A stretch of 52,030 nucleotides of DNA, from positions 1 through 52,030 of the forward strand of contig JAPUKU010000198.1 of the NCBI GenBank assembly GCA_027295505.1. Reading direction: 5' to 3'. Position 1 is the stretch's first letter. Each line of letters begins with the position of its first letter. Source of the stretch: Acidobacteriota bacterium. Lineage in GTDB: Bacteria > Acidobacteriota > Polarisedimenticolia > JAPUKU01. The position numbers and the translations under genes were made by a program. Below are positions 1 to 52,030 of this stretch, piece after piece. The notes below the pieces were generated by a model. It ran no database searches and was not told the origin of the DNA. It worked only from the letters and a program-made list of their open reading frames with translations.

Positions 1-1290
1 CCCGGTTCGGCCAGCCCGATGGCGGCCAGATCGGCGTGCAGGGGCTGCTGGTCGGCTTCGCTGACCCAGCGCAGCACGATGTTCTGTTCCACGGTGGTGC
101 GCAGGTTGTCTCCGACGTACCGCCTCGCCAGATCGGCGAGACCCCGTGCCTGGCTCGCGGTCAGATCCCCGAGCGGGCAGTTGACCACGGCCACGCAGTA
201 TCCGGCCTGGCGTTGGCGGTAGACGTTGGTCTGCTGCCAGGCGGCAAACTCCGCTAGCGGCCGACCATTCGTCTTGGGTGCTGACGCCTGCTTGAGCGGA
301 ACGCTGAACTGATCGGGCATGTCCTTCAGAAAGGCGCTCCAGCAATCGTCGTGCGGCAGGGTCTCTCGCTCCTCCAGCACAAGCCGGCGGAACTCCTCAA
401 TGCCAAGCCTGGCGACCAGGAACTTGATGCGGGCCCGGCCCCGGTTTTTCTTCTCTCCGAGGCGCGCGAACACCCGCGCCACCGCCTGCGTGAGGGGCAG
501 GATCTCCTCCGCCGGCACGAACTCGGCGAGCACCTTTGCCTGGTGGGCAACTGCTCCGAGGCCTCCGCCGACGAGCACCTTGAAGCCGCGCTTGCCGCTC
601 TCGACTCGGGCCACGTACCCCATGTCGTGCATCTGCACCAACCCGCAGGCCTCGTGCTCGCATCCGGAGAAAGCCGGCTTGAACTTGCGGCCGAAGTCCT
701 GTACATCGGCATGGCCCAGCAGGAACTGCATGAGGGCACGGGCATAGGGTGAGATGTCGAACGACTCCGTGCGGCACACGCCGGCAAGAGGACAGCCAGT
801 GACGTTGCGGACCGAGTTCCCGCATGCCTCCCGCGTGGTGACCCCTACCGCCGCCAGGCGCCGCATCAGATCAGGCGTGTCGTCGACGTGAAGGTAGTGA
901 AGCTGGATGTCCTGCCGGGTGGTGATGTGCAGGATGCCGTCTGAATAATCCTCGGACAGATCGGCGAGGACCTCGAGCTGCTGTGGAGTAGTGCCGCCAT
1001 ACGGGATCTTGATGCGCTGCATTCCGGGCGCATCCCATCGCGTGTCGGGCCCCTTCACGAGATCTCCGGAGGGAAACGCCAGCTCGCGTGTCGCCACACC
1101 ATCGTGCCGCAGGCCATTGTCGTAACGCTGGCCGTAGACTCCCCGGCGCAGGCGGGTCTCCGCGAAGACCTTGTCCTCGACCTTGCCCTCCCGTTTGAGT
1201 TGCAGCTGGCCCTCGAAGATGTCGATCTCGTGGGCCCATGCCGGGGGCATCTTCTCAGACAGTTTCTGCTTCCATGTTTCAGCGGGCATC
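1..1290 (-). CDS. Nitrite/sulfite reductase hemoprotein, N-terminal part (runs off the window)
   Basis: Six-electron reductase of the siroheme/4Fe-4S family (NIR_SIR) that reduces nitrite or sulfite in the cytoplasm with electrons from ferredoxin. 430 residues lie inside the window and the C-terminal part, which should carry the second cluster-binding repeat, is cut off by the left edge. Visible hallmarks are a ferredoxin-like half domain with YGGTTPQQL and ITTRQDIQLH, then VRNVTGCPLAGVC and FSGCEHEACG, four cysteines placed like cluster ligands, followed by VLVGGGLG. A second ferredoxin-like half begins near residue 395 (GDLTASQARGLADLARRY). The ATG at 1290 has GGAG seven bases upstream. Sulfite and nitrite forms cannot be told apart from this fragment. 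No sulfate-assimilation neighbour is present. Confidence 0.85.
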
Positions 1291-1399
1291 GTTGAACTCC
1301 GGACCCGGCCGGGGTGCATGCGGGCCAGGACGCGCGGGGCGGCACCGGTACTGCCAAGGTGCTGGACCTGAACTGTTTGTAGCTATTTTATCACGGAGG

Positions 1400-1954
1400 C
1401 TAAGGCGTGGAAGGGCCGCCCGGCGGACCGTTCGAAGCGAAGGCCCGGCGTACCCTCCGGCCGTGGAGGCAGCCAATCATCAAACCGATTGGCACCCCGT
1501 AAAGCAGCACCACCACCACTGCCAGGCCACGCGCCAGGCTCTCAAACACTCCGGAAAGTCCGAGCCCTCCCGCCACCATCTGAATGTGCGACCACCACCA
1601 GGCGGCCTTGGCCAACAGGACCCCGATCGAGAGGTACTGCACAGCCAGCAGGGCCGGACGCGCCCACGGATGCAGACGGAGGAAAGAGATGGCAATGATC
1701 AGGATGACCGAGACCGTGGTGATCTGCAAGGTCACGATCAGGGTGAAATGCTCGGCAAGCCAGGCGGCCCCCGCCAGAGGTGCGGGCAGATCCGCTGCGC
1801 CCTGCTGGCGAATGTTGATCGAGACATCCTGCAGGCCGCGGAAGACTGTCAGAGTGATCAGAGAGCCGGCGAGCGCCAGGCCGGAGAGGACGATCCACAC
1901 CCAGCCGATCAGCACCACCACTGCAGGGCGCTCTCCTCCAGCCGGCCGGCTCAT
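1400..1954 (-). CDS. Small four-helix membrane protein of unknown function
   Basis: 184-residue protein that I do not recognise. It has four clear hydrophobic segments (about residues 11-33, 62-84, 95-118 and 135-158), with a short loop rich in small polar residues after the first, and ends in a basic tail (HGRRVRR). The ATG at 1954 is preceded by a good ribosome binding site (AAAGGGGG), so the longer open frame reaching back to 2179, which overlaps thyX, is unlikely to be used. It starts 14 bases after the thyX stop, so the two are probably co-transcribed, and it ends in TAG. No catalytic motif is visible. Function unknown. Confidence 0.65.
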   Translation of the reverse strand: MSRPAGGERPAVVVLIGWVWIVLSGLALAGSLITLTVFRGLQDVSINIRQQGAADLPAPLAGAAWLAEHFTLIVTLQITTVSVILIIAISFLRLHPWARPALLAVQYLSIGVLLAKAAWWWSHIQMVAGGLGLSGVFESLARGLAVVVVLLYGVPIGLMIGCLHGRRVRRAFASNGPPGGPSTP

Positions 1955-1968
1955 GCTGCCCCCTTTGA

Positions 1969-3561
1969 TCAGATGAGGCGCCGGTAGTCGGCCAGGTCGT
2001 ACCGCCAGACCGGTTCCCCGCAGTAGCGCTTCCCTTCGGGGCAGTAAGGCTTCTCGGCGGCGCGCTCGCGCAGGGTGCACGGCGGAAGCAGCCAGCGGCC
2101 CAGCCTCGGCGTCACATCCCGAACCTGCAGCGCCTCCTGCCACGAGGCGAGCCAGATCTCTTCCTGGGCGTTGTAGCACAGGCGCATGGTGTGCTTGTGG
2201 CGCAGGTTCAGCAGGTCGGCCGATTCCGTGAAGCGCACGCAGGCAGCGTTCGGCAGCAGGTAGAGGACGAACTGATCCTCCACTCCCAGCGCTCGGAGCC
2301 GCGCCATCCCCTCCCAGGAAGCCTCCATCGCATCCCGGAATGACCGCAGGGGACCGGCATCGGCGGCCACCAGCTGGGGCAGCACGAAGTCCGGCTCCCC
2401 GTCCAGGTGGGCGGAGAGCACCGGCCGCGAGGCTGGTGTCAGGCGGTGGCGCTGATCCTGGCTGTCGGCGGTATGGCTCAGGCGCTTGCGGAAGGTGTAG
2501 TGGGCGTGAAACAGGGAGCGTGTCAGCTTGGAGTGGGTGTCGAGGTTGAGCCGGAAGCCCGCGTACGGATTGTGGGCCGGATCCATAATGAGGTCAATCG
2601 CCTCCGAATCGGCGAGATGCTCACGGCCCAGACCCAGAACCTCTCGCACCGACTGCGCCACGAGCCCTTCACAGTTCTGGTTGTACGAAACCAGGCGGGA
2701 GATCTTTCCCTCCAGGCCCGCGTCGAACTCCTGGCGGAAGCGGCCTGCGGAGCGTGAATCCATGCCCTTCTGGCTCGCAGCCGCCAGGGCCCGCGCCTCC
2801 AGGGTCTCCTCGAACGGCAACGGCTCCTCGAGGATGGTCCGGTAGCCAGCGTCGGTCTTCAGGAGCTCCGCGACCATCTTCTCGAGCACGATGCGTTGCT
2901 CGAGTGGCGCGTCATGCTGCTCGCACAGCCTGTAGTACCGGAGCAGGGTCACGCCGTTCACCGTGTGGTACAGGTGGGCGAAGGTGGACACGGGCAGCGT
3001 GTATCGCGCCACCTCCTGTGCCTTCTTGCGCACCTCCTTCTCCCAGGCCTCCTTGTTGCGGCGCGCGGGGAAGCGACGGAAATAGTCCTCCGCGACCAGG
3101 GGGATTAGCTCTTTGGAGAGGTGCTGGTAAGCTCTGACTTGCTGCTCGACCGTGCGCTCGTAGACGCTGAGCGCCTCGCCCTCGAGAGGCGGCACGGCAT
3201 AGGCTCCCGGCCTGACCGCCACGTACCGCTGGCTCACCTGTTCCGAATTGTAGAAGGGGTGGCTGTGAAGAAACGACCAGATGAACTGGCGCGAGACGTT
3301 CTCCAAAGCAAACTGGAAGTGAGCATGCTGCAGGGTCGTGTGGTGTCCAGCCTGGTACAGATCGCGGGCCAGCGCGTCACGCCGTGCAATCAGCCGCTCC
3401 CGCTCCGCCTCGGGGGTTCCGTCTTCCCCCGCCACGTCTTCGGCACGCACGATGCCGCGGCCCGTGTAACAGGTACGGGCCGTGGCCACGGCATTGCTGA
3501 AGGGGCTGGCGAACGTGTTGACGATCGCGACCCGGGGCTCAGGCGACCGGAAGGCTCTCAC
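1969..3561 (-). CDS. thyX: FAD-dependent thymidylate synthase, double-length form
   Basis: Makes dTMP from dUMP with methylene-tetrahydrofolate and FAD. The protein is 530 residues, about twice the usual 220-250, and looks like two ThyX-like domains in tandem. The C-terminal half keeps the signature as DQRHRLTPAS near residue 370. In the N-terminal half the matching stretch (about residues 90-113) reads RQFIWSFLHSHPFYNSEQVSQRY, that is, SEQ-SQRY is kept but RHR is lost. I place the start at the GTG at 3561, because the ThyX-like sequence (RVAIVNTF) begins just after it and a TACGAT -10 element lies nine bases upstream. The open frame continues upstream to 3942 but there it only mirrors the opposite-strand gene. 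Product identity is firm; the domain-duplication reading is inference. Confidence 0.88.
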   Translation of the reverse strand: MRAFRSPEPRVAIVNTFASPFSNAVATARTCYTGRGIVRAEDVAGEDGTPEAERERLIARRDALARDLYQAGHHTTLQHAHFQFALENVSRQFIWSFLHSHPFYNSEQVSQRYVAVRPGAYAVPPLEGEALSVYERTVEQQVRAYQHLSKELIPLVAEDYFRRFPARRNKEAWEKEVRKKAQEVARYTLPVSTFAHLYHTVNGVTLLRYYRLCEQHDAPLEQRIVLEKMVAELLKTDAGYRTILEEPLPFEETLEARALAAASQKGMDSRSAGRFRQEFDAGLEGKISRLVSYNQNCEGLVAQSVREVLGLGREHLADSEAIDLIMDPAHNPYAGFRLNLDTHSKLTRSLFHAHYTFRKRLSHTADSQDQRHRLTPASRPVLSAHLDGEPDFVLPQLVAADAGPLRSFRDAMEASWEGMARLRALGVEDQFVLYLLPNAACVRFTESADLLNLRHKHTMRLCYNAQEEIWLASWQEALQVRDVTPRLGRWLLPPCTLRERAAEKPYCPEGKRYCGEPVWRYDLADYRRLI

Positions 3562-3570
3562 AGCAGGAAG

Positions 3571-3576
3571 ATCGTA
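3571..3576 (-). promoter_or_regulatory. -10 element of thyX, leaderless arrangement
   Basis: TGC-TACGAT, an extended -10 form, lies nine bases before the GTG start of thyX. The same ATGCTACGAT-N9-start arrangement occurs at mqnD. No good -35 hexamer is visible. With transcription starting six or seven bases after the -10, the mRNA would begin almost at the GTG, and no Shine-Dalgarno sequence is present. Confidence 0.5.
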
Positions 3577-3621
3577 GCATACCCGCCGATAGGCCCGGCG
3601 TCTGCCGTGGAGGCCGAGCGC

Positions 3622-3651
3622 TTGTTCGGCATTCCCCACCGGGTGTAAACT
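3622..3651 (+). promoter_or_regulatory. Candidate sigma-70 promoter for the DUF4242 gene
   Basis: TTGTTC, an 18-base spacer, then TAAACT, located in the divergent gap between thyX and the DUF4242 gene. It would give a leader of about 85 nt before the ATG at 3745, which has a strong ribosome binding site. Match to consensus is moderate, so confidence is limited. Confidence 0.35.
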
Positions 3652-3744
3652 GGGGATCACAATCTCATGATGGAGGGTTATTGCGTCGATGTGCCTCGCA
3701 CACGGCGCCGGATGGCCCCACACGTTCGGGAGAGGAGAAAGGTC

Positions 3745-4017
3745 ATGCCCAGATTCGTCATTGAAAGAGACATTCCCGGTGTCGGCAAGCTCACGTCCGA
3801 GGAGCTCCAGGCAATCTCCCAGAAATCGTGTGGAGTCTTGCGGGAACTCGGCCCGCAAGTTCAGTGGGTGCACAGCTACGTGACCGATGACAAGGTTTAT
3901 TGCGTCTACCTGGCCCCCGACGAGAAGGCGGTCCGCAAGCACGCCGAGCTTGGCGGGTTCCCAGCCAATCGCGTCTCCCAGGTCCGAGCGGTCATCGACC
4001 CGACCACCGCCGAATAA
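3745..4017 (+). CDS. DUF4242 (nickel-binding-like) small protein
   Basis: 90-residue soluble protein beginning MPRFVIERDIPGVG, the typical opening of the DUF4242 family, an alpha/beta ferredoxin-like fold. Members often carry a conserved WVHSYVTDDKVYCVY-type core, seen here at about residues 40-55. The biochemical role of the family is not established. The ATG at 3745 follows a strong ribosome binding site (GGAGAGGAGAAAGG), so the 26 extra residues of the longer frame starting at 3667 are unlikely to be real. It is the first gene of a plus-strand run and lies divergent to thyX. No signal peptide. Confidence 0.75.
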   Translation: MPRFVIERDIPGVGKLTSEELQAISQKSCGVLRELGPQVQWVHSYVTDDKVYCVYLAPDEKAVRKHAELGGFPANRVSQVRAVIDPTTAE

Positions 4018-4051
4018 ACATTAACTCGCAACCGACAGGCAGAATCGATCG

Positions 4052-4429
4052 GTGAGCACCGAACCTCATGTTGCCCCCCCCAACTGTGTACCCCGGGAGG
4101 CGCGCAAGTGGGCGGTGATCTGCCATGTCGCCTCGCTGGCCGGCCTTCTAGGCAACGGCCTGGGGTTTGTTCTGGGGCCTCTCATCGCCTGGCTCATCAA
4201 GAAGGATGATCACCCTTACATCGATCAACAGGGCAAGGAGTCGCTGAACTTCCAGCTGACGATGCTTCTGGCTCTGATGGCGAGCGGCCTTCTGTGCCTG
4301 GTCGTCATCGGTTTTTTCCTGCTACCCGTGGTCATCTTGCTGATGATCATATTCCCGATCGTGGGCGCGGTACGTGCCAGCCGGGGGGAAAACTTCCGCT
4401 ACCCCCTGACGCTCCGGATGATTCGTTGA
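4052..4429 (+). CDS. DUF4870-like membrane protein
   Basis: 125-residue integral membrane protein resembling the DUF4870 (Tic20-like) family. After a short polar N-terminus with REARKWAVICHVASLAG come a first hydrophobic segment (about 30-50), a conserved-looking polar loop KKDDHPYIDQQGKESLNFQ typical of the family, then two close hydrophobic segments (about 72-105) ending with GAVRASRGENFRYP. Function unknown. The start is GTG at 4052. No Shine-Dalgarno sequence is visible, but CAGAAT lies six bases before the GTG and could be the -10 of a leaderless transcript. Confidence 0.75.
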   Translation: MSTEPHVAPPNCVPREARKWAVICHVASLAGLLGNGLGFVLGPLIAWLIKKDDHPYIDQQGKESLNFQLTMLLALMASGLLCLVVIGFFLLPVVILLMIIFPIVGAVRASRGENFRYPLTLRMIR

Positions 4430-4607
4430 GCGCCGACGAGCCAATCCTCCTCTTCCACTCCAGCGACTTGCTCTGTTTCCGGGCCTCTGCCTTCCAGGCC
4501 CGCGTCGAAACAACCTGTAACTACTGGGTTCAGGGATGGCGGGATACGGCACCGACACATCACGGGTCCGTGATCCGCGACGTCCTGCACTGGGTGGATT
4601 GAACGAC

Positions 4608-5069
4608 ATGGCGTTCATCGGTCTCATTTCGGACACGCACGGCCTGTTGCGCCCCGAGGCGCTAGCCGCCCTGAAGGGGGCGGACCTCATCCTCCATGCC
4701 GGTGACATCGGCGATCCTGGAATCCTGGAGGCACTCGGCGGCATCGCCCCCGTCACCGCCGTGCGCGGCAACTGCGATGTGGGAGCCTGGACGGAAAAGC
4801 TTCGCGACACCGAAGTGACCGAATTCGAGGGTGTCACCCTCTACATTCTGCACGATCTGAGTGCGCTTGATCTCAGCCCCGGGACCTCCGGATTCCGGGT
4901 TGTGGTGAGCGGCCACACGCACAAGCACGCCGTCGAGGAGCGCGCCGGCGTGCTCTACGTCAACCCGGGCAGCGCCGGTCCGCGCCGCTTTTCTCTACCG
5001 GTTTCAATCGCCCACCTGCAACTGAAAGACGGCACCCCGCGCTGCGAGATCGTGGAGCTAAAGATCTGA
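4608..5069 (+). CDS. YfcE/MJ0936-type metallophosphoesterase
   Basis: 153-residue cytoplasmic phosphodiesterase of the calcineurin-like superfamily. All metal-binding blocks are present in order: SDTHG near residue 8, HAGDIGD near residue 31, GNCD near residue 54 and SGHTHK near residue 100, then VNPGSAGPRR. Related enzymes hydrolyse phosphodiesters with two metal ions (Mn or similar); the physiological substrate is unknown. The start is placed at ATG 4608, where homology to the family begins (MAFIGLISDTHG); an upstream ATG at 4536 in the same frame would add a 24-residue extension with no family resemblance. The cupin gene follows after 20 bases, so they are probably one transcript. Confidence 0.85.
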   Translation: MAFIGLISDTHGLLRPEALAALKGADLILHAGDIGDPGILEALGGIAPVTAVRGNCDVGAWTEKLRDTEVTEFEGVTLYILHDLSALDLSPGTSGFRVVVSGHTHKHAVEERAGVLYVNPGSAGPRRFSLPVSIAHLQLKDGTPRCEIVELKI

Positions 5070-5089
5070 ACCTGGGGAGAGGGCGAAAC

Positions 5090-5398
5090 ATGAAAGTCGA
5101 ACGATGGAACACCGAGAAGGATGGCCCGCTGACGGAGAGTCTTCTGCGTCAGAAGCTGGAGCGGCTCGGCTACCAGGTGTCGCGGTACATCTATCCACCG
5201 GGAACCCACTTTCCGGACCACACACACGACATCGATAAGATCGACGCCGTGATAGCCGGCAGGTTCCGGATGACTCTCGAAGGCACAGCGGTCGTTCTCG
5301 AGGCGGGCGACTCTCTGGCCGTGCCGCGCGGGGCGGTGCACGGCGCCGAGGTTGTGGGTGACGAGCCAGTGGTCAGCCTCGACGCCACCCGGCCCTAG
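5090..5398 (+). CDS. Single-domain cupin protein
   Basis: 102-residue small beta-barrel protein. The metal-binding cupin motif reads HTHDIDKIDAVIAGRF, with further barrel strands GDSLAVPRGAVHGAEVV; the histidines HTH and the later H (AVHG) are likely metal ligands. Substrate unknown. A good ribosome binding site (GGGGAGAGGG) precedes the ATG. It ends in TAG and, unusually, the following GST gene is in the same reading frame only 11 codons downstream (codons encode NASGTRPENRT), so reading through the TAG would yield a cupin-GST fusion. Separate translation is the simpler reading because the cupin fold looks complete. Confidence 0.8.
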   Translation: MKVERWNTEKDGPLTESLLRQKLERLGYQVSRYIYPPGTHFPDHTHDIDKIDAVIAGRFRMTLEGTAVVLEAGDSLAVPRGAVHGAEVVGDEPVVSLDATRP

Positions 5399-5431
5399 AA
5401 CGCGAGCGGGACCCGCCCGGAAAATCGTACG

Positions 5432-6040
5432 ATGCTCAAGCTCTATTACCATCCTCTATCCACATACTCCAGGCGAGTGCGTATTGCTCTGCTGGAAAAG
5501 CGCATCCCCGCCGAGCTCATCGAAGTCGACCTGTTCGCGCGGGCGCAGTTCCAAGCGGATTACCTGGCCAGGAATCCGTACGGCAGGGTTCCGACTCTTG
5601 AAGAGGATGGACTGACGCTCTTCGAATCGAGCGCCATCCTAGAGTATCTCGAGGCGCGTTATCCGGAGCCGGCCCTGCTGCCGTCCGATCGGATCGGGTG
5701 CGCACTGACGGCCATGCACCTGAAGCTGTGCGACCTGGAGCTCGCCGCGAACGCTCACAAGATCCTGCTTCCCAAGCGCTTTATGCCGCGCGAGAAATGG
5801 AAACTTGATGTTATGGAAAAGGCCAAGGCCAGAATTGAACGCCACTTCTCGATCCTCGAGAAACAGCTCGAGGGTCGAAGCTACCTCATCGGCAATCGGT
5901 TCGGCCTGGTGGAGATCGCGGCCATCCCTTTCCTGGAATTCCTGCCGCTCATGGAGGTCTCATCCCCGCCCGCCGTCACCGCCTGGGCACAGAGGCTCCT
6001 GGGTCGCCCGAGCGCCCGGGAGACCCGGCCCGAACGATGA
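5432..6040 (+). CDS. Glutathione S-transferase family protein
   Basis: 202 residues with a typical N-terminal thioredoxin-like domain and all-helical C-terminal domain. Visible features: KLYYHPLSTYSRRVRIALLE with Ser/Tyr candidates for thiol activation near residue 10, RVPTLEEDG (cis-proline of the glutathione site) near residue 53, and LFESSAILEYLE near residue 63. The C-terminal domain ends with SYLIGNRFGLVEIAAIPFL, the usual GST helix 6 region with its Asp/Glu cap. Family members conjugate or reduce electrophiles in the cytoplasm; the substrate is not predictable. No Shine-Dalgarno sequence is present. GAAAAT six bases before the ATG may be a weak -10 of a leaderless mRNA, or translation may be coupled to the cupin gene. 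Confidence 0.85.
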   Translation: MLKLYYHPLSTYSRRVRIALLEKRIPAELIEVDLFARAQFQADYLARNPYGRVPTLEEDGLTLFESSAILEYLEARYPEPALLPSDRIGCALTAMHLKLCDLELAANAHKILLPKRFMPREKWKLDVMEKAKARIERHFSILEKQLEGRSYLIGNRFGLVEIAAIPFLEFLPLMEVSSPPAVTAWAQRLLGRPSARETRPER

Positions 6041-6148
6041 ACTCCCCTGTTGGGAGGACAGGTTCGGACGGATCAGAGGCGGCTCCGTGTGAGGTATCAT
6101 TCCCACACACCAGAACCCGAGACAGAGTTCTGTCGAATGGGGTAAGCC

Positions 6149-6902
6149 ATGGCGATTCCTGAAAAGAAGATCTCGTTCGATGCGGAGGCAGTTCGCAGGG
6201 CCCGCGTGGAGCTGGCTGCAGCGTACCGGCTCGCGGTGCGCTTCGGCTTCAACGAAGGCATTGACAATCACTTCAGCCTGCTGCTGCCAGGATACGACGA
6301 CCGCATGCTGCTGAACCCTTACCCGCTCCACTGGTCAGAGGTAACGGCCTCGAACCTGCTGCTTGTCGATCTGCAAGGGCACGAAACCGAAGGAGAGCAT
6401 GAAGTGGAGCCAACCGCCTACCACATCCATGCCGCTGTGCACCGGGCTGACCCGCAGTGCTTCCGCTGCGCGCTGCACACTCATATGCCTTACGCGACGG
6501 CCATCGCCTGCCGGGAGGGCGGGCGCCTCGAGATGGTGCACCAGAACAGCCTCAAGTTCCGGGGCCGCATCGCCTACCTCGACGATTACAACGGCCTGGC
6601 GCTCGACGACGATGAAGGAACGAGGATCGCCCGGGCCATGGCTGATAACTCCGTGCTGTTTCTGGCCAACCACGGTGTCATCACGACCGGCCGCACCGTG
6701 GCTGAAGCGTTCCACCTACTCTACTTCCTGGAGCGCGCCTGCAAGGTTCAGATCCTTGCCGAGTGCGGCGGCCGCAAGACCCGGCTGATCCCGGAGCCGG
6801 TCGCCGAGCGTACCGCGGCCCAGGGAGAAAATAACCTGCCCGAGGAGGCGGAGCACCACTTTGCCGCCCTGCTGCGAATTCTCGATCGAGAGGAACCGAG
6901 CT

Positions 6903-6913
<11 letters not shown>
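6149..6913 (+). CDS. Class II aldolase/adducin family protein
   Basis: 254-residue cytoplasmic zinc enzyme of the L-fuculose-phosphate aldolase/adducin family. Zn-binding histidines are visible in ALHTHMPYATAIA (about residue 110) and NHGVITTG (about residue 174), and the phosphate-loop-like part is FNEGIDNHFSLLLPG near residue 32. The combination NHFS and YHIHAAVHRADP is closest to adducin-like decarboxylases and aldolases of unassigned substrate. A ribosome binding site (GGGGTAAG) precedes the ATG at 6149. The following M2 peptidase gene starts at 6903, 11 bases before this stop, which suggests co-transcription and translational coupling. Confidence 0.85.
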
Positions 6914-8750
<1,837 letters not shown>

Positions 8751-8764
8751 GTGGGGAGCTTTCT

Positions 8765-8794
8765 TTGACGCTCCGGCGCGGGCGATGCTACGAT
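8765..8794 (+). promoter_or_regulatory. Promoter of mqnD, near-leaderless
   Basis: TTGACG, an 18-base spacer, then TACGAT preceded by TGC (extended -10). The -10 ends nine bases before the ATG at 8804, so the transcript would begin within two or three bases of the start codon. No Shine-Dalgarno sequence is present. Confidence 0.7.
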
Positions 8795-8803
8795 TCTGAA
8801 TCT

Positions 8804-9649
8804 ATGAATGAGAAGAGAGTTCGCGTACGCATTGGCCACTCGCCGGATGCCGATGACGCTTTCATGTTCTACGCTCTGGCCTCGGGAAAGCTGGATACCG
8901 GCTGCTACGAAATCACCGAGGTCCTGAGCGACATTGAAACGCTCAACCACCGGGCGCTGGAGGGCGAACTGGAGGTTACAGCTCTCTCCGCCCACGCCTA
9001 TCCGTACCTGTCCGAGCGCTATGTACTTACCTCCTGCGGGGCCAGCATCGGGGACGGGTACGGCCCCGTAGTGGTGTCGCGCCAGGTGCTCGATCGTGAC
9101 GGCTTGCGCGCCTGCACAATCGCCATTCCAGGCAAGCTGACCTCGGCGGCCCTGGCCCTGCGCCTCTACCTGGGCGAGTGCCGCACGAAGGTCCTGCCAT
9201 TCGACCACATCCTGCCCGCGGTGGAGGCCGGTGAGGTCGAGGCGGGCCTGCTGATCCACGAAGGGCAACTCACCTATACCGAATCCGGATTGTCGCTGGT
9301 CGTGGATCTCGGTGCCTGGTGGAAGCGGAAGACGGGCCTGCCGTTGCCCCTCGGTCTGAACGCGGTACGCCGCGACCTGGGCCCGGAGGTGGGGCGTGAC
9401 CTGGCGCGTCTGTTGCGCTCGAGCATCGAGTATGGCCTGGAAAACCGTAAACCCGCACTGGATCATGCGCTCACCTACGCCCGCGGCCTGAAGCGCGAGC
9501 GCGCCGACCGCTTCGTGGGGATGTACGTGAACTCCTTTACCGTCGAGCTTGGCTCGATCGGGCGCAACGCCCTGCGCACCTTCCTCGAGGAGGGACACCG
9601 GGCGGGGGCGTTTCCGAACAAGGTCGAGCCCGAGTTTCTCGATGCCTGA
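8804..9649 (+). CDS. mqnD: 1,4-dihydroxy-6-naphthoate synthase (futalosine menaquinone pathway)
   Basis: Converts cyclic dehypoxanthinyl futalosine to 1,4-dihydroxy-6-naphthoate, a cytoplasmic step of the futalosine route to menaquinone. 281 residues with the MqnD opening IGHSPDADDAFMFYAL, then ALSAHAYPYL, a GASIGDGYGPVVVS ligand loop near residue 75 and the periplasmic-binding-protein-like second lobe with IHEGQLTY and LGLNAVRRDL. The start at 8804 is chosen from homology and from the promoter nine bases upstream; a frame opening at 8765 is unlikely. It overlaps ygfZ by eight bases. No other menaquinone gene is in the window. Its presence suggests a menaquinone-based respiratory chain. Confidence 0.92.
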   Translation: MNEKRVRVRIGHSPDADDAFMFYALASGKLDTGCYEITEVLSDIETLNHRALEGELEVTALSAHAYPYLSERYVLTSCGASIGDGYGPVVVSRQVLDRDGLRACTIAIPGKLTSAALALRLYLGECRTKVLPFDHILPAVEAGEVEAGLLIHEGQLTYTESGLSLVVDLGAWWKRKTGLPLPLGLNAVRRDLGPEVGRDLARLLRSSIEYGLENRKPALDHALTYARGLKRERADRFVGMYVNSFTVELGSIGRNALRTFLEEGHRAGAFPNKVEPEFLDA

Positions 9650-10631
9650 ATCACCCGGCTACCAGGCGCTGCGCCATTCGGCGGCCCTCGTCGAGAGCCC
9701 GACTCGCGCGCGCGTGCGGGTGTCGGGCGAGCACCGGCTCGCTTTCCTGCACCGCATGACCACCCAGGATCTCAGCTCACTGCGGCCGGGCGAGGGGCGT
9801 ACGGCAGTCCTGCTAACCGATAAAGCCCGGATCGTCGACCATCTGGCCGTCTACGCGCTAGAGAACGAGGCGCGCATCCTGAGCACCCGCAGCGACGCGG
9901 CTCCGTCCCTTCTCCACCTGAAGCGTTACACTTTGCGGGACGACTTCAAGCCAGAGGAGGAAACCTCCTCCACTTCCCTGCTGCGCGTCCTGGGCCCGCG
10001 CGCTGCTGAGGTGCTCGCCGCCGCCGGCCTCGAGGAGGCTTCGGCGCTTCCGGATCTCGGTATCCGCACGCTGCCGGACAGGGAAGGCTTCCTGCTCTCC
10101 ACGGACGGACCGTGCCAGCGCAACCTTGCCCTCTGGGTGCCCGCAGAGCGTGCCGGGCATTGGAGAGATCGTCTGCTGGAAGCCGGATCCTCGGCCGGCC
10201 TGCGAGCCGCGACTCCGGAGGATTACGAAGCTGTGCGCATTGAGAATGGCCAGGCGGCCTACGGATCCGAGCTCAGCGAGGAGATCAATCCGCTCGAGGC
10301 CGGTCTGAAGGACTCTGTGAGCTGGGATAAAGGGTGTTACATCGGCCAGGAGGTCGTCGCCCGGCTCGACACCTACCAGAAGGTCCAGCGGCATCTGGTC
10401 GGCCTGAGGCTGACCGGCGCGGGCAGCCCCCCGCCCGCCGGGTCGAAGCTCCTAGTCGACGGGCAGTCGGTCGGTTGGGTGACGAGTGCTGTCGACTCTC
10501 CCGCCCTCGGCGAGCCCGTGGCTCTGGGCTACGTCAAGACTGCGCACGCGGAGGCGGGAACGTCCCTCCGGGTTGTGGCTGGCTCTGGGACTCTGGAAGC
10601 CCGCGTCGCCGCCCTGCCGCTCGTGTCCTGA
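9642..10631 (+). CDS. ygfZ: YgfZ/GcvT-family folate-binding protein (Fe-S maintenance)
   Basis: 329-residue relative of glycine-cleavage T protein. YgfZ family members bind folate and help build or repair certain Fe-S enzymes in the cytoplasm. The diagnostic motif KGCYIGQEVVAR is present near residue 230 with the conserved cysteine, preceded by VRIENGQAAYGSELSEEINPLEAGL. The N-terminal part LAFLHRMTTQDLSSL is also characteristic. The ATG at 9642 overlaps the mqnD stop, so it is most likely translated from the same mRNA. Several Fe-S proteins are nearby in the window (siroheme reductase, 2Fe-2S ferredoxin), but no specific link can be shown. Confidence 0.88.
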   Translation: MPESPGYQALRHSAALVESPTRARVRVSGEHRLAFLHRMTTQDLSSLRPGEGRTAVLLTDKARIVDHLAVYALENEARILSTRSDAAPSLLHLKRYTLRDDFKPEEETSSTSLLRVLGPRAAEVLAAAGLEEASALPDLGIRTLPDREGFLLSTDGPCQRNLALWVPAERAGHWRDRLLEAGSSAGLRAATPEDYEAVRIENGQAAYGSELSEEINPLEAGLKDSVSWDKGCYIGQEVVARLDTYQKVQRHLVGLRLTGAGSPPPAGSKLLVDGQSVGWVTSAVDSPALGEPVALGYVKTAHAEAGTSLRVVAGSGTLEARVAALPLVS

Positions 10632-10676
10632 GCACCCCGCCGAACCCAAACCGTGACGGCCGGGAGACCCTACCCG

Positions 10677-11789
10677 TCACGCCTGAAGCAACGCTCCTAG
10701 ACGCGCCACTCCCTCGCGAATGGCGGCATCGTCGTGATAGGCAAAGCTCAGGCGCGCGTAATTTCTAAGCCCCCCGCAACTCGAGAAATTCTCACCCGGC
10801 TGAAAACTGACCCGTCTCTTCACGGCTCTCCCCCGAAGCACCGTGGCATCAATGGACTCCGCCAGCTCCAGCCAGAAGTAGTAACCGCCATCCGGGCGGC
10901 GCCAGGAGACACAGTCTTCCAGGTGCCTGTGCAAGGCCGCGTCCATTATCTCGACACGCCGGTGATACGTATCGCGCAAACGTTCGAGGTGCCTTTCCTG
11001 TAAACCCATCTCTATCGCACGGCGCACGATATTGGAGGTCAGGTGATTGAAGGAACCGCCGCTGTTGATGACACCACTGTCCACGAGGCGTTCGACCAAT
11101 CCGGCGGAGCCCTGAATCCAGCCAAGGCGCAATCCTGGCGCAAGAATTTTCGAGAACGATCCAAGCGAAAGTATCGTCCCGCTTTCCGCAAAACTGCCCA
11201 GCGTGCAGGGAGGATCTCCATAATACGACAGCAGGTGGTACACCTCATCGGCGACTATGAGAAATCCATGTTGCTGGCTCAGCGCAACCAGCTGTTTGCG
11301 CCGCTCTGCGGACATGGTGAAACCGCTGGGATTGTGAAAGCTGGGTATCGTGTACAGTAGCGCCGGTCGCCTCTTCGCCAGTTCTGTCTCGAGACGATCG
11401 ATGTTGATACCGCTTTCATCCACCGGTATACCGACGACGTTCAAGCCATGATCGGCAAGAATCTGAAAAACCAGATAGTAGGTGGGCTCTTCTATGAAGA
11501 TCGTGTCGCCAGGTCTGGTGAACTGCGTGCACACGAAATCCAGAGCCTGTGAATTTCCCGCGGTAACGAACAGCGACTGCGCCGTGACCTTTTCACCGTA
11601 CGCTCGGCCGAGGAACACCGCGAGAGTTTCCCGAAACCGTGGATCACCCTGTTTGTCACCGTAATTCAGCTCTATTGACTCCGCGGTGCTCAGATAATTG
11701 TCAGCAGCCAAGCGGATGAGATCGACCGGCAGCAGGTCTGCGGACGGCTGACCGATTTCGAAGTTGATCGTGCCGGACGGGTCCTTCAC
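10677..11789 (-). CDS. PLP-dependent aminotransferase (class I/II, 2-aminoadipate type)
   Basis: 370-residue fold-type I aminotransferase related to LysN/ARO8-like enzymes and to the aminotransferase part of MocR regulators, but lacking a DNA-binding domain. Visible: YGDKQGDPRFRETLA, FVTAGNSQALDF (cofactor phosphate loop), TIPSFHNPSGFTMS, ADEVYHLLSY, and the Schiff-base lysine in LSLGSFSKILAPGLRLGW near residue 222. The C-terminal arginine in NYARLSFAY binds the substrate carboxylate. The start is GTG at 11789 with GAGAGGGGG upstream, ten bases after the preceding gene's stop. It ends a minus-strand operon of amino-acid hydrolases, so transamination of released amino acids is a plausible role. 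Confidence 0.88.
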   Translation of the reverse strand: MKDPSGTINFEIGQPSADLLPVDLIRLAADNYLSTAESIELNYGDKQGDPRFRETLAVFLGRAYGEKVTAQSLFVTAGNSQALDFVCTQFTRPGDTIFIEEPTYYLVFQILADHGLNVVGIPVDESGINIDRLETELAKRRPALLYTIPSFHNPSGFTMSAERRKQLVALSQQHGFLIVADEVYHLLSYYGDPPCTLGSFAESGTILSLGSFSKILAPGLRLGWIQGSAGLVERLVDSGVINSGGSFNHLTSNIVRRAIEMGLQERHLERLRDTYHRRVEIMDAALHRHLEDCVSWRRPDGGYYFWLELAESIDATVLRGRAVKRRVSFQPGENFSSCGGLRNYARLSFAYHDDAAIREGVARLGALLQA

Positions 11790-11799
11790 CGGCCCCCTC

Positions 11800-13524
11800 T
11801 CAGTTCGATCCGTTCCAGCCGGGCCCGCGCACCACCCTGCCGGGAGTGGCGCCTGTGTGCTCTCCGTCCTCGAGGACCTGCACGCCGTTGACGTACACGT
11901 GCACCACACCGGAAGCGTACCGGTGCGGATTGTCATAGGTTGCGTGATCCTGGATCTCCTGGGGATCAAACACCACGACGTCTGCAAAGCTGCCCGGATC
12001 CAGGCGGCCCCGGCCCTGAAGCTTGAATTTTTCCGCAGGCAGCGAGGTCATGCGGCGAATCGCCTCCTGGAGCGAAATGAGCTTCTCCTCCCGGACGTAG
12101 CGTCCCAGAACCCGGGCGAAGGTGCCATAAGCACGTGGGTGTGGGTTCGACTCGAGAAACACCCCCTCGGGTGCCTGGGATGCTTCATCCGATCCGAAGC
12201 TGACCCACGGGAGGACGACCTTGCGGCGCACGTTCTCCTCTGACATGAGGAAGTAAAGGGTCTCCACCCGGCTGTCATCCTCCACGACAAGATCCATCGC
12301 GGTCACTGCCGGCGACGTGCCCCGGCTCGCTGCCACTGCGGCGAGCGTCATGCCGGTGAGCGGTTTGAGCTTTTTCGATTTGAAGCCCATCAGGAGAATT
12401 TTCTCAGGCCCCGCGGCCAGGTAAAGATTTTCCCAGGCATCGGAAGGCACGTCCATCTCCTGCGCCACCTTGCGGCGCACCGCCGGGTCCCGCAGGCGCT
12501 CCACCCAGGCCCGGTGACCGCCCTCCTGAACCCAGGGGGGCATGGCGGCATCGAGGCCCGTGGCCCCCGCCGTGTACGGGTAGATGTCTGCGGTGATGTC
12601 CAGGCCTTCAGCGCGCGCCTGCATGATGCGCCGGATGGCATCTTCGAGCTTGCTCCAATTAGCCTCTCCGGCCGCCTTGAGGTGATAGATCTCGGCGTGG
12701 ATCTCCGCCTCGCGTGCGATGCCGATCAGCTCGTCCATAGCCTCCAGCAAACGGTTTCCCTCGCTGCGAATATGGGAGATGTAACTTCCGCCTGACTCGG
12801 CCGCCACACGGGCCAGGGCGATCAGCTCACGGGTCCCGGCGTAGAAGGCCGGAGCGTAGATGAGCGACGAGCCAACCCCGAGCGCCCCCTCCTCCATGGC
12901 CTGGCGCACCAGTGCGCGCATCGAGTCGAGCTCAACCGGAGTGGGCGGGCGATCTTCGTATCCCACGGTATGAACACGGACCGTGGTTGCCCCGATGAAC
13001 GATGCCACGTTCGGCGACACGCCCCGACGGACGAGGCTCTGCAGATACTCATCGAGCGTCGTCCAGTCAATGTCGAAGCGGATGTCCTTCTGCCGCTCCA
13101 GCATCTCCTGCCTCATCGCCTGGTTGAGAGGGCCCATGGAGGAGCCCTCTCCGAAAATCTCCAGCGTCACACCCTGGCGGATATCGCCCTGGGAACGACC
13201 GTCCTGAATCAACGACTCGGTGGCCCAGCTCAGGATATTGATGAAACCAGGTGAGACCGCCAGACCCGAGACATCGATCTCGGAAACCGCACGGACCGTC
13301 CCGAGGTCGCCGAGTGCGGCAATGGTGTCGCCCCTCAAGGCCACATCCCCCACAAAGGGAGCTCCTCCGCTTCCATCATAAATCGTTCCACCTCTGAGAA
13401 TGATGTCGTAGGCGGGCGGTGAAGCACAGGCGGTCATGAGAACACCCGCGGCAACAAGGAACGCGGCCCGCAGCAGGCGTGAGGGTCTAAGCGGCCGGGT
13501 CTTCGCGAGGGTGGCCTTGTTCAC
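11800..13524 (-). CDS. D-aminoacylase-like amidohydrolase lipoprotein without the usual HxH metal site
   Basis: 574-residue member of the N-acyl-D-amino-acid deacylase branch of the amidohydrolase superfamily, with a lipoprotein signal (lipobox MTAC near residue 32). The N-terminal beta-sandwich (ILRGGTIYDGSG) and barrel regions SHIRSEG, EIYHLKAAGE, DIYPYTAG, FGSDEAS and LPAEKFKLQGRG all fit. However, where the family normally has the metal-binding GFID-HTH after strand 1, this protein reads SPGFINILSWATES near residue 95, so both histidines are absent. The usual bridging cysteine segment reads IFGEGSSMGP. It may use one metal or another chemistry. The GTG start overlaps the preceding amidohydrolase gene by four bases. 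Confidence 0.85.
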   Translation of the reverse strand: MNKATLAKTRPLRPSRLLRAAFLVAAGVLMTACASPPAYDIILRGGTIYDGSGGAPFVGDVALRGDTIAALGDLGTVRAVSEIDVSGLAVSPGFINILSWATESLIQDGRSQGDIRQGVTLEIFGEGSSMGPLNQAMRQEMLERQKDIRFDIDWTTLDEYLQSLVRRGVSPNVASFIGATTVRVHTVGYEDRPPTPVELDSMRALVRQAMEEGALGVGSSLIYAPAFYAGTRELIALARVAAESGGSYISHIRSEGNRLLEAMDELIGIAREAEIHAEIYHLKAAGEANWSKLEDAIRRIMQARAEGLDITADIYPYTAGATGLDAAMPPWVQEGGHRAWVERLRDPAVRRKVAQEMDVPSDAWENLYLAAGPEKILLMGFKSKKLKPLTGMTLAAVAASRGTSPAVTAMDLVVEDDSRVETLYFLMSEENVRRKVVLPWVSFGSDEASQAPEGVFLESNPHPRAYGTFARVLGRYVREEKLISLQEAIRRMTSLPAEKFKLQGRGRLDPGSFADVVVFDPQEIQDHATYDNPHRYASGVVHVYVNGVQVLEDGEHTGATPGRVVRGPGWNGSN

Positions 13525-14864
13525 CGGGATTCCCCCGGCCTCTTGAAGATGAGTCCCCCCTTGATCACCGCCTGGACATCCTCCAGAACGGTGATGTCTT
13601 CGAGAGGATCGCCGCGTACCGCAATGAGATCACCGAAACGGCCCTGCTGCACGGCACCAACTCGATCCGACCACCCCATGTAGCGCGCCGGGAGGGAGGT
13701 CGCGGCGCGGATGGCATCCATCGGCTTCATGCCCCTCTCGACCATGACGCGGAACTGCTTGGCGCCGTCGGCATGCGGATAGACTCCCGTATCCGTTCCG
13801 TAGACGATCGGCGTGCCATTGCGGTACGCCATCTCAAATCCCTTTCGCTGGGCCTCGACCAGGGCCAGGTTCTTGTCAAGAAACTCCTGCGGCCATCCCT
13901 GCCGGCGGCCCTCGGTGTCAATGTAATCTCCGTTGTAGATATCCATTGACAGAGCAACGTCATGCTCCTTGGCCAAGCGCACGCCCTCCTCATCGATGAG
14001 CGACGCGTGCTCAATCGTGTCGGCCCCGGCCAGGATCGCCTCCTTGATCGAACGCGTGCTGTGGGCGTGGGCGGCGAGTTTCTTGCCCGCCGCATGCGCC
14101 ACCTTGGCCACGGCACGGATTTCCTCCGGCGTCATCTCTGGTTCGCCGGGAACGCCCCCATACGCCAGGACCGCGCCTGAAGCGATCACCTTCAGCAGAT
14201 CGGCGCCGCCGTCGATGGCGGCCTGGGCCTTGCGCCGGAATTCCTCCGGCCCGCGTGATACACCCATGCGTAGCTCTGCGGGGATCGCTTCTTGCGGGAT
14301 ACCAGGCACCACGAGATCCCCGCCCCCGCCGGGGATGGTCAGGTAGTAACCTGCAACCTGCATCCGAGGCCCGATCGCCTGGCCACCGTTAATCTCGTCC
14401 CTGAGATCCCTGGCGAGGAACCCCTGGTACGCGCCCAGGTTGCGCACGCTCGTGAAACCTGCCATCAGGGTGACCGCCGCGTAACCGCGCCCTTCCTCGA
14501 GTTGATCTTCACGGCTAATCTTGTAATAAGCACTCAGATCGTTCAGCTGGTCCGGTCCTTCCATGACGTGCGCGTGCATCTCGATGAGACCCGGCAGCAC
14601 GGTGTACCCGGAAAAGTCGATGACCGGTATCCCCGAGGGCACAACCACATCCTTACCGACCGCTACAATGTGGCCGTTCTCGATCAGGACAATCGTGTCC
14701 TCCAGCACCTGATCGCTGAGCCCGTCGATGAGCCGCCCGCAGCGCACCGCCAGCGATCCCGAGTCAGGCTGGTGCGGAAGGCCGACCGTCGGCACCCCTG
14801 CGGAGCAGGACACCAGGACTCCGAGCACAGCGGCAGCCAGAAAGAATCTTCGCAATGTGGTCAT
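13521..14864 (-). CDS. Amidohydrolase lipoprotein, imidazolonepropionase/prolidase-like
   Basis: 447-residue metal-dependent hydrolase with a lipoprotein signal (lipobox VSC near residue 20), so it probably acts in the periplasm. The complete binuclear site is visible: EMHAHVM (HxH) near residue 97, LLKVIASGA with the probably carboxylated lysine near residue 223, AAHAHS near residue 266, IEHAS near residue 287 and GTDTG near residue 358. This pattern matches the Xaa-Pro dipeptidase/organophosphate-acid-like subgroup; the substrate is likely a dipeptide or cyclic amide but is unproven. Ribosome binding site GAGAGGGTGAG precedes the ATG. It sits between a small membrane protein and the D-aminoacylase-like gene in one tight operon. 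Confidence 0.88.
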   Translation of the reverse strand: MTTLRRFFLAAAVLGVLVSCSAGVPTVGLPHQPDSGSLAVRCGRLIDGLSDQVLEDTIVLIENGHIVAVGKDVVVPSGIPVIDFSGYTVLPGLIEMHAHVMEGPDQLNDLSAYYKISREDQLEEGRGYAAVTLMAGFTSVRNLGAYQGFLARDLRDEINGGQAIGPRMQVAGYYLTIPGGGGDLVVPGIPQEAIPAELRMGVSRGPEEFRRKAQAAIDGGADLLKVIASGAVLAYGGVPGEPEMTPEEIRAVAKVAHAAGKKLAAHAHSTRSIKEAILAGADTIEHASLIDEEGVRLAKEHDVALSMDIYNGDYIDTEGRRQGWPQEFLDKNLALVEAQRKGFEMAYRNGTPIVYGTDTGVYPHADGAKQFRVMVERGMKPMDAIRAATSLPARYMGWSDRVGAVQQGRFGDLIAVRGDPLEDITVLEDVQAVIKGGLIFKRPGESR

Positions 14865-14868
14865 GCGC

Positions 14869-15339
14869 TCACCCTCTCAGTTGGCTTTCCATTCTCACCA
14901 CCATGCGCGCCGCCCCCTCGACGGTGGGGTTTTCCTGGACGATCTGCTGCACCAGGTCCGGACCCCAGCGTGCATGCCGGGCGAACACGACCTGAAAGAG
15001 GATCTCGGTGTCCGGAGCATCCGGATTCTCGCCTCTCAGACGATCGAACTCTTTTTGCATGGCACGCCGCTGGCTTGCCGCCGAAGCCTGAATGCGGCGT
15101 ACGCTCCATCCGATCAGTAATAGCGTCGCGGTGGCGGCGGCCGCGGTCCAGTGCACCGCCGCCAGCCCCAACAGGGAGATCCCCAGTAGGAGCTTGCGCA
15201 AGACCCCCGCCCACACCGAATAGGCCGCCGAGCGCGTCAGGCTGGGACGGTCGTAGGCCGGCAATGAGTTCCAACGCGCCTCCAGAAGCCACAGCACTCC
15301 CCAGACCAGGAAAGCGCCCAGACCGATCGCCCAGGCCAT
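14869..15339 (-). CDS. Small membrane protein coupled to a molybdenum oxidoreductase
   Basis: 156-residue protein with an N-terminal hydrophobic helix (about 1-19) and a second hydrophobic hairpin (about 57-85), then a charged soluble C-terminal half (RAMQKEFDRLRGENPDAPD and a predicted helical tail). I do not recognise the family. Its ATG overlaps the upstream oxidoreductase stop as TGATG, so the two are translationally coupled. It does not look like the heme subunit YedZ/MsrQ, since it is short and has few histidines. It could anchor or assist the oxidoreductase, but that is a guess from position. Confidence 0.65.
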   Translation of the reverse strand: MAWAIGLGAFLVWGVLWLLEARWNSLPAYDRPSLTRSAAYSVWAGVLRKLLLGISLLGLAAVHWTAAAATATLLLIGWSVRRIQASAASQRRAMQKEFDRLRGENPDAPDTEILFQVVFARHARWGPDLVQQIVQENPTVEGAARMVVRMESQLRG

Positions 15340-15950
15340 CAGCGTCCCTGGAAGCGCTCCTCGGCCCAGGGATTGCCGCGCATGTGGTAGCCATACTGCT
15401 CCCAGAAGCCCGCACGCTCCACCGACAGAAACTCCAGCCCGACGACCCACTTGACGCTCTTCCAGAAGTAGAGTTGCGGGACTACCATCCGGCATGGCCC
15501 TCCATGCTCGCGCGCCAGTGGCTTGCCGTCGTGCTCGTGCGCAAAAAGAATGTCCTCAGCCACAAACTGCTCGAGCGGCAGGTTCGCGCAGTAGCCGCCG
15601 TGAGCATGCACCATGACAAAGCGCACCTCCGGCAGAGGCTGCACCCGTTCCAGGATCTCCCTGGACGCCACGCCACGCCAGCGGTTGTCGTAGCGGCTCC
15701 AGCGCGTGACGCAGTGAATATCGCTGACCACTTCCACCTGTGGCAGGGAACGAAACTCCTCCCAGGTCCAGGCTCGATCATTACGCACCCGTCCCCAGCC
15801 ATGTAGTCTCCAGGTGTCCAGGTTGACTTCCGGGATCTCCCCGTGCGTGAGCACGGGCCATTTCGGCGTCAGCACCTGGTTCGGCGGCAGGCGATTTTCT
15901 TCTACCTTCTTTACTCCGGAGCGCTGTAGCAGAGGTTCTCTCCCACTCAT
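15339..15950 (-). CDS. Sulfite-oxidase-like molybdopterin oxidoreductase
   Basis: 203-residue protein with the molybdopterin-binding fold of the sulfite oxidase family (MsrP-like or shorter relatives). The molybdenum-ligating cysteine is in SDIHCVTRWSRYDNRW near residue 80. Other family features are WRLHGWGRV, VMVHAHGGYCANLPLEQ, AREHGGPCRMVVPQLYFWKSVKWV and WEQYGYHMRGNPW near the end, all typical of the compact cytoplasmic-type SUOX-like proteins of about 200 residues. No Tat signal is visible, so it probably stays in the cytoplasm. Substrate unknown. It heads a minus-strand operon with a small membrane protein and two amidohydrolases. Confidence 0.85.
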   Translation of the reverse strand: MSGREPLLQRSGVKKVEENRLPPNQVLTPKWPVLTHGEIPEVNLDTWRLHGWGRVRNDRAWTWEEFRSLPQVEVVSDIHCVTRWSRYDNRWRGVASREILERVQPLPEVRFVMVHAHGGYCANLPLEQFVAEDILFAHEHDGKPLAREHGGPCRMVVPQLYFWKSVKWVVGLEFLSVERAGFWEQYGYHMRGNPWAEERFQGR

Positions 15951-16058
15951 GGTGTTCTCACTCCGTAGTCGCGCCCGGAATGCCCCGGCTATGCGGAGCA
16001 GCGCAGACCGGCAGTACTACACCGGACGCCGCCCTGAAACCTGGCGAGCTAGTGAGAC

Positions 16059-17432
16059 TCAGAGCGAGGTCCGTGACAGCTCGTCGTAAAAGTGGGCGAC
16101 GCTGACGATGCCGCGGCGGAAGTTCGACAGATCGAGATGCTCGTTCGGAGCGTGGGCGTTCTCGTTCGGCAGGCCGAACCCGAGCAGCACGGTCGGGATC
16201 TTGAGCAGGTCGGAGAAGGTCGCCACGACGGGAATGCTTCCTCCCTCGCGGATGAAGACCGGCGCTCGGCCAAACCCTTTTTCGAGCGCCCGGGCCCCCG
16301 CCTGCACCGCGGGGTGTTCGATCGGCACCAGGCAGGGCTTGCCTCCCTGCATGCGCGTCAGCCGCAGCTGTACCGTGGGTGGGCAGAGGGCGCGCAGGTG
16401 CTGCTCGAAAAGAGTGGCGATTTGATCCGGATCCTGGTCGGGCACCAGACGCATGCTCACTTTGGCCATGGCCCTGGCGGGCAGGACGGTTTTGGCTCCC
16501 TCACCGGTGAAACCGGAGAGCAGACCATTGATCTCGAAGGTCGGCCGGGCCCAGACGCGCTCGAGTGTCGAGAACCCCTCCTCTCCGGAGAGCGCCTCGA
16601 CACCCAGCTCCTTCTTGTATCGATCTTCATCGAATGGCAGGGAGCGGTAGATCTCGCGTTCGCGGTCGGAGAGCGGCGCCACATCGTCATAGAACCCGGG
16701 GATCGTCACCCGCCCGTTGTCATCCTTCATCGCGGCCAAGATCCGCGCCAGCACCCCTCCCGGGTTCGCCACCGCCCCGCCGAACGATCCGGAATGCAGA
16801 TCGGAGTTAGGGCCTTCCAGATCGATCTGGAAGAAGACAATCCCCCGCAACCCATAGGTAATGGTTGGCAGGTCACGGTCGAACATCGCGGTGTCCGAGA
16901 CCACGACGGCGTCGGCGCGCAGGCGCTCCCCATTTTCCGCGATGAAGGCGTCGAGGTTATCGCTGCCGACCTCCTCTTCGCCCTCTATCAGGAACTTGAC
17001 GTTGACAGGGAGCTTACCGTGCGCCTTGAGGTGAGCCTCGACCGCCTTGATGTGGATGAGCACCTGGCCCTTATCATCGGTGGATCCGCGCGCGTAAATC
17101 CGGCCGTCCCGGATGCTGGGCTCGAATGGACCGCTCTCCCAAAGATCGAGCGGATCAACGGGCTGCACATCGTAATGCCCGTAGATGAGGAGGGTCGGTT
17201 TCCCGCTGGCGCCAAGCCACTCTCCGTAGACGAGGGGATGCCCGGCGGTGGGAATGATCTCCGAGCGCTCCAGCCCGATGCCCTCGAACTGCCCTTTCAC
17301 CCACTCGGCACAACGCTCCATGTCCTTCCGGTGGGAGCTGTTGGAGCTCACACTCGGGATCCGCAGGAACTCCTTGAGCTCCGCCAGGTGACGGTCCGCG
17401 CCCGTCTCGATCTGCTGGAGTACATCTTTCAT
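16059..17432 (-). CDS. M20 family dipeptidase
   Basis: 457-residue cytoplasmic di-zinc peptidase close to the carnosinase/CNDP-like dipeptidases. Ligands and catalytic residues are visible in order: YGHYDVQPVDP near residue 87, GSTDDKGQ near residue 117, EGEEEVGS near residue 151, SDTAMFD near residue 180 and HAPNEHLDL near the C-terminus. The lid domain lies between about residues 195 and 340 (DLHSGSFGGAVANP). No signal peptide. It has its own promoter inside the end of the upstream MFS gene, and no Shine-Dalgarno sequence precedes the ATG. Its place beside the OPT and MFS transporters suggests hydrolysis of imported di- or tripeptides. Confidence 0.92.
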   Translation of the reverse strand: MKDVLQQIETGADRHLAELKEFLRIPSVSSNSSHRKDMERCAEWVKGQFEGIGLERSEIIPTAGHPLVYGEWLGASGKPTLLIYGHYDVQPVDPLDLWESGPFEPSIRDGRIYARGSTDDKGQVLIHIKAVEAHLKAHGKLPVNVKFLIEGEEEVGSDNLDAFIAENGERLRADAVVVSDTAMFDRDLPTITYGLRGIVFFQIDLEGPNSDLHSGSFGGAVANPGGVLARILAAMKDDNGRVTIPGFYDDVAPLSDREREIYRSLPFDEDRYKKELGVEALSGEEGFSTLERVWARPTFEINGLLSGFTGEGAKTVLPARAMAKVSMRLVPDQDPDQIATLFEQHLRALCPPTVQLRLTRMQGGKPCLVPIEHPAVQAGARALEKGFGRAPVFIREGGSIPVVATFSDLLKIPTVLLGFGLPNENAHAPNEHLDLSNFRRGIVSVAHFYDELSRTSL

Positions 17433-17449
17433 GGTTGTGACAGTCGTGA

Positions 17450-17478
17450 ATTCTAGCCCACGGCCCGTGGCGCGTCAA
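17450..17478 (-). promoter_or_regulatory. Promoter of the M20 peptidase gene, overlapping the MFS stop codon
   Basis: TTGACG, a 17-base spacer, then TAGAAT. The first three bases of the -10 hexamer are the TAG stop codon of the upstream MFS gene. The -10 ends 17 bases before the peptidase ATG, so the leader would be about ten bases with no Shine-Dalgarno sequence. Confidence 0.65.
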
Positions 17479-18667
17479 AGCCAGCCCTGCCGCGGCGCTC
17501 GACGAGGGCCGAGGCAACCTGAAGCACCATGCCGGCGATCGCGGTGACCGCTCCGACCACGAACAACCCCCGGACTCCCAGAGACGCGTACAGGAAGCCG
17601 CTACCGAAGATGCCGACGGCGCTGCCGGCTCCATACGTGAGCGCGCTGTAGAGGGACAGTCCCAGCCCCCGGCGGCCGGCCGGAAACAGATGCTGGGTGC
17701 GCCGCACCGCGGAGACGTGGAAAGCACCGAACGTGAGCGCGTGCAGCGTCTGTGCCAGCAGCAGCGCCGCCGGTGCGGAAAGCTGCGACAGCAGCACCCA
17801 CCGCAGCGCTGCAGCCGCGTAGGTCAGAAGCAGTAGCGCCTGCAGCCCCCAGCGCCGGATGATACGCTCGGCGCTGACCATCATGAGCACCTCGCTCAGC
17901 ACTCCCACGACCCAGGCACAGCCAATCGCGGTGCGGGTCCATCCCAGATCCTCGAGATGCAGCGAAAAGTACGCGTAGTAGGGCCCGTGGCTGGCCTGCT
18001 GCAGCATCGTTCCGGCGAAGAACAGGACGATCGCCACACGTGGCACGCTCAGTGCCTGGCGTGGCTCCAGATCGCGGCGGACCTCGCCTGCGCGTGGCAG
18101 GGCCAGCGCCGATACCAGCTTCAAAACCGAGAGTCCAATGAGCCCGTACACCACCCAGTGCATGCCGGCGCGGTCGAGCAGCCAGCCCCAGGAACTGGCG
18201 AGGACGATGAAGCCGATCGACCCCCAGACGCGCGTGCCACCGTAACCGGAGGTGCCGCGCGCCACCGTCTCGAGCGTCGTGGCCTCCACGAGCGGCAACG
18301 ATCCGGAATGGAAGAAGCTGTAGACGGCCAGGACCAGGCATATGCCTACAAAGCCCTCGACCCCCAGGAACAGAGTCGCCGCCGCAGCCCCGAACGCGCA
18401 CGACAGCACGGTGAGCTCCCAGCGCCTGCCGCTGCGGTCGGCGGCGATCCCCCAGAGGATCGGCGCGGTTGCCTTGACGAGCGGCAGGATCGCCACGGCT
18501 ACGGCGATCTCGAACGGATTGAACCCCAGCCGCTCCAGGTAGAGCGTGAAATAGGGCAGGTAGACGCCGAGCGTGGCGAAGAACAGGAAGTAAAACAGGC
18601 CGAGGGGAGCCCGGTGAGCCACCGGTGGCAGAGGATCCGGACAACGCTCCGGCGAGCGACTAACCAC
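17453..18667 (-). CDS. MFS transporter (LacY/nucleoside-symporter-like)
   Basis: 404-residue inner-membrane carrier with about twelve hydrophobic segments, of the MFS_1-like branch related to LacY and nucleoside:proton symporters. Typical stretches are GLFYFLFFATLGVYLPYFTLYLERLGF at helix 1 (only partly quoted motifs count here), GIAADRSGRRW after helix 2 (the MFS A-motif), and LFPAGRRGLGLSLYSALTYG in the second half. Substrate unknown; neighbours suggest an amino acid or peptide-derived compound. The start is GTG at 18667, overlapping the end of the OPT gene by eight bases, so the pair is translationally coupled. It ends in TAG. Confidence 0.85.
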   Translation of the reverse strand: MVSRSPERCPDPLPPVAHRAPLGLFYFLFFATLGVYLPYFTLYLERLGFNPFEIAVAVAILPLVKATAPILWGIAADRSGRRWELTVLSCAFGAAAATLFLGVEGFVGICLVLAVYSFFHSGSLPLVEATTLETVARGTSGYGGTRVWGSIGFIVLASSWGWLLDRAGMHWVVYGLIGLSVLKLVSALALPRAGEVRRDLEPRQALSVPRVAIVLFFAGTMLQQASHGPYYAYFSLHLEDLGWTRTAIGCAWVVGVLSEVLMMVSAERIIRRWGLQALLLLTYAAAALRWVLLSQLSAPAALLLAQTLHALTFGAFHVSAVRRTQHLFPAGRRGLGLSLYSALTYGAGSAVGIFGSGFLYASLGVRGLFVVGAVTAIAGMVLQVASALVERRGRAGFDAPRAVG

Positions 18668-20672
18668 CGGAGGAGCGGATCAGGCCGCGCCCCTCGCGCA
18701 CGGAGACCCAGTAGAGGAGACACACCACGCCGAGTAGTAGTACCACTCCCGGCAGATCGAAATCCCTGACCCCAAACATGGCCAGCACGTCAGCCTTTCC
18801 GGTGAGAACGATGGGCACGGCCATGCCGATACCCACGAGCGCCTCGCCCGTGATCAACCCGGCCGAGAACAGCAGTCCGTTGCGCTCTCCAATCGTACGC
18901 ATCTCGGCGGCACGCTCCCGCGCACCCGCAGGCGCCTGACGTTGCACGCCTGTGTAGTAGCGTCCCACCGCCCAGGCGATGATGCCGCCCGCGAAGATCG
19001 GCACCTCGAGCTCCAGCGGCAGGTAGATTCCCACCGCCACGGCCAGCACGGGCATGCGGAAGCTGCTGCCGCGCTTCTCCAGCCACAGGTCGCCCAGAAT
19101 GACCGCGACAGCGACCAGCATGCCGGTGATCACCATGGGCCACGGAAGATCCTGGTTGAACACTCCTCTGGCGACGGAGGCCATGAGCGTCGCCTGTGGC
19201 GCAGCCAGCGGCTCGATGCCTGGCCTGGTGGCAATGCCGATTCCGTACGCCTTGTGAAGCAGCGTGAGTACCGGCGCCATGACGAAAGCAGCGGCGATCA
19301 CACCGACACCCTGCATGATCTGCTGCTTGTACGGTGTGGCGCCGACTATCCGGCCCGCCTTGAGGTCCTGCAGATTGTCCCCCGCGATGGCTGCCGCGCA
19401 ACAGACCACGCCCCCGATCAGGATGGCGGCCGCAGGTCCAACGGGACTGTCGGATCCGAGCATTGCGAAGAGCAGAAGAGCCGAAGTGAGGATGGTGGCG
19501 ATGGTGACTCCCGAGATGGGATTGTTTGAAGAGCCCACCAGACCCGCCATGTAGGCGGCCACCGCGGAGAACAGGAACCCCGCCACCATCATCAGGACTG
19601 CCATGACCGCGGAAACCCAGAAGTTTTTCGTGAAGTACCAGAAGATCATAAACAGGGGCACCAGCGACACGATCAGCGCAACACCGACCCACTGCATCGG
19701 CGTGTCCTGTTCCGTGCGCTCGGAGCGGTCACCCCCGGAGGAACGGATGCGGCGGTACGCTTCCATTCCCGATCGAATACCGCTTGCCAGGCTGCGGCGC
19801 AGCCGGATCAGCGCCCAGAGTCCGCCCACCACCATGGCGCCAACCCCAAGATAGCGGGTCTGTGACGACCACATCTCTCCTGCAACCTCTACGGCCGCCA
19901 CGCCCTCGGGCACCCCGTGCAGCTTGGCGAGAATCGGGATGGCGATCCACCAATTGAGAACCCCGCCCACGAAGATCAACACCGCGATGTTGAGCCCGAC
20001 GATGTAGCCGACCGCCAGCAGGGCCGGAGAGGCGTTGGTGCCAACGTAAGCAATCGTTCCCCCCACGTAGGTCGCGGTCTCGACCGCCCCTTTCCACAAC
20101 CGCAGCCCGGTCTCGCCGAACTTGAACAGCGCGCTGATCACACCGGACCAAGCCAGGTACTTGACCGCGGAGCCGCCCTTCTCGCCCGCCTTGAGCACCT
20201 CGGCCGTGGCGATTCCTTCCGGGAACTTCAGGGGGTTTTCGACGATCAGCGCCCGGCGCAGAGGGATGGTAAAGAGCACACCCAGCAATCCGCCGAAACC
20301 GGCAATCATCGTAGTTTCCCAGTAGTTGAAGCCGGCCCAGGCGCCAAGCAGCACCAGCGCCGGGATCGTGAAAATGACCCCCGCCGCAAGGCTCTCTACC
20401 GCCGAGGCCGCAGTCTGCACGATGTTGTTCTCGAGAATATTAGAGTTGCGAAAGAACCTGAGGACGGCCATGGAGACCACGGCCGCTGGGATCGAGGCCG
20501 AGACCGTCATGCCGGCGAACAGTCCCAGATATGCGTTCGCAGCAGCGAGCACGACAGAGAGGAAAACCCCCAGCACGAGTGCTTTGATGGTGATCTCTGG
20601 AAGTCGTGTGGCCGACGGTATGTACGGTGGGGTTGATCCGTTCCCTTGCGATCCATGGGTGGGCTGCTGCAT
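18660..20672 (-). CDS. OPT family oligopeptide transporter
   Basis: 670-residue polytopic inner-membrane protein of the oligopeptide transporter family, with many hydrophobic helices and the bacterial OPT pattern: NAYLGLFAGMTVSASIPAA near residue 45, NNIVQTAASAVESLAAGVIF near residue 82, KFPEGIATAEVLKAGE near residue 148, and GDNLQDLKAGRIVGATPYKQQ near residue 430. Members import peptides or metal-chelator complexes with protons. A good ribosome binding site (GAAGGAGA) precedes the ATG at 20672. Downstream, the MFS gene overlaps and an M20 dipeptidase follows, which supports peptide uptake and breakdown as the shared role. It ends in TAG. Confidence 0.93.
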   Translation of the reverse strand: MQQPTHGSQGNGSTPPYIPSATRLPEITIKALVLGVFLSVVLAAANAYLGLFAGMTVSASIPAAVVSMAVLRFFRNSNILENNIVQTAASAVESLAAGVIFTIPALVLLGAWAGFNYWETTMIAGFGGLLGVLFTIPLRRALIVENPLKFPEGIATAEVLKAGEKGGSAVKYLAWSGVISALFKFGETGLRLWKGAVETATYVGGTIAYVGTNASPALLAVGYIVGLNIAVLIFVGGVLNWWIAIPILAKLHGVPEGVAAVEVAGEMWSSQTRYLGVGAMVVGGLWALIRLRRSLASGIRSGMEAYRRIRSSGGDRSERTEQDTPMQWVGVALIVSLVPLFMIFWYFTKNFWVSAVMAVLMMVAGFLFSAVAAYMAGLVGSSNNPISGVTIATILTSALLLFAMLGSDSPVGPAAAILIGGVVCCAAAIAGDNLQDLKAGRIVGATPYKQQIMQGVGVIAAAFVMAPVLTLLHKAYGIGIATRPGIEPLAAPQATLMASVARGVFNQDLPWPMVITGMLVAVAVILGDLWLEKRGSSFRMPVLAVAVGIYLPLELEVPIFAGGIIAWAVGRYYTGVQRQAPAGARERAAEMRTIGERNGLLFSAGLITGEALVGIGMAVPIVLTGKADVLAMFGVRDFDLPGVVLLLGVVCLLYWVSVREGRGLIRSSGG

Positions 20673-20778
20673 CGAAGTCTCCTTCAGATGACGTTACCAT
20701 CCACGCTGAAATTGCCGCCCCGAGGCTCCAGTCTTTCTAAATACCGGCCCTGAGGGGTTCTTCGCCACGGGCATCCCC

Positions 20779-20807
20779 GTGGCAGGGGAGGGGTACTATG
20801 TCATAAT
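20779..20807 (+). promoter_or_regulatory. Candidate promoter of the HAD gene, leaderless
   Basis: GTGGCA, a 17-base spacer, then CATAAT, which ends seven bases before the ATG at 20815. The -35 match is only moderate. The transcript would start at or next to the start codon. GGGGAGGGG further upstream is too far (about 21 bases) to act as its ribosome binding site. Confidence 0.5.
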
Positions 20808-20814
20808 CCGGCAC

Positions 20815-21507
20815 ATGCTGCGAGCCATTCTCTTCGATTGTAACGGGGTCATTGCGGATGACGAGGGCATCCACTACCAGCTCTTCCGGGATGTCCTGAA
20901 GGAGGAAGGTATTTCGCTTGAGCGCGAGGAATACGATCAGCGCTACCTTTCCTTTGACGACCGGCACTGCTTCGAAGCGGTTCTGCGCGATAACGGACGC
21001 TCTCTCGATCCAACCCACATCTCCGACCTGATCAAGCTCAAGGCGAAGAGATACCGGGATGCGGTGCGTGGCAACATCAAGATCTTCCCCGGCGTCTGTG
21101 AGCTTGTCCGCACCGCGGTCGAACACTACCCGCTGGCGATTGCCTCCGGAGCGCGTCGTGAGGAGATTGCCTACATTCTCAACGAAGCGGGGATCTTCAC
21201 CTGCTTCCAGGCCATCGTCGGCACCGAGGACGTGCAGAACGCCAAGCCATCCCCGGATCCATTCCTGACCGCGCTCGACCGCCTCAACTCCGTGCTCTGC
21301 GAACCTGACAATCCACTCTTTGCCCGCGACTGCCTGGTCATCGAGGATTCGGTGGGGGGTATCCAGGGAGCCCGGGCCGCCGGCATGCGTTGCCTCGCCG
21401 TGACCAACACCTATCCGGCCCCGGCCCTTGCCGCCGCTGACCGGGTGGTGGCCAGCCTGGAAGAGGTCATGCTCGAGTCGCTCGGAGCCCTGTTCTCCGG
21501 AGGCTGA
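20815..21507 (+). CDS. HAD-IA family phosphatase/phosphoglucomutase-like
   Basis: 230-residue cytoplasmic haloacid-dehalogenase-type hydrolase, closest in pattern to beta-phosphoglucomutases and phosphoglycolate phosphatases. Motif I is FDCNGVIADDE, so the second aspartate of the usual DxD is Asn; this variant is also seen in other family members. Motif II is AIASGAR near residue 108, motif III lysine is in NAKPSPDPFL near residue 143, and motif IV is VIEDSVGGIQGARAAG near residue 177. A four-helix cap lies between about residues 15 and 85. Substrate not predictable. The mutT-like gene follows immediately, so they are probably co-expressed. Confidence 0.85.
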   Translation: MLRAILFDCNGVIADDEGIHYQLFRDVLKEEGISLEREEYDQRYLSFDDRHCFEAVLRDNGRSLDPTHISDLIKLKAKRYRDAVRGNIKIFPGVCELVRTAVEHYPLAIASGARREEIAYILNEAGIFTCFQAIVGTEDVQNAKPSPDPFLTALDRLNSVLCEPDNPLFARDCLVIEDSVGGIQGARAAGMRCLAVTNTYPAPALAAADRVVASLEEVMLESLGALFSGG

Positions 21508-22020
21508 GTGGATCGATCTCCTCTACGCTCCGGAAGAGAATCGGTGAAAACGCGACGCAAAGCGCGCCCAACCCTCCGCCGCACTCGCTCAAGGCGTCTG
21601 CCCAGACGCGGGCCCCGTCCGGATCCCGCACTGCGCGTCTCCGCCGCCGTCCTCACGAACGAACGCAACGAAATCCTGCTCTGCCAGCGCCGGCCCGGCG
21701 GGCGCTTCGGACTCAAGTGGGAGTTCCCGGGTGGAAAGGTGGAACCGGGCGAGACGGCGCGCTCGGCACTGCGCCGCGAGCTCGAGGAGGAGCTGGGAAT
21801 CCGTTGCCGTCCGGAGACGCGCCTGCTGCGCACCCGCCACCGCTACCCCGACGGCCCTGAGGTGATCCTGGAATTCTTCCGCGTGCGCTCGTACCGTGGC
21901 ACGCTCGCCAACCGCTGCTTCGAGGACATGCGCTGGGTTCCTCCGCACGATCTGGTTCGGTTCGACATCCTGGAGGCGGACGCTTCCCTCGTGCACCTGC
22001 TCGGCGGCCACTCCCGCTAG
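21508..22020 (+). CDS. mutT: MutT-type Nudix hydrolase
   Basis: 170-residue Nudix enzyme that probably hydrolyses 8-oxo-dGTP or a related nucleotide. The Nudix box is complete: GGKVEPGETARSALRRELEEELGI, given here only by its key residues G, E, R-E-x-x-E-E and G at about residues 79-101. The MutT-like flanks AAVLTNERNEILLCQRR and RHRYPDGPEVILEFFRV are also present. The first 45 residues are very basic and outside the domain. The start is taken as GTG at 21508, directly after the HAD stop; GTG at 21544 is an alternative. It ends in TAG, seven bases from the convergent M24 gene. Confidence 0.85.
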   Translation: MDRSPLRSGRESVKTRRKARPTLRRTRSRRLPRRGPRPDPALRVSAAVLTNERNEILLCQRRPGGRFGLKWEFPGGKVEPGETARSALRRELEEELGIRCRPETRLLRTRHRYPDGPEVILEFFRVRSYRGTLANRCFEDMRWVPPHDLVRFDILEADASLVHLLGGHSR

Positions 22021-22027
22021 GAGGCGA

Positions 22028-23197
22028 TCAGATTTCCAGGACCTTGGGGAGGCGCGTCAGGTTGCGGTTACCTCGAGGTCCGATCACCACGACATCCTCC
22101 AGGCGGACGCCTCCCCGGGCGGGGTAGTAGAGTCCGGGCTCCACGGTCACGACATTCCCGGACTCGAGTCGCTGTGCCACGGGCCCCACACGCGGCGGCT
22201 CATGGATCTCGAGTCCGAGGCCGTGACCGGTGCCGTGGAAGAATCCCTGCATGCGGCGTCCGTTCGAGCCGGTCGGGAAACCCGCGGCCTCGAAATGCTC
22301 GAGGATGCGCGCGTGGACCTCCGATCCGTCTACTCCGGCACGTAGTAGGCGAAGGGCGATCTGCTGCCCTTCGGCCACAGTGTGATACTGGCGCTTGAGG
22401 GCCTCGCTGGCCCGCCCCCGCACGACCGTGCGCGTGATGTCGCCGAAGTACCCCGTACGGGCGGCGCGCGGGTACACATCCAGGATGATGGCCTGGTTGG
22501 CCCGCAGGGGTCCGTGGCCTACCTCGTGCGGGTCACACGCCTGTATCCCGCCGGCGACGATTGTCTGGGTCGGTATACCGCCCGCGAACAGGACTGCCGA
22601 GTCGATGGTTGCACGGAGGCGCTCGGAGGTCAGGCGCTCCCCGCCCAGACGCAGGATGCCGTCCGGACCGGGGCGGGAGCTCTTCAAGCACTGGACGCCG
22701 GCTTCCACGCCGCATTCGGCGATGCGCAGCGCGGCTGCAAGATGGCGCACTTCTTCCGGGCGCTTGCGCAGACGCTCCCGGAAGAACGGAATCTCACCGG
22801 CCACCACTCGCAGACGGCGCCGTCGCAGCAACTCCGCGTAGCGGAGCGGGAAGGAGCCCGGCACGCGCACGGAGCGCACCCGCCGCTTGATGAGAAGCCA
22901 GGCGGCAACGTCCGCGAGCCCAGCGGCACGCCAGCCTGCCGCCCTCATGTCGGCCTGCACCTGGGAGAGGGAGAGCACATCATTGACGCGAGCCTGGCGC
23001 CGACCGCGGTCGATCTCCAGATCGCTGAGGACCACCGCGCTCCGGCGGCCTGTCTGCAGGAAGATGAATGGATCGGGGGCTGACAGGCCGGTGGCGTAGA
23101 GAAGATCGGCGTCAACCTCACTCGCGGCGATGATGAGCACCGTCGAGCCACGCGCACCAGCACCAGGCCGTCTCACCCGAGATCTTGAAGCTCTCAA
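22028..23197 (-). CDS. M24 family aminopeptidase (Xaa-Pro peptidase-like)
   Basis: 389-residue peptidase with the pita-bread fold. The five metal ligands are visible: DVYPRAARTGYFGDITRT (two Asp) near residue 240, HGTGHGLGLEIHE near residue 325, TVEPGLYY near residue 355 and VRLEDVVVI near residue 372. The N-terminal creatinase-like domain occupies about the first 150 residues. It should cleave N-terminal residues, probably next to proline, in the cytoplasm. The start is TTG at 23197, overlapping the upstream stop as TTGA, and GGGGGAG lies five bases upstream, which supports this rare start codon. A GTG seven codons in is an alternative. Confidence 0.88.
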   Translation of the reverse strand: MRASRSRVRRPGAGARGSTVLIIAASEVDADLLYATGLSAPDPFIFLQTGRRSAVVLSDLEIDRGRRQARVNDVLSLSQVQADMRAAGWRAAGLADVAAWLLIKRRVRSVRVPGSFPLRYAELLRRRRLRVVAGEIPFFRERLRKRPEEVRHLAAALRIAECGVEAGVQCLKSSRPGPDGILRLGGERLTSERLRATIDSAVLFAGGIPTQTIVAGGIQACDPHEVGHGPLRANQAIILDVYPRAARTGYFGDITRTVVRGRASEALKRQYHTVAEGQQIALRLLRAGVDGSEVHARILEHFEAAGFPTGSNGRRMQGFFHGTGHGLGLEIHEPPRVGPVAQRLESGNVVTVEPGLYYPARGGVRLEDVVVIGPRGNRNLTRLPKVLEI

Positions 23198-23892
23198 AGC
23201 GACTCCCCCGGTTCGAGGGCGTGCACCTCAGCGCCTAGCTTCGACACTTGCTCGCGCAGAGCGTCCGGCGTCCCGGTGAGAGCCGGGAACGTACCCCAGT
23301 GCATCGGTACAACGCGCTTGACTCCCAGCAGCTCGACCGCCTTGGCCGCCTCCCGGGGGCCCATGGTGTACAGGTCGCCGATCGGCAGCAGGGCGATCTC
23401 CGGGCGGTACAGCTCGCCGATGAGACGCATGTCACCGAACACGGCTGTATCGCCCGCATGGTAAAGGCGCAGGCCGTCCGGCAGCTCCAGAATGTAACCG
23501 GCCGCCTCGCCACCGTAGATGATCTGATCACCGTCAAGAATGCCACACGAGTGCAGGGCATGTACCATAGTAATCCGTATCCCGCAGACTTCCTGCGTAC
23601 CCCCCTTGTTCATGGCCCGGACGTTACCCACTTTCTTGCTCTCCAACCAGTGTCCGGTTTCATAGATGCATACAACCTCGGGGTTGTGCTGTGAAGCGAT
23701 CTCGACCGCGTCGTTGATGTGGTCGAAGTGGCCGTGCGTGATCAGCATGGCGTCCACGCGACCGGGTTTCTTCTCCGAATCGGGACAGGCCGGATTGCTC
23801 TGAACCCAAGGATCCAGAATCACTGTCTTGCCTTCCGGAGTCTCGACACGGAACGTCCCGTGCCCCAGCCACGTCAACCGGCTCTTTCCCAT
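23194..23892 (-). CDS. UPF0173 metal-dependent hydrolase (metallo-beta-lactamase fold)
   Basis: 232-residue protein matching the UPF0173 family. It opens with LTWLGHGTFRVET, has the metal motif ITHGHFDHINDAVE near residue 52, AGDTAVFGDM near residue 146, and PMHWGTFPALTGTPD near residue 197. Family members bind two metals, but the natural substrate is not settled. A ribosome binding site (AGGAGATGGAGGA) precedes the ATG, and a TATAAT box lies at 23925-23930 on this strand about 32 bases further upstream. It is transcribed with the M24 peptidase and divergent from hpnC. Confidence 0.9.
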   Translation of the reverse strand: MGKSRLTWLGHGTFRVETPEGKTVILDPWVQSNPACPDSEKKPGRVDAMLITHGHFDHINDAVEIASQHNPEVVCIYETGHWLESKKVGNVRAMNKGGTQEVCGIRITMVHALHSCGILDGDQIIYGGEAAGYILELPDGLRLYHAGDTAVFGDMRLIGELYRPEIALLPIGDLYTMGPREAAKAVELLGVKRVVPMHWGTFPALTGTPDALREQVSKLGAEVHALEPGESL

Positions 23893-24068
23893 CGCTATCC
23901 TCCATCTCCTGAGGTCGGAGCGGCATTATATCTGACCCCATCTTCCGCGATCCGGCGGCTCGGCGTAGAATGCATGGGTTCCCACGGCTGGCGTCGGGGT
24001 CAGCGGTTGCACCCGAGACACCGCTTCAGCCGGCACCTCACAACCCGGGAAACCACCCGAGCACAACC

Positions 24069-25010
24069 ATGGCCCAACCGCATCCAGCATCCTCGTCGCA
24101 GGCGATCGGGACCGTCACCGCTTCTCCGCTTTCCGGAGCCTCCCAGCAACCGCCGTCTCTCGAGGAAGCATACGCATACTGCTCTGCGCAAGCGCGCCGC
24201 CACTATGAAAACTTTCCGGTCGGCTCCTGGCTGCTGCCGCGCCACCTGCGCCCCGCCGTACATGCGGTGTACGCCTTTGCGCGCCACGCGGACGATCTCG
24301 CCGATGAACCCGAACACGAGGGATCCCGCCTGCAGGCGCTGGATAGCTGGCAGCGGCACCTGGAAAGGGCATGGTCCGGGGACGCATCCCATCCCACCTT
24401 CGTGGCCCTGGCTGACACCCTGAAGCGCTATCGGCTGCCACTGCAGCCTTTCCGTGATCTGCTGACTGCGTTTCGAATGGATGCGCGGCGGACCCGCTAC
24501 GACTCCTGGGAACAGGTTCTGGGTTACTGTCGGTACTCGGCCAACCCGGTGGGCCGCATCATGCTGCGGCTCTTCGGGCACGAGGACGCAGACTGCGATC
24601 GATTTTCCGATTACCTGTGTACCTCGTTGCAGCTCACCAACTTCTGGCAAGATCTCAGCGTTGACCTGCCCCGGGGCCGCTGTTACTTGCCCTGCCGGGA
24701 TCTTGAGCGCGAAGACCTGGCCGAGGGAGATCTGCAATCACCGGGCACGGCCCCGGCGCGGCGCCGCATCCTCACCGTCGTGACCGATCGCACGCACGAT
24801 CTGTATGACGAGGCCAGGCCGCTGCCGGCCCGCGTTGGAGGCCGCCTCTCCTGGGAGCTCCGTGCCATCCTGGCGGGGGGAGAGCGAGTCCTGGAGAAGG
24901 TTGTTTCAGGCACCCAGGATCCGTTCAGGAGTCGCCCCCGTCTCGGGTGGGAGGATGCCCTGCCGCTCCTGGGGGCCATGTTCGTTCGGCGCCGGAGGCA
25001 GACTGCATGA
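24069..25010 (+). CDS. hpnC: Squalene synthase HpnC (hydroxysqualene-route)
   Basis: 313-residue squalene/phytoene synthase family enzyme. In the HpnCDE route HpnD makes presqualene diphosphate from two farnesyl diphosphates and HpnC converts it to hydroxysqualene. HpnC traits are LEEAYAYCSAQARRHYENFPVGSWLLP near residues 28-54 (key residues EAY, HYENFPV), FARHADDLADE near residue 78 for the first Asp-rich motif, and QLTNFWQDLSVDL near residue 190 for the second. The ATG at 24069 was chosen because family similarity begins about 25 residues later; an in-frame ATG at 23970 would add 33 unrelated residues. No Shine-Dalgarno sequence. It overlaps hpnD by four bases. Confidence 0.9.
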   Translation: MAQPHPASSSQAIGTVTASPLSGASQQPPSLEEAYAYCSAQARRHYENFPVGSWLLPRHLRPAVHAVYAFARHADDLADEPEHEGSRLQALDSWQRHLERAWSGDASHPTFVALADTLKRYRLPLQPFRDLLTAFRMDARRTRYDSWEQVLGYCRYSANPVGRIMLRLFGHEDADCDRFSDYLCTSLQLTNFWQDLSVDLPRGRCYLPCRDLEREDLAEGDLQSPGTAPARRRILTVVTDRTHDLYDEARPLPARVGGRLSWELRAILAGGERVLEKVVSGTQDPFRSRPRLGWEDALPLLGAMFVRRRRQTA

Positions 25011-25990
25011 CCGGGGATCCCCGGACGCCCGGGCGCGAGCCCTTCTCCTCTCCTCCGGCTGAGGCTCTCGCTGCAGCGCCGGACGCACTGCGCCGAGAGA
25101 GCCCGGCCGCGCACGGCTCCCGTCTGGTCAGAACACCGTCCGGCGTTCGTAGCCCGGAAGAATTCTGCCGGCGCATGACACGCGCCAGCGACAGCAACTT
25201 CTACTATTCGTTCCTGCTGTTACCGCGTTCCCGCCGGCAGGCCATTTACGCGGTGTACGCGTACTGCCGCGCCGTGGATGATGTTGTGGATTCGCCCGAG
25301 TCTGACGATCCGGCTGCCGATCTGCTGTTCTGGCGCCGCGAACTGGACCGCTGCTTCTCCGGCTACGCACGCCACCCCATCACCTACCAGCTCGCCCGCT
25401 TCAAGGACCGGTTTGGGCTGCGCAAGGAGCACTTTCTCGAGATCCTTCACGGAGTGGAGATGGATCTCGAGCGGGACCGTTATGAGACCTTCGAGGATCT
25501 GTACCGGTACTGTTACCGGGTGGCCGGTGTGGTGGGGCTGGTGTGCGCCCAAGTCTTCGGCCACCGGGATCCCGCCACGCGGGACTATGCAGTGTCCATG
25601 GGAATCGGCTTCCAGCTGGTGAACATCCTGAGGGACCTCAAGGCCGACACCGAACGGGGGCGAATCTACCTGCCGCTCGAAGATCTCTGGCGTTTTGGCT
25701 GCACCGAGAAGGATCTACTCGGCGGGAATCCCGGGGCGGGCTTTGACGCACTCATGCGCTTCGAGTGCGAGAGAGCGCGTGAGACCCTTCATCACGCCCG
25801 GCGCAAGCTCCCGGCTGTCGACCGGCGTAGCATGTGGCCCGCGGAGGCCATGGGAGGCGTCTATCAGCGGCTGCTCGAGACGATCAGTGCCCGCCCCCGG
25901 CGTGTGCTCGAGGGGCGCATCTCGATCCCGCGCTGGCGCAAGGCGGCCCTGGCCCTCGTGGCCCGCCTCGGTCGCATGCAAACCCCCTGA
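25007..25990 (+). CDS. hpnD: Presqualene diphosphate synthase HpnD
   Basis: 327-residue partner of HpnC that condenses two farnesyl diphosphates. Motifs: SFLLLPRSRRQAIYAVYAYCRAVDDVVD near residues 67-94, with the first Asp-rich motif DDVVD, and FQLVNILRDLKADTERGRIYLP near residue 205, with the second motif NILRD. GVEMDLERDRYETF near residue 147 is typical of the family. About 50 residues at the N-terminus are low-complexity and outside the fold. The ATG overlaps the hpnC stop as ATGA. Squalene produced here could feed hopanoids or other triterpenoids, but no cyclase gene is in the window. Confidence 0.92.
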   Translation: MTGDPRTPGREPFSSPPAEALAAAPDALRRESPAAHGSRLVRTPSGVRSPEEFCRRMTRASDSNFYYSFLLLPRSRRQAIYAVYAYCRAVDDVVDSPESDDPAADLLFWRRELDRCFSGYARHPITYQLARFKDRFGLRKEHFLEILHGVEMDLERDRYETFEDLYRYCYRVAGVVGLVCAQVFGHRDPATRDYAVSMGIGFQLVNILRDLKADTERGRIYLPLEDLWRFGCTEKDLLGGNPGAGFDALMRFECERARETLHHARRKLPAVDRRSMWPAEAMGGVYQRLLETISARPRRVLEGRISIPRWRKAALALVARLGRMQTP

Positions 25991-26016
25991 GTTGAAACCC
26001 GCCGGCGTCCTGGACC

Positions 26017-26538
26017 CTACTGCACGACACCGCAGGCCGAACGCGCGCCCCCACCGCCAAGCTTCTTGGGCTGATCGGAGAAGTTGTCACCGCTCGCATG
26101 GATCATGAGCGCTCGCCCCTCGAGATCGCTGAGCTTGGTGCGCGGCGCCAGAACCGGCACCGAGGCCGAACCATCTGCAGCCACATAGAGCGGGGGGAGA
26201 TCTCCGATGTGGCCGTTGCCGTAGGGCCCCTCGTGGCGGCCTGACTTGGTGGGATCATAGTGACCTCCCGCGGCCAGGCCTGGAACGCTCTTGCCTTCCT
26301 TGTCGGCCGGCCCGCAGCCCGGGTTCTGGTGCACGTGGAAGCCATGAACTCCCGGCTCGAGTCCCTTGAGCTCAGGCGTGAACAGGGTCCCGTAGGCATT
26401 CTTCGACGCTCTCACGGTGCCGAGTTCCTCGCCGACGCCCTCTGCCGATGTGCGGTGAATCGTGATGACCAGCTCATCCGACTGCGCCGAGCAGACAGCG
26501 AGAAAGAATCCGAACATCCCAATCATCCATCTCTTCAT
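26017..26538 (-). CDS. sodC: Cu/Zn superoxide dismutase
   Basis: 173-residue periplasmic enzyme that dismutates superoxide. It starts with a signal peptide (MKRWMIGMFGFFLAVCSAQS; the cysteine in VCSA may also act as a lipobox). The metal ligands are all visible: HGFHVHQNPGC near residue 72, AAGGHYDP near residue 95, GNGHIGDLP near residue 113 and MIHASGDN near residue 148, with the disulfide partner and ending in ARSACGVV. A strong ribosome binding site (GGGGAGGAAGG) precedes the ATG. It lies on the opposite strand between hpnD and hpnE. It ends in TAG. Confidence 0.93.
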   Translation of the reverse strand: MKRWMIGMFGFFLAVCSAQSDELVITIHRTSAEGVGEELGTVRASKNAYGTLFTPELKGLEPGVHGFHVHQNPGCGPADKEGKSVPGLAAGGHYDPTKSGRHEGPYGNGHIGDLPPLYVAADGSASVPVLAPRTKLSDLEGRALMIHASGDNFSDQPKKLGGGGARSACGVVQ

Positions 26539-26757
26539 GTGACCTTCCTCCCCGTTCGGGAACCTGGTTCTACGGCGCACTACCCGGACGCCGGCGTGCG
26601 CCACCCCGCTCCGATGGTCGAGCCTCAGCTTCAGCCTGCCGGAGCCACGATAAGAATTGATTGCCCTGGTGCGGCTAGCGCGACATCATACCCGAAATAG
26701 CTCCGGGGAGGGGATGAGCCCCCCCTCAGGGGAGGAGGCGCCGGGACGGGGTCTCTC

Positions 26758-27099
26758 TCAGCTCCGCGGGGGCAGGACTCCGAGTTGCTCGATGTGTAGC
26801 CCGGGGTGAACGCGCGGAAGACCCACCCGGAACCCGATGAACGGCAACAACGGGTTCGGCAGCCAGTAAAGCAATCCCAGGCTGCGCACCCGCCCTCCGT
26901 CTCCGAGGTTCAGGCCCAGCCACACCTAGAAAAATTTGTAGGGACAGAATCCGGGGATATGGTTCACCCTGAAGCCGTCCGTGAGAAGATACTTGCGGCG
27001 CACGTACAGGGATCCCTCGAATGGGGTAATCCCCCATTCGAGCGGTCCTCCCGCGATGGGAGTGCCGCTGGAGCGGTGAACGACACGGTTGCGCTTCAT
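26758..27099 (-). pseudogene. Small gene of unknown family interrupted by an in-frame TAG
   Basis: On this strand a frame starts at ATG 27099, runs 57 codons to a TAG at 26926-26928 and continues in the same frame for 55 more codons to TGA at 26758. The first part ends NHIPGFCPYKFF; the second begins VWLGLNLGDGGRV and goes on with LYWLPNPLLPFIGFRVGLP. Both halves have normal protein-like composition, with repeated aromatic and glycine residues of similar style, so this looks like one protein of about 113 residues broken by a nonsense change. I do not recognise the family; CPYK is faintly like DUF427 but the rest does not fit. TAG could have arisen from Tyr, Gln, Glu, Trp or Lys codons. A decayed gene, a sequencing error or stop-codon suppression are all possible. 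Confidence 0.5.
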
Positions 27100-27178
27100 G
27101 ATTCGAACACCCTGCACCACCCCACTAGACCCGGGCCGGCTGACGCACAGCTTAAGGTAGAATTCAGCACTCTCAGCC

Positions 27179-28564
27179 ATGCATGCACACCCTGACGTGG
27201 TCATCCTAGGTGCCGGCTTCGCCGGGCTGGCCTGTGCCACGGCACTCGCAGGAGCAGGTGCGCGTGTCACCGTGCTCGAGGCGAGCGGGACACCCGGAGG
27301 AAGAGGTGGCTCCTTCCGCGAGCCGCGCACGGGCGAGATCCTCGATCTGGGCCCTCACCTCCTGGTGGGGGCCAACCGGGACGCGCGGGCGCTCCTCGAG
27401 CGGCTTGGCACGCTCGAACGTCTGGAGTTCCAGCGCTCTTTGAATATCGAATACCGCTGGCGCGGCGATCGGCGGAGCCGCCTCTCGTGCCCCCCTCTGC
27501 CCGCACCCTTTCATCTCGCCGCCGGGCTTCTGCGATTCCAGGCCCTGCCTCTATCGGAGCGAGCGGCCGCCGTGCGGATAGGCCGCGCCGTCCGTCGCAT
27601 CGAAAAAACGCCCGGCCGCTTCACGGCGTCACCCAGCCCGCAGAACGGCCAGTGCCCGACCCCCGAGGAGACCGTGACACAGTGGCTCAAACGCCTGCGC
27701 CAGGGGGAGCATGCACGCCACCTGCTCTGGGAGCCGCTGGCGACCGCGGCACTGAACGATCACCCGGGGCGTGCCTCGGCGTTTCTGTTCGCACGCGTGC
27801 TCGCCGAGGTTTTCTCGGGAGGGCCCCGGGACAGCGCCCTGGGCTGGCCGCGCGGTGCCCTGGGAGATTTACTGAAGCCTGCGGACCGCTGGCTCGAGCA
27901 GCGCGGCGGCTCGCTCTTGTACTCGAGCCCCGCGGCCGGACTCGTGTGGAAAGGCTCCCACGTGCAGGAGGTGCGCCTGCGGGGCGGTGGCTCGGTGCGT
28001 TCCGACCAGGTCGTGAGCGCCCTGCCAGCACGTGCCCTGCTTCCCCTGCTCGCAGACGCGCCAGCCTCTGTAGGGCAGCTACGGGACGACTGCCGCCTAT
28101 TTGCGCCCCGCACCCTGCCGATCCTGTCGGTTTACTTCTGGAGTGAGCGGCGGCTGCTCGGAACCCCCTTCTGTGCGCTTCCAGAAGAGGAGTTCCCCTG
28201 GATATTCGAACGCCGGGCTCTCGCTGAGGGTAGCCGCGGGAGCTGGATCCTGGCTCTCACCCTGGGCGGTGCGCAGGCCTGGATGAATCGCCCCGAGGCG
28301 GCGATCCTGGAAGCGTCCAGGCGTCAGATGGAGGGACTCTTCCCGGGCTCGGAGCGGGACCTGTGGCATGCCCGGGTCGTCCGGCAGCCGGAAGCGACCT
28401 TCGAACCCGCCCCCGACCTCTGCCTGCGGCGTCCCGGCCCCGGAACACCGGCTGACAACCTCTGGCTGGCCGGGGACTGGACCAACACCGGTCTGCCTTC
28501 GACGCTGGAGGGGGCGGCCCGCAGCGGGCACATTGCGGCGCGCGCGCTTGAATCACGCGCCTGA
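27179..28564 (+). CDS. hpnE: Hydroxysqualene dehydroxylase HpnE (FAD-dependent)
   Basis: 461-residue flavoprotein of the phytoene-desaturase-like amine oxidase family; in the HpnCDE route it reduces hydroxysqualene to squalene. The FAD-binding motif is VILGAGFAGLACATALAG at the N-terminus followed by VTVLEASGTPGGRGGSF. Internal features are LDLGPHLLVG near residue 57, LLWEPLATAALN near residue 185, and the C-terminal flavin motif LWLAGDWTNTGLPSTLEGA near residue 430. The usual length is about 430-460. The ATG at 27179 has no Shine-Dalgarno sequence; a TAGAAT hexamer at 27158-27163 may be its -10. It is separated from hpnD by sodC and the interrupted small gene. Confidence 0.9.
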   Translation: MHAHPDVVILGAGFAGLACATALAGAGARVTVLEASGTPGGRGGSFREPRTGEILDLGPHLLVGANRDARALLERLGTLERLEFQRSLNIEYRWRGDRRSRLSCPPLPAPFHLAAGLLRFQALPLSERAAAVRIGRAVRRIEKTPGRFTASPSPQNGQCPTPEETVTQWLKRLRQGEHARHLLWEPLATAALNDHPGRASAFLFARVLAEVFSGGPRDSALGWPRGALGDLLKPADRWLEQRGGSLLYSSPAAGLVWKGSHVQEVRLRGGGSVRSDQVVSALPARALLPLLADAPASVGQLRDDCRLFAPRTLPILSVYFWSERRLLGTPFCALPEEEFPWIFERRALAEGSRGSWILALTLGGAQAWMNRPEAAILEASRRQMEGLFPGSERDLWHARVVRQPEATFEPAPDLCLRRPGPGTPADNLWLAGDWTNTGLPSTLEGAARSGHIAARALESRA

Positions 28565-28610
28565 CCCTCGAGCGACAGAATGCCCGGAATGCGCGGGGAG
28601 GGTACGAGGT

Positions 28611-29387
28611 TCAGGAGTGGGTGGTGCCGCCACACAGGCTGATTGCCTGCCCGGTTAATCCCGAGGCCGCCTCACTGGCCAGATAGACAGCCAGATCGGC
28701 AATCTCGGAGGGCTCGAGCATACGCCCGATGGGCACCACGGAGAGGGCACGCTGGCGGAATTCCTCGAACGAGATATTCAGCTTTTCGGCCTGGGTCTCC
28801 ATTCCCCGGCGCGCCATCTCCGTATCCACCCAGCCGGGGCAGATGGCGTTGACCGTGATGCCACGCCCGGCGAGCTCCTGAGCAAGGGCCCGCGTGAGGC
28901 CGATGAGTCCGCTCTTGCTGGCGCAGTACGCTGCATAGCCGGGAACCCCGAACTTGCCGAGCACGGATGAGATATTGATGATGCGCCCGTGGTCATGGTC
29001 CTTGAAGTGCGGGAGGGTCTCACGCACGAACCGCCACGCCCCGGTCAAGTTGACGTCCAGGATGCGGTCCCAGTCAGAGTCCCCTTCACCCGCAGCCGGC
29101 GTCAGGCCGCTCAGGCCGGCATTGTTGATCAGCACATGGATCCGATCCCAGCGACGTGCCGTCTGCTCCACGGCATTCCGGATCTCTTCAGGATTCCCCG
29201 CATCGGCACGCACCCAGAAGACACGCTCCAGCGAAGGATCGATGGCGCGCGCCACCTGATCGAGGGCTTTCTCATCCCGGGCACACAGCGCCACACGCGC
29301 ACCCTCCTCGGAGAACCGCTCTGCCACCGCTTTGCCAATCCCCCGGCTAGCTCCCGTGACCAGCGCGACCTTGCCGTGCAATAACAT
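28611..29387 (-). CDS. Short-chain dehydrogenase (3-oxoacyl-ACP reductase-like)
   Basis: 258-residue NAD(P)-dependent oxidoreductase. Classical SDR motifs are all present: TGASRGIG near residue 12 for cofactor binding, NNAG near residue 90, NISS with the catalytic Ser near residue 140, YCASK with catalytic Tyr and Lys near residue 156, and CPGWVDTEM near residue 187. ARDEKALD after strand 2 suggests a preference for NADPH. The ATG at 29387 overlaps the ferredoxin stop as TGATG and has GAGAAAGG upstream, so it is translated from the same mRNA as the ferredoxin. Substrate unknown; FabG-like ketoacyl reduction is the default guess. Confidence 0.88.
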   Translation of the reverse strand: MLLHGKVALVTGASRGIGKAVAERFSEEGARVALCARDEKALDQVARAIDPSLERVFWVRADAGNPEEIRNAVEQTARRWDRIHVLINNAGLSGLTPAAGEGDSDWDRILDVNLTGAWRFVRETLPHFKDHDHGRIINISSVLGKFGVPGYAAYCASKSGLIGLTRALAQELAGRGITVNAICPGWVDTEMARRGMETQAEKLNISFEEFRQRALSVVPIGRMLEPSEIADLAVYLASEAASGLTGQAISLCGGTTHS

Positions 29388-29737
29388 CAGACCTTTCTCC
29401 CGGATGGCTGGATGCGAAAACTTCCGTCCTTCAATTGCAGACGCGCCACAGGCTCTCCCTGAATGAGGTGCTTCTCGACGATCTCGGCCACATCCTGCGG
29501 TTGAACGCCGCCGTACCACACTCCCTCCGGGTAGACAACGACGCTGACACCGCGGGCACAGTTGTCGAGGCAACCTGCCTTGTTGGCACGCATGCGCCCG
29601 CGCAGCCCGCGTTGGGTCAACTCAGCCTTGAACGCCTCGACAACCTTGGCGGCGCCGCTGGCTGCACAGCAGCCGCGCGGATTGTCAGCAGGGCGCTCGT
29701 TGGTGCAGATGAAGATGTGTCTCTCGAAGCGTGACAT
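29387..29737 (-). CDS. Thioredoxin-like 2Fe-2S ferredoxin
   Basis: 116-residue protein of the (2Fe-2S) ferredoxin domain family related to the NuoE C-terminal domain and the Shethna-type ferredoxins. Cysteine ligands are in FICTNERP, NPRGCCAASG and KAGCLDNCARG, and the rest reads SVVVYPEGVWYGGV and VAEIVEKHLIQGEPV, the standard end of the family. It should carry electrons in the cytoplasm; the partner is unknown. ATG at 29737 is preferred, with GTG at 29740 as an alternative. A promoter lies six bases upstream, so the mRNA is leaderless. The SDR gene is coupled downstream. Confidence 0.9.
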   Translation of the reverse strand: MSRFERHIFICTNERPADNPRGCCAASGAAKVVEAFKAELTQRGLRGRMRANKAGCLDNCARGVSVVVYPEGVWYGGVQPQDVAEIVEKHLIQGEPVARLQLKDGSFRIQPSGRKV

Positions 29738-29743
29738 CACCTC

Positions 29744-29773
29744 ATTCTAGCGGCAGGGGTGGAAAACTTACAA
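29744..29773 (-). promoter_or_regulatory. Promoter of the 2Fe-2S ferredoxin gene, leaderless
   Basis: TTGTAA, an 18-base spacer, then TAGAAT, ending six bases before the ATG at 29737. Transcription would begin at or one base before the start codon. Confidence 0.6.
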
Positions 29774-29882
29774 GGCTGGCGCCAGGGCATGCTCCACCGC
29801 AGCCACCGCGCCCTTGCCTGTATCGACTGGCATCAGGGGGATGCGGGAGTGCGGCCTGGCTGGATGAAAAGGCGCAGAAGGA

Positions 29883-29909
29883 GGGGACTCCGGGCGGGCC
29901 GGACTCCCC
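29883..29909 (-). terminator. Hairpin after nrdJ, possible terminator
   Basis: GGGGACTCC and GGACTCCCC form a nine-base stem with one C-C mismatch around a GC-rich loop, 18 bases past the nrdJ stop. The strand continues with CTCCTTCTGCGCCTTTTC, which has only a weak T-rich stretch, so intrinsic termination is uncertain. Confidence 0.35.
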
Positions 29910-29926
29910 TGGAGCTCATGTGAGGA

Positions 29927-32749
29927 TCATGAGCAGCCGCTGGTGGATCCGCAGTTAAAACACTTGTAACAGCTACCGTTGCGCAGCATGATGGCGCCGC
30001 AGTAGTAGCAGGAAGGCGCATCTGTCTGCAGCTGGAATCCCGCCGGGATGGCACTGCCGGGGCTGGCGCTGCCGCCGGCGATGCGAACGGTTTCTCCCGC
30101 CGGGGCCTGGGCAACGCCTGCTGTCGCAGCTGCCTGCTTCGGCTGCTTGGCTGGTGCGTCCACCACCGCCGCGCCCGCCTCGGCCGTCTGCTGTTCGACC
30201 GGAAACTTCTTGCCGAGCCAGCGGAATATGTAATCCATGATCGATTTGGCCACCGGGATTTCAGGGTTCTTGGTGAACCCGGCCGGTTCGAACCGCATAT
30301 GGCTGAATTTATCGACCAACGCCTGCAACGGAACACCGTATTGCAACGCCAGGGATATGGCCGTGGCAAATGCGTCCATGAGACCGGAGACGGTCGAGCC
30401 CTCTTTCGCCATGACCAGGAAGATCTCTCCTGGCGGACCGTCGTCGTACATTCCGACTGTCAGGTACCCCTCGTGCCCGGCGACGTCAAATTTGTGTGTG
30501 ATGGCCCGCCGCTCGGCCGGCAGCTTGCGACGGCGAGGGCCTTCCTCCGTGGGCACCGCCACGGCCTCCACCTTGACGCTGCTCTCCTTCTGATCCCGTG
30601 AGGTGTTGAGAGGCTGGGTGCGCTTGCAGCCGTCCCGGTACATTGCGATCGACTTGAGCCCTAGCTTCCAGGCTTCCATGTAGGCCCGGGAGATCTCATC
30701 GGGCATCACATCATGGGGCAGGTTCACCGTCTTCGAGATGGCCCCCGAGATGAACGGCTGCACCGCCCCCATCATCTTGATATGACCCATGTAATGAATG
30801 GAGCGCGACCCTTTGAACGGACGGAATGCGCAGTCAAAAACCGGGAGGTGCTCATCGCTCAGGTGCGGGGCGCCCTCGATGGTGTCATGGTCATCAAGAT
30901 ACTCGGCAATGTTCTGAATCTGGCGCGCGTCGTAACCGAGACGCTTGAGCGCCAGAGGCACGGTGTGGTTAACAATCTTGATGAGACCGCCACCCACCAA
31001 CTTCTTGTACTTTATGAGTGCGATGTCCGGCTCGACACCCGTGGTGTCACAGTCCATCATAAAGCCAATTGTGCCCGTGGGCGCCAGAACGCTGGCCTGA
31101 GAGTTGCGGATCCCCCACTGTCCTCCCAACTCGCAAGCCTGATCCCAGGACTCACGCGCTGCGGACAGCAAGGACAGGGGCACGTGGGCGGGGTCGATCT
31201 GGTTGACGTGCTCGCGGTGCTTGTCGATGACGCCGAGCATCGGCTCGCGGTTCTTGTCAAACCCGGCGAACGGTTTCATGGCGCGGGCGATCTGCGCCGA
31301 AGTCGCATAGGCCTCACCGGTCATCAATGCAGTGATGGCCGCTGCGTAGTCGCGACCCGCATCGGAGTCGTAAGGAAGGCCGCGCGACATGAGCAACGCG
31401 CCCAGGTTCGCATAGCCCAGACCGAGCGGCCGGTAGTCGTGCGAGTTGCGCCCGATGGTCGGTGTGGGATACGAGGCGTTGTCGACAATGATCTCCTGTG
31501 CCGTGATCATCACGCGCACCGCATGACGGAACGCGGCCACATCAAACTCTCCGTCCTCGTCACGGAACTTCATGAGGTTGAGAGACGCGAGGTTGCAGGC
31601 CGTGTCGTCGAGGAACATGTATTCCGAGCACGGATTGCTTGCGTTGATGCGTCCGGTGTTCGGGCTGGTGTGCCAGGTGTTGATGGTTGTATCGAACTGC
31701 ATGCCGGGATCACCGCAGATGTGTGTCGCCTCGGCGATCTGCTGCATGAGATCCCGCGCCTTGTACGTGTCCATCGAGGTCCCGTCCTGGATCGTACGGG
31801 TGGTCCAGTCACCGTCGTCGACCACCGTCTGCATGAACTCGTCGGTGACACGGACCGAGTTGTTTGAATTCTGGAAGAAGACCGAGTTGTAGGCCTCTCC
31901 GTTGAAGGAACCGTCGTAGCCAGCGTCGATCAGCGACCAGGCTTTCTTTTCCTCGGATGCCTTGCAGTTGATGAAGTCGACAATGTCCGGGTGATCGATG
32001 TTGAGGATGACCATCTTGGCAGCGCGGCGTGTCTTGCCCCCCGACTTGATGACGCCGGCGAACGCATCGTAACCCTTCATAAAGGACACCGGGCCGGATG
32101 CTGTGCCACCGTTGGTGAGCCCCTCCCGGGAGGACCGGATGGTTGAGAGGTTCGTGCCCGTTCCCGAACCGTACTTGAAGAGCATGCCCTCGGTCTTAGC
32201 GAGCGACAGGATCGACTCCATGGTGTCGGATACCGAGTTGATGAAGCAGGCGCTGCACTGCGGGTGCGGTTCGATGCCGCAGTTGAACCACACCGGTGAG
32301 TTGAAGGCGGCTTTCTGGTGGAGAAGAAGGTAGGTCAGTTCGGCCTGGAAGGTATCGCCATCGGCCTGGGTAGAAAAGTACCCCTGTCGACGCCCCCAGC
32401 CGGTGATGGTGTCAGCCACGCGGCCGATGAGCTGCCGCACGCTGCGCTCGCGCTCGTCGGTGCCGAGCGTGCCGCGGAAGTACTTGGAGGCCACGATGTT
32501 CGAGGCCGTCTGGGACCAGGTGCTGGGCACCTCGATGTCACGCTGCTCGAACACCACGTCGCCCTTCTCGGTTGAGATGACGGCGGAGCGGTGTTCCCAC
32601 TCGACGCTACCGTACGGATCCTCACCCTGCTGGGTAAAGTAGCGCTCGACTCGTAATCCCGGACCCTCTCCCGCCAAGACCGTGGCAGGTTCGCTGCGGG
32701 CCTCGGCCTTCCTGCGCTCGGTCTTCTTGTGGGCTCCCCTGGCTTCCAT
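29927..32749 (-). CDS. nrdJ: Adenosylcobalamin-dependent (class II) ribonucleotide reductase
   Basis: 940-residue enzyme that reduces ribonucleotides to deoxyribonucleotides with B12 as radical source, with no oxygen requirement. The catalytic core shows SPVWFNCG (first redox cysteine) near residue 165, NPCSEYMFLDDTACNLASLNL near residue 370 (radical Cys and Glu in NPCSE), and PTGTIGFMMDCDTTGVEPD near residue 560. The C-terminal region carries a TSCPD-like domain (HKFDVAGHEGYLTVGMYDDG) and ends with cysteine pairs CYYCG and CYKCFNCG that probably shuttle electrons. ATG at 32749 has GAGGAGGAAG upstream; the frame to 32848 is not needed. It stands alone, with a long regulatory region upstream. 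Confidence 0.95.
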   Translation of the reverse strand: MEARGAHKKTERRKAEARSEPATVLAGEGPGLRVERYFTQQGEDPYGSVEWEHRSAVISTEKGDVVFEQRDIEVPSTWSQTASNIVASKYFRGTLGTDERERSVRQLIGRVADTITGWGRRQGYFSTQADGDTFQAELTYLLLHQKAAFNSPVWFNCGIEPHPQCSACFINSVSDTMESILSLAKTEGMLFKYGSGTGTNLSTIRSSREGLTNGGTASGPVSFMKGYDAFAGVIKSGGKTRRAAKMVILNIDHPDIVDFINCKASEEKKAWSLIDAGYDGSFNGEAYNSVFFQNSNNSVRVTDEFMQTVVDDGDWTTRTIQDGTSMDTYKARDLMQQIAEATHICGDPGMQFDTTINTWHTSPNTGRINASNPCSEYMFLDDTACNLASLNLMKFRDEDGEFDVAAFRHAVRVMITAQEIIVDNASYPTPTIGRNSHDYRPLGLGYANLGALLMSRGLPYDSDAGRDYAAAITALMTGEAYATSAQIARAMKPFAGFDKNREPMLGVIDKHREHVNQIDPAHVPLSLLSAARESWDQACELGGQWGIRNSQASVLAPTGTIGFMMDCDTTGVEPDIALIKYKKLVGGGLIKIVNHTVPLALKRLGYDARQIQNIAEYLDDHDTIEGAPHLSDEHLPVFDCAFRPFKGSRSIHYMGHIKMMGAVQPFISGAISKTVNLPHDVMPDEISRAYMEAWKLGLKSIAMYRDGCKRTQPLNTSRDQKESSVKVEAVAVPTEEGPRRRKLPAERRAITHKFDVAGHEGYLTVGMYDDGPPGEIFLVMAKEGSTVSGLMDAFATAISLALQYGVPLQALVDKFSHMRFEPAGFTKNPEIPVAKSIMDYIFRWLGKKFPVEQQTAEAGAAVVDAPAKQPKQAAATAGVAQAPAGETVRIAGGSASPGSAIPAGFQLQTDAPSCYYCGAIMLRNGSCYKCFNCGSTSGCS

Positions 32750-33457
32750 CAGGCCGCTTCCTCCTCGTCTAGACAGTGCCCCATTCTCGCTCTTGCCGAC
32801 TCCAGTTTCTAGGCCTTTCTGCGCGAACTCCCAACCGCGCCAGGCCAATTTTTCCGAAACACGCCCCCTGGCAACGGATCTTCCATTGCCTTATTACGTA
32901 TTGTTCTTATTTAAGGATTAAGCCTTATTTCAGGCGCCCGAGCGCCCTACCCGCAGATTCCCTGGCTCCCAGCGACCCGGCCGAAGGCACACCGCTTCTG
33001 AGCACTGTCCCGACCGTTTGCCTGGAGGTTGTTTCGGTTCATTCCGAGCCTCACCCTGCGATCCCAAATCTAGCGCAGCGAAAAGAGGCCTGTCAAGGAT
33101 TTTCTACCACCCATTGTGGCCTCCCTCCCAGATACCCGCAAAATACGGTTGTTCGGCTGTCTGTCACGGAATCGCCACATTTCATGCGGATCTGCGCCGC
33201 CCCCACCTGCCACGCCCCACCCCACGGGCCTTGGCGGCCATGCGGTTGCCCGGTGCATTTTCTAGCTGTCGTGCCCCCTGTTATTCGCTTGCTATCAGGC
33301 TGTCACCCGCAGCGTTTGTCCGAGACGAACTCGATCGATCAACACCACGCGCATTCTGCGTGCGCGGCTTTCGATGCAGAGATCCAGAACGGTTCTTCCC
33401 ACTGAACCCCGGCCGCAGAGCGCCACCCGCAGGGTACGCTGCCCCGGCGCGCCACCG
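32750..33457. other. 708-base non-coding region upstream of nrdJ
   Basis: No convincing gene on either strand. It contains the nrdJ promoter (33067-33096) and the resulting leader of about 310 nt. In the leader an unusually AT-rich island (32885-32932) contains three copies of CTTATT on the plus strand at 32890, 32906 and 32924, and TAAGG/CCTTA inverted pairs. I looked for the cobalamin-riboswitch box and for NrdR boxes on the nrdJ strand and saw neither in recognisable form; CCACAATGGGTGG just upstream of the -35 has one NrdR-like half-site at best. The remainder, 33100-33457, is GC-rich and featureless. Confidence 0.6.
33067..33096 (-). promoter_or_regulatory. Promoter of nrdJ
   Basis: Perfect -35 TTGACA, an 18-base spacer and TAGATT as -10. 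It gives a leader of about 310 nt before the nrdJ ATG, unusually long for this window, where many genes have almost no leader. Confidence 0.65.
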
Positions 33458-34273
33458 TCAGGAGCCCTGGCTGAACTCGACGGCAATCTCCGTCGTCTGT
33501 CCTGCCTGCACGTTGACTTCCTGCGACTGTTCGCCGAGCGTCTCGTGCCAGAGACGGACCCTGTGGATGCCGGCCGGCACGCCATCGATCCGGAAATAAC
33601 CCTCTTCGTCGCTCACTGCTACGTACGGGTGATCGCTGACAATGATCCAGCTCTGCATCCAGGGATGTGCGTCGCAGGTCACGCGGATCGTCTCGGGTTC
33701 ATCGAGCTGAATTTCAAGACGTTTCTTGAACTTCGGTTGTGCCTTGTTGATGCGTGGGTTGATCGTCGAGAACGTGTGGATGTTGTGCAGAATGCCGTCA
33801 TCGTTGAAGACCGGCAGCGGCCGCCCCACCGCCACGACAGCAACGTGCGGCTGGAAGACACAGCCCTTCTGGTGCAATTCCACGTCGGGCAGGTTTGCGG
33901 CTCCGCCTGCCGGCACGCCCGCCAGGGAGACGACCACATTCTCCAGCCCACCTCGAGGCCCCACCAGGAGATCTTCCTTCACGATGGCGTGTGCCCCGCA
34001 CACCTGTTGATCCTTGGTGACCTCGATCTCCTGCACGGCGGGAGGGGCGCCGACAAGAGTCATGCGGCCAGACAGGATCCCAGTCCCACTGCTTGCCGCC
34101 GGAGCAGACGGTGGTGCCGCTGGGCTGTCCCGGAGACGTTCCTCCTGGGGCGGTGGTGAATCGGTGCCGCCGCAGGCAACCATCACAGCGGACACGGCCA
34201 GCAGCCCGAGCCGCCGCAGGATCGGCAGGCGGGTGAGGGTTTGCATCGGCGCACAGTCATCTCTCATGAACAT
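33458..34273 (-). CDS. Cupredoxin-like lipoprotein with C-terminal carboxypeptidase-regulatory-like domain
   Basis: 271-residue predicted lipoprotein (lipobox MVAC near residue 32), then a proline/alanine-rich linker to about residue 65. The central part looks like a blue-copper fold: LHNIHTFST near residue 162 supplies a histidine, and CDAHPWMQSW near residue 198 supplies Cys, His and Met in the type 1 copper order. The last 50 residues (YFRIDGVPAGIHRVRLWHETLG) resemble a carboxypeptidase-regulatory/transthyretin-like beta domain. Electron transfer or copper handling in the periplasm is likely but unproven. AGGAGG lies five bases before the ATG at 34273. It follows the TPR and PBP genes on the same strand. 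Confidence 0.75.
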   Translation of the reverse strand: MFMRDDCAPMQTLTRLPILRRLGLLAVSAVMVACGGTDSPPPQEERLRDSPAAPPSAPAASSGTGILSGRMTLVGAPPAVQEIEVTKDQQVCGAHAIVKEDLLVGPRGGLENVVVSLAGVPAGGAANLPDVELHQKGCVFQPHVAVVAVGRPLPVFNDDGILHNIHTFSTINPRINKAQPKFKKRLEIQLDEPETIRVTCDAHPWMQSWIIVSDHPYVAVSDEEGYFRIDGVPAGIHRVRLWHETLGEQSQEVNVQAGQTTEIAVEFSQGS

Positions 34274-34317
34274 GGGTCCCTCCTGACGGGTGTTGACGCG
34301 ATCCCGATCGCAGAGCC

Positions 34318-34800
34318 TCACTCAGGCAGCGGGGGTTCTTCCGGCTCGTCGAGCACCTGGAGTCGGCGGCGCGCTTCACGGTTGAAGAACCGAAGCCCGA
34401 CCGCCTGCTCGTACGCTTTCCGGGCCTGCTCGCGCTGACCTTCATCGCGGTACAGGTCGCCCCGCACCAGCTCGATCTGATAGCGCAGCCTGCGGTTGCC
34501 GCGCGCGTGTATCATGGCATTGGCGAGGACCCGGTGCGCCTCCTCGAAACGGTGCGCTGCACCGTGCGCCCGGGCCAGGTGGGTGTACGTATCGCAGTCC
34601 TCAGGTGACAGCCTGAGCGCGCGCTCGAACTGACGCAGGGCGCGCTCGATGTCGCCCGCCTTCAGGCTGCGCTCCCCTTCACGGATGAGCGCCCGTGCCG
34701 CGGCCTCACTGCCTCCCTGCTCGGCAGCGAACACCGGCACCGCCAGCGCCAGTGCCAGCAGCACGGCCTGTCCCGCACGGCGGGGGTCGGTACACTTCAT
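34318..34800 (-). CDS. Periplasmic TPR-repeat protein
   Basis: 160-residue protein with a signal peptide (about residues 1-25, ending VPVFAAEQ) and at least two to three TPR-like helix pairs: ALIREGERSLKAGDIERALRQFERALRLSPED near residues 35-66, then HLARAHGAAHRFEEAHRVLANAM, and VRGDLYRDEGQREQARKAYEQAVGL. TPRs mediate protein contacts; the partner is unknown. The ATG overlaps the stop of the penicillin-binding protein gene as ATGA, so translation depends on ribosomes finishing that gene, which is broken by an in-frame TAG. A role in envelope assembly beside the PBP is a positional guess. Confidence 0.75.
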   Translation of the reverse strand: MKCTDPRRAGQAVLLALALAVPVFAAEQGGSEAAARALIREGERSLKAGDIERALRQFERALRLSPEDCDTYTHLARAHGAAHRFEEAHRVLANAMIHARGNRRLRYQIELVRGDLYRDEGQREQARKAYEQAVGLRFFNREARRRLQVLDEPEEPPLPE

Positions 34801-37142
34801 CGGATGCGATCCCAGAATCCTGCTGCCCAGCCTGAGCTGTGCACTTCGCAGCGCTCGCGGGGCTCGGTTCCTTTTATGAACAACTCCGCCCGGCGTTCCC
34901 GACAGCGCCACGTCGCGACCTGCCCGGATCCCGGGTCGATCTCCTCCCAGGTCAGGCCCTCCGGCTCGCGAAAATGCCCGCTCGATTCAGAGGGCAGCCG
35001 ACGCATGAGCTCGGCCCAGATTGGCAGAGCCGCCTCGGAGCCGCTCAGACCAACCGGGCGATTGTCATCATAGCCGACCCACACGAGCACCAGCAGCCGG
35101 GGGGTGAATCCCACAAACCAAGCATCGCGAAGATCGTTGGTCGTTCCGGTCTTGGCAGCCACCTCCCCTTGGTAGCCCAAGCCGCGCAGGCGCACCGCGG
35201 TGCCCTCAGCCACGACTCCCCGCATCAGGGCCAGCGTCAGGTAGGCCGCCTGGGGAGAGACAACCGGCTGGAGCTCGACGTGATGGCTCTCCAGCACCTC
35301 TCCGTCGGGCGCCACCACCTCGCGCACCGACAGCGGCCGGGCCTTCACTCCGTAGTTGGCAATGGCGGAGAAGGCCGACGCCACCTCCAGCGGCGTGACT
35401 TCAAAGACTCCCAGTGCCAGGGACGGCACCGCCAGAAGCCGCCCCTCGAATCCTAGATCACGCAGCGTGCGGATGATGGCGTGCAGGCCGATGTGGCGCG
35501 CCGCGCGAACCGCGGGAATGTTCAGGGATCGCTGTAGCGCCTCGCGGACCGTCACCACTCCGTTGAACTTGCCCCCGTAGTTGCTGGGCTCCCACAGCTC
35601 GCCGCCAGAAACCAGCTGTAGGGGTTCGTCCTCGAGCAGCGAGGCGGCCGTGAAGGGTGGCATTTCCTTCAGCTGGGCCCGTGCGAACCCGGTCATGTAC
35701 ACGAAGGGTTTCATCAGCGAACCCGGCTGCCGGTGCGCCTGGACCGCGCGGTTGAACTGGCTTCTGGCGTAGTTCCGGCCGCCGACCATCGCCACCACAT
35801 GCCCGGTCAGGGGGCGCAGGGCGATAATGCACCCCTGCAGCTTGCCGGCACGCTCGGGATCCTCATCCAGGCCGAGCTTTTCCCCCGCGGTCTTCTCCAG
35901 GAGCTCCAGGCCGCTGCGCAGGGCGTTCTCGGCATGGTTCTGGATGCCCAGGTCGAGCGAGGTGAAGACGCGCAGGCCGCCCTCACGAAGGGTCTTCTCC
36001 GGAACGAGGCTGCTCAACTGCGCCTGCAGGAAGTCGAGGAAATAGGGAGCGTGGTTGCCAAGATCATGATCGCGCAGGAGATCGAGAGGTCTGTTAGCCG
36101 CTTCCTTGGACTGCTCCGGAGCGATCTTTCCATGCTCGAGCATCACCGAGAGGATCTGCCGGCGGCGGCCGAGGGCTCGCTCCGGGCGAATGTAGGGGTT
36201 GTACTTGCCGGGCGCCCGGATCATGCCCACCAGCAGAGCCGATTCCGCCAGATCGAGGTCCCGCAAATCCTTCCCGAAATAGAAGCGAGCCGCCTCTCCG
36301 AAACCGGTGATGGCAATCGCTCCCTTCTGCCCCAGATACACCTCGTTGATGTATGCGTTGAGGATCTCCTACTTGTCGTAACGTAGCTCGAGCAAGATGG
36401 CGAGAAGTGCCTCCAGCATCTTGCGAGCCAGAGTACGCTCCGGTCGCAGATACACGTTCTTGATGAGCTGCTGGGTGAGAGTGCTGCCTCCCTGCACCAC
36501 TCCCATGGCGCGAACGTTGGCGCCCGCGGCGCGGGCGATGGCCAGCAAATCAATCCCGTAGTGGGAGAAGAAGCGCTGGTCCTCGGTGACCAGCACGGCA
36601 TCGATCAGATGTTCCGGAAGATCCTCGAGGCTCGTCAGGATCCGCTCCTCGCGGATCTCGCTGTAGAAAGCCGCGACCTGCTCGGGTTCGATTTCGAGAA
36701 CATCGAGGCGGCGGCCGGCGTCAAGGTCTCGCAGCGAGTCGACACGTCCCCGCGCGAAGCGTACCTGGACCCGCCGGGCAGCCAGCGGCGTTAGCGGATG
36801 ATCGAGCGATCGGAGAAAACACTCGAAGGAGTTGCGCGAACGCCGGTAATGGCCACTGTACCGGGGCCGGGAATCAACCTCCATGTACCCGAGCCGGCGC
36901 AGCTTGGCCTGGAACTCTTCCGGCGTGTAGCGCTGGCCGGGGTGAATGAGAAAGATGTCGGAGTAGACCCGTGAGGGGACACCCCGGACCCTCTCCTCGA
37001 AGGAACCGGTGAAGATCCAGGCGGCCGTGAACAGGGCTGCAGCCCCGAGCGCCACCAGCAGGCCCAACCATGGCATCCAGTAGTGCGCGGGAGGCAAAAA
37101 CCGGGGCCGCCGATCTCCCTCGAACGGGGAAAATGATTGCAT
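34797..37142 (-). pseudogene. Bifunctional penicillin-binding protein (PBP1B type) with an in-frame TAG at codon 258
   Basis: 782-codon frame for a class A PBP that polymerises and cross-links peptidoglycan. Order: one N-terminal membrane helix (about 24-45), a UB2H-like region (RVYSDIFLIHPG to DHPL, about 58-117) as in PBP1B, glycosyltransferase motifs EDQRFFSHYG near 184 and GGSTLTQQ near 218, then transpeptidase motifs SLMK near 475, SLN near 539 and KTGTTN near 663. Codon 258, between RYDK and EILNAYINEVYLG, is TAG (36369-36371), in the same frame, at a site where relatives usually have a charged or polar residue. Without suppression the product would lose the end of the glycosyltransferase and all of the transpeptidase. 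The rest is intact, so the change is recent, an assembly error, or suppressed. Confidence 0.85.
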
Positions 37143-37150
37143 TACTATAA

Positions 37151-37156
37151 ATTATA
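37151..37156 (-). promoter_or_regulatory. -10 element of the PBP gene, leaderless
   Basis: A perfect TATAAT ends eight bases before the PBP start codon on this strand. No good -35 hexamer is seen at 16-18 bases. The mRNA would start at the ATG. It is arranged back to back with the dsbD promoter. Confidence 0.5.
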
Positions 37157-37208
37157 GCAAACAGGAGCCAATCGGTCGGGATCGCTTCCGGGCGGGGAGT
37201 GGCTATCA

Positions 37209-37238
37209 TTGTCACCCACCCGGACTGTCACCTATAAT
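37209..37238 (+). promoter_or_regulatory. Promoter of dsbD, near-leaderless
   Basis: TTGTCA, an 18-base spacer and a perfect TATAAT. The -10 ends 14 bases before the ATG at 37253, giving a leader of about eight bases without a Shine-Dalgarno sequence. Confidence 0.75.
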
Positions 37239-37252
37239 TAATAGACCTCGCT

Positions 37253-39202
37253 ATGGAATATCAAAAGCCGCTCGAGCGATTCCTTACAAGCATGACGCTT
37301 GCCCGATTTATCTGTGTGGCCGCCCTCCTGGCGCCGGCCCTTGCGGCTCCCTCTCTGGCCCAGTTCCGGGGATCTGCCGATGTCGCTACCGCCCGCTCCC
37401 TGGTCGCCCTGGATCGACTCTACGCCGGAAGCCGGGTGCAGGCGGTGGTCGTGCTGAGCATCGACGAAGGCTGGCACGTCAATGCCCATAAACCGGGCCT
37501 CGATTACCTCATCGCCACTTCCCTGGAGCTGACTCCCTCCGACGGGCTGCGATCCAGCGAGGTTCGTTACCCCGAGCCAAAAATCAAGGAGTTCGAGTTC
37601 GCGGGTGAGGCCCTCCCCGTTTACGAAGGTGACGTCGCGTTTCGGTTTGAGGTGCAAGCCGACTCCGGCCTGCCGCCGGGGACGCGATCGATCGAAGGGA
37701 CACTCACCGTTCAGGCATGCAGCGACCGGGTGTGCCTGGCGCCGGCCCGCCTGCCGATCTCCCTGCAGCTGGAGGTCGCCGATTTCAGCCAGCCGGTGCA
37801 GCCGCTGCACCCAGAATGGTTCGAGGCGGAAGCCGTGGCGGGCGAGAATTCGCCGGCTCGCAGGGTCGCAGGTAACAGCGCCGGCGCGACCATCGCCAAC
37901 CTGCTCGAGCAACGGGGATGGTGGCTCACGTTCGGACTCATTTTCCTGTGGGGGTTGGGCCTGAACCTCACCCCCTGTGTTTACCCGCTCATACCGATCA
38001 CCATCGCCTATTTCGGCGCCCAGGCGCAGGAGCGCTCCTTGCCGACATCCTGGCTGGCGGCCCTCTACGTTGCCGGCATCGCCCTCACCTATTCCCTTCT
38101 CGGCGTCGCCGCGGCGCTGACCGGAAACATCCTGGGTGCCTCGCTGCAGAACCCCTGGATCCTCGCTGGGATCGCCGCCATCCTTGTCGCCCTGGCCCTA
38201 TCGTTCTTCGGGCTCTACGAGGTGCGGCTGCCATCCTTCGTCACCAGCCGGCTCGGCTCCCGCCGGGGTGCAACCGGCGCGCTGTTCATGGGACTGACGA
38301 TGGGCCTGGTTGCCGCACCCTGCATCGCGCCCGTAGTGATTCCGCTCCTGGCCTACGTTGGCGCCACCGGCGATCCCTGGCAGGGTCTGTGGATGTTCAT
38401 GACGCTCTCGCTCGGGATGGGTCTGCCGTATGTCTTTCTGGCCATGGGAGCGGGAGCCATTCAAAGGTTGCCTCGCGCCGGAGAGTGGATGGTGGGCGTG
38501 AAGCGCCTGTTCGGCCTGGCGCTGATTGTCATGGCCGTCTACTTCCTGGGGCCGCTGCTGCCGAAAGGGATCGAGCCGTGGTCCCTACCGGGAGTCCTGC
38601 TTCTGACGGCGCTCTACCTGCTGATCTTCGAGCGCACGGCGGAGCAGATTCCCATCTTCCGCGTGGCCAGGCTGGCCGCGTCCGCCCTGGCCCTGGCTGG
38701 CGCCCTGTGGATTGGCTGGCCCGCCCCGCCAGGTGTCGACTGGAAAAGCTACTCTGACGATGCCGTCGCGGCCGCCCGCCAGGCGGGCAGACCGGTGATC
38801 ATCGATTTCTATGCCGACTGGTGCCTGCCCTGCAAGGAACTCGATCGCTTTACCTTCCGCGATCCACGCGTGGTCGAAGCGGCCGAAGATTTCATTACGC
38901 TCAAGGCGAACCTCACTCAGTTCACCTCACCTCCGGTGGAGGCACTGCGGCTCGAGTACGACATCGCCGGCGTTCCCACGGTCCTGTTTCTAGACTCGGA
39001 GGGACGGGAGCCAGCCCATCTCAGGGTCATCGGCTACCTGAGCGGCAAGCGCTTCCATGAGCGCATGCGCGAAGTGCTGGACGGCGGAGCGAGGGCAGCA
39101 GTGGAAGACGAAGATCAAGAACCGCCTGAAGGGACTGAAGCGGCCGGAGCGTCTACCTTGCGTCGGGCCTCCAGTTCCCCTGAGGGCAAGAGGCTCAGGT
39201 AG
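37253..39202 (+). CDS. dsbD: Thiol:disulfide interchange protein DsbD
   Basis: 649-residue inner-membrane protein that carries electrons from cytoplasmic thioredoxin to periplasmic thiol proteins. It shows all three parts: a signal peptide (to about residue 36) and N-terminal beta domain with the cysteine pair CSDRVC near residue 158; a central membrane domain with LNLTPCVYPLIP near 240 and AAPCIAPVVIP near 353 (both redox cysteines present); and a C-terminal thioredoxin domain with DWCLPCKE near 522. About 35 acidic-to-basic residues trail the last domain and overlap the convergent lipoprotein gene by 88 bases. ATG at 37253 fits the promoter; ATG at 37292 is an alternative. It ends in TAG. 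Confidence 0.93.
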   Translation: MEYQKPLERFLTSMTLARFICVAALLAPALAAPSLAQFRGSADVATARSLVALDRLYAGSRVQAVVVLSIDEGWHVNAHKPGLDYLIATSLELTPSDGLRSSEVRYPEPKIKEFEFAGEALPVYEGDVAFRFEVQADSGLPPGTRSIEGTLTVQACSDRVCLAPARLPISLQLEVADFSQPVQPLHPEWFEAEAVAGENSPARRVAGNSAGATIANLLEQRGWWLTFGLIFLWGLGLNLTPCVYPLIPITIAYFGAQAQERSLPTSWLAALYVAGIALTYSLLGVAAALTGNILGASLQNPWILAGIAAILVALALSFFGLYEVRLPSFVTSRLGSRRGATGALFMGLTMGLVAAPCIAPVVIPLLAYVGATGDPWQGLWMFMTLSLGMGLPYVFLAMGAGAIQRLPRAGEWMVGVKRLFGLALIVMAVYFLGPLLPKGIEPWSLPGVLLLTALYLLIFERTAEQIPIFRVARLAASALALAGALWIGWPAPPGVDWKSYSDDAVAAARQAGRPVIIDFYADWCLPCKELDRFTFRDPRVVEAAEDFITLKANLTQFTSPPVEALRLEYDIAGVPTVLFLDSEGREPAHLRVIGYLSGKRFHERMREVLDGGARAAVEDEDQEPPEGTEAAGASTLRRASSSPEGKRLR

Positions 39203-39873
39203 CGCATCACCCGGCGCCGATCATCCACCCAGTAGTCGGAAGCTCCCCCGGCCAGGCTGAACCGCAGGTGCCGGAGCGGGCGCTCGGGGCCGTCCCCGAT
39301 GGAGATCCGCTCCAGGCCGAGGTTCTGCACTCGGACCTTCACCTCCCGGAACTGTTGGGGGAACAACACTGAAAGAGTGAACTCGTCGCGGCGCAGGTTG
39401 AGGCCCTGCAGGGCCATCTGGCCGAGGGTGACCAGACCCTCTTCCATCAGCCGTGCTCCGGGTGAGACCTGCACCCAGTCCTCGCGCACGAGGTCACCAC
39501 GCTTGAGCCACACTCTGGCCCGGCGGGGTTCGAAATCGATCTTCACCTCCAACTCCCCCGAGGGCGGCCGCCGCGCCTGCAGCTCGAACTCCAGCGGGCG
39601 GTATCTTGCGCTGAGGAACAGACGGGCATTGGCGCTCGCCAGAGCCTCCGGGAACTCGCTGCGAATCGTGCACTGAAGCTGGCGCCCGCTGCGGCGGATC
39701 TGATAGGTCTCCGTGCCGACCAGCTCGCCGTTGAGGTAGAAATCCCACCCGCCGGAAGCGACGCGTTCTCCCTCTACAGAGTGCGGATCACAGGCCGGCG
39801 TCGCACCCACTGCCGATACCAGGAGCAGGGTGGCCCCGAGTCGCCCCCATGCAGTGGGGCCAATCTTTTTCAT
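39115..39873 (-). CDS. Lipoprotein of unknown function
   Basis: 252-residue predicted lipoprotein (MKKIGPTAWG start, lipobox PAC near residue 28). The mature part is rich in beta-forming stretches: GWDFYLNGELVGTETYQIRRSG, LEFELQARRPPSG, and YWVDDRRRVMRYLSLLPSGEL near the end, a layout seen in DUF6134-like and other envelope proteins of unknown role. I cannot assign a family with confidence. The ATG at 39873 lies one base after the DUF885 stop; an earlier ATG at 39897 would overlap that gene. Its 3' end overlaps the 3' end of dsbD on the other strand by 88 bases. Confidence 0.65.
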   Translation of the reverse strand: MKKIGPTAWGRLGATLLLVSAVGATPACDPHSVEGERVASGGWDFYLNGELVGTETYQIRRSGRQLQCTIRSEFPEALASANARLFLSARYRPLEFELQARRPPSGELEVKIDFEPRRARVWLKRGDLVREDWVQVSPGARLMEEGLVTLGQMALQGLNLRRDEFTLSVLFPQQFREVKVRVQNLGLERISIGDGPERPLRHLRFSLAGGASDYWVDDRRRVMRYLSLLPSGELEARRKVDAPAASVPSGGS

Positions 39874-39874
39874 C

Positions 39875-41641
39875 TCAAAGTGACGGGTTCGGGTCATCCG
39901 GCAGCAACCTCCGGCGCAGCAGTGGCAGGGGAATCTCCCCCTCGCTCAAAAGTAGGTCATGGAATGCCTTCAGGCTGAATCGATCTCCCTGGTGTTCCCG
40001 GAGATCCTCCCGCAGCTTGAGGATCTGCAGCTTGCCCAGAGCATAGACCAGGACCATCGGATCATACGCTCCGCGCTCCGCCTCCTGCCGGGCAACAAGC
40101 GGGTTCACGAGCGCCTTCTCGATGAACAGACGCCTGGCCTCCTCGACCGACATCCCCAGCGTGTGCAGACGCACCGCTGCGACCAGCCGGCACAGGCGAA
40201 GCAAGGAGTCCTTCATCTGCACCAGCCTGAGACGAATGTCGCCATCTCCGTAACCTTCCTCCAGCATCATCTGTTCGCAATAGTGCGCCCAACCTTCGGA
40301 GTACGAAGCCACCGGGACGATCCGCCGCAGCAGGGATTCGCCCTTTCTCTGCGCAAGCGTCTGCACGTGATGGCCGGGGTAGGTCTCGTGCAACGACACA
40401 ATCCCCAGAACCCAGTGGTTGAACTCGGAGAGATACGCCTTTGTGCGCCCGGGGGGCCAGTCAGCCTCCGCCGGGGTCAAATAATAATAGGAATCGAGGT
40501 TGCCCTGCTCGAAAGGGCCCGCCGAGTTCATGGCGGCAAAGGTGTAGCGCAGAAAAGTCGGGGTTTGCCTCACCTCGGGAACCGGCCCCTCCGGAAGCGT
40601 GAGGATGGGGTTCTCCTCCAGGAACAGACGGCCCTGTTCCATCCAGCTCTTCGCCGCCCCCAGAACCTCCCGGGGAGTCGGGTGGCTGCGGGAGAGCGCC
40701 GCGATCGCCTCGCGAGGCTTCGCTCCCGGCATGAACTCGGCGGCCAAGCGCACCAGTTCCTCCTGCTGCCGGGCGAGCTCCGCTTCACCGAGTGCCAGCA
40801 GGCGGTGCAACGGCACATCGAGCAACTCCTCATAGAGCAGCTTACGGGCGAAGCGCGAGACACCGATCGCGAAGTGACCGTCCGAGCGCGGTAGAAGTTC
40901 CGCCTCCAGCCAGTGTGCGAAGCCCCGCATCGCTGAGGCGGCCTCCGCACGGCTGGTCTCGAAATCGGCACGCAGATTGAGATCGCTGACAGGGCCGAAG
41001 GCGCCTGAGTACTCGGACGAGAGGAACCTCTCACCGGCGTTCGCCAGCTGCAGTGCCAGGCGGGTGAAGAGCGGAGGTGGCGGTTCCAGGTTCTCCCGAG
41101 CCGACCGCAGGAGCTGCGGCACGGCCTGCAGGCGGACCGTGGCGCGCGCCATGCGCTCCTCGACGGAGGTATACGGCAGGGTCGCGAGCGACGCCAGGCC
41201 AAGCGACACCTCGAGTGGATAGACCATCGGGTTCATCGCATAAGTGCGAACCTCACGGCGTTCCAGCAGCTCCGCGTGCAGGCGCGCATTGAGGATCTCG
41301 TAATCGATCTGGTCGCTTGAACCCAGAAGAGAAGGATCGATCTTTCTTAATCTTTTCAGCAGCGCCTCGAAGCGCAGCGCTCCTGCCTCCACGCCGGCGG
41401 CGGATAGATCCGCGAGCTTTTCGTCGTACTCATGCAATCCGAGCTGCGTGGCGAGGGTCGGGTTTTGATCCAGGAACGTGTCAATGAACCCCTGGCGGAT
41501 CGATGTGAACTCGCGCACCGTCACATCGATCTGTTGCTCGACGCAGGCGAGGGTCGCCACCATCAGCACGACGCCCATTTCTAGCCGGACGCAGAGCCGG
41601 CGGCCCTGCAAGGGCAGCCGGTGACCGGGCAACCCTTTCAT
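39875..41641 (-). CDS. DUF885 family lipoprotein, probable metallopeptidase
   Basis: 588-residue protein of the DUF885 family, relatives of gluzincin peptidases. The metal motif reads SLHETYPGHHVQTLAQ near residue 420, and the third ligand is expected in SYSEGWAHYCEQMMLE about 25 residues later. A lipobox TLAC near residue 27 marks it as a lipoprotein, so it should work outside the cytoplasm. The typical FIDTFLDQNPTLATQLGLHEYD N-terminal region of the family is also present. The ATG overlaps the dnaJ stop as ATGA, so translation is coupled to dnaJ. Substrate unknown; hydrolysis of small peptides fits the other peptidases nearby. Confidence 0.85.
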   Translation of the reverse strand: MKGLPGHRLPLQGRRLCVRLEMGVVLMVATLACVEQQIDVTVREFTSIRQGFIDTFLDQNPTLATQLGLHEYDEKLADLSAAGVEAGALRFEALLKRLRKIDPSLLGSSDQIDYEILNARLHAELLERREVRTYAMNPMVYPLEVSLGLASLATLPYTSVEERMARATVRLQAVPQLLRSARENLEPPPPLFTRLALQLANAGERFLSSEYSGAFGPVSDLNLRADFETSRAEAASAMRGFAHWLEAELLPRSDGHFAIGVSRFARKLLYEELLDVPLHRLLALGEAELARQQEELVRLAAEFMPGAKPREAIAALSRSHPTPREVLGAAKSWMEQGRLFLEENPILTLPEGPVPEVRQTPTFLRYTFAAMNSAGPFEQGNLDSYYYLTPAEADWPPGRTKAYLSEFNHWVLGIVSLHETYPGHHVQTLAQRKGESLLRRIVPVASYSEGWAHYCEQMMLEEGYGDGDIRLRLVQMKDSLLRLCRLVAAVRLHTLGMSVEEARRLFIEKALVNPLVARQEAERGAYDPMVLVYALGKLQILKLREDLREHQGDRFSLKAFHDLLLSEGEIPLPLLRRRLLPDDPNPSL

Positions 41642-42762
41642 GACCGATCCCAGACACCCCGGCCTGCGGGAGGGCCGGGGTTCAGCTTCCCGAACTCTCG
41701 AAGAAGCTCCCGGCTGCGATCGTTGAGCTTCTCGGGAATCACGACCTGAACGACCGCGTACTGATCTCCGCGGCGGCCTCCCCTGGGGTCGGTGACCCCC
41801 TTTCCGCGCAGCCTCAGACGCCGGCCGCTCGAAGTGCCGGCCGGCAGCTTCACCGTAGCCCAACCGTCAATCGTTGGAAGGCGGATGCTGGCTCCGCAGG
41901 CTGCTTCGTTCACGCTCACAGGTAGATCGATCTCGATGTCGTTTCCGCGGCGCCGCAGAAACGGGTGAGGGCGCACCTTGATGTCGATATAAAGATCTCC
42001 CTTGCCCCCCCCGCGCACCCCCTCCTCGCCCAATCCAGGCAGCCGGATTGTCGCCCCGGTATCCACGCCTGCGGGCACCCGGATCTTGACCCGCTCCAGG
42101 CGGGGCACCGTGCCGCGCCCTCCGCAAGAGGCACACGGCTGGCCGGTGCGGCCGGCCCCCCCGCACGCGGGGCAGGGGCGCCGCAGGCGTACCCCCCCCT
42201 GGGAGAGGGTTTGATGCCCACTGCCGCCACACGCCACGCAGGCTCCTGCAGAGGAGGTGCCATGTCCGCGGCAGGTGGTACACGCCGCCCGCCGCGCCAC
42301 CTCGAGCGGCACCTGACCACCCCGGGCTGCCTGTTTGAAATCAACGCTCAAGGACGCCCGCAGGTCGGCACCGCGCTCGGGTGGTGCGTGCGATGCGCGT
42401 CGGCCGGCTGCGCCCGGGCTGCGCACGCCGGCAAAGATCTCCTGGAAGATATCTCCAAGACCTCCCCGGCCCCCTCCGGAGAACTGACCGCTCCGAAACT
42501 GGCGGAAGAAGTCTTCGGGATCGAAACCGCTCGCAAACCCGGATCCGCCAGATAGATCGTACTGTCGCCGTTTCTGCGGATCTCCGAGAACGGCGTACGC
42601 TTCGGAAACCTTCTTGAACTGCTCTTCGGCCCGCTTGCTACCCTGGTTGCGGTCAGGATGATGCTTCCGCGCCAGGCGCTTGTAGGCAGCCTTGATCTGA
42701 TTGGCGCTGGCGTCCTTGGGAACCCCGAGCGTCTCGTAGAAATCACGAACGGCGGTGGGCAC
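41638..42762 (-). CDS. dnaJ: Chaperone DnaJ, type I
   Basis: 374-residue co-chaperone that stimulates DnaK. It has the J domain with the HPD motif (RKHHPDRNQ near residue 34), a glycine/phenylalanine-rich segment (FASGFDPEDFFRQFRSGQFSGG near residue 75), a zinc-binding region with four CxxC repeats (CTTCRGHG, CVACGGSG, CPACGGAG, CASCGGRG) near residues 160-220, and the C-terminal substrate-binding domain (VPAGVDTGATIRLPGLGEEG). The start is GTG at 42762 with GGAGAG upstream. No dnaK or grpE is beside it. A TTGACA promoter lies 36 bases upstream. Translation of the DUF885 gene is coupled to it. Confidence 0.92.
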   Translation of the reverse strand: MPTAVRDFYETLGVPKDASANQIKAAYKRLARKHHPDRNQGSKRAEEQFKKVSEAYAVLGDPQKRRQYDLSGGSGFASGFDPEDFFRQFRSGQFSGGGRGGLGDIFQEIFAGVRSPGAAGRRASHAPPERGADLRASLSVDFKQAARGGQVPLEVARRAACTTCRGHGTSSAGACVACGGSGHQTLSQGGVRLRRPCPACGGAGRTGQPCASCGGRGTVPRLERVKIRVPAGVDTGATIRLPGLGEEGVRGGGKGDLYIDIKVRPHPFLRRRGNDIEIDLPVSVNEAACGASIRLPTIDGWATVKLPAGTSSGRRLRLRGKGVTDPRGGRRGDQYAVVQVVIPEKLNDRSRELLREFGKLNPGPPAGRGVWDRS

Positions 42763-42797
42763 GGGTGAGGGCTCTCCAAGGATAGATCACTCGCCAC

Positions 42798-42826
42798 ACC
42801 GTAAGAGGCACAAGGGCTTCTGTCAA
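42798..42826 (-). promoter_or_regulatory. Candidate promoter of dnaJ
   Basis: Perfect TTGACA, a 17-base spacer and a poor -10, TACGGT. It would give a leader of about 28 nt including GGAGAG before the GTG. No CIRCE-type inverted repeat is visible. Confidence 0.5.
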
Positions 42827-42910
42827 GCTCCGAATGGAGCTAAGCAGTGATTTGAAAGGACTTCTGGACCAGCAAACCAGGAATACGATCCCGGGATCCG
42901 CACCACGGCC

Positions 42911-43771
42911 TCACGCGAAGACGATGAGTACGGCTCCGGCAACCATCAGCAGGCTGGCGAGCAGGCGCTGGCGAATCTCCGCCTCTTTGAAAAACAGCCA
43001 ACCGTAGAGGACCCCGAACACCATGCTCGTGCGCTTGATGGAGATCATATAAGCCACCTCCACCAGGTCGAGCGCAAGATAATGGAAAAGCACCATGCAG
43101 AAATAGAAGAAACCGATCAACACGAAGCGGATCGGCTGCGCCGCGAGAGATCGCTTCCCGGGCCGTGTGTTCCAGATCGCGATCGGTGTAAAGGCCAGGC
43201 TCAGGAGAACGTAGTAGACGATGGCGAAGAAAGCCGGGCTCGAGTGCTGGAGACCCACCTTGCCGAGAACGGAGGTGAGGCTGTAAATGAGCGCCACGCC
43301 GAGCATGGCACGGGCCCCGCGATCGTTGACCAGAGCCCGGAGCGGGCCCAGCCAGCCGCTGCGACGCTCGTGTAGGTTGATCATGTAGGAACCGCTCGCT
43401 ACGAGCAGGATGCCTCCGAGCCCAGGCAGGGTGACCCTCTCGCCCAGAATCAGGTACGCGGTGCCCGTCAGAAAAACCGGCGTGAGGGCGAGAAGCGGCA
43501 GCGTCACCGAAAGCGGCGAGGCGCGAATAGCCTTCAGGTACAGGATGTAGGAGCCGAGCTCCAGCGGCAGCACGCAGGCAATCACCCACCAGAACGTCGG
43601 GTCGAGCGGCGGTATGTCGATGAACCACAATCCGAGAAGCAGAAAGGGCAGGGCGAACGCCAGACGCACCCATCCGACGACCCATTCCGGGGCCTCCATC
43701 ATCGCCCGCTTGGACAGCGCGTCGCTCGTGGCAACCGAGAAGGCGCACAGGAACGAATAGAGGAACCACAT
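42911..43771 (-). CDS. DMT superfamily transporter (EamA type)
   Basis: 286-residue integral membrane protein with ten predicted helices in two EamA-like halves. Family-like stretches are LCAFSVATSDALSKRAM near residue 8, LPLELGSYILYLKAIRASPLSVTLPLLALTPVFL near residues 67-100 (key: AIRASPLS and ALTPV) and, in the second half, VEVAYMISIKRTSMVFGVLYGWLFFKE near residue 238. Substrate unknown; relatives export amino acids or metabolites. No Shine-Dalgarno sequence precedes the ATG. The gene stands between dnaJ and the Gld-like operon and seems to be transcribed on its own. Confidence 0.85.
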   Translation of the reverse strand: MWFLYSFLCAFSVATSDALSKRAMMEAPEWVVGWVRLAFALPFLLLGLWFIDIPPLDPTFWWVIACVLPLELGSYILYLKAIRASPLSVTLPLLALTPVFLTGTAYLILGERVTLPGLGGILLVASGSYMINLHERRSGWLGPLRALVNDRGARAMLGVALIYSLTSVLGKVGLQHSSPAFFAIVYYVLLSLAFTPIAIWNTRPGKRSLAAQPIRFVLIGFFYFCMVLFHYLALDLVEVAYMISIKRTSMVFGVLYGWLFFKEAEIRQRLLASLLMVAGAVLIVFA

Positions 43772-43846
43772 GGTCGGGTGGGGTCAGCGGCGAAAGCCGG
43801 TTGCTATTGCACAGGGGATTTTTCCGGCCGCTGACCAGCCTCGCAG

Positions 43847-43865
43847 ACGAGCTGTGACAGCTCGT
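43847..43865. repeat. 19-base perfect palindrome downstream of the Gld-like operon
   Basis: ACGAGCTGT-G-ACAGCTCGT, two nine-base arms around one central base, three bases past the stop of the DUF4340 gene. As RNA it would form a stem but no T-run follows, so it is a weak terminator; it could equally be a DNA-binding site. Confidence 0.55.
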
Positions 43866-43868
43866 GGC

Positions 43869-44840
43869 CTACGAAGCGGGATCCGTGATTGGCGCACTGT
43901 CGGGCGCTGGCGGCGGCGCCTTGAGATCGTCGGCTGACTTGAGCAACGAGTTGATACGGAAGTTGTTGACGAGAAAAATCGTCTCCTTTCCGTCCCGGCG
44001 CAGATGGCGCTGGGATCGGTCGTTCTCTGTTCCAATCTCGAGCGTATGAACAGTGCCATCCCGCAGCTTGAACTCGATCATCGCGAAAGGAACATCGAAC
44101 CCTGCCTCGACCTCGCTGGCGTCATCGGCGAAATCATCCGCCTTCAGCATCGCCAGTGAGTTGCGCAGCACCTCCACCTCGCTGCGCACGGCGGGCGCTG
44201 AACTCGGCTCGGTCAGGGTCCAGTTACCGCCGGTGTCGACTTCCAGAGCCACCGGCTGCTCTTCCTTCTCCCACTTCACGTGGGTGATGTCGACACTGGA
44301 CAGCCGGAAAATTGCCTTGTCCCGCCACTGGCGCGGGCTGGGGCGCACGAAGAGGCGGCGCAGGGGCTCGTCCATCAGGTAGACGGCATCGGAGTCCTCG
44401 GGACGGACATAGGTGCTCGTGAAGTCGGGGCCCGTCTTGCCGATGAAGAAGCTAGCCAGAACAGCGCTCCCCTCACCGGACACGAGCACCGTGAGCCCGG
44501 TCTCAGGATCTACCTCGAAGATTCCGCGCTTCTCGGGGTTTTCCGAAACTTTCCGCCCAGTCCTGGCCTGGGCGAGAAAATCGAGGATGCCCTCGACACC
44601 GTCCGGGTCGGCGGGGAAATCCCCCTCCGCGGGCACTTTCCAGCCATCCGCGCTTTTCTCCAGAACGATGCCTTCCTCGTCCTTGCCGCTGACCTCGATC
44701 TTCAGGGCACGATCGCGATCGAAAGCTACAAACAGAAGGTTGTCACCAGCGCCCGGAACGGAACGGTTCTCCAGCAGGGAAAGGATCAGGCCCAGGCCCA
44801 CCAATACGCCGCCCAGGATCATCCAGGTACGCACCTTCAT
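43869..44840 (-). CDS. DUF4340 domain protein of the Gld-like ABC operon
   Basis: 323-residue protein with one N-terminal membrane helix (about residues 5-22) and a long soluble part that should lie in the periplasm. The DUF4340 pattern is visible as repeated units of a beta-rich domain: VSGKDEEGIVLEKSADGWKVPAEGDFPADPDGVEGILDFL near residues 50-89 and, later, LEVDTGGNWTLTEP and FDVPFAMIEFKLRDGTVHTLEIG. Such proteins are found beside GldG-like proteins in many phyla; the exact job is unknown. It begins ten bases after the GldG-like stop with GAGGTTC upstream and ends the operon. It ends in TAG. Confidence 0.82.
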   Translation of the reverse strand: MKVRTWMILGGVLVGLGLILSLLENRSVPGAGDNLLFVAFDRDRALKIEVSGKDEEGIVLEKSADGWKVPAEGDFPADPDGVEGILDFLAQARTGRKVSENPEKRGIFEVDPETGLTVLVSGEGSAVLASFFIGKTGPDFTSTYVRPEDSDAVYLMDEPLRRLFVRPSPRQWRDKAIFRLSSVDITHVKWEKEEQPVALEVDTGGNWTLTEPSSAPAVRSEVEVLRNSLAMLKADDFADDASEVEAGFDVPFAMIEFKLRDGTVHTLEIGTENDRSQRHLRRDGKETIFLVNNFRINSLLKSADDLKAPPPAPDSAPITDPAS

Positions 44841-44850
44841 CGTCTGAACC

Positions 44851-46446
44851 TCAGAACACCTCCACAAGACGCCGCGCCCGGCGCCGGATGAGGGACCATA
44901 CAACTCCGAACAGAATGACCGCGCCCGGCATCACCGCGATGCTGAAAAGCTTGAGCAGTGTCCGGGTTCCCTCGTCCACCGGTCCCAGGGGTCGATCCAG
45001 ACCGCCCCTGGATCGCACGGCGATCAGGTCGGGCCCCAGGGTCAGCCAGTCGACGCTATTGAGCAGGAAGGTCAGGTTGTTCGGGAACATGTTGACAAAG
45101 AAATCGGTCGCCCACCGTGAGCATCCCACAACCACGATCTGCGTATCAGTCGTGGAGGCATCGAGTCGCTCCTGCTGCCCTTCCTGGCCGACGACCACTC
45201 CCAGGGGCGGGTCCTGTCCCTCGAAGTACGATTTGAGCTTCCCGGTTACCGCCACGGCAAGCGGCACCACCCTTTGGTTGCCTGCCATCGCCTGGAACGG
45301 CTGGGTGGGGGCAAGGTTGAAGTACCCCTCCTGCACCCAGGCCTGTTCGGTCGATGAAGCGAGGGTCACCACCTCAGTCGTCTCCGAGGGCAGAGCCTTG
45401 ATGCTGCTGGTCCAGGGAAGCACCAGGGATCCCAGCTCATTGACCACCGGGTTCTCGCGGTCGAATCCGTTCTGGATCACCCGCACCCAGAACGGATATT
45501 CGACCATCACCTGGAAAGCGCCACTGGAGAACGGCGCCCGCGCGCTCGAGACGTCGAGCACGAGATCGCTATGAACCGATACGCCGTAGTGTCTGAGCAG
45601 GTCGTCATAAGACGGCGGACTCGGATAAGCGGTCAGGCTCGCCTGGGGCACCTCGACCGCATCGGCGAGGAACATGGCCCGCTTTCCACGCATCAGGAAC
45701 TGATCGATCTCCCATTTTCCGCGATCCGACAGCATCGGAGAGCCTACCAGCACGAGCGTGCTCACTTCCTCCGGAATGCTCGCCTCCTCGCCCTCGAGCG
45801 AGACGTCGAGCACGCGGTACTGCTGCTCGAGACTGTGGTGCAGAAAGTTGAGGCCGGAAGCCTGATCCGGGTTGCTCGGCGCCACGATTCCGACGGTGAG
45901 GGACTCTGTCGTCGACACCTTGAGAATGGCCGAAGTCAACTGGTACTCCAGATTTGCCGTGGACATACCCAACGGGACGATCTCGCGCCGATCCTCGTAC
46001 ATCACCACGATAGCCATGTAGCCGACCGCGATCCGCGCCTGGTCACGCTCGATGGCCTGCATCTGCACCGGCTGCAGACCAAGCGAGCGGGCGCGTTGCT
46101 CGAGCTCCGGGTTGCCGATGGGGTCGATCCACTCTACGCGTAGCATTCCCTTGGCGTACGCCAGGTATTCTTCGAGGAGATCTCCAACCTGCTGGCGAAT
46201 CCGCATGAACTGCGGCGGTGGCATTTCCCTGTAGTACACGTGAACATTGATGATGTCGTCCAACCGACCCAGGACAGTCCGGCTCGAGCTGCTGAGCGTG
46301 TAAATCTTGTCCTGGGTGAGGTCAAGGCGCGTGAACACACGCATGGCGATACCGTTGAGAAGCAAGAGCCCCACGGCGATCAGGATCACCACGCCGATCG
46401 ACTCGGTGCCGCCTCGCACGCGGCGCTTGCGGCGGCTCACCTCCAT
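44851..46446 (-). CDS. GldG-like ABC-associated membrane protein
   Basis: 531-residue protein of the GldG/ABC-type uncharacterised transport family. An N-terminal membrane helix (about residues 17-38) is followed by RLDLTQDKIYTLSSSSRTVLGRLDD, the opening typical of this family, then a large periplasmic domain (about 60-490) and a C-terminal helix (about 503-522) with a short basic tail. In Bacteroidota GldG works with GldA and GldF in gliding; elsewhere these systems have no established role. The ATG overlaps the permease stop by ten bases, so the complex is made from one operon. Confidence 0.85.
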   Translation of the reverse strand: MEVSRRKRRVRGGTESIGVVILIAVGLLLLNGIAMRVFTRLDLTQDKIYTLSSSSRTVLGRLDDIINVHVYYREMPPPQFMRIRQQVGDLLEEYLAYAKGMLRVEWIDPIGNPELEQRARSLGLQPVQMQAIERDQARIAVGYMAIVVMYEDRREIVPLGMSTANLEYQLTSAILKVSTTESLTVGIVAPSNPDQASGLNFLHHSLEQQYRVLDVSLEGEEASIPEEVSTLVLVGSPMLSDRGKWEIDQFLMRGKRAMFLADAVEVPQASLTAYPSPPSYDDLLRHYGVSVHSDLVLDVSSARAPFSSGAFQVMVEYPFWVRVIQNGFDRENPVVNELGSLVLPWTSSIKALPSETTEVVTLASSTEQAWVQEGYFNLAPTQPFQAMAGNQRVVPLAVAVTGKLKSYFEGQDPPLGVVVGQEGQQERLDASTTDTQIVVVGCSRWATDFFVNMFPNNLTFLLNSVDWLTLGPDLIAVRSRGGLDRPLGPVDEGTRTLLKLFSIAVMPGAVILFGVVWSLIRRRARRLVEVF

Positions 46447-47153
46447 TTGCGGCTCTGCACCGAGCGCGTGTTCAGGAACAGGAAGAACCCGATCAGCGAC
46501 ACGTAGTAGATGATATCGCGCGAGTCGATGACTCCACGCTGGATGCTCTCGAAGTGGGTCTTGGGGCTCAGGGTGGCGAAAAACCCATCGAGAACATCGG
46601 GAATGACAACCAGGAAGATCGGCATCCCCACGATGTACAGGAACAGGCTGGTGAAAAAGGCCAGCAGCAGCGCCACAATCTGGTTCTCGGTGATGCTCGA
46701 GAAGAACACTCCGATGGCAAGAAAAGTGGCCGCCAGAAACAGGCTGCCGAGGTATCCGCCCAGGATCGGCCCCCAGTCTGGATCACCGGAGACGGCGACC
46801 GTGATGGCCACCGGGAACGACAGCCCCAGCGTGAGGCCGATGAACCCGAGGGCTGCCAGAAATTTTCCGGCCACGACCTCGCCATCGGTCAGCGGAAAAG
46901 TCATCAACAGCTCGATGGTCCCCAGCTTCTTCTCCTCCGCCCACAATCGCATGGACACCGCGGGAACGAAGATCATCAGCAGCCACGGCATCCACTGGAA
47001 GTAGCCCCGCATCGAGGCCTCTCCCACGAGAAAGAAGGTGCTCATGAACAACCACCCCGAGACCGCGAGAAAAAGAGTTATGAAGATGTAACCGATCACG
47101 GACGAAAAGTAGGAGCGGAACTCCTTGCGGGCGATCGCCAGGACGTTACGCAT
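46437..47153 (-). CDS. ABC transporter permease, GldF-like
   Basis: 238-residue inner-membrane permease of the ABC-2 type with six hydrophobic segments. The first region MRNVLAIARKEFRSYFSSVIGYIF is typical of the family, as is SMRLWAEEKKLGTIELLMTFPLTDGEVVAGKFLAA near residues 66-100, with the conserved E-x-x-x-GT-E-x-L pattern. Partner of the ATPase encoded just upstream; the two genes overlap by eight bases. Substrate unknown. The C-terminal helix pair ends with FFLFLNTRSVQSRKWR. Confidence 0.88.
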   Translation of the reverse strand: MRNVLAIARKEFRSYFSSVIGYIFITLFLAVSGWLFMSTFFLVGEASMRGYFQWMPWLLMIFVPAVSMRLWAEEKKLGTIELLMTFPLTDGEVVAGKFLAALGFIGLTLGLSFPVAITVAVSGDPDWGPILGGYLGSLFLAATFLAIGVFFSSITENQIVALLLAFFTSLFLYIVGMPIFLVVIPDVLDGFFATLSPKTHFESIQRGVIDSRDIIYYVSLIGFFLFLNTRSVQSRKWR

Positions 47154-48093
47154 GCTTTTCCACCTCCTCGGCCGTCAGCTCCCGGAAAACGTCCTCCAGG
47201 CTCGCGTCCTCGCGGCGCAGCTCCGCGAGAACCAGCCTCTGGTCCACGGCCCAGCGGAACAACACCTCGCCGATATCATCCCTCCCTGCGGTGACCTCGA
47301 AGCGGTGCATTCCGGGGCTCTCTTCCGCCCGGTGGTTCACCCGCGAAACCTCGGGCAGAACGTCCAGAGAAGACTCCACCCTGGCCCGCTCACCCCGCAC
47401 CCGGATCGTGTAGGTTCCTCCTCCTGCGGAGCGCTGCCGCAAGCGCTCGGGTGTATCGCTGGCCACCACCTGGCCGTCCCGGATGATGATGACCCTGTCG
47501 CATGTCATCTCCACCTCGGGCAGGATGTGCGTGCTGAGGATGACCGTCTTCTCGCGCCCGATCTCCCGGATCAGGTTGCGAATCTCCCGGATCTGGTTCG
47601 GATCGAGACCGCTCGTGGGCTCATCGAGGACCAGGACATCGGGATTGTGGATGAGGGTCTGGGCCAGTCCCACGCGCTGGCGATATCCCTTGGATAGCTC
47701 TCCAATGTCCTTGCTGACCACCTTCTCGAGCCCGCAGCGCTCCACCATCTCCCGGATCCGCTGGGTGCGCAGAGCTTTCTGGATACCGCGAATCTCAGCC
47801 ACGTACGACAGATACTCCACGACCCCCATGTCGTCGTACAGCGGCGCGCTTTCGGGCAGGTAGCCAATGCGGCGGCGCACCTCCAAGGACTGGGAGGTCG
47901 TGTCGAACCCGGCCACGGTGGCGGATCCGGAATCCGCAGGCATGTAGCAGGTGATGATGCGCATGGTGGTAGTCTTTCCGGCCCCGTTGGGACCGAGAAA
48001 CCCCACCACCTCGCCGCGGGCGATCTCAAACGACACATCACGCACGGCCCGGGTTGGGCCGAACGATTTGGATAAATTTCTGACCGAGATCAT
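47146..48093 (-). CDS. ABC transporter ATP-binding protein, GldA-like
   Basis: 315-residue ATPase that drives the Gld-like system. Walker A is GPNGAGKTTTMR near residue 35, the signature is LSKGYRQRVGLAQ near residue 133, Walker B is VLVLDEPTSGLDP near residue 152 and the switch histidine is in ILSTHILPEV near residue 190. A C-terminal extension after residue 220 is usual for ABC-2 exporters of this type. It heads the operon ATPase, permease, GldG-like, DUF4340. A strong promoter ends 11 bases before the ATG and there is no Shine-Dalgarno sequence. Confidence 0.92.
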   Translation of the reverse strand: MISVRNLSKSFGPTRAVRDVSFEIARGEVVGFLGPNGAGKTTTMRIITCYMPADSGSATVAGFDTTSQSLEVRRRIGYLPESAPLYDDMGVVEYLSYVAEIRGIQKALRTQRIREMVERCGLEKVVSKDIGELSKGYRQRVGLAQTLIHNPDVLVLDEPTSGLDPNQIREIRNLIREIGREKTVILSTHILPEVEMTCDRVIIIRDGQVVASDTPERLRQRSAGGGTYTIRVRGERARVESSLDVLPEVSRVNHRAEESPGMHRFEVTAGRDDIGEVLFRWAVDQRLVLAELRREDASLEDVFRELTAEEVEKHA

Positions 48094-48104
48094 GCGAGCG
48101 AATT

Positions 48105-48133
48105 ATCCTAATCACGCTCTGGGGCACTGTCAA
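48105..48133 (-). promoter_or_regulatory. Promoter of the Gld-like operon, near-leaderless
   Basis: Perfect TTGACA, a 17-base spacer and TAGGAT, ending 11 bases before the ATG. The leader would be about four or five bases. Confidence 0.75.
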
Positions 48134-48318
48134 GAGCGTCGCGGTTCCGCACACCCGGGGATTCTGAAGCGTGCAAAAATCACACAAGCACCACTAACTC
48201 TCACCCATTCAATCCGTTGCGGCATCCCGGGCGCGGTGGGCTGCGGCGCGGTGTTCAAATTCTGCGCATGACACGGGGTGGTCGAGAGGTCTTCAGGAGG
48301 TCTGAGCTCTCCACTTTT

Positions 48319-48331
48319 GCACTCCAAGTGC
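48319..48331. promoter_or_regulatory. Inverted repeat upstream of the sigma-54 promoter, possible activator site
   Basis: GCACT-CCA-AGTGC lies about 73-85 bases upstream of the predicted sigma-54 start site, the distance at which enhancer-binding proteins often attach. It is flanked by TTTT on both sides. Five-base arms are short, so chance is possible. Confidence 0.35.
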
Positions 48332-48377
48332 TTTTATCACTGATGCTTGCAACATGTCGGATTTCTGGCGATCCAGC

Positions 48378-48392
48378 TGGCACGGAGGTTGC
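48378..48392 (+). promoter_or_regulatory. Sigma-54 (-24/-12) promoter
   Basis: TGGCAC, five bases, then TTGC: an exact match to the sigma-54 core with GG and GC 12 bases apart. The predicted start is near 48404. It points towards the structured leader and the pseudo-receiver/PilZ gene. Transcription from it would require an AAA+ activator, none of which is encoded in the window. Confidence 0.7.
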
Positions 48393-48400
48393 GAAAGGAT

Positions 48401-48573
48401 GAGGTGCGCACCTCTCCCCCAGCGGGGAGAGATCGCTGCCCCCGCTACCCCGACGGGCGCGGCAGCGACAACCACGCCGCCTCACGTTTGAGGCTGTGCC
48501 GCAACTCCGGCCACCCGATCCCTCGGGATCGGCAGGTGGCCGGGGTCTGGCGGCGCATCGAGGGTTGGCGCCG
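48401..48573 (+). ncRNA. Structured leader RNA candidate upstream of the PilZ gene
   Basis: Between the sigma-54 start and the PilZ ribosome binding site, stems follow one another closely. Stem A: 48412-48419 with 48424-48431, eight pairs, loop CAGC. Stem B: 48433-48440 with 48461-48468, eight pairs, plus inner CCCG (48441-48444) with CGGG (48454-48457). Stem C: 48479-48484 with 48489-48494, six pairs, loop CGTT. Stem D: 48507-48515 with 48535-48543, nine pairs, continued by 48516-48521 with 48526-48531 and a CTCG loop. Stem E: 48551-48556 with 48568-48573. A 14-base palindrome at 48401-48414 overlaps A and the start site. No T-tract follows any stem. It does not match the c-di-GMP riboswitch pattern I know. 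It may be a 5' UTR element or a separate small RNA. Confidence 0.45.
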
Positions 48574-48594
48574 GGACGAGTTTAGGACAGAAAC

Positions 48595-49371
48595 ATGGCG
48601 CGCAAAAGTGACAAGCAAGCAGGGACCCGGAGCCAGGAGCGTGGGTCTGCCACATCGCGAGCCGCCCCCTGCGTCGATGGCAGGACGTCCATCCTCGTTG
48701 TTGAAGAGCAGGAGGCGGCGCGTGCCGCCGAAATCTCCTGCTTCGAGCGCATCGGCTGCATCGTGCACTCTGCCGGTGACCTGCAGGAGGCCTTACAGGA
48801 GGCGCGCACCGCCACACTCGATATCGCGCTGGTGAGCGAGGCCTGCCTCGGGGAGGATTCGGGCCAGGCGTGCGAATCGATCCGAGAGGCCTGCGGGCGA
48901 TCCGATCTTCCGGTCGTGCTCATCAGCGACGAGGACGCACCCGAGTCGATTGACCTGAGCCGGGCTCGCGGCTGTTGCGACTATGTGCCGCGGAGCGTTT
49001 CCCAGATGGAACTAGTGCGGCGGGTGGCCAACATCCTGCAGATTCCGCCGCGGCGTTTTCTGCGCACCATGGTGGCGCAGGCCGACACCGATCTTCGCTC
49101 GAAGGTGGAGTATCTCGGGCACTCGCGGGACATCAGCCGTACCGGCATCATGATCGAGACCGACCGGCCGATGGCCATCGATCAGGTGGTGAAGATCAAG
49201 TTCCTGCTACCTCATAGCAACTCGCTCATCAACGCCACCGCAGAGGTCATCCGCGTGCTGCGGAATCCCCTCAGCGGCCAGTACGAGGTCGGCTGCCGGT
49301 TCACCGAGATCACCCCGGCCGCGGAAAAGACGATCACCGATTACCTGCACCACGACACCCGCCGCAGCTGA
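48595..49371 (+). CDS. Degenerate receiver domain fused to a PilZ domain
   Basis: 258-residue cytoplasmic protein. Residues about 30-145 have a CheY-like fold pattern (SILVVEEQEAARAAE, LPVVLISDED, GCCDYVPRSVSQMELVRRV), but the phosphoacceptor site reads IALVSEACLG with no Asp and the conserved Lys is Arg, so it is probably not phosphorylated. Residues about 155-250 form a PilZ domain with both c-di-GMP binding elements, RRFLR and DISRTG, near residues 154 and 179. It would therefore respond to c-di-GMP rather than phosphate. AGGACAG precedes the ATG. Expression appears to come from the sigma-54 promoter about 200 bases upstream, through a structured leader. Confidence 0.82.
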   Translation: MARKSDKQAGTRSQERGSATSRAAPCVDGRTSILVVEEQEAARAAEISCFERIGCIVHSAGDLQEALQEARTATLDIALVSEACLGEDSGQACESIREACGRSDLPVVLISDEDAPESIDLSRARGCCDYVPRSVSQMELVRRVANILQIPPRRFLRTMVAQADTDLRSKVEYLGHSRDISRTGIMIETDRPMAIDQVVKIKFLLPHSNSLINATAEVIRVLRNPLSGQYEVGCRFTEITPAAEKTITDYLHHDTRRS

Positions 49372-49389
49372 GCCCTACCCCCCTTCTCC

Positions 49390-49417
49390 TTGCCTTGCGC
49401 GATCCGGGTCCTAGATT
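49390..49417 (+). promoter_or_regulatory. Promoter of the Ser/Thr kinase gene, leaderless
   Basis: TTGCCT, a 16-base spacer and TAGATT, ending six bases before the ATG at 49424. Transcription would start at the ATG. No Shine-Dalgarno sequence. Confidence 0.6.
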
Positions 49418-49423
49418 TCAATC

Positions 49424-51097
49424 ATGGCCCGGTTTATCTGCCCATCGTGCAGAAATGAACAGACGGTGAGCCTGCCCGCCGCTCCGGGCGGCGGTCCCGT
49501 CCGCATCACCTGCCCCTCCTGCAACCGCACGTTTTCAACGCTCCGAAGCAACACAGCTACGTCCCAGGGCGGATCCGCTACGGCCCCCGCTGCCCCCTCC
49601 GGTCCGGCCGCATCCGGTTCCGGCGTGCCCGGCACCCACATTGGCCCATACGAGATTCTCGGTGTCCTGGGCCGGGGTGGCATGGGAGTCGTCTACAAAG
49701 CGCGCGACGCGGCGCTCGATCGCTACGTGGCTGTGAAGACGCTGTTGCCGGCCCTTGCGGGCGAACGCGATGCGCGCGAGCGTTTCCTGCGCGAAGCGCG
49801 CTCCGCTGCAGCCCTGAACCATCCCAACCTGGCGCAGATTTACTCCATCGGGGATGAGCAGGGCACGCCTTATTTCGCCATGGAGTTCATCGAAGGCGAG
49901 ACTCTCGAGAAGAGGCTCGAGCGGCGTGGCCGCCTCCGTCCGCTCGAGGCGGTGCGGCTCATCCGACAGGTTGCCACCGGGCTGCAGGAGGCGCACCGCA
50001 TACAGCTCATTCACCGGGACATCAAGCCATCGAACCTGATCCTGGCCCGGGACGGAACGCTCAAGATCACGGACTTCGGGCTCGCCAAGCGGGCGGCTGG
50101 CAATGCCTCCCTGCAGATCACCCAGACCGGCGAAGCCATCGGCTCGCCTCAGTACATGTCGCCTGAACAGGTTCGCGGAGCGGAGGTCGATCATCGATGC
50201 GACATCTACTCGCTGGGAGCTACCTTCTTTCACCTGATCACCGGCCGCCCGCCATTCCAGGGGACCAACCCGGTCGAGGTGGCCATGAAGCACCTGCAGG
50301 AGACGGTCCCCTCACCCCGCACCCTGGTCAAGGAGATTTCCTACCCTCTCGCGGGGCTCGTACAGCGCATGCTCCGCAAGCGGCCGGGCGACCGGCCCGC
50401 AGGGTACCCCGTCCTCATCCAGGAACTCGATCGGATCGAGTCACTGGAGACCGGGAAAGCCCAGGAACCGGAAGCCGTGGCCCTCTGGATCAAGGAGCGC
50501 CGGTCCTCTTCGCGGGCAGGCGTCATCGGCTTCCTGGCTCTCTGTCTGGCGGCCGGCTTCATGGGGTTCCGCATGGTGAGAGGCTTCATCGCCGAGCCGG
50601 GAAACCCCGCGCTCGAAAGGAAACAGACCCGCCCCTTCGAGATCGAAGCCACGCAGGCGGATGAGGGCGCCACCGTGAACCAGGATGAAGGCACGCGCAG
50701 CGGCTGGCCGTCCAGGGTACGCGAACGCAATCTGGCTACGAGGCGGGCTCAAGAAGCCCGGCGCCCTCTTGCCGGCGGGAACGGGCGGGGGGGGTCCGGG
50801 ATCCGGAGTCGTCCCGTCGGAGAGGCACGATTGAAGCTGCGCGATCTGGTGCGCAGCTCTCTTCCACCTTCGGGCACCCGGGTCGAGGGGCGCATCGTCA
50901 ACCAGGGCGGAGGCTCCGCCACTAACATCCGTGTCAACCTGAACCTGTACGATGAGAACGAGAACCTGATCGAGTCGAGCGAGATCCGACCCGAACAGGA
51001 GACGATCGAACGGGGTCAGGCCACGAGGTTCGAGGCGGAATTCCCTGACCTTGAGGACGTGGCCCGGGTCGAAGCCGAGCTCAGCTGGACGTATTAG
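49424..51097 (+). CDS. Membrane Ser/Thr protein kinase with N-terminal zinc ribbon and C-terminal FxLYD-like domain
   Basis: 557-residue kinase. The N-terminus has two CPSC knuckles (CPSCRNEQTV and CPSCNRTF), a zinc-ribbon of the MJ0042 type, then a low-complexity linker. The kinase domain spans about residues 76-335: GRGGMGVVYKA (glycine loop), VAVKTL (ATP lysine), IHRDIKPSNL (catalytic loop), ITDFGLAK (metal site) and a GSPQYMSPEQ activation segment. One membrane helix follows (about 364-384), so the remaining 170 residues should be outside the membrane; they end in an FxLYD-like beta domain (RVEGRIVNQGGGSATNIRVNLNLYD). Typical Hanks-type sensor layout. Substrates unknown. The gene has its own leaderless promoter. 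Confidence 0.9.
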   Translation: MARFICPSCRNEQTVSLPAAPGGGPVRITCPSCNRTFSTLRSNTATSQGGSATAPAAPSGPAASGSGVPGTHIGPYEILGVLGRGGMGVVYKARDAALDRYVAVKTLLPALAGERDARERFLREARSAAALNHPNLAQIYSIGDEQGTPYFAMEFIEGETLEKRLERRGRLRPLEAVRLIRQVATGLQEAHRIQLIHRDIKPSNLILARDGTLKITDFGLAKRAAGNASLQITQTGEAIGSPQYMSPEQVRGAEVDHRCDIYSLGATFFHLITGRPPFQGTNPVEVAMKHLQETVPSPRTLVKEISYPLAGLVQRMLRKRPGDRPAGYPVLIQELDRIESLETGKAQEPEAVALWIKERRSSSRAGVIGFLALCLAAGFMGFRMVRGFIAEPGNPALERKQTRPFEIEATQADEGATVNQDEGTRSGWPSRVRERNLATRRAQEARRPLAGGNGRGGSGIRSRPVGEARLKLRDLVRSSLPPSGTRVEGRIVNQGGGSATNIRVNLNLYDENENLIESSEIRPEQETIERGQATRFEAEFPDLEDVARVEAELSWTY

Positions 51098-51184
51098 GTC
51101 TTCAACACGCGAGGCTCGCGCCCACCCTCCTAAGCGGCGGCGGCAGGTTCCTCCCCACAAGCGAAATTTCCCGCCACGGACCCC

Positions 51185-51214
51185 TTGACAGAAACTGGCC
51201 TCCTCGGCCAGAAT
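51185..51214 (+). promoter_or_regulatory. Promoter of argC
   Basis: Perfect TTGACA, an 18-base spacer and CAGAAT as -10. Transcription would start near 51221, inside a cluster of GAATA/TATTC repeats. Confidence 0.55.
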
Positions 51215-51234
51215 ACATAAATATTCGCTGAATA

Positions 51235-51246
51235 GAATATTTATTC
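51235..51246. promoter_or_regulatory. ARG-box-like operator at argC
   Basis: GAAT-ATTT-ATTC matches the core of the arginine repressor box (TGAAT-N4-ATTCA) in both half-sites and spacing, with the outer T and A replaced. Further GAATA and TATTC half-sites lie at 51211, 51222 and 51230, as in tandem ARG boxes. It sits just past the predicted start site, a position suited to repression by ArgR when arginine is plentiful. Confidence 0.5.
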
Positions 51247-51271
51247 GCATCCGATCGAAACCATAACCGTT

Positions 51272-52030
51272 TTGGCGCTCAACCTCTCGATTGCCGGGGT
51301 CACCGGATATACGGGCATGAAGCTGTTGCAGCTCCTGCGCGCGCACCCCGGAGTCTGCCGCGTGCGGGTGGCTGCACGCAGTGGCGTGGGTGAGCCTCTT
51401 ACCCGACGCCTGCCCTTCCTGGCCGAGGCCGAAGGCTTGACCATCGAGCCGCTCGAAGCCCTGGGAGAGGAGCCGGGAGATGCCCTCTTGTGCTGCCTTC
51501 CCAGCGGCGCGACCGCTCCCCTCATAGCCCGCGCCCGCAGCCACGGGGCCCGGGTGATCGATCTGGGCGGGGATCACCGCCTGCGCGACAGCCGGGATCG
51601 CCAACGATGGTACCCCGAAGTGGCCTCGACCACTGCCGCTGAGACCGCCGTGTACGGGCTTACTGAACACGCCCGCGATGCGATCTCGGGCTCCTTCCTG
51701 GTCGCCAACCCGGGCTGTTATGCCACGGCGGCCCTGCTGGCCCTGGTCCCACTCTGGCGTGGCGGTATGCGACCCTTCCAACCGATCATCGTCGACGCCA
51801 AGTCCGGAGTTTCGGGGGCGGGTCGCGGCGGGCTCATGGGCACCCAGCTGGCGGAGATGCACGACCAGATCGCGCCATATGCCACCGGGCGATCCCACCG
51901 CCACGTGCCCGAGATCGAGCAGGCCCTCTCGCAGTGGAGCGGCCGCCCCGAGTCGATTGTATTTACGCCCCACCTGGTCCCCGCCGATCGGGGGGTCCTG
52001 GCCTGCGCCTACGTTCGGTTGGATCCGCGC
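51272..52030 (+). CDS. argC: N-acetyl-gamma-glutamyl-phosphate reductase (C-terminus outside the window)
   Basis: NADPH-dependent third step of arginine biosynthesis, converting N-acetylglutamyl phosphate to its semialdehyde in the cytoplasm. 253 residues are visible. The N-terminal dinucleotide fold is IAGVTGYTGMKLLQLL, LPSGAT and VIDLGGDHRLRD follow, the catalytic cysteine is in VANPGCYATAALLAL near residue 150, and the catalytic histidine is expected in SHRHVPEIEQ near residue 210. The frame has no ATG or GTG before the homology; TTG at 51272 is the likely start, giving MALNLSIAG. No ribosome binding site is visible. Promoter and ARG-box-like sites lie directly upstream, so it is probably the first gene of an arg operon. 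Confidence 0.9.
   Translation, partial: MALNLSIAGVTGYTGMKLLQLLRAHPGVCRVRVAARSGVGEPLTRRLPFLAEAEGLTIEPLEALGEEPGDALLCCLPSGATAPLIARARSHGARVIDLGGDHRLRDSRDRQRWYPEVASTTAAETAVYGLTEHARDAISGSFLVANPGCYATAALLALVPLWRGGMRPFQPIIVDAKSGVSGAGRGGLMGTQLAEMHDQIAPYATGRSHRHVPEIEQALSQWSGRPESIVFTPHLVPADRGVLACAYVRLDPR

Follow-up and report, generated by a model that had tools for sequence, protein, structure and literature searches.

The c-di-GMP-I and c-di-GMP-II riboswitches (RF01051 and RF01786) are structured leaders that precede c-di-GMP-related genes, and the leaders controlled by CsrA/RsmA are also structured and carry a GGA motif near the start codon. Additionally, GC-rich, long and structured intergenic regions upstream of genes have been collected as orphan candidate structured RNAs by the GC-IGR approach, which favours genomes that are very poor in GC (PMC6429828), and dense, near-perfect intergenic hairpins are likewise found in palindromic repeats of the REP-like and MITE types. 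Here, we describe a hairpin-rich leader that resembles all of these. It lies upstream of a gene for a receiver-PilZ protein in an Acidobacteriota bacterium, near the end of the window (i.e., the whole stretch of 52,030 nucleotides that was analysed).

There are nevertheless differences from the known systems. The leader did not match RF01051 or RF01786 at gathering or relaxed thresholds, and a search of the genome for RF01051 found none, with control genomes equally empty. More generally, no family of Rfam 15 reached its gathering threshold, and a relaxed search gave chance-level matches only; the absence of a known c-di-GMP riboswitch signature, remarked on in the preliminary description, is thus borne out by the covariance models that it had called for. 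In contrast to the GC-IGR candidates (PMC6429828), the host genome is GC-rich, and the leader is a single example with no alignment. Control by CsrA was rejected, as the CsrA gene was not found in the 95%-complete genome while control genomes were positive, and a REP or MITE repeat was rejected because the leader is present in a single copy in its genome. An intrinsic terminator or attenuator was also discarded, since no T-tract follows any of the stems between 48401 and 48594, just as the preliminary description had stated.

The putative promoter, the leader and the gene

The main features of the locus are the following:

48378-48392, + strand: sigma-54 (-24/-12) promoter-like site TGGCACGGAGGTTGC, an exact TGGCACN5TTGC
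48401-48414, no strand assigned: perfect 14-bp palindrome GAGGTGCGCACCTC, an inverted repeat over the predicted start site
48401-48594, + strand: structured 5' leader (z -4.95, intergenic ranking, GC 0.71)
48584-48587, + strand: likely Shine-Dalgarno AGGA, read directly from the sequence and outside the fold
48595-49371, + strand: gene for a receiver-PilZ protein of 258 aa (Pfam PilZ 1.6e-14; Response_reg 8e-7, just below its Pfam cut-off)

The promoter-like site shows the -24/-12 consensus with the correct spacing, and the genome encodes an RpoN DNA-binding domain. The pattern TGGCACN5TTGC has 10 copies in the genome and is not much commoner than its reversed control (7 copies); 7 of the 10 copies are intergenic, in a genome where the intergenic fraction is 0.099 (P about 8e-6). 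Because of this placement and of the presence of RpoN, the motif is considered credible, and the sigma-54 promoter that had been proposed before the leader is plausible. The base after TTGC is G at the PilZ site, and four other intergenic sites read TTGCTCT. From the usual spacing to the -12 element, transcription is predicted to start near 48404. Both the fold and a rise in GC content begin at this predicted +1, and the 14-bp palindrome that covers it is a possible operator or alternative hairpin. The GC content of the leader is 0.71, compared with 0.56 in the 307 bases upstream and an intergenic mean of 0.60, and only 2.3% of the intergenic regions of the same genome reach such a value. The GC-rich block spans from +1 to nearly the start codon.

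The upstream neighbour is an ABC transporter gene (47146-48093, minus strand), divergent from the PilZ gene and separated from it by an intergenic gap of 501 bases. Its operon has a near-consensus sigma-70 promoter (TTGACA-17-TAGGAT) at 48105-48133 of the window, so near the start codon that the ABC mRNA would be almost leaderless. The gap also contains, on the + strand and 5' of the sigma-54 site, a terminator-like hairpin (GCACTCCAAGTGC-TTTT, 48319-48336) that no evident gene precedes.

The ATG at 48595 is a sound gene start, with an in-frame TAG at 48583-48585, the AGGA at 48584-48587 and a PilZ domain in the product. Because of this TAG, the protein cannot extend N-terminally into the leader, and a coding function of the region was also dropped because no ORF within it scores as coding. 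The probability that AGGA is unpaired is about 0.73-0.82 at most transcript lengths and 0.43 for a transcript ending at 48700.

The identification of the downstream gene as PilZ holds, and its translation contains intact both motifs by which c-di-GMP-binding PilZ domains are recognised, namely RRFLR (RxxxR) and DISRTG ((D/N)xSxxG). The receiver domain, by contrast with those of the relatives L012 and L013, is degenerate: in the alignment, both relatives keep the phosphoacceptor Asp, the paired acidic residues and the conserved Lys, whereas here the Asp aligns with Ser, the acidic pair reads EE and the Lys is missing. The genome encodes 14 GGDEF domains, which indicates that c-di-GMP signalling is present.

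Predicted structure of the leader

The minimum-energy fold of the leader comprises six helices, all on the + strand:

48403-48572: P1, outer closing helix that pairs 48403-07 to 48568-72, weakly supported (probability 0.9 for the leader by itself)
48412-48431: P2, hairpin CTCTCCCC-CAGC-GGGGAGAG, 8 perfect pairs, probabilities 0.98-1.0
48433-48468: P3, hairpin TCGCTGCC...GGCAGCGA, 8 outer pairs plus inner pairs, outer probabilities 0.82-0.98
48469-48567: P4, helix (48469-73 with 48563-67), probability 0.95 in the leader alone, weakly supported
48479-48494: P5, hairpin GCCTCA-CGTT-TGAGGC, 6 pairs, probability 1.0 for 5 of the 6
48495-48557: P6, long hairpin of 8 + 12 + 6 pairs with a 3-nt bulge (GCA), probabilities mostly 0.9-1.0

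The hairpins P2, P3, P5 and P6 are robustly predicted, with most pairs above 0.9 (weaker are the inner pairs of P3 and, in P5, the pair that closes the loop). They account for four of the five consecutive stems that had been described between 48412 and 48573. The fifth, placed near 48551-48573, is absent from the minimum-energy fold, where its bases pair instead in the base of P6, in P4 and in P1.

The two closing helices are less constant. P4, which encloses P5 and P6, depends on transcript length, and P1 is lost in several longer transcripts. In some longer transcripts, the segment 48563-48575, containing the 3' strands of both helices, is predicted to pair alternatively with the early coding region, and the two arrangements are 4-7 kcal/mol apart at some lengths. 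This length-dependent switch may be a folding artefact. P6 contains two wobble positions, 48497-48555 and 48506-48544. The + strand forms G-U pairs there and the - strand would have A-C mismatches, which hints slightly at selection on the plus-strand RNA.

Folding compared with the genomic background

The leader folds with -110.1 kcal/mol, while its dinucleotide shuffles average -87.7 (sd 4.5), which gives a z of -4.95. None of the 200 shuffles folded as well, an outcome that leaves standing the proposal of a structured leader, for which folding no better than shuffled sequence had been set beforehand as the refutation. As the high GC content was the main caveat, the leader was also compared with its own genome, and composition does not explain the folding. 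For instance, a second shuffler, applied to the 89 long upstream regions of a 390-kb sample, placed it first (z -3.8), and its 5 perfect stems per 194 nt are the maximum over the same 390 kb. Against a background of 616 kb in stretches from this genome, the leader shares the first two places among intergenic regions with a region between two converging genes. The best 180-nt window of the leader has a z of about -7 (single z values are rough in this ranking, as only 30 shuffles were used per window). Such folding beyond composition is what is expected of cis-regulatory RNA leaders in general.

Other folded regions were recorded in these scans. In the window, a structured intergenic stretch at 26539-27178, 5' of the gene at 27179, has its best 180-nt window at 26899 (z -4.3, + strand). 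Further top-ranked intergenic regions of the same genome are found in the stretches L100 (10056-10260) and L102 (12372-12610), the latter of which includes a long hairpin with a T-tract behind it, probably a terminator.

Search for relatives

No relative of the leader was recovered by a DNA search of 100 relatives, by two scans of GTDB contigs that used the PilZ protein and the ABC neighbour protein, by a protein search of the class, or by a single-sequence covariance model run on 41 and on 396 genomes; a plasmid collection gave only one marginal match of 50 bases. The nearest genomes in these searches belong to the same class and none to the same family or order, and the phylum-wide covariance search was insensitive, owing to its stricter filters and to the few candidates scored per genome. 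The best relatives of the PilZ protein are 25-34% identical and have other gene neighbourhoods. Those checked, all plus-strand homologues, show, as judged by eye, sigma-70-like promoters and a short leader in place of a structured one.

A second copy in the same genome was also considered. The 243-nt gap between two genes that we read as thiS and thiG (L092 19510-19752, contig C88) folds strongly on both strands (z -4.0 to -4.75), has no Rfam match and, like the PilZ leader, ends in GGACAGAAAC just before an ATG, in this case that of thiG; the three other genomic copies of GGACAGAAAC have no ATG after them. The candidate was dropped because it does not resemble the leader significantly: shuffles did as well in 58 of 500 cases in one orientation and in 24 of 500 in the other, and the score is equalled by 5.7% of random genomic segments.

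Alternative explanations

Among the rival explanations, the one that survives best, although we consider it unlikely, is that the element works at the level of DNA, as a cluster of palindromes bound by regulators or as what is left of a decayed mobile or repeat element rich in hairpins, without any function as RNA. Near-perfect stems that fold on both strands and a perfect palindrome at the predicted +1 are what such an element would show. Against this reading count the single copy in the genome, the lack of a match in 100 relatives and the merely marginal one in the plasmid collection, the reach of the GC-rich block from +1 almost up to the start codon, and the two imperfect positions in P6, which are G-U on the + strand only.

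It is considerably less probable that the sigma-54 promoter drives a separate small RNA of about 170 nt that ends ahead of the PilZ gene by processing or termination. The fold is compact between +1 and about 48572, as would suit such a product, but no terminator follows it, a sigma-70 scan shows no other promoter from which the PilZ gene could be transcribed, and Rfam holds no match.

We give slightly less credit still to a neutral GC-rich spacer, whose folding would be the extreme of what intergenic DNA in a GC-rich genome produces by chance. After correction of the raw energy for GC, the + strand gets no higher than the top 0.2% of 19,334 windows (390 kb of the same genome), where coding windows are equally extreme, and a few other intergenic regions in the 616 kb also reach z values below -4.5. 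Against this stand the shuffling result, the position of the leader in the top two of the intergenic ranking and a stem count above that of any other 194-nt window in the 390 kb.

Finally, an antisense or divergent RNA from the minus strand is very improbable, even though this strand is the best of the 19,334 windows in GC-corrected energy and has a z of -4.69, as the scan found no sigma-70-like promoter or terminator for it and the P6 wobbles fit the + strand.

Possible role of the leader

The explanation that we favour, and to which we give close to an even chance, is that the sigma-54 promoter drives transcription of the leader and that the leader serves as a structured 5' untranslated region with a cis effect on the receiver-PilZ mRNA. 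It draws on the excess folding, on the joint start of the fold and of the GC rise at the predicted +1, on the placement of the sigma-54 motif together with RpoN, on a Shine-Dalgarno sequence that is mostly unpaired, on the G-U wobbles of P6 on the + strand, on the absence from the region of any ORF that scores as coding and on the alternative pairing of P1 and P4. Several observations count against it: the leader has no relative among the genomes searched and, hence, covariation lends it no support; the minus strand folds equally well or better; the best protein relatives among those checked have sigma-70-like promoters and short leaders; and the length-dependent P1/P4 switch may be artefactual. 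Most likely, we are dealing with a lineage-specific 5' untranslated region that affects how well the PilZ mRNA is translated or how stable it is. The preliminary description had suggested a cis-acting element or a small RNA controlling the gene; the folding, the promoter, the gene and the absence of a terminator agree with it, and we infer the rest, that is, transcription, the exact start site, the strand, a function as RNA and the regulatory step at which the gene would be controlled. The leader is, in this sense, a candidate regulatory RNA.

In the proposed mechanism, the sigma-54 promoter would direct the transcription of the leader together with the receiver-PilZ mRNA. Lined up one after another and perhaps closed off by the weak P1 and P4, the stable hairpins would protect the mRNA at its 5' end, with the ribosome-binding site left just outside the fold. 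Regulation would act on the stability of the mRNA or on the accessibility of its start site. P1 and P4 would compete with the pairing of 48563-48575 to the first codons. A bolder version, which we regard as improbable, is that the leader represents a new class of regulatory RNA restricted to an undersampled bacterial lineage, gating a pseudo-receiver PilZ effector under sigma-54 by exchanging P1 and P4 for a hairpin at the coding start.

If the RNA is functional, transcriptional control by sigma-54 and post-transcriptional control would be joined on a single c-di-GMP effector. In addition, the PilZ leader offers a clean test case for the use of single-genome folding statistics as pointers to regulatory RNAs in GC-rich genomes.
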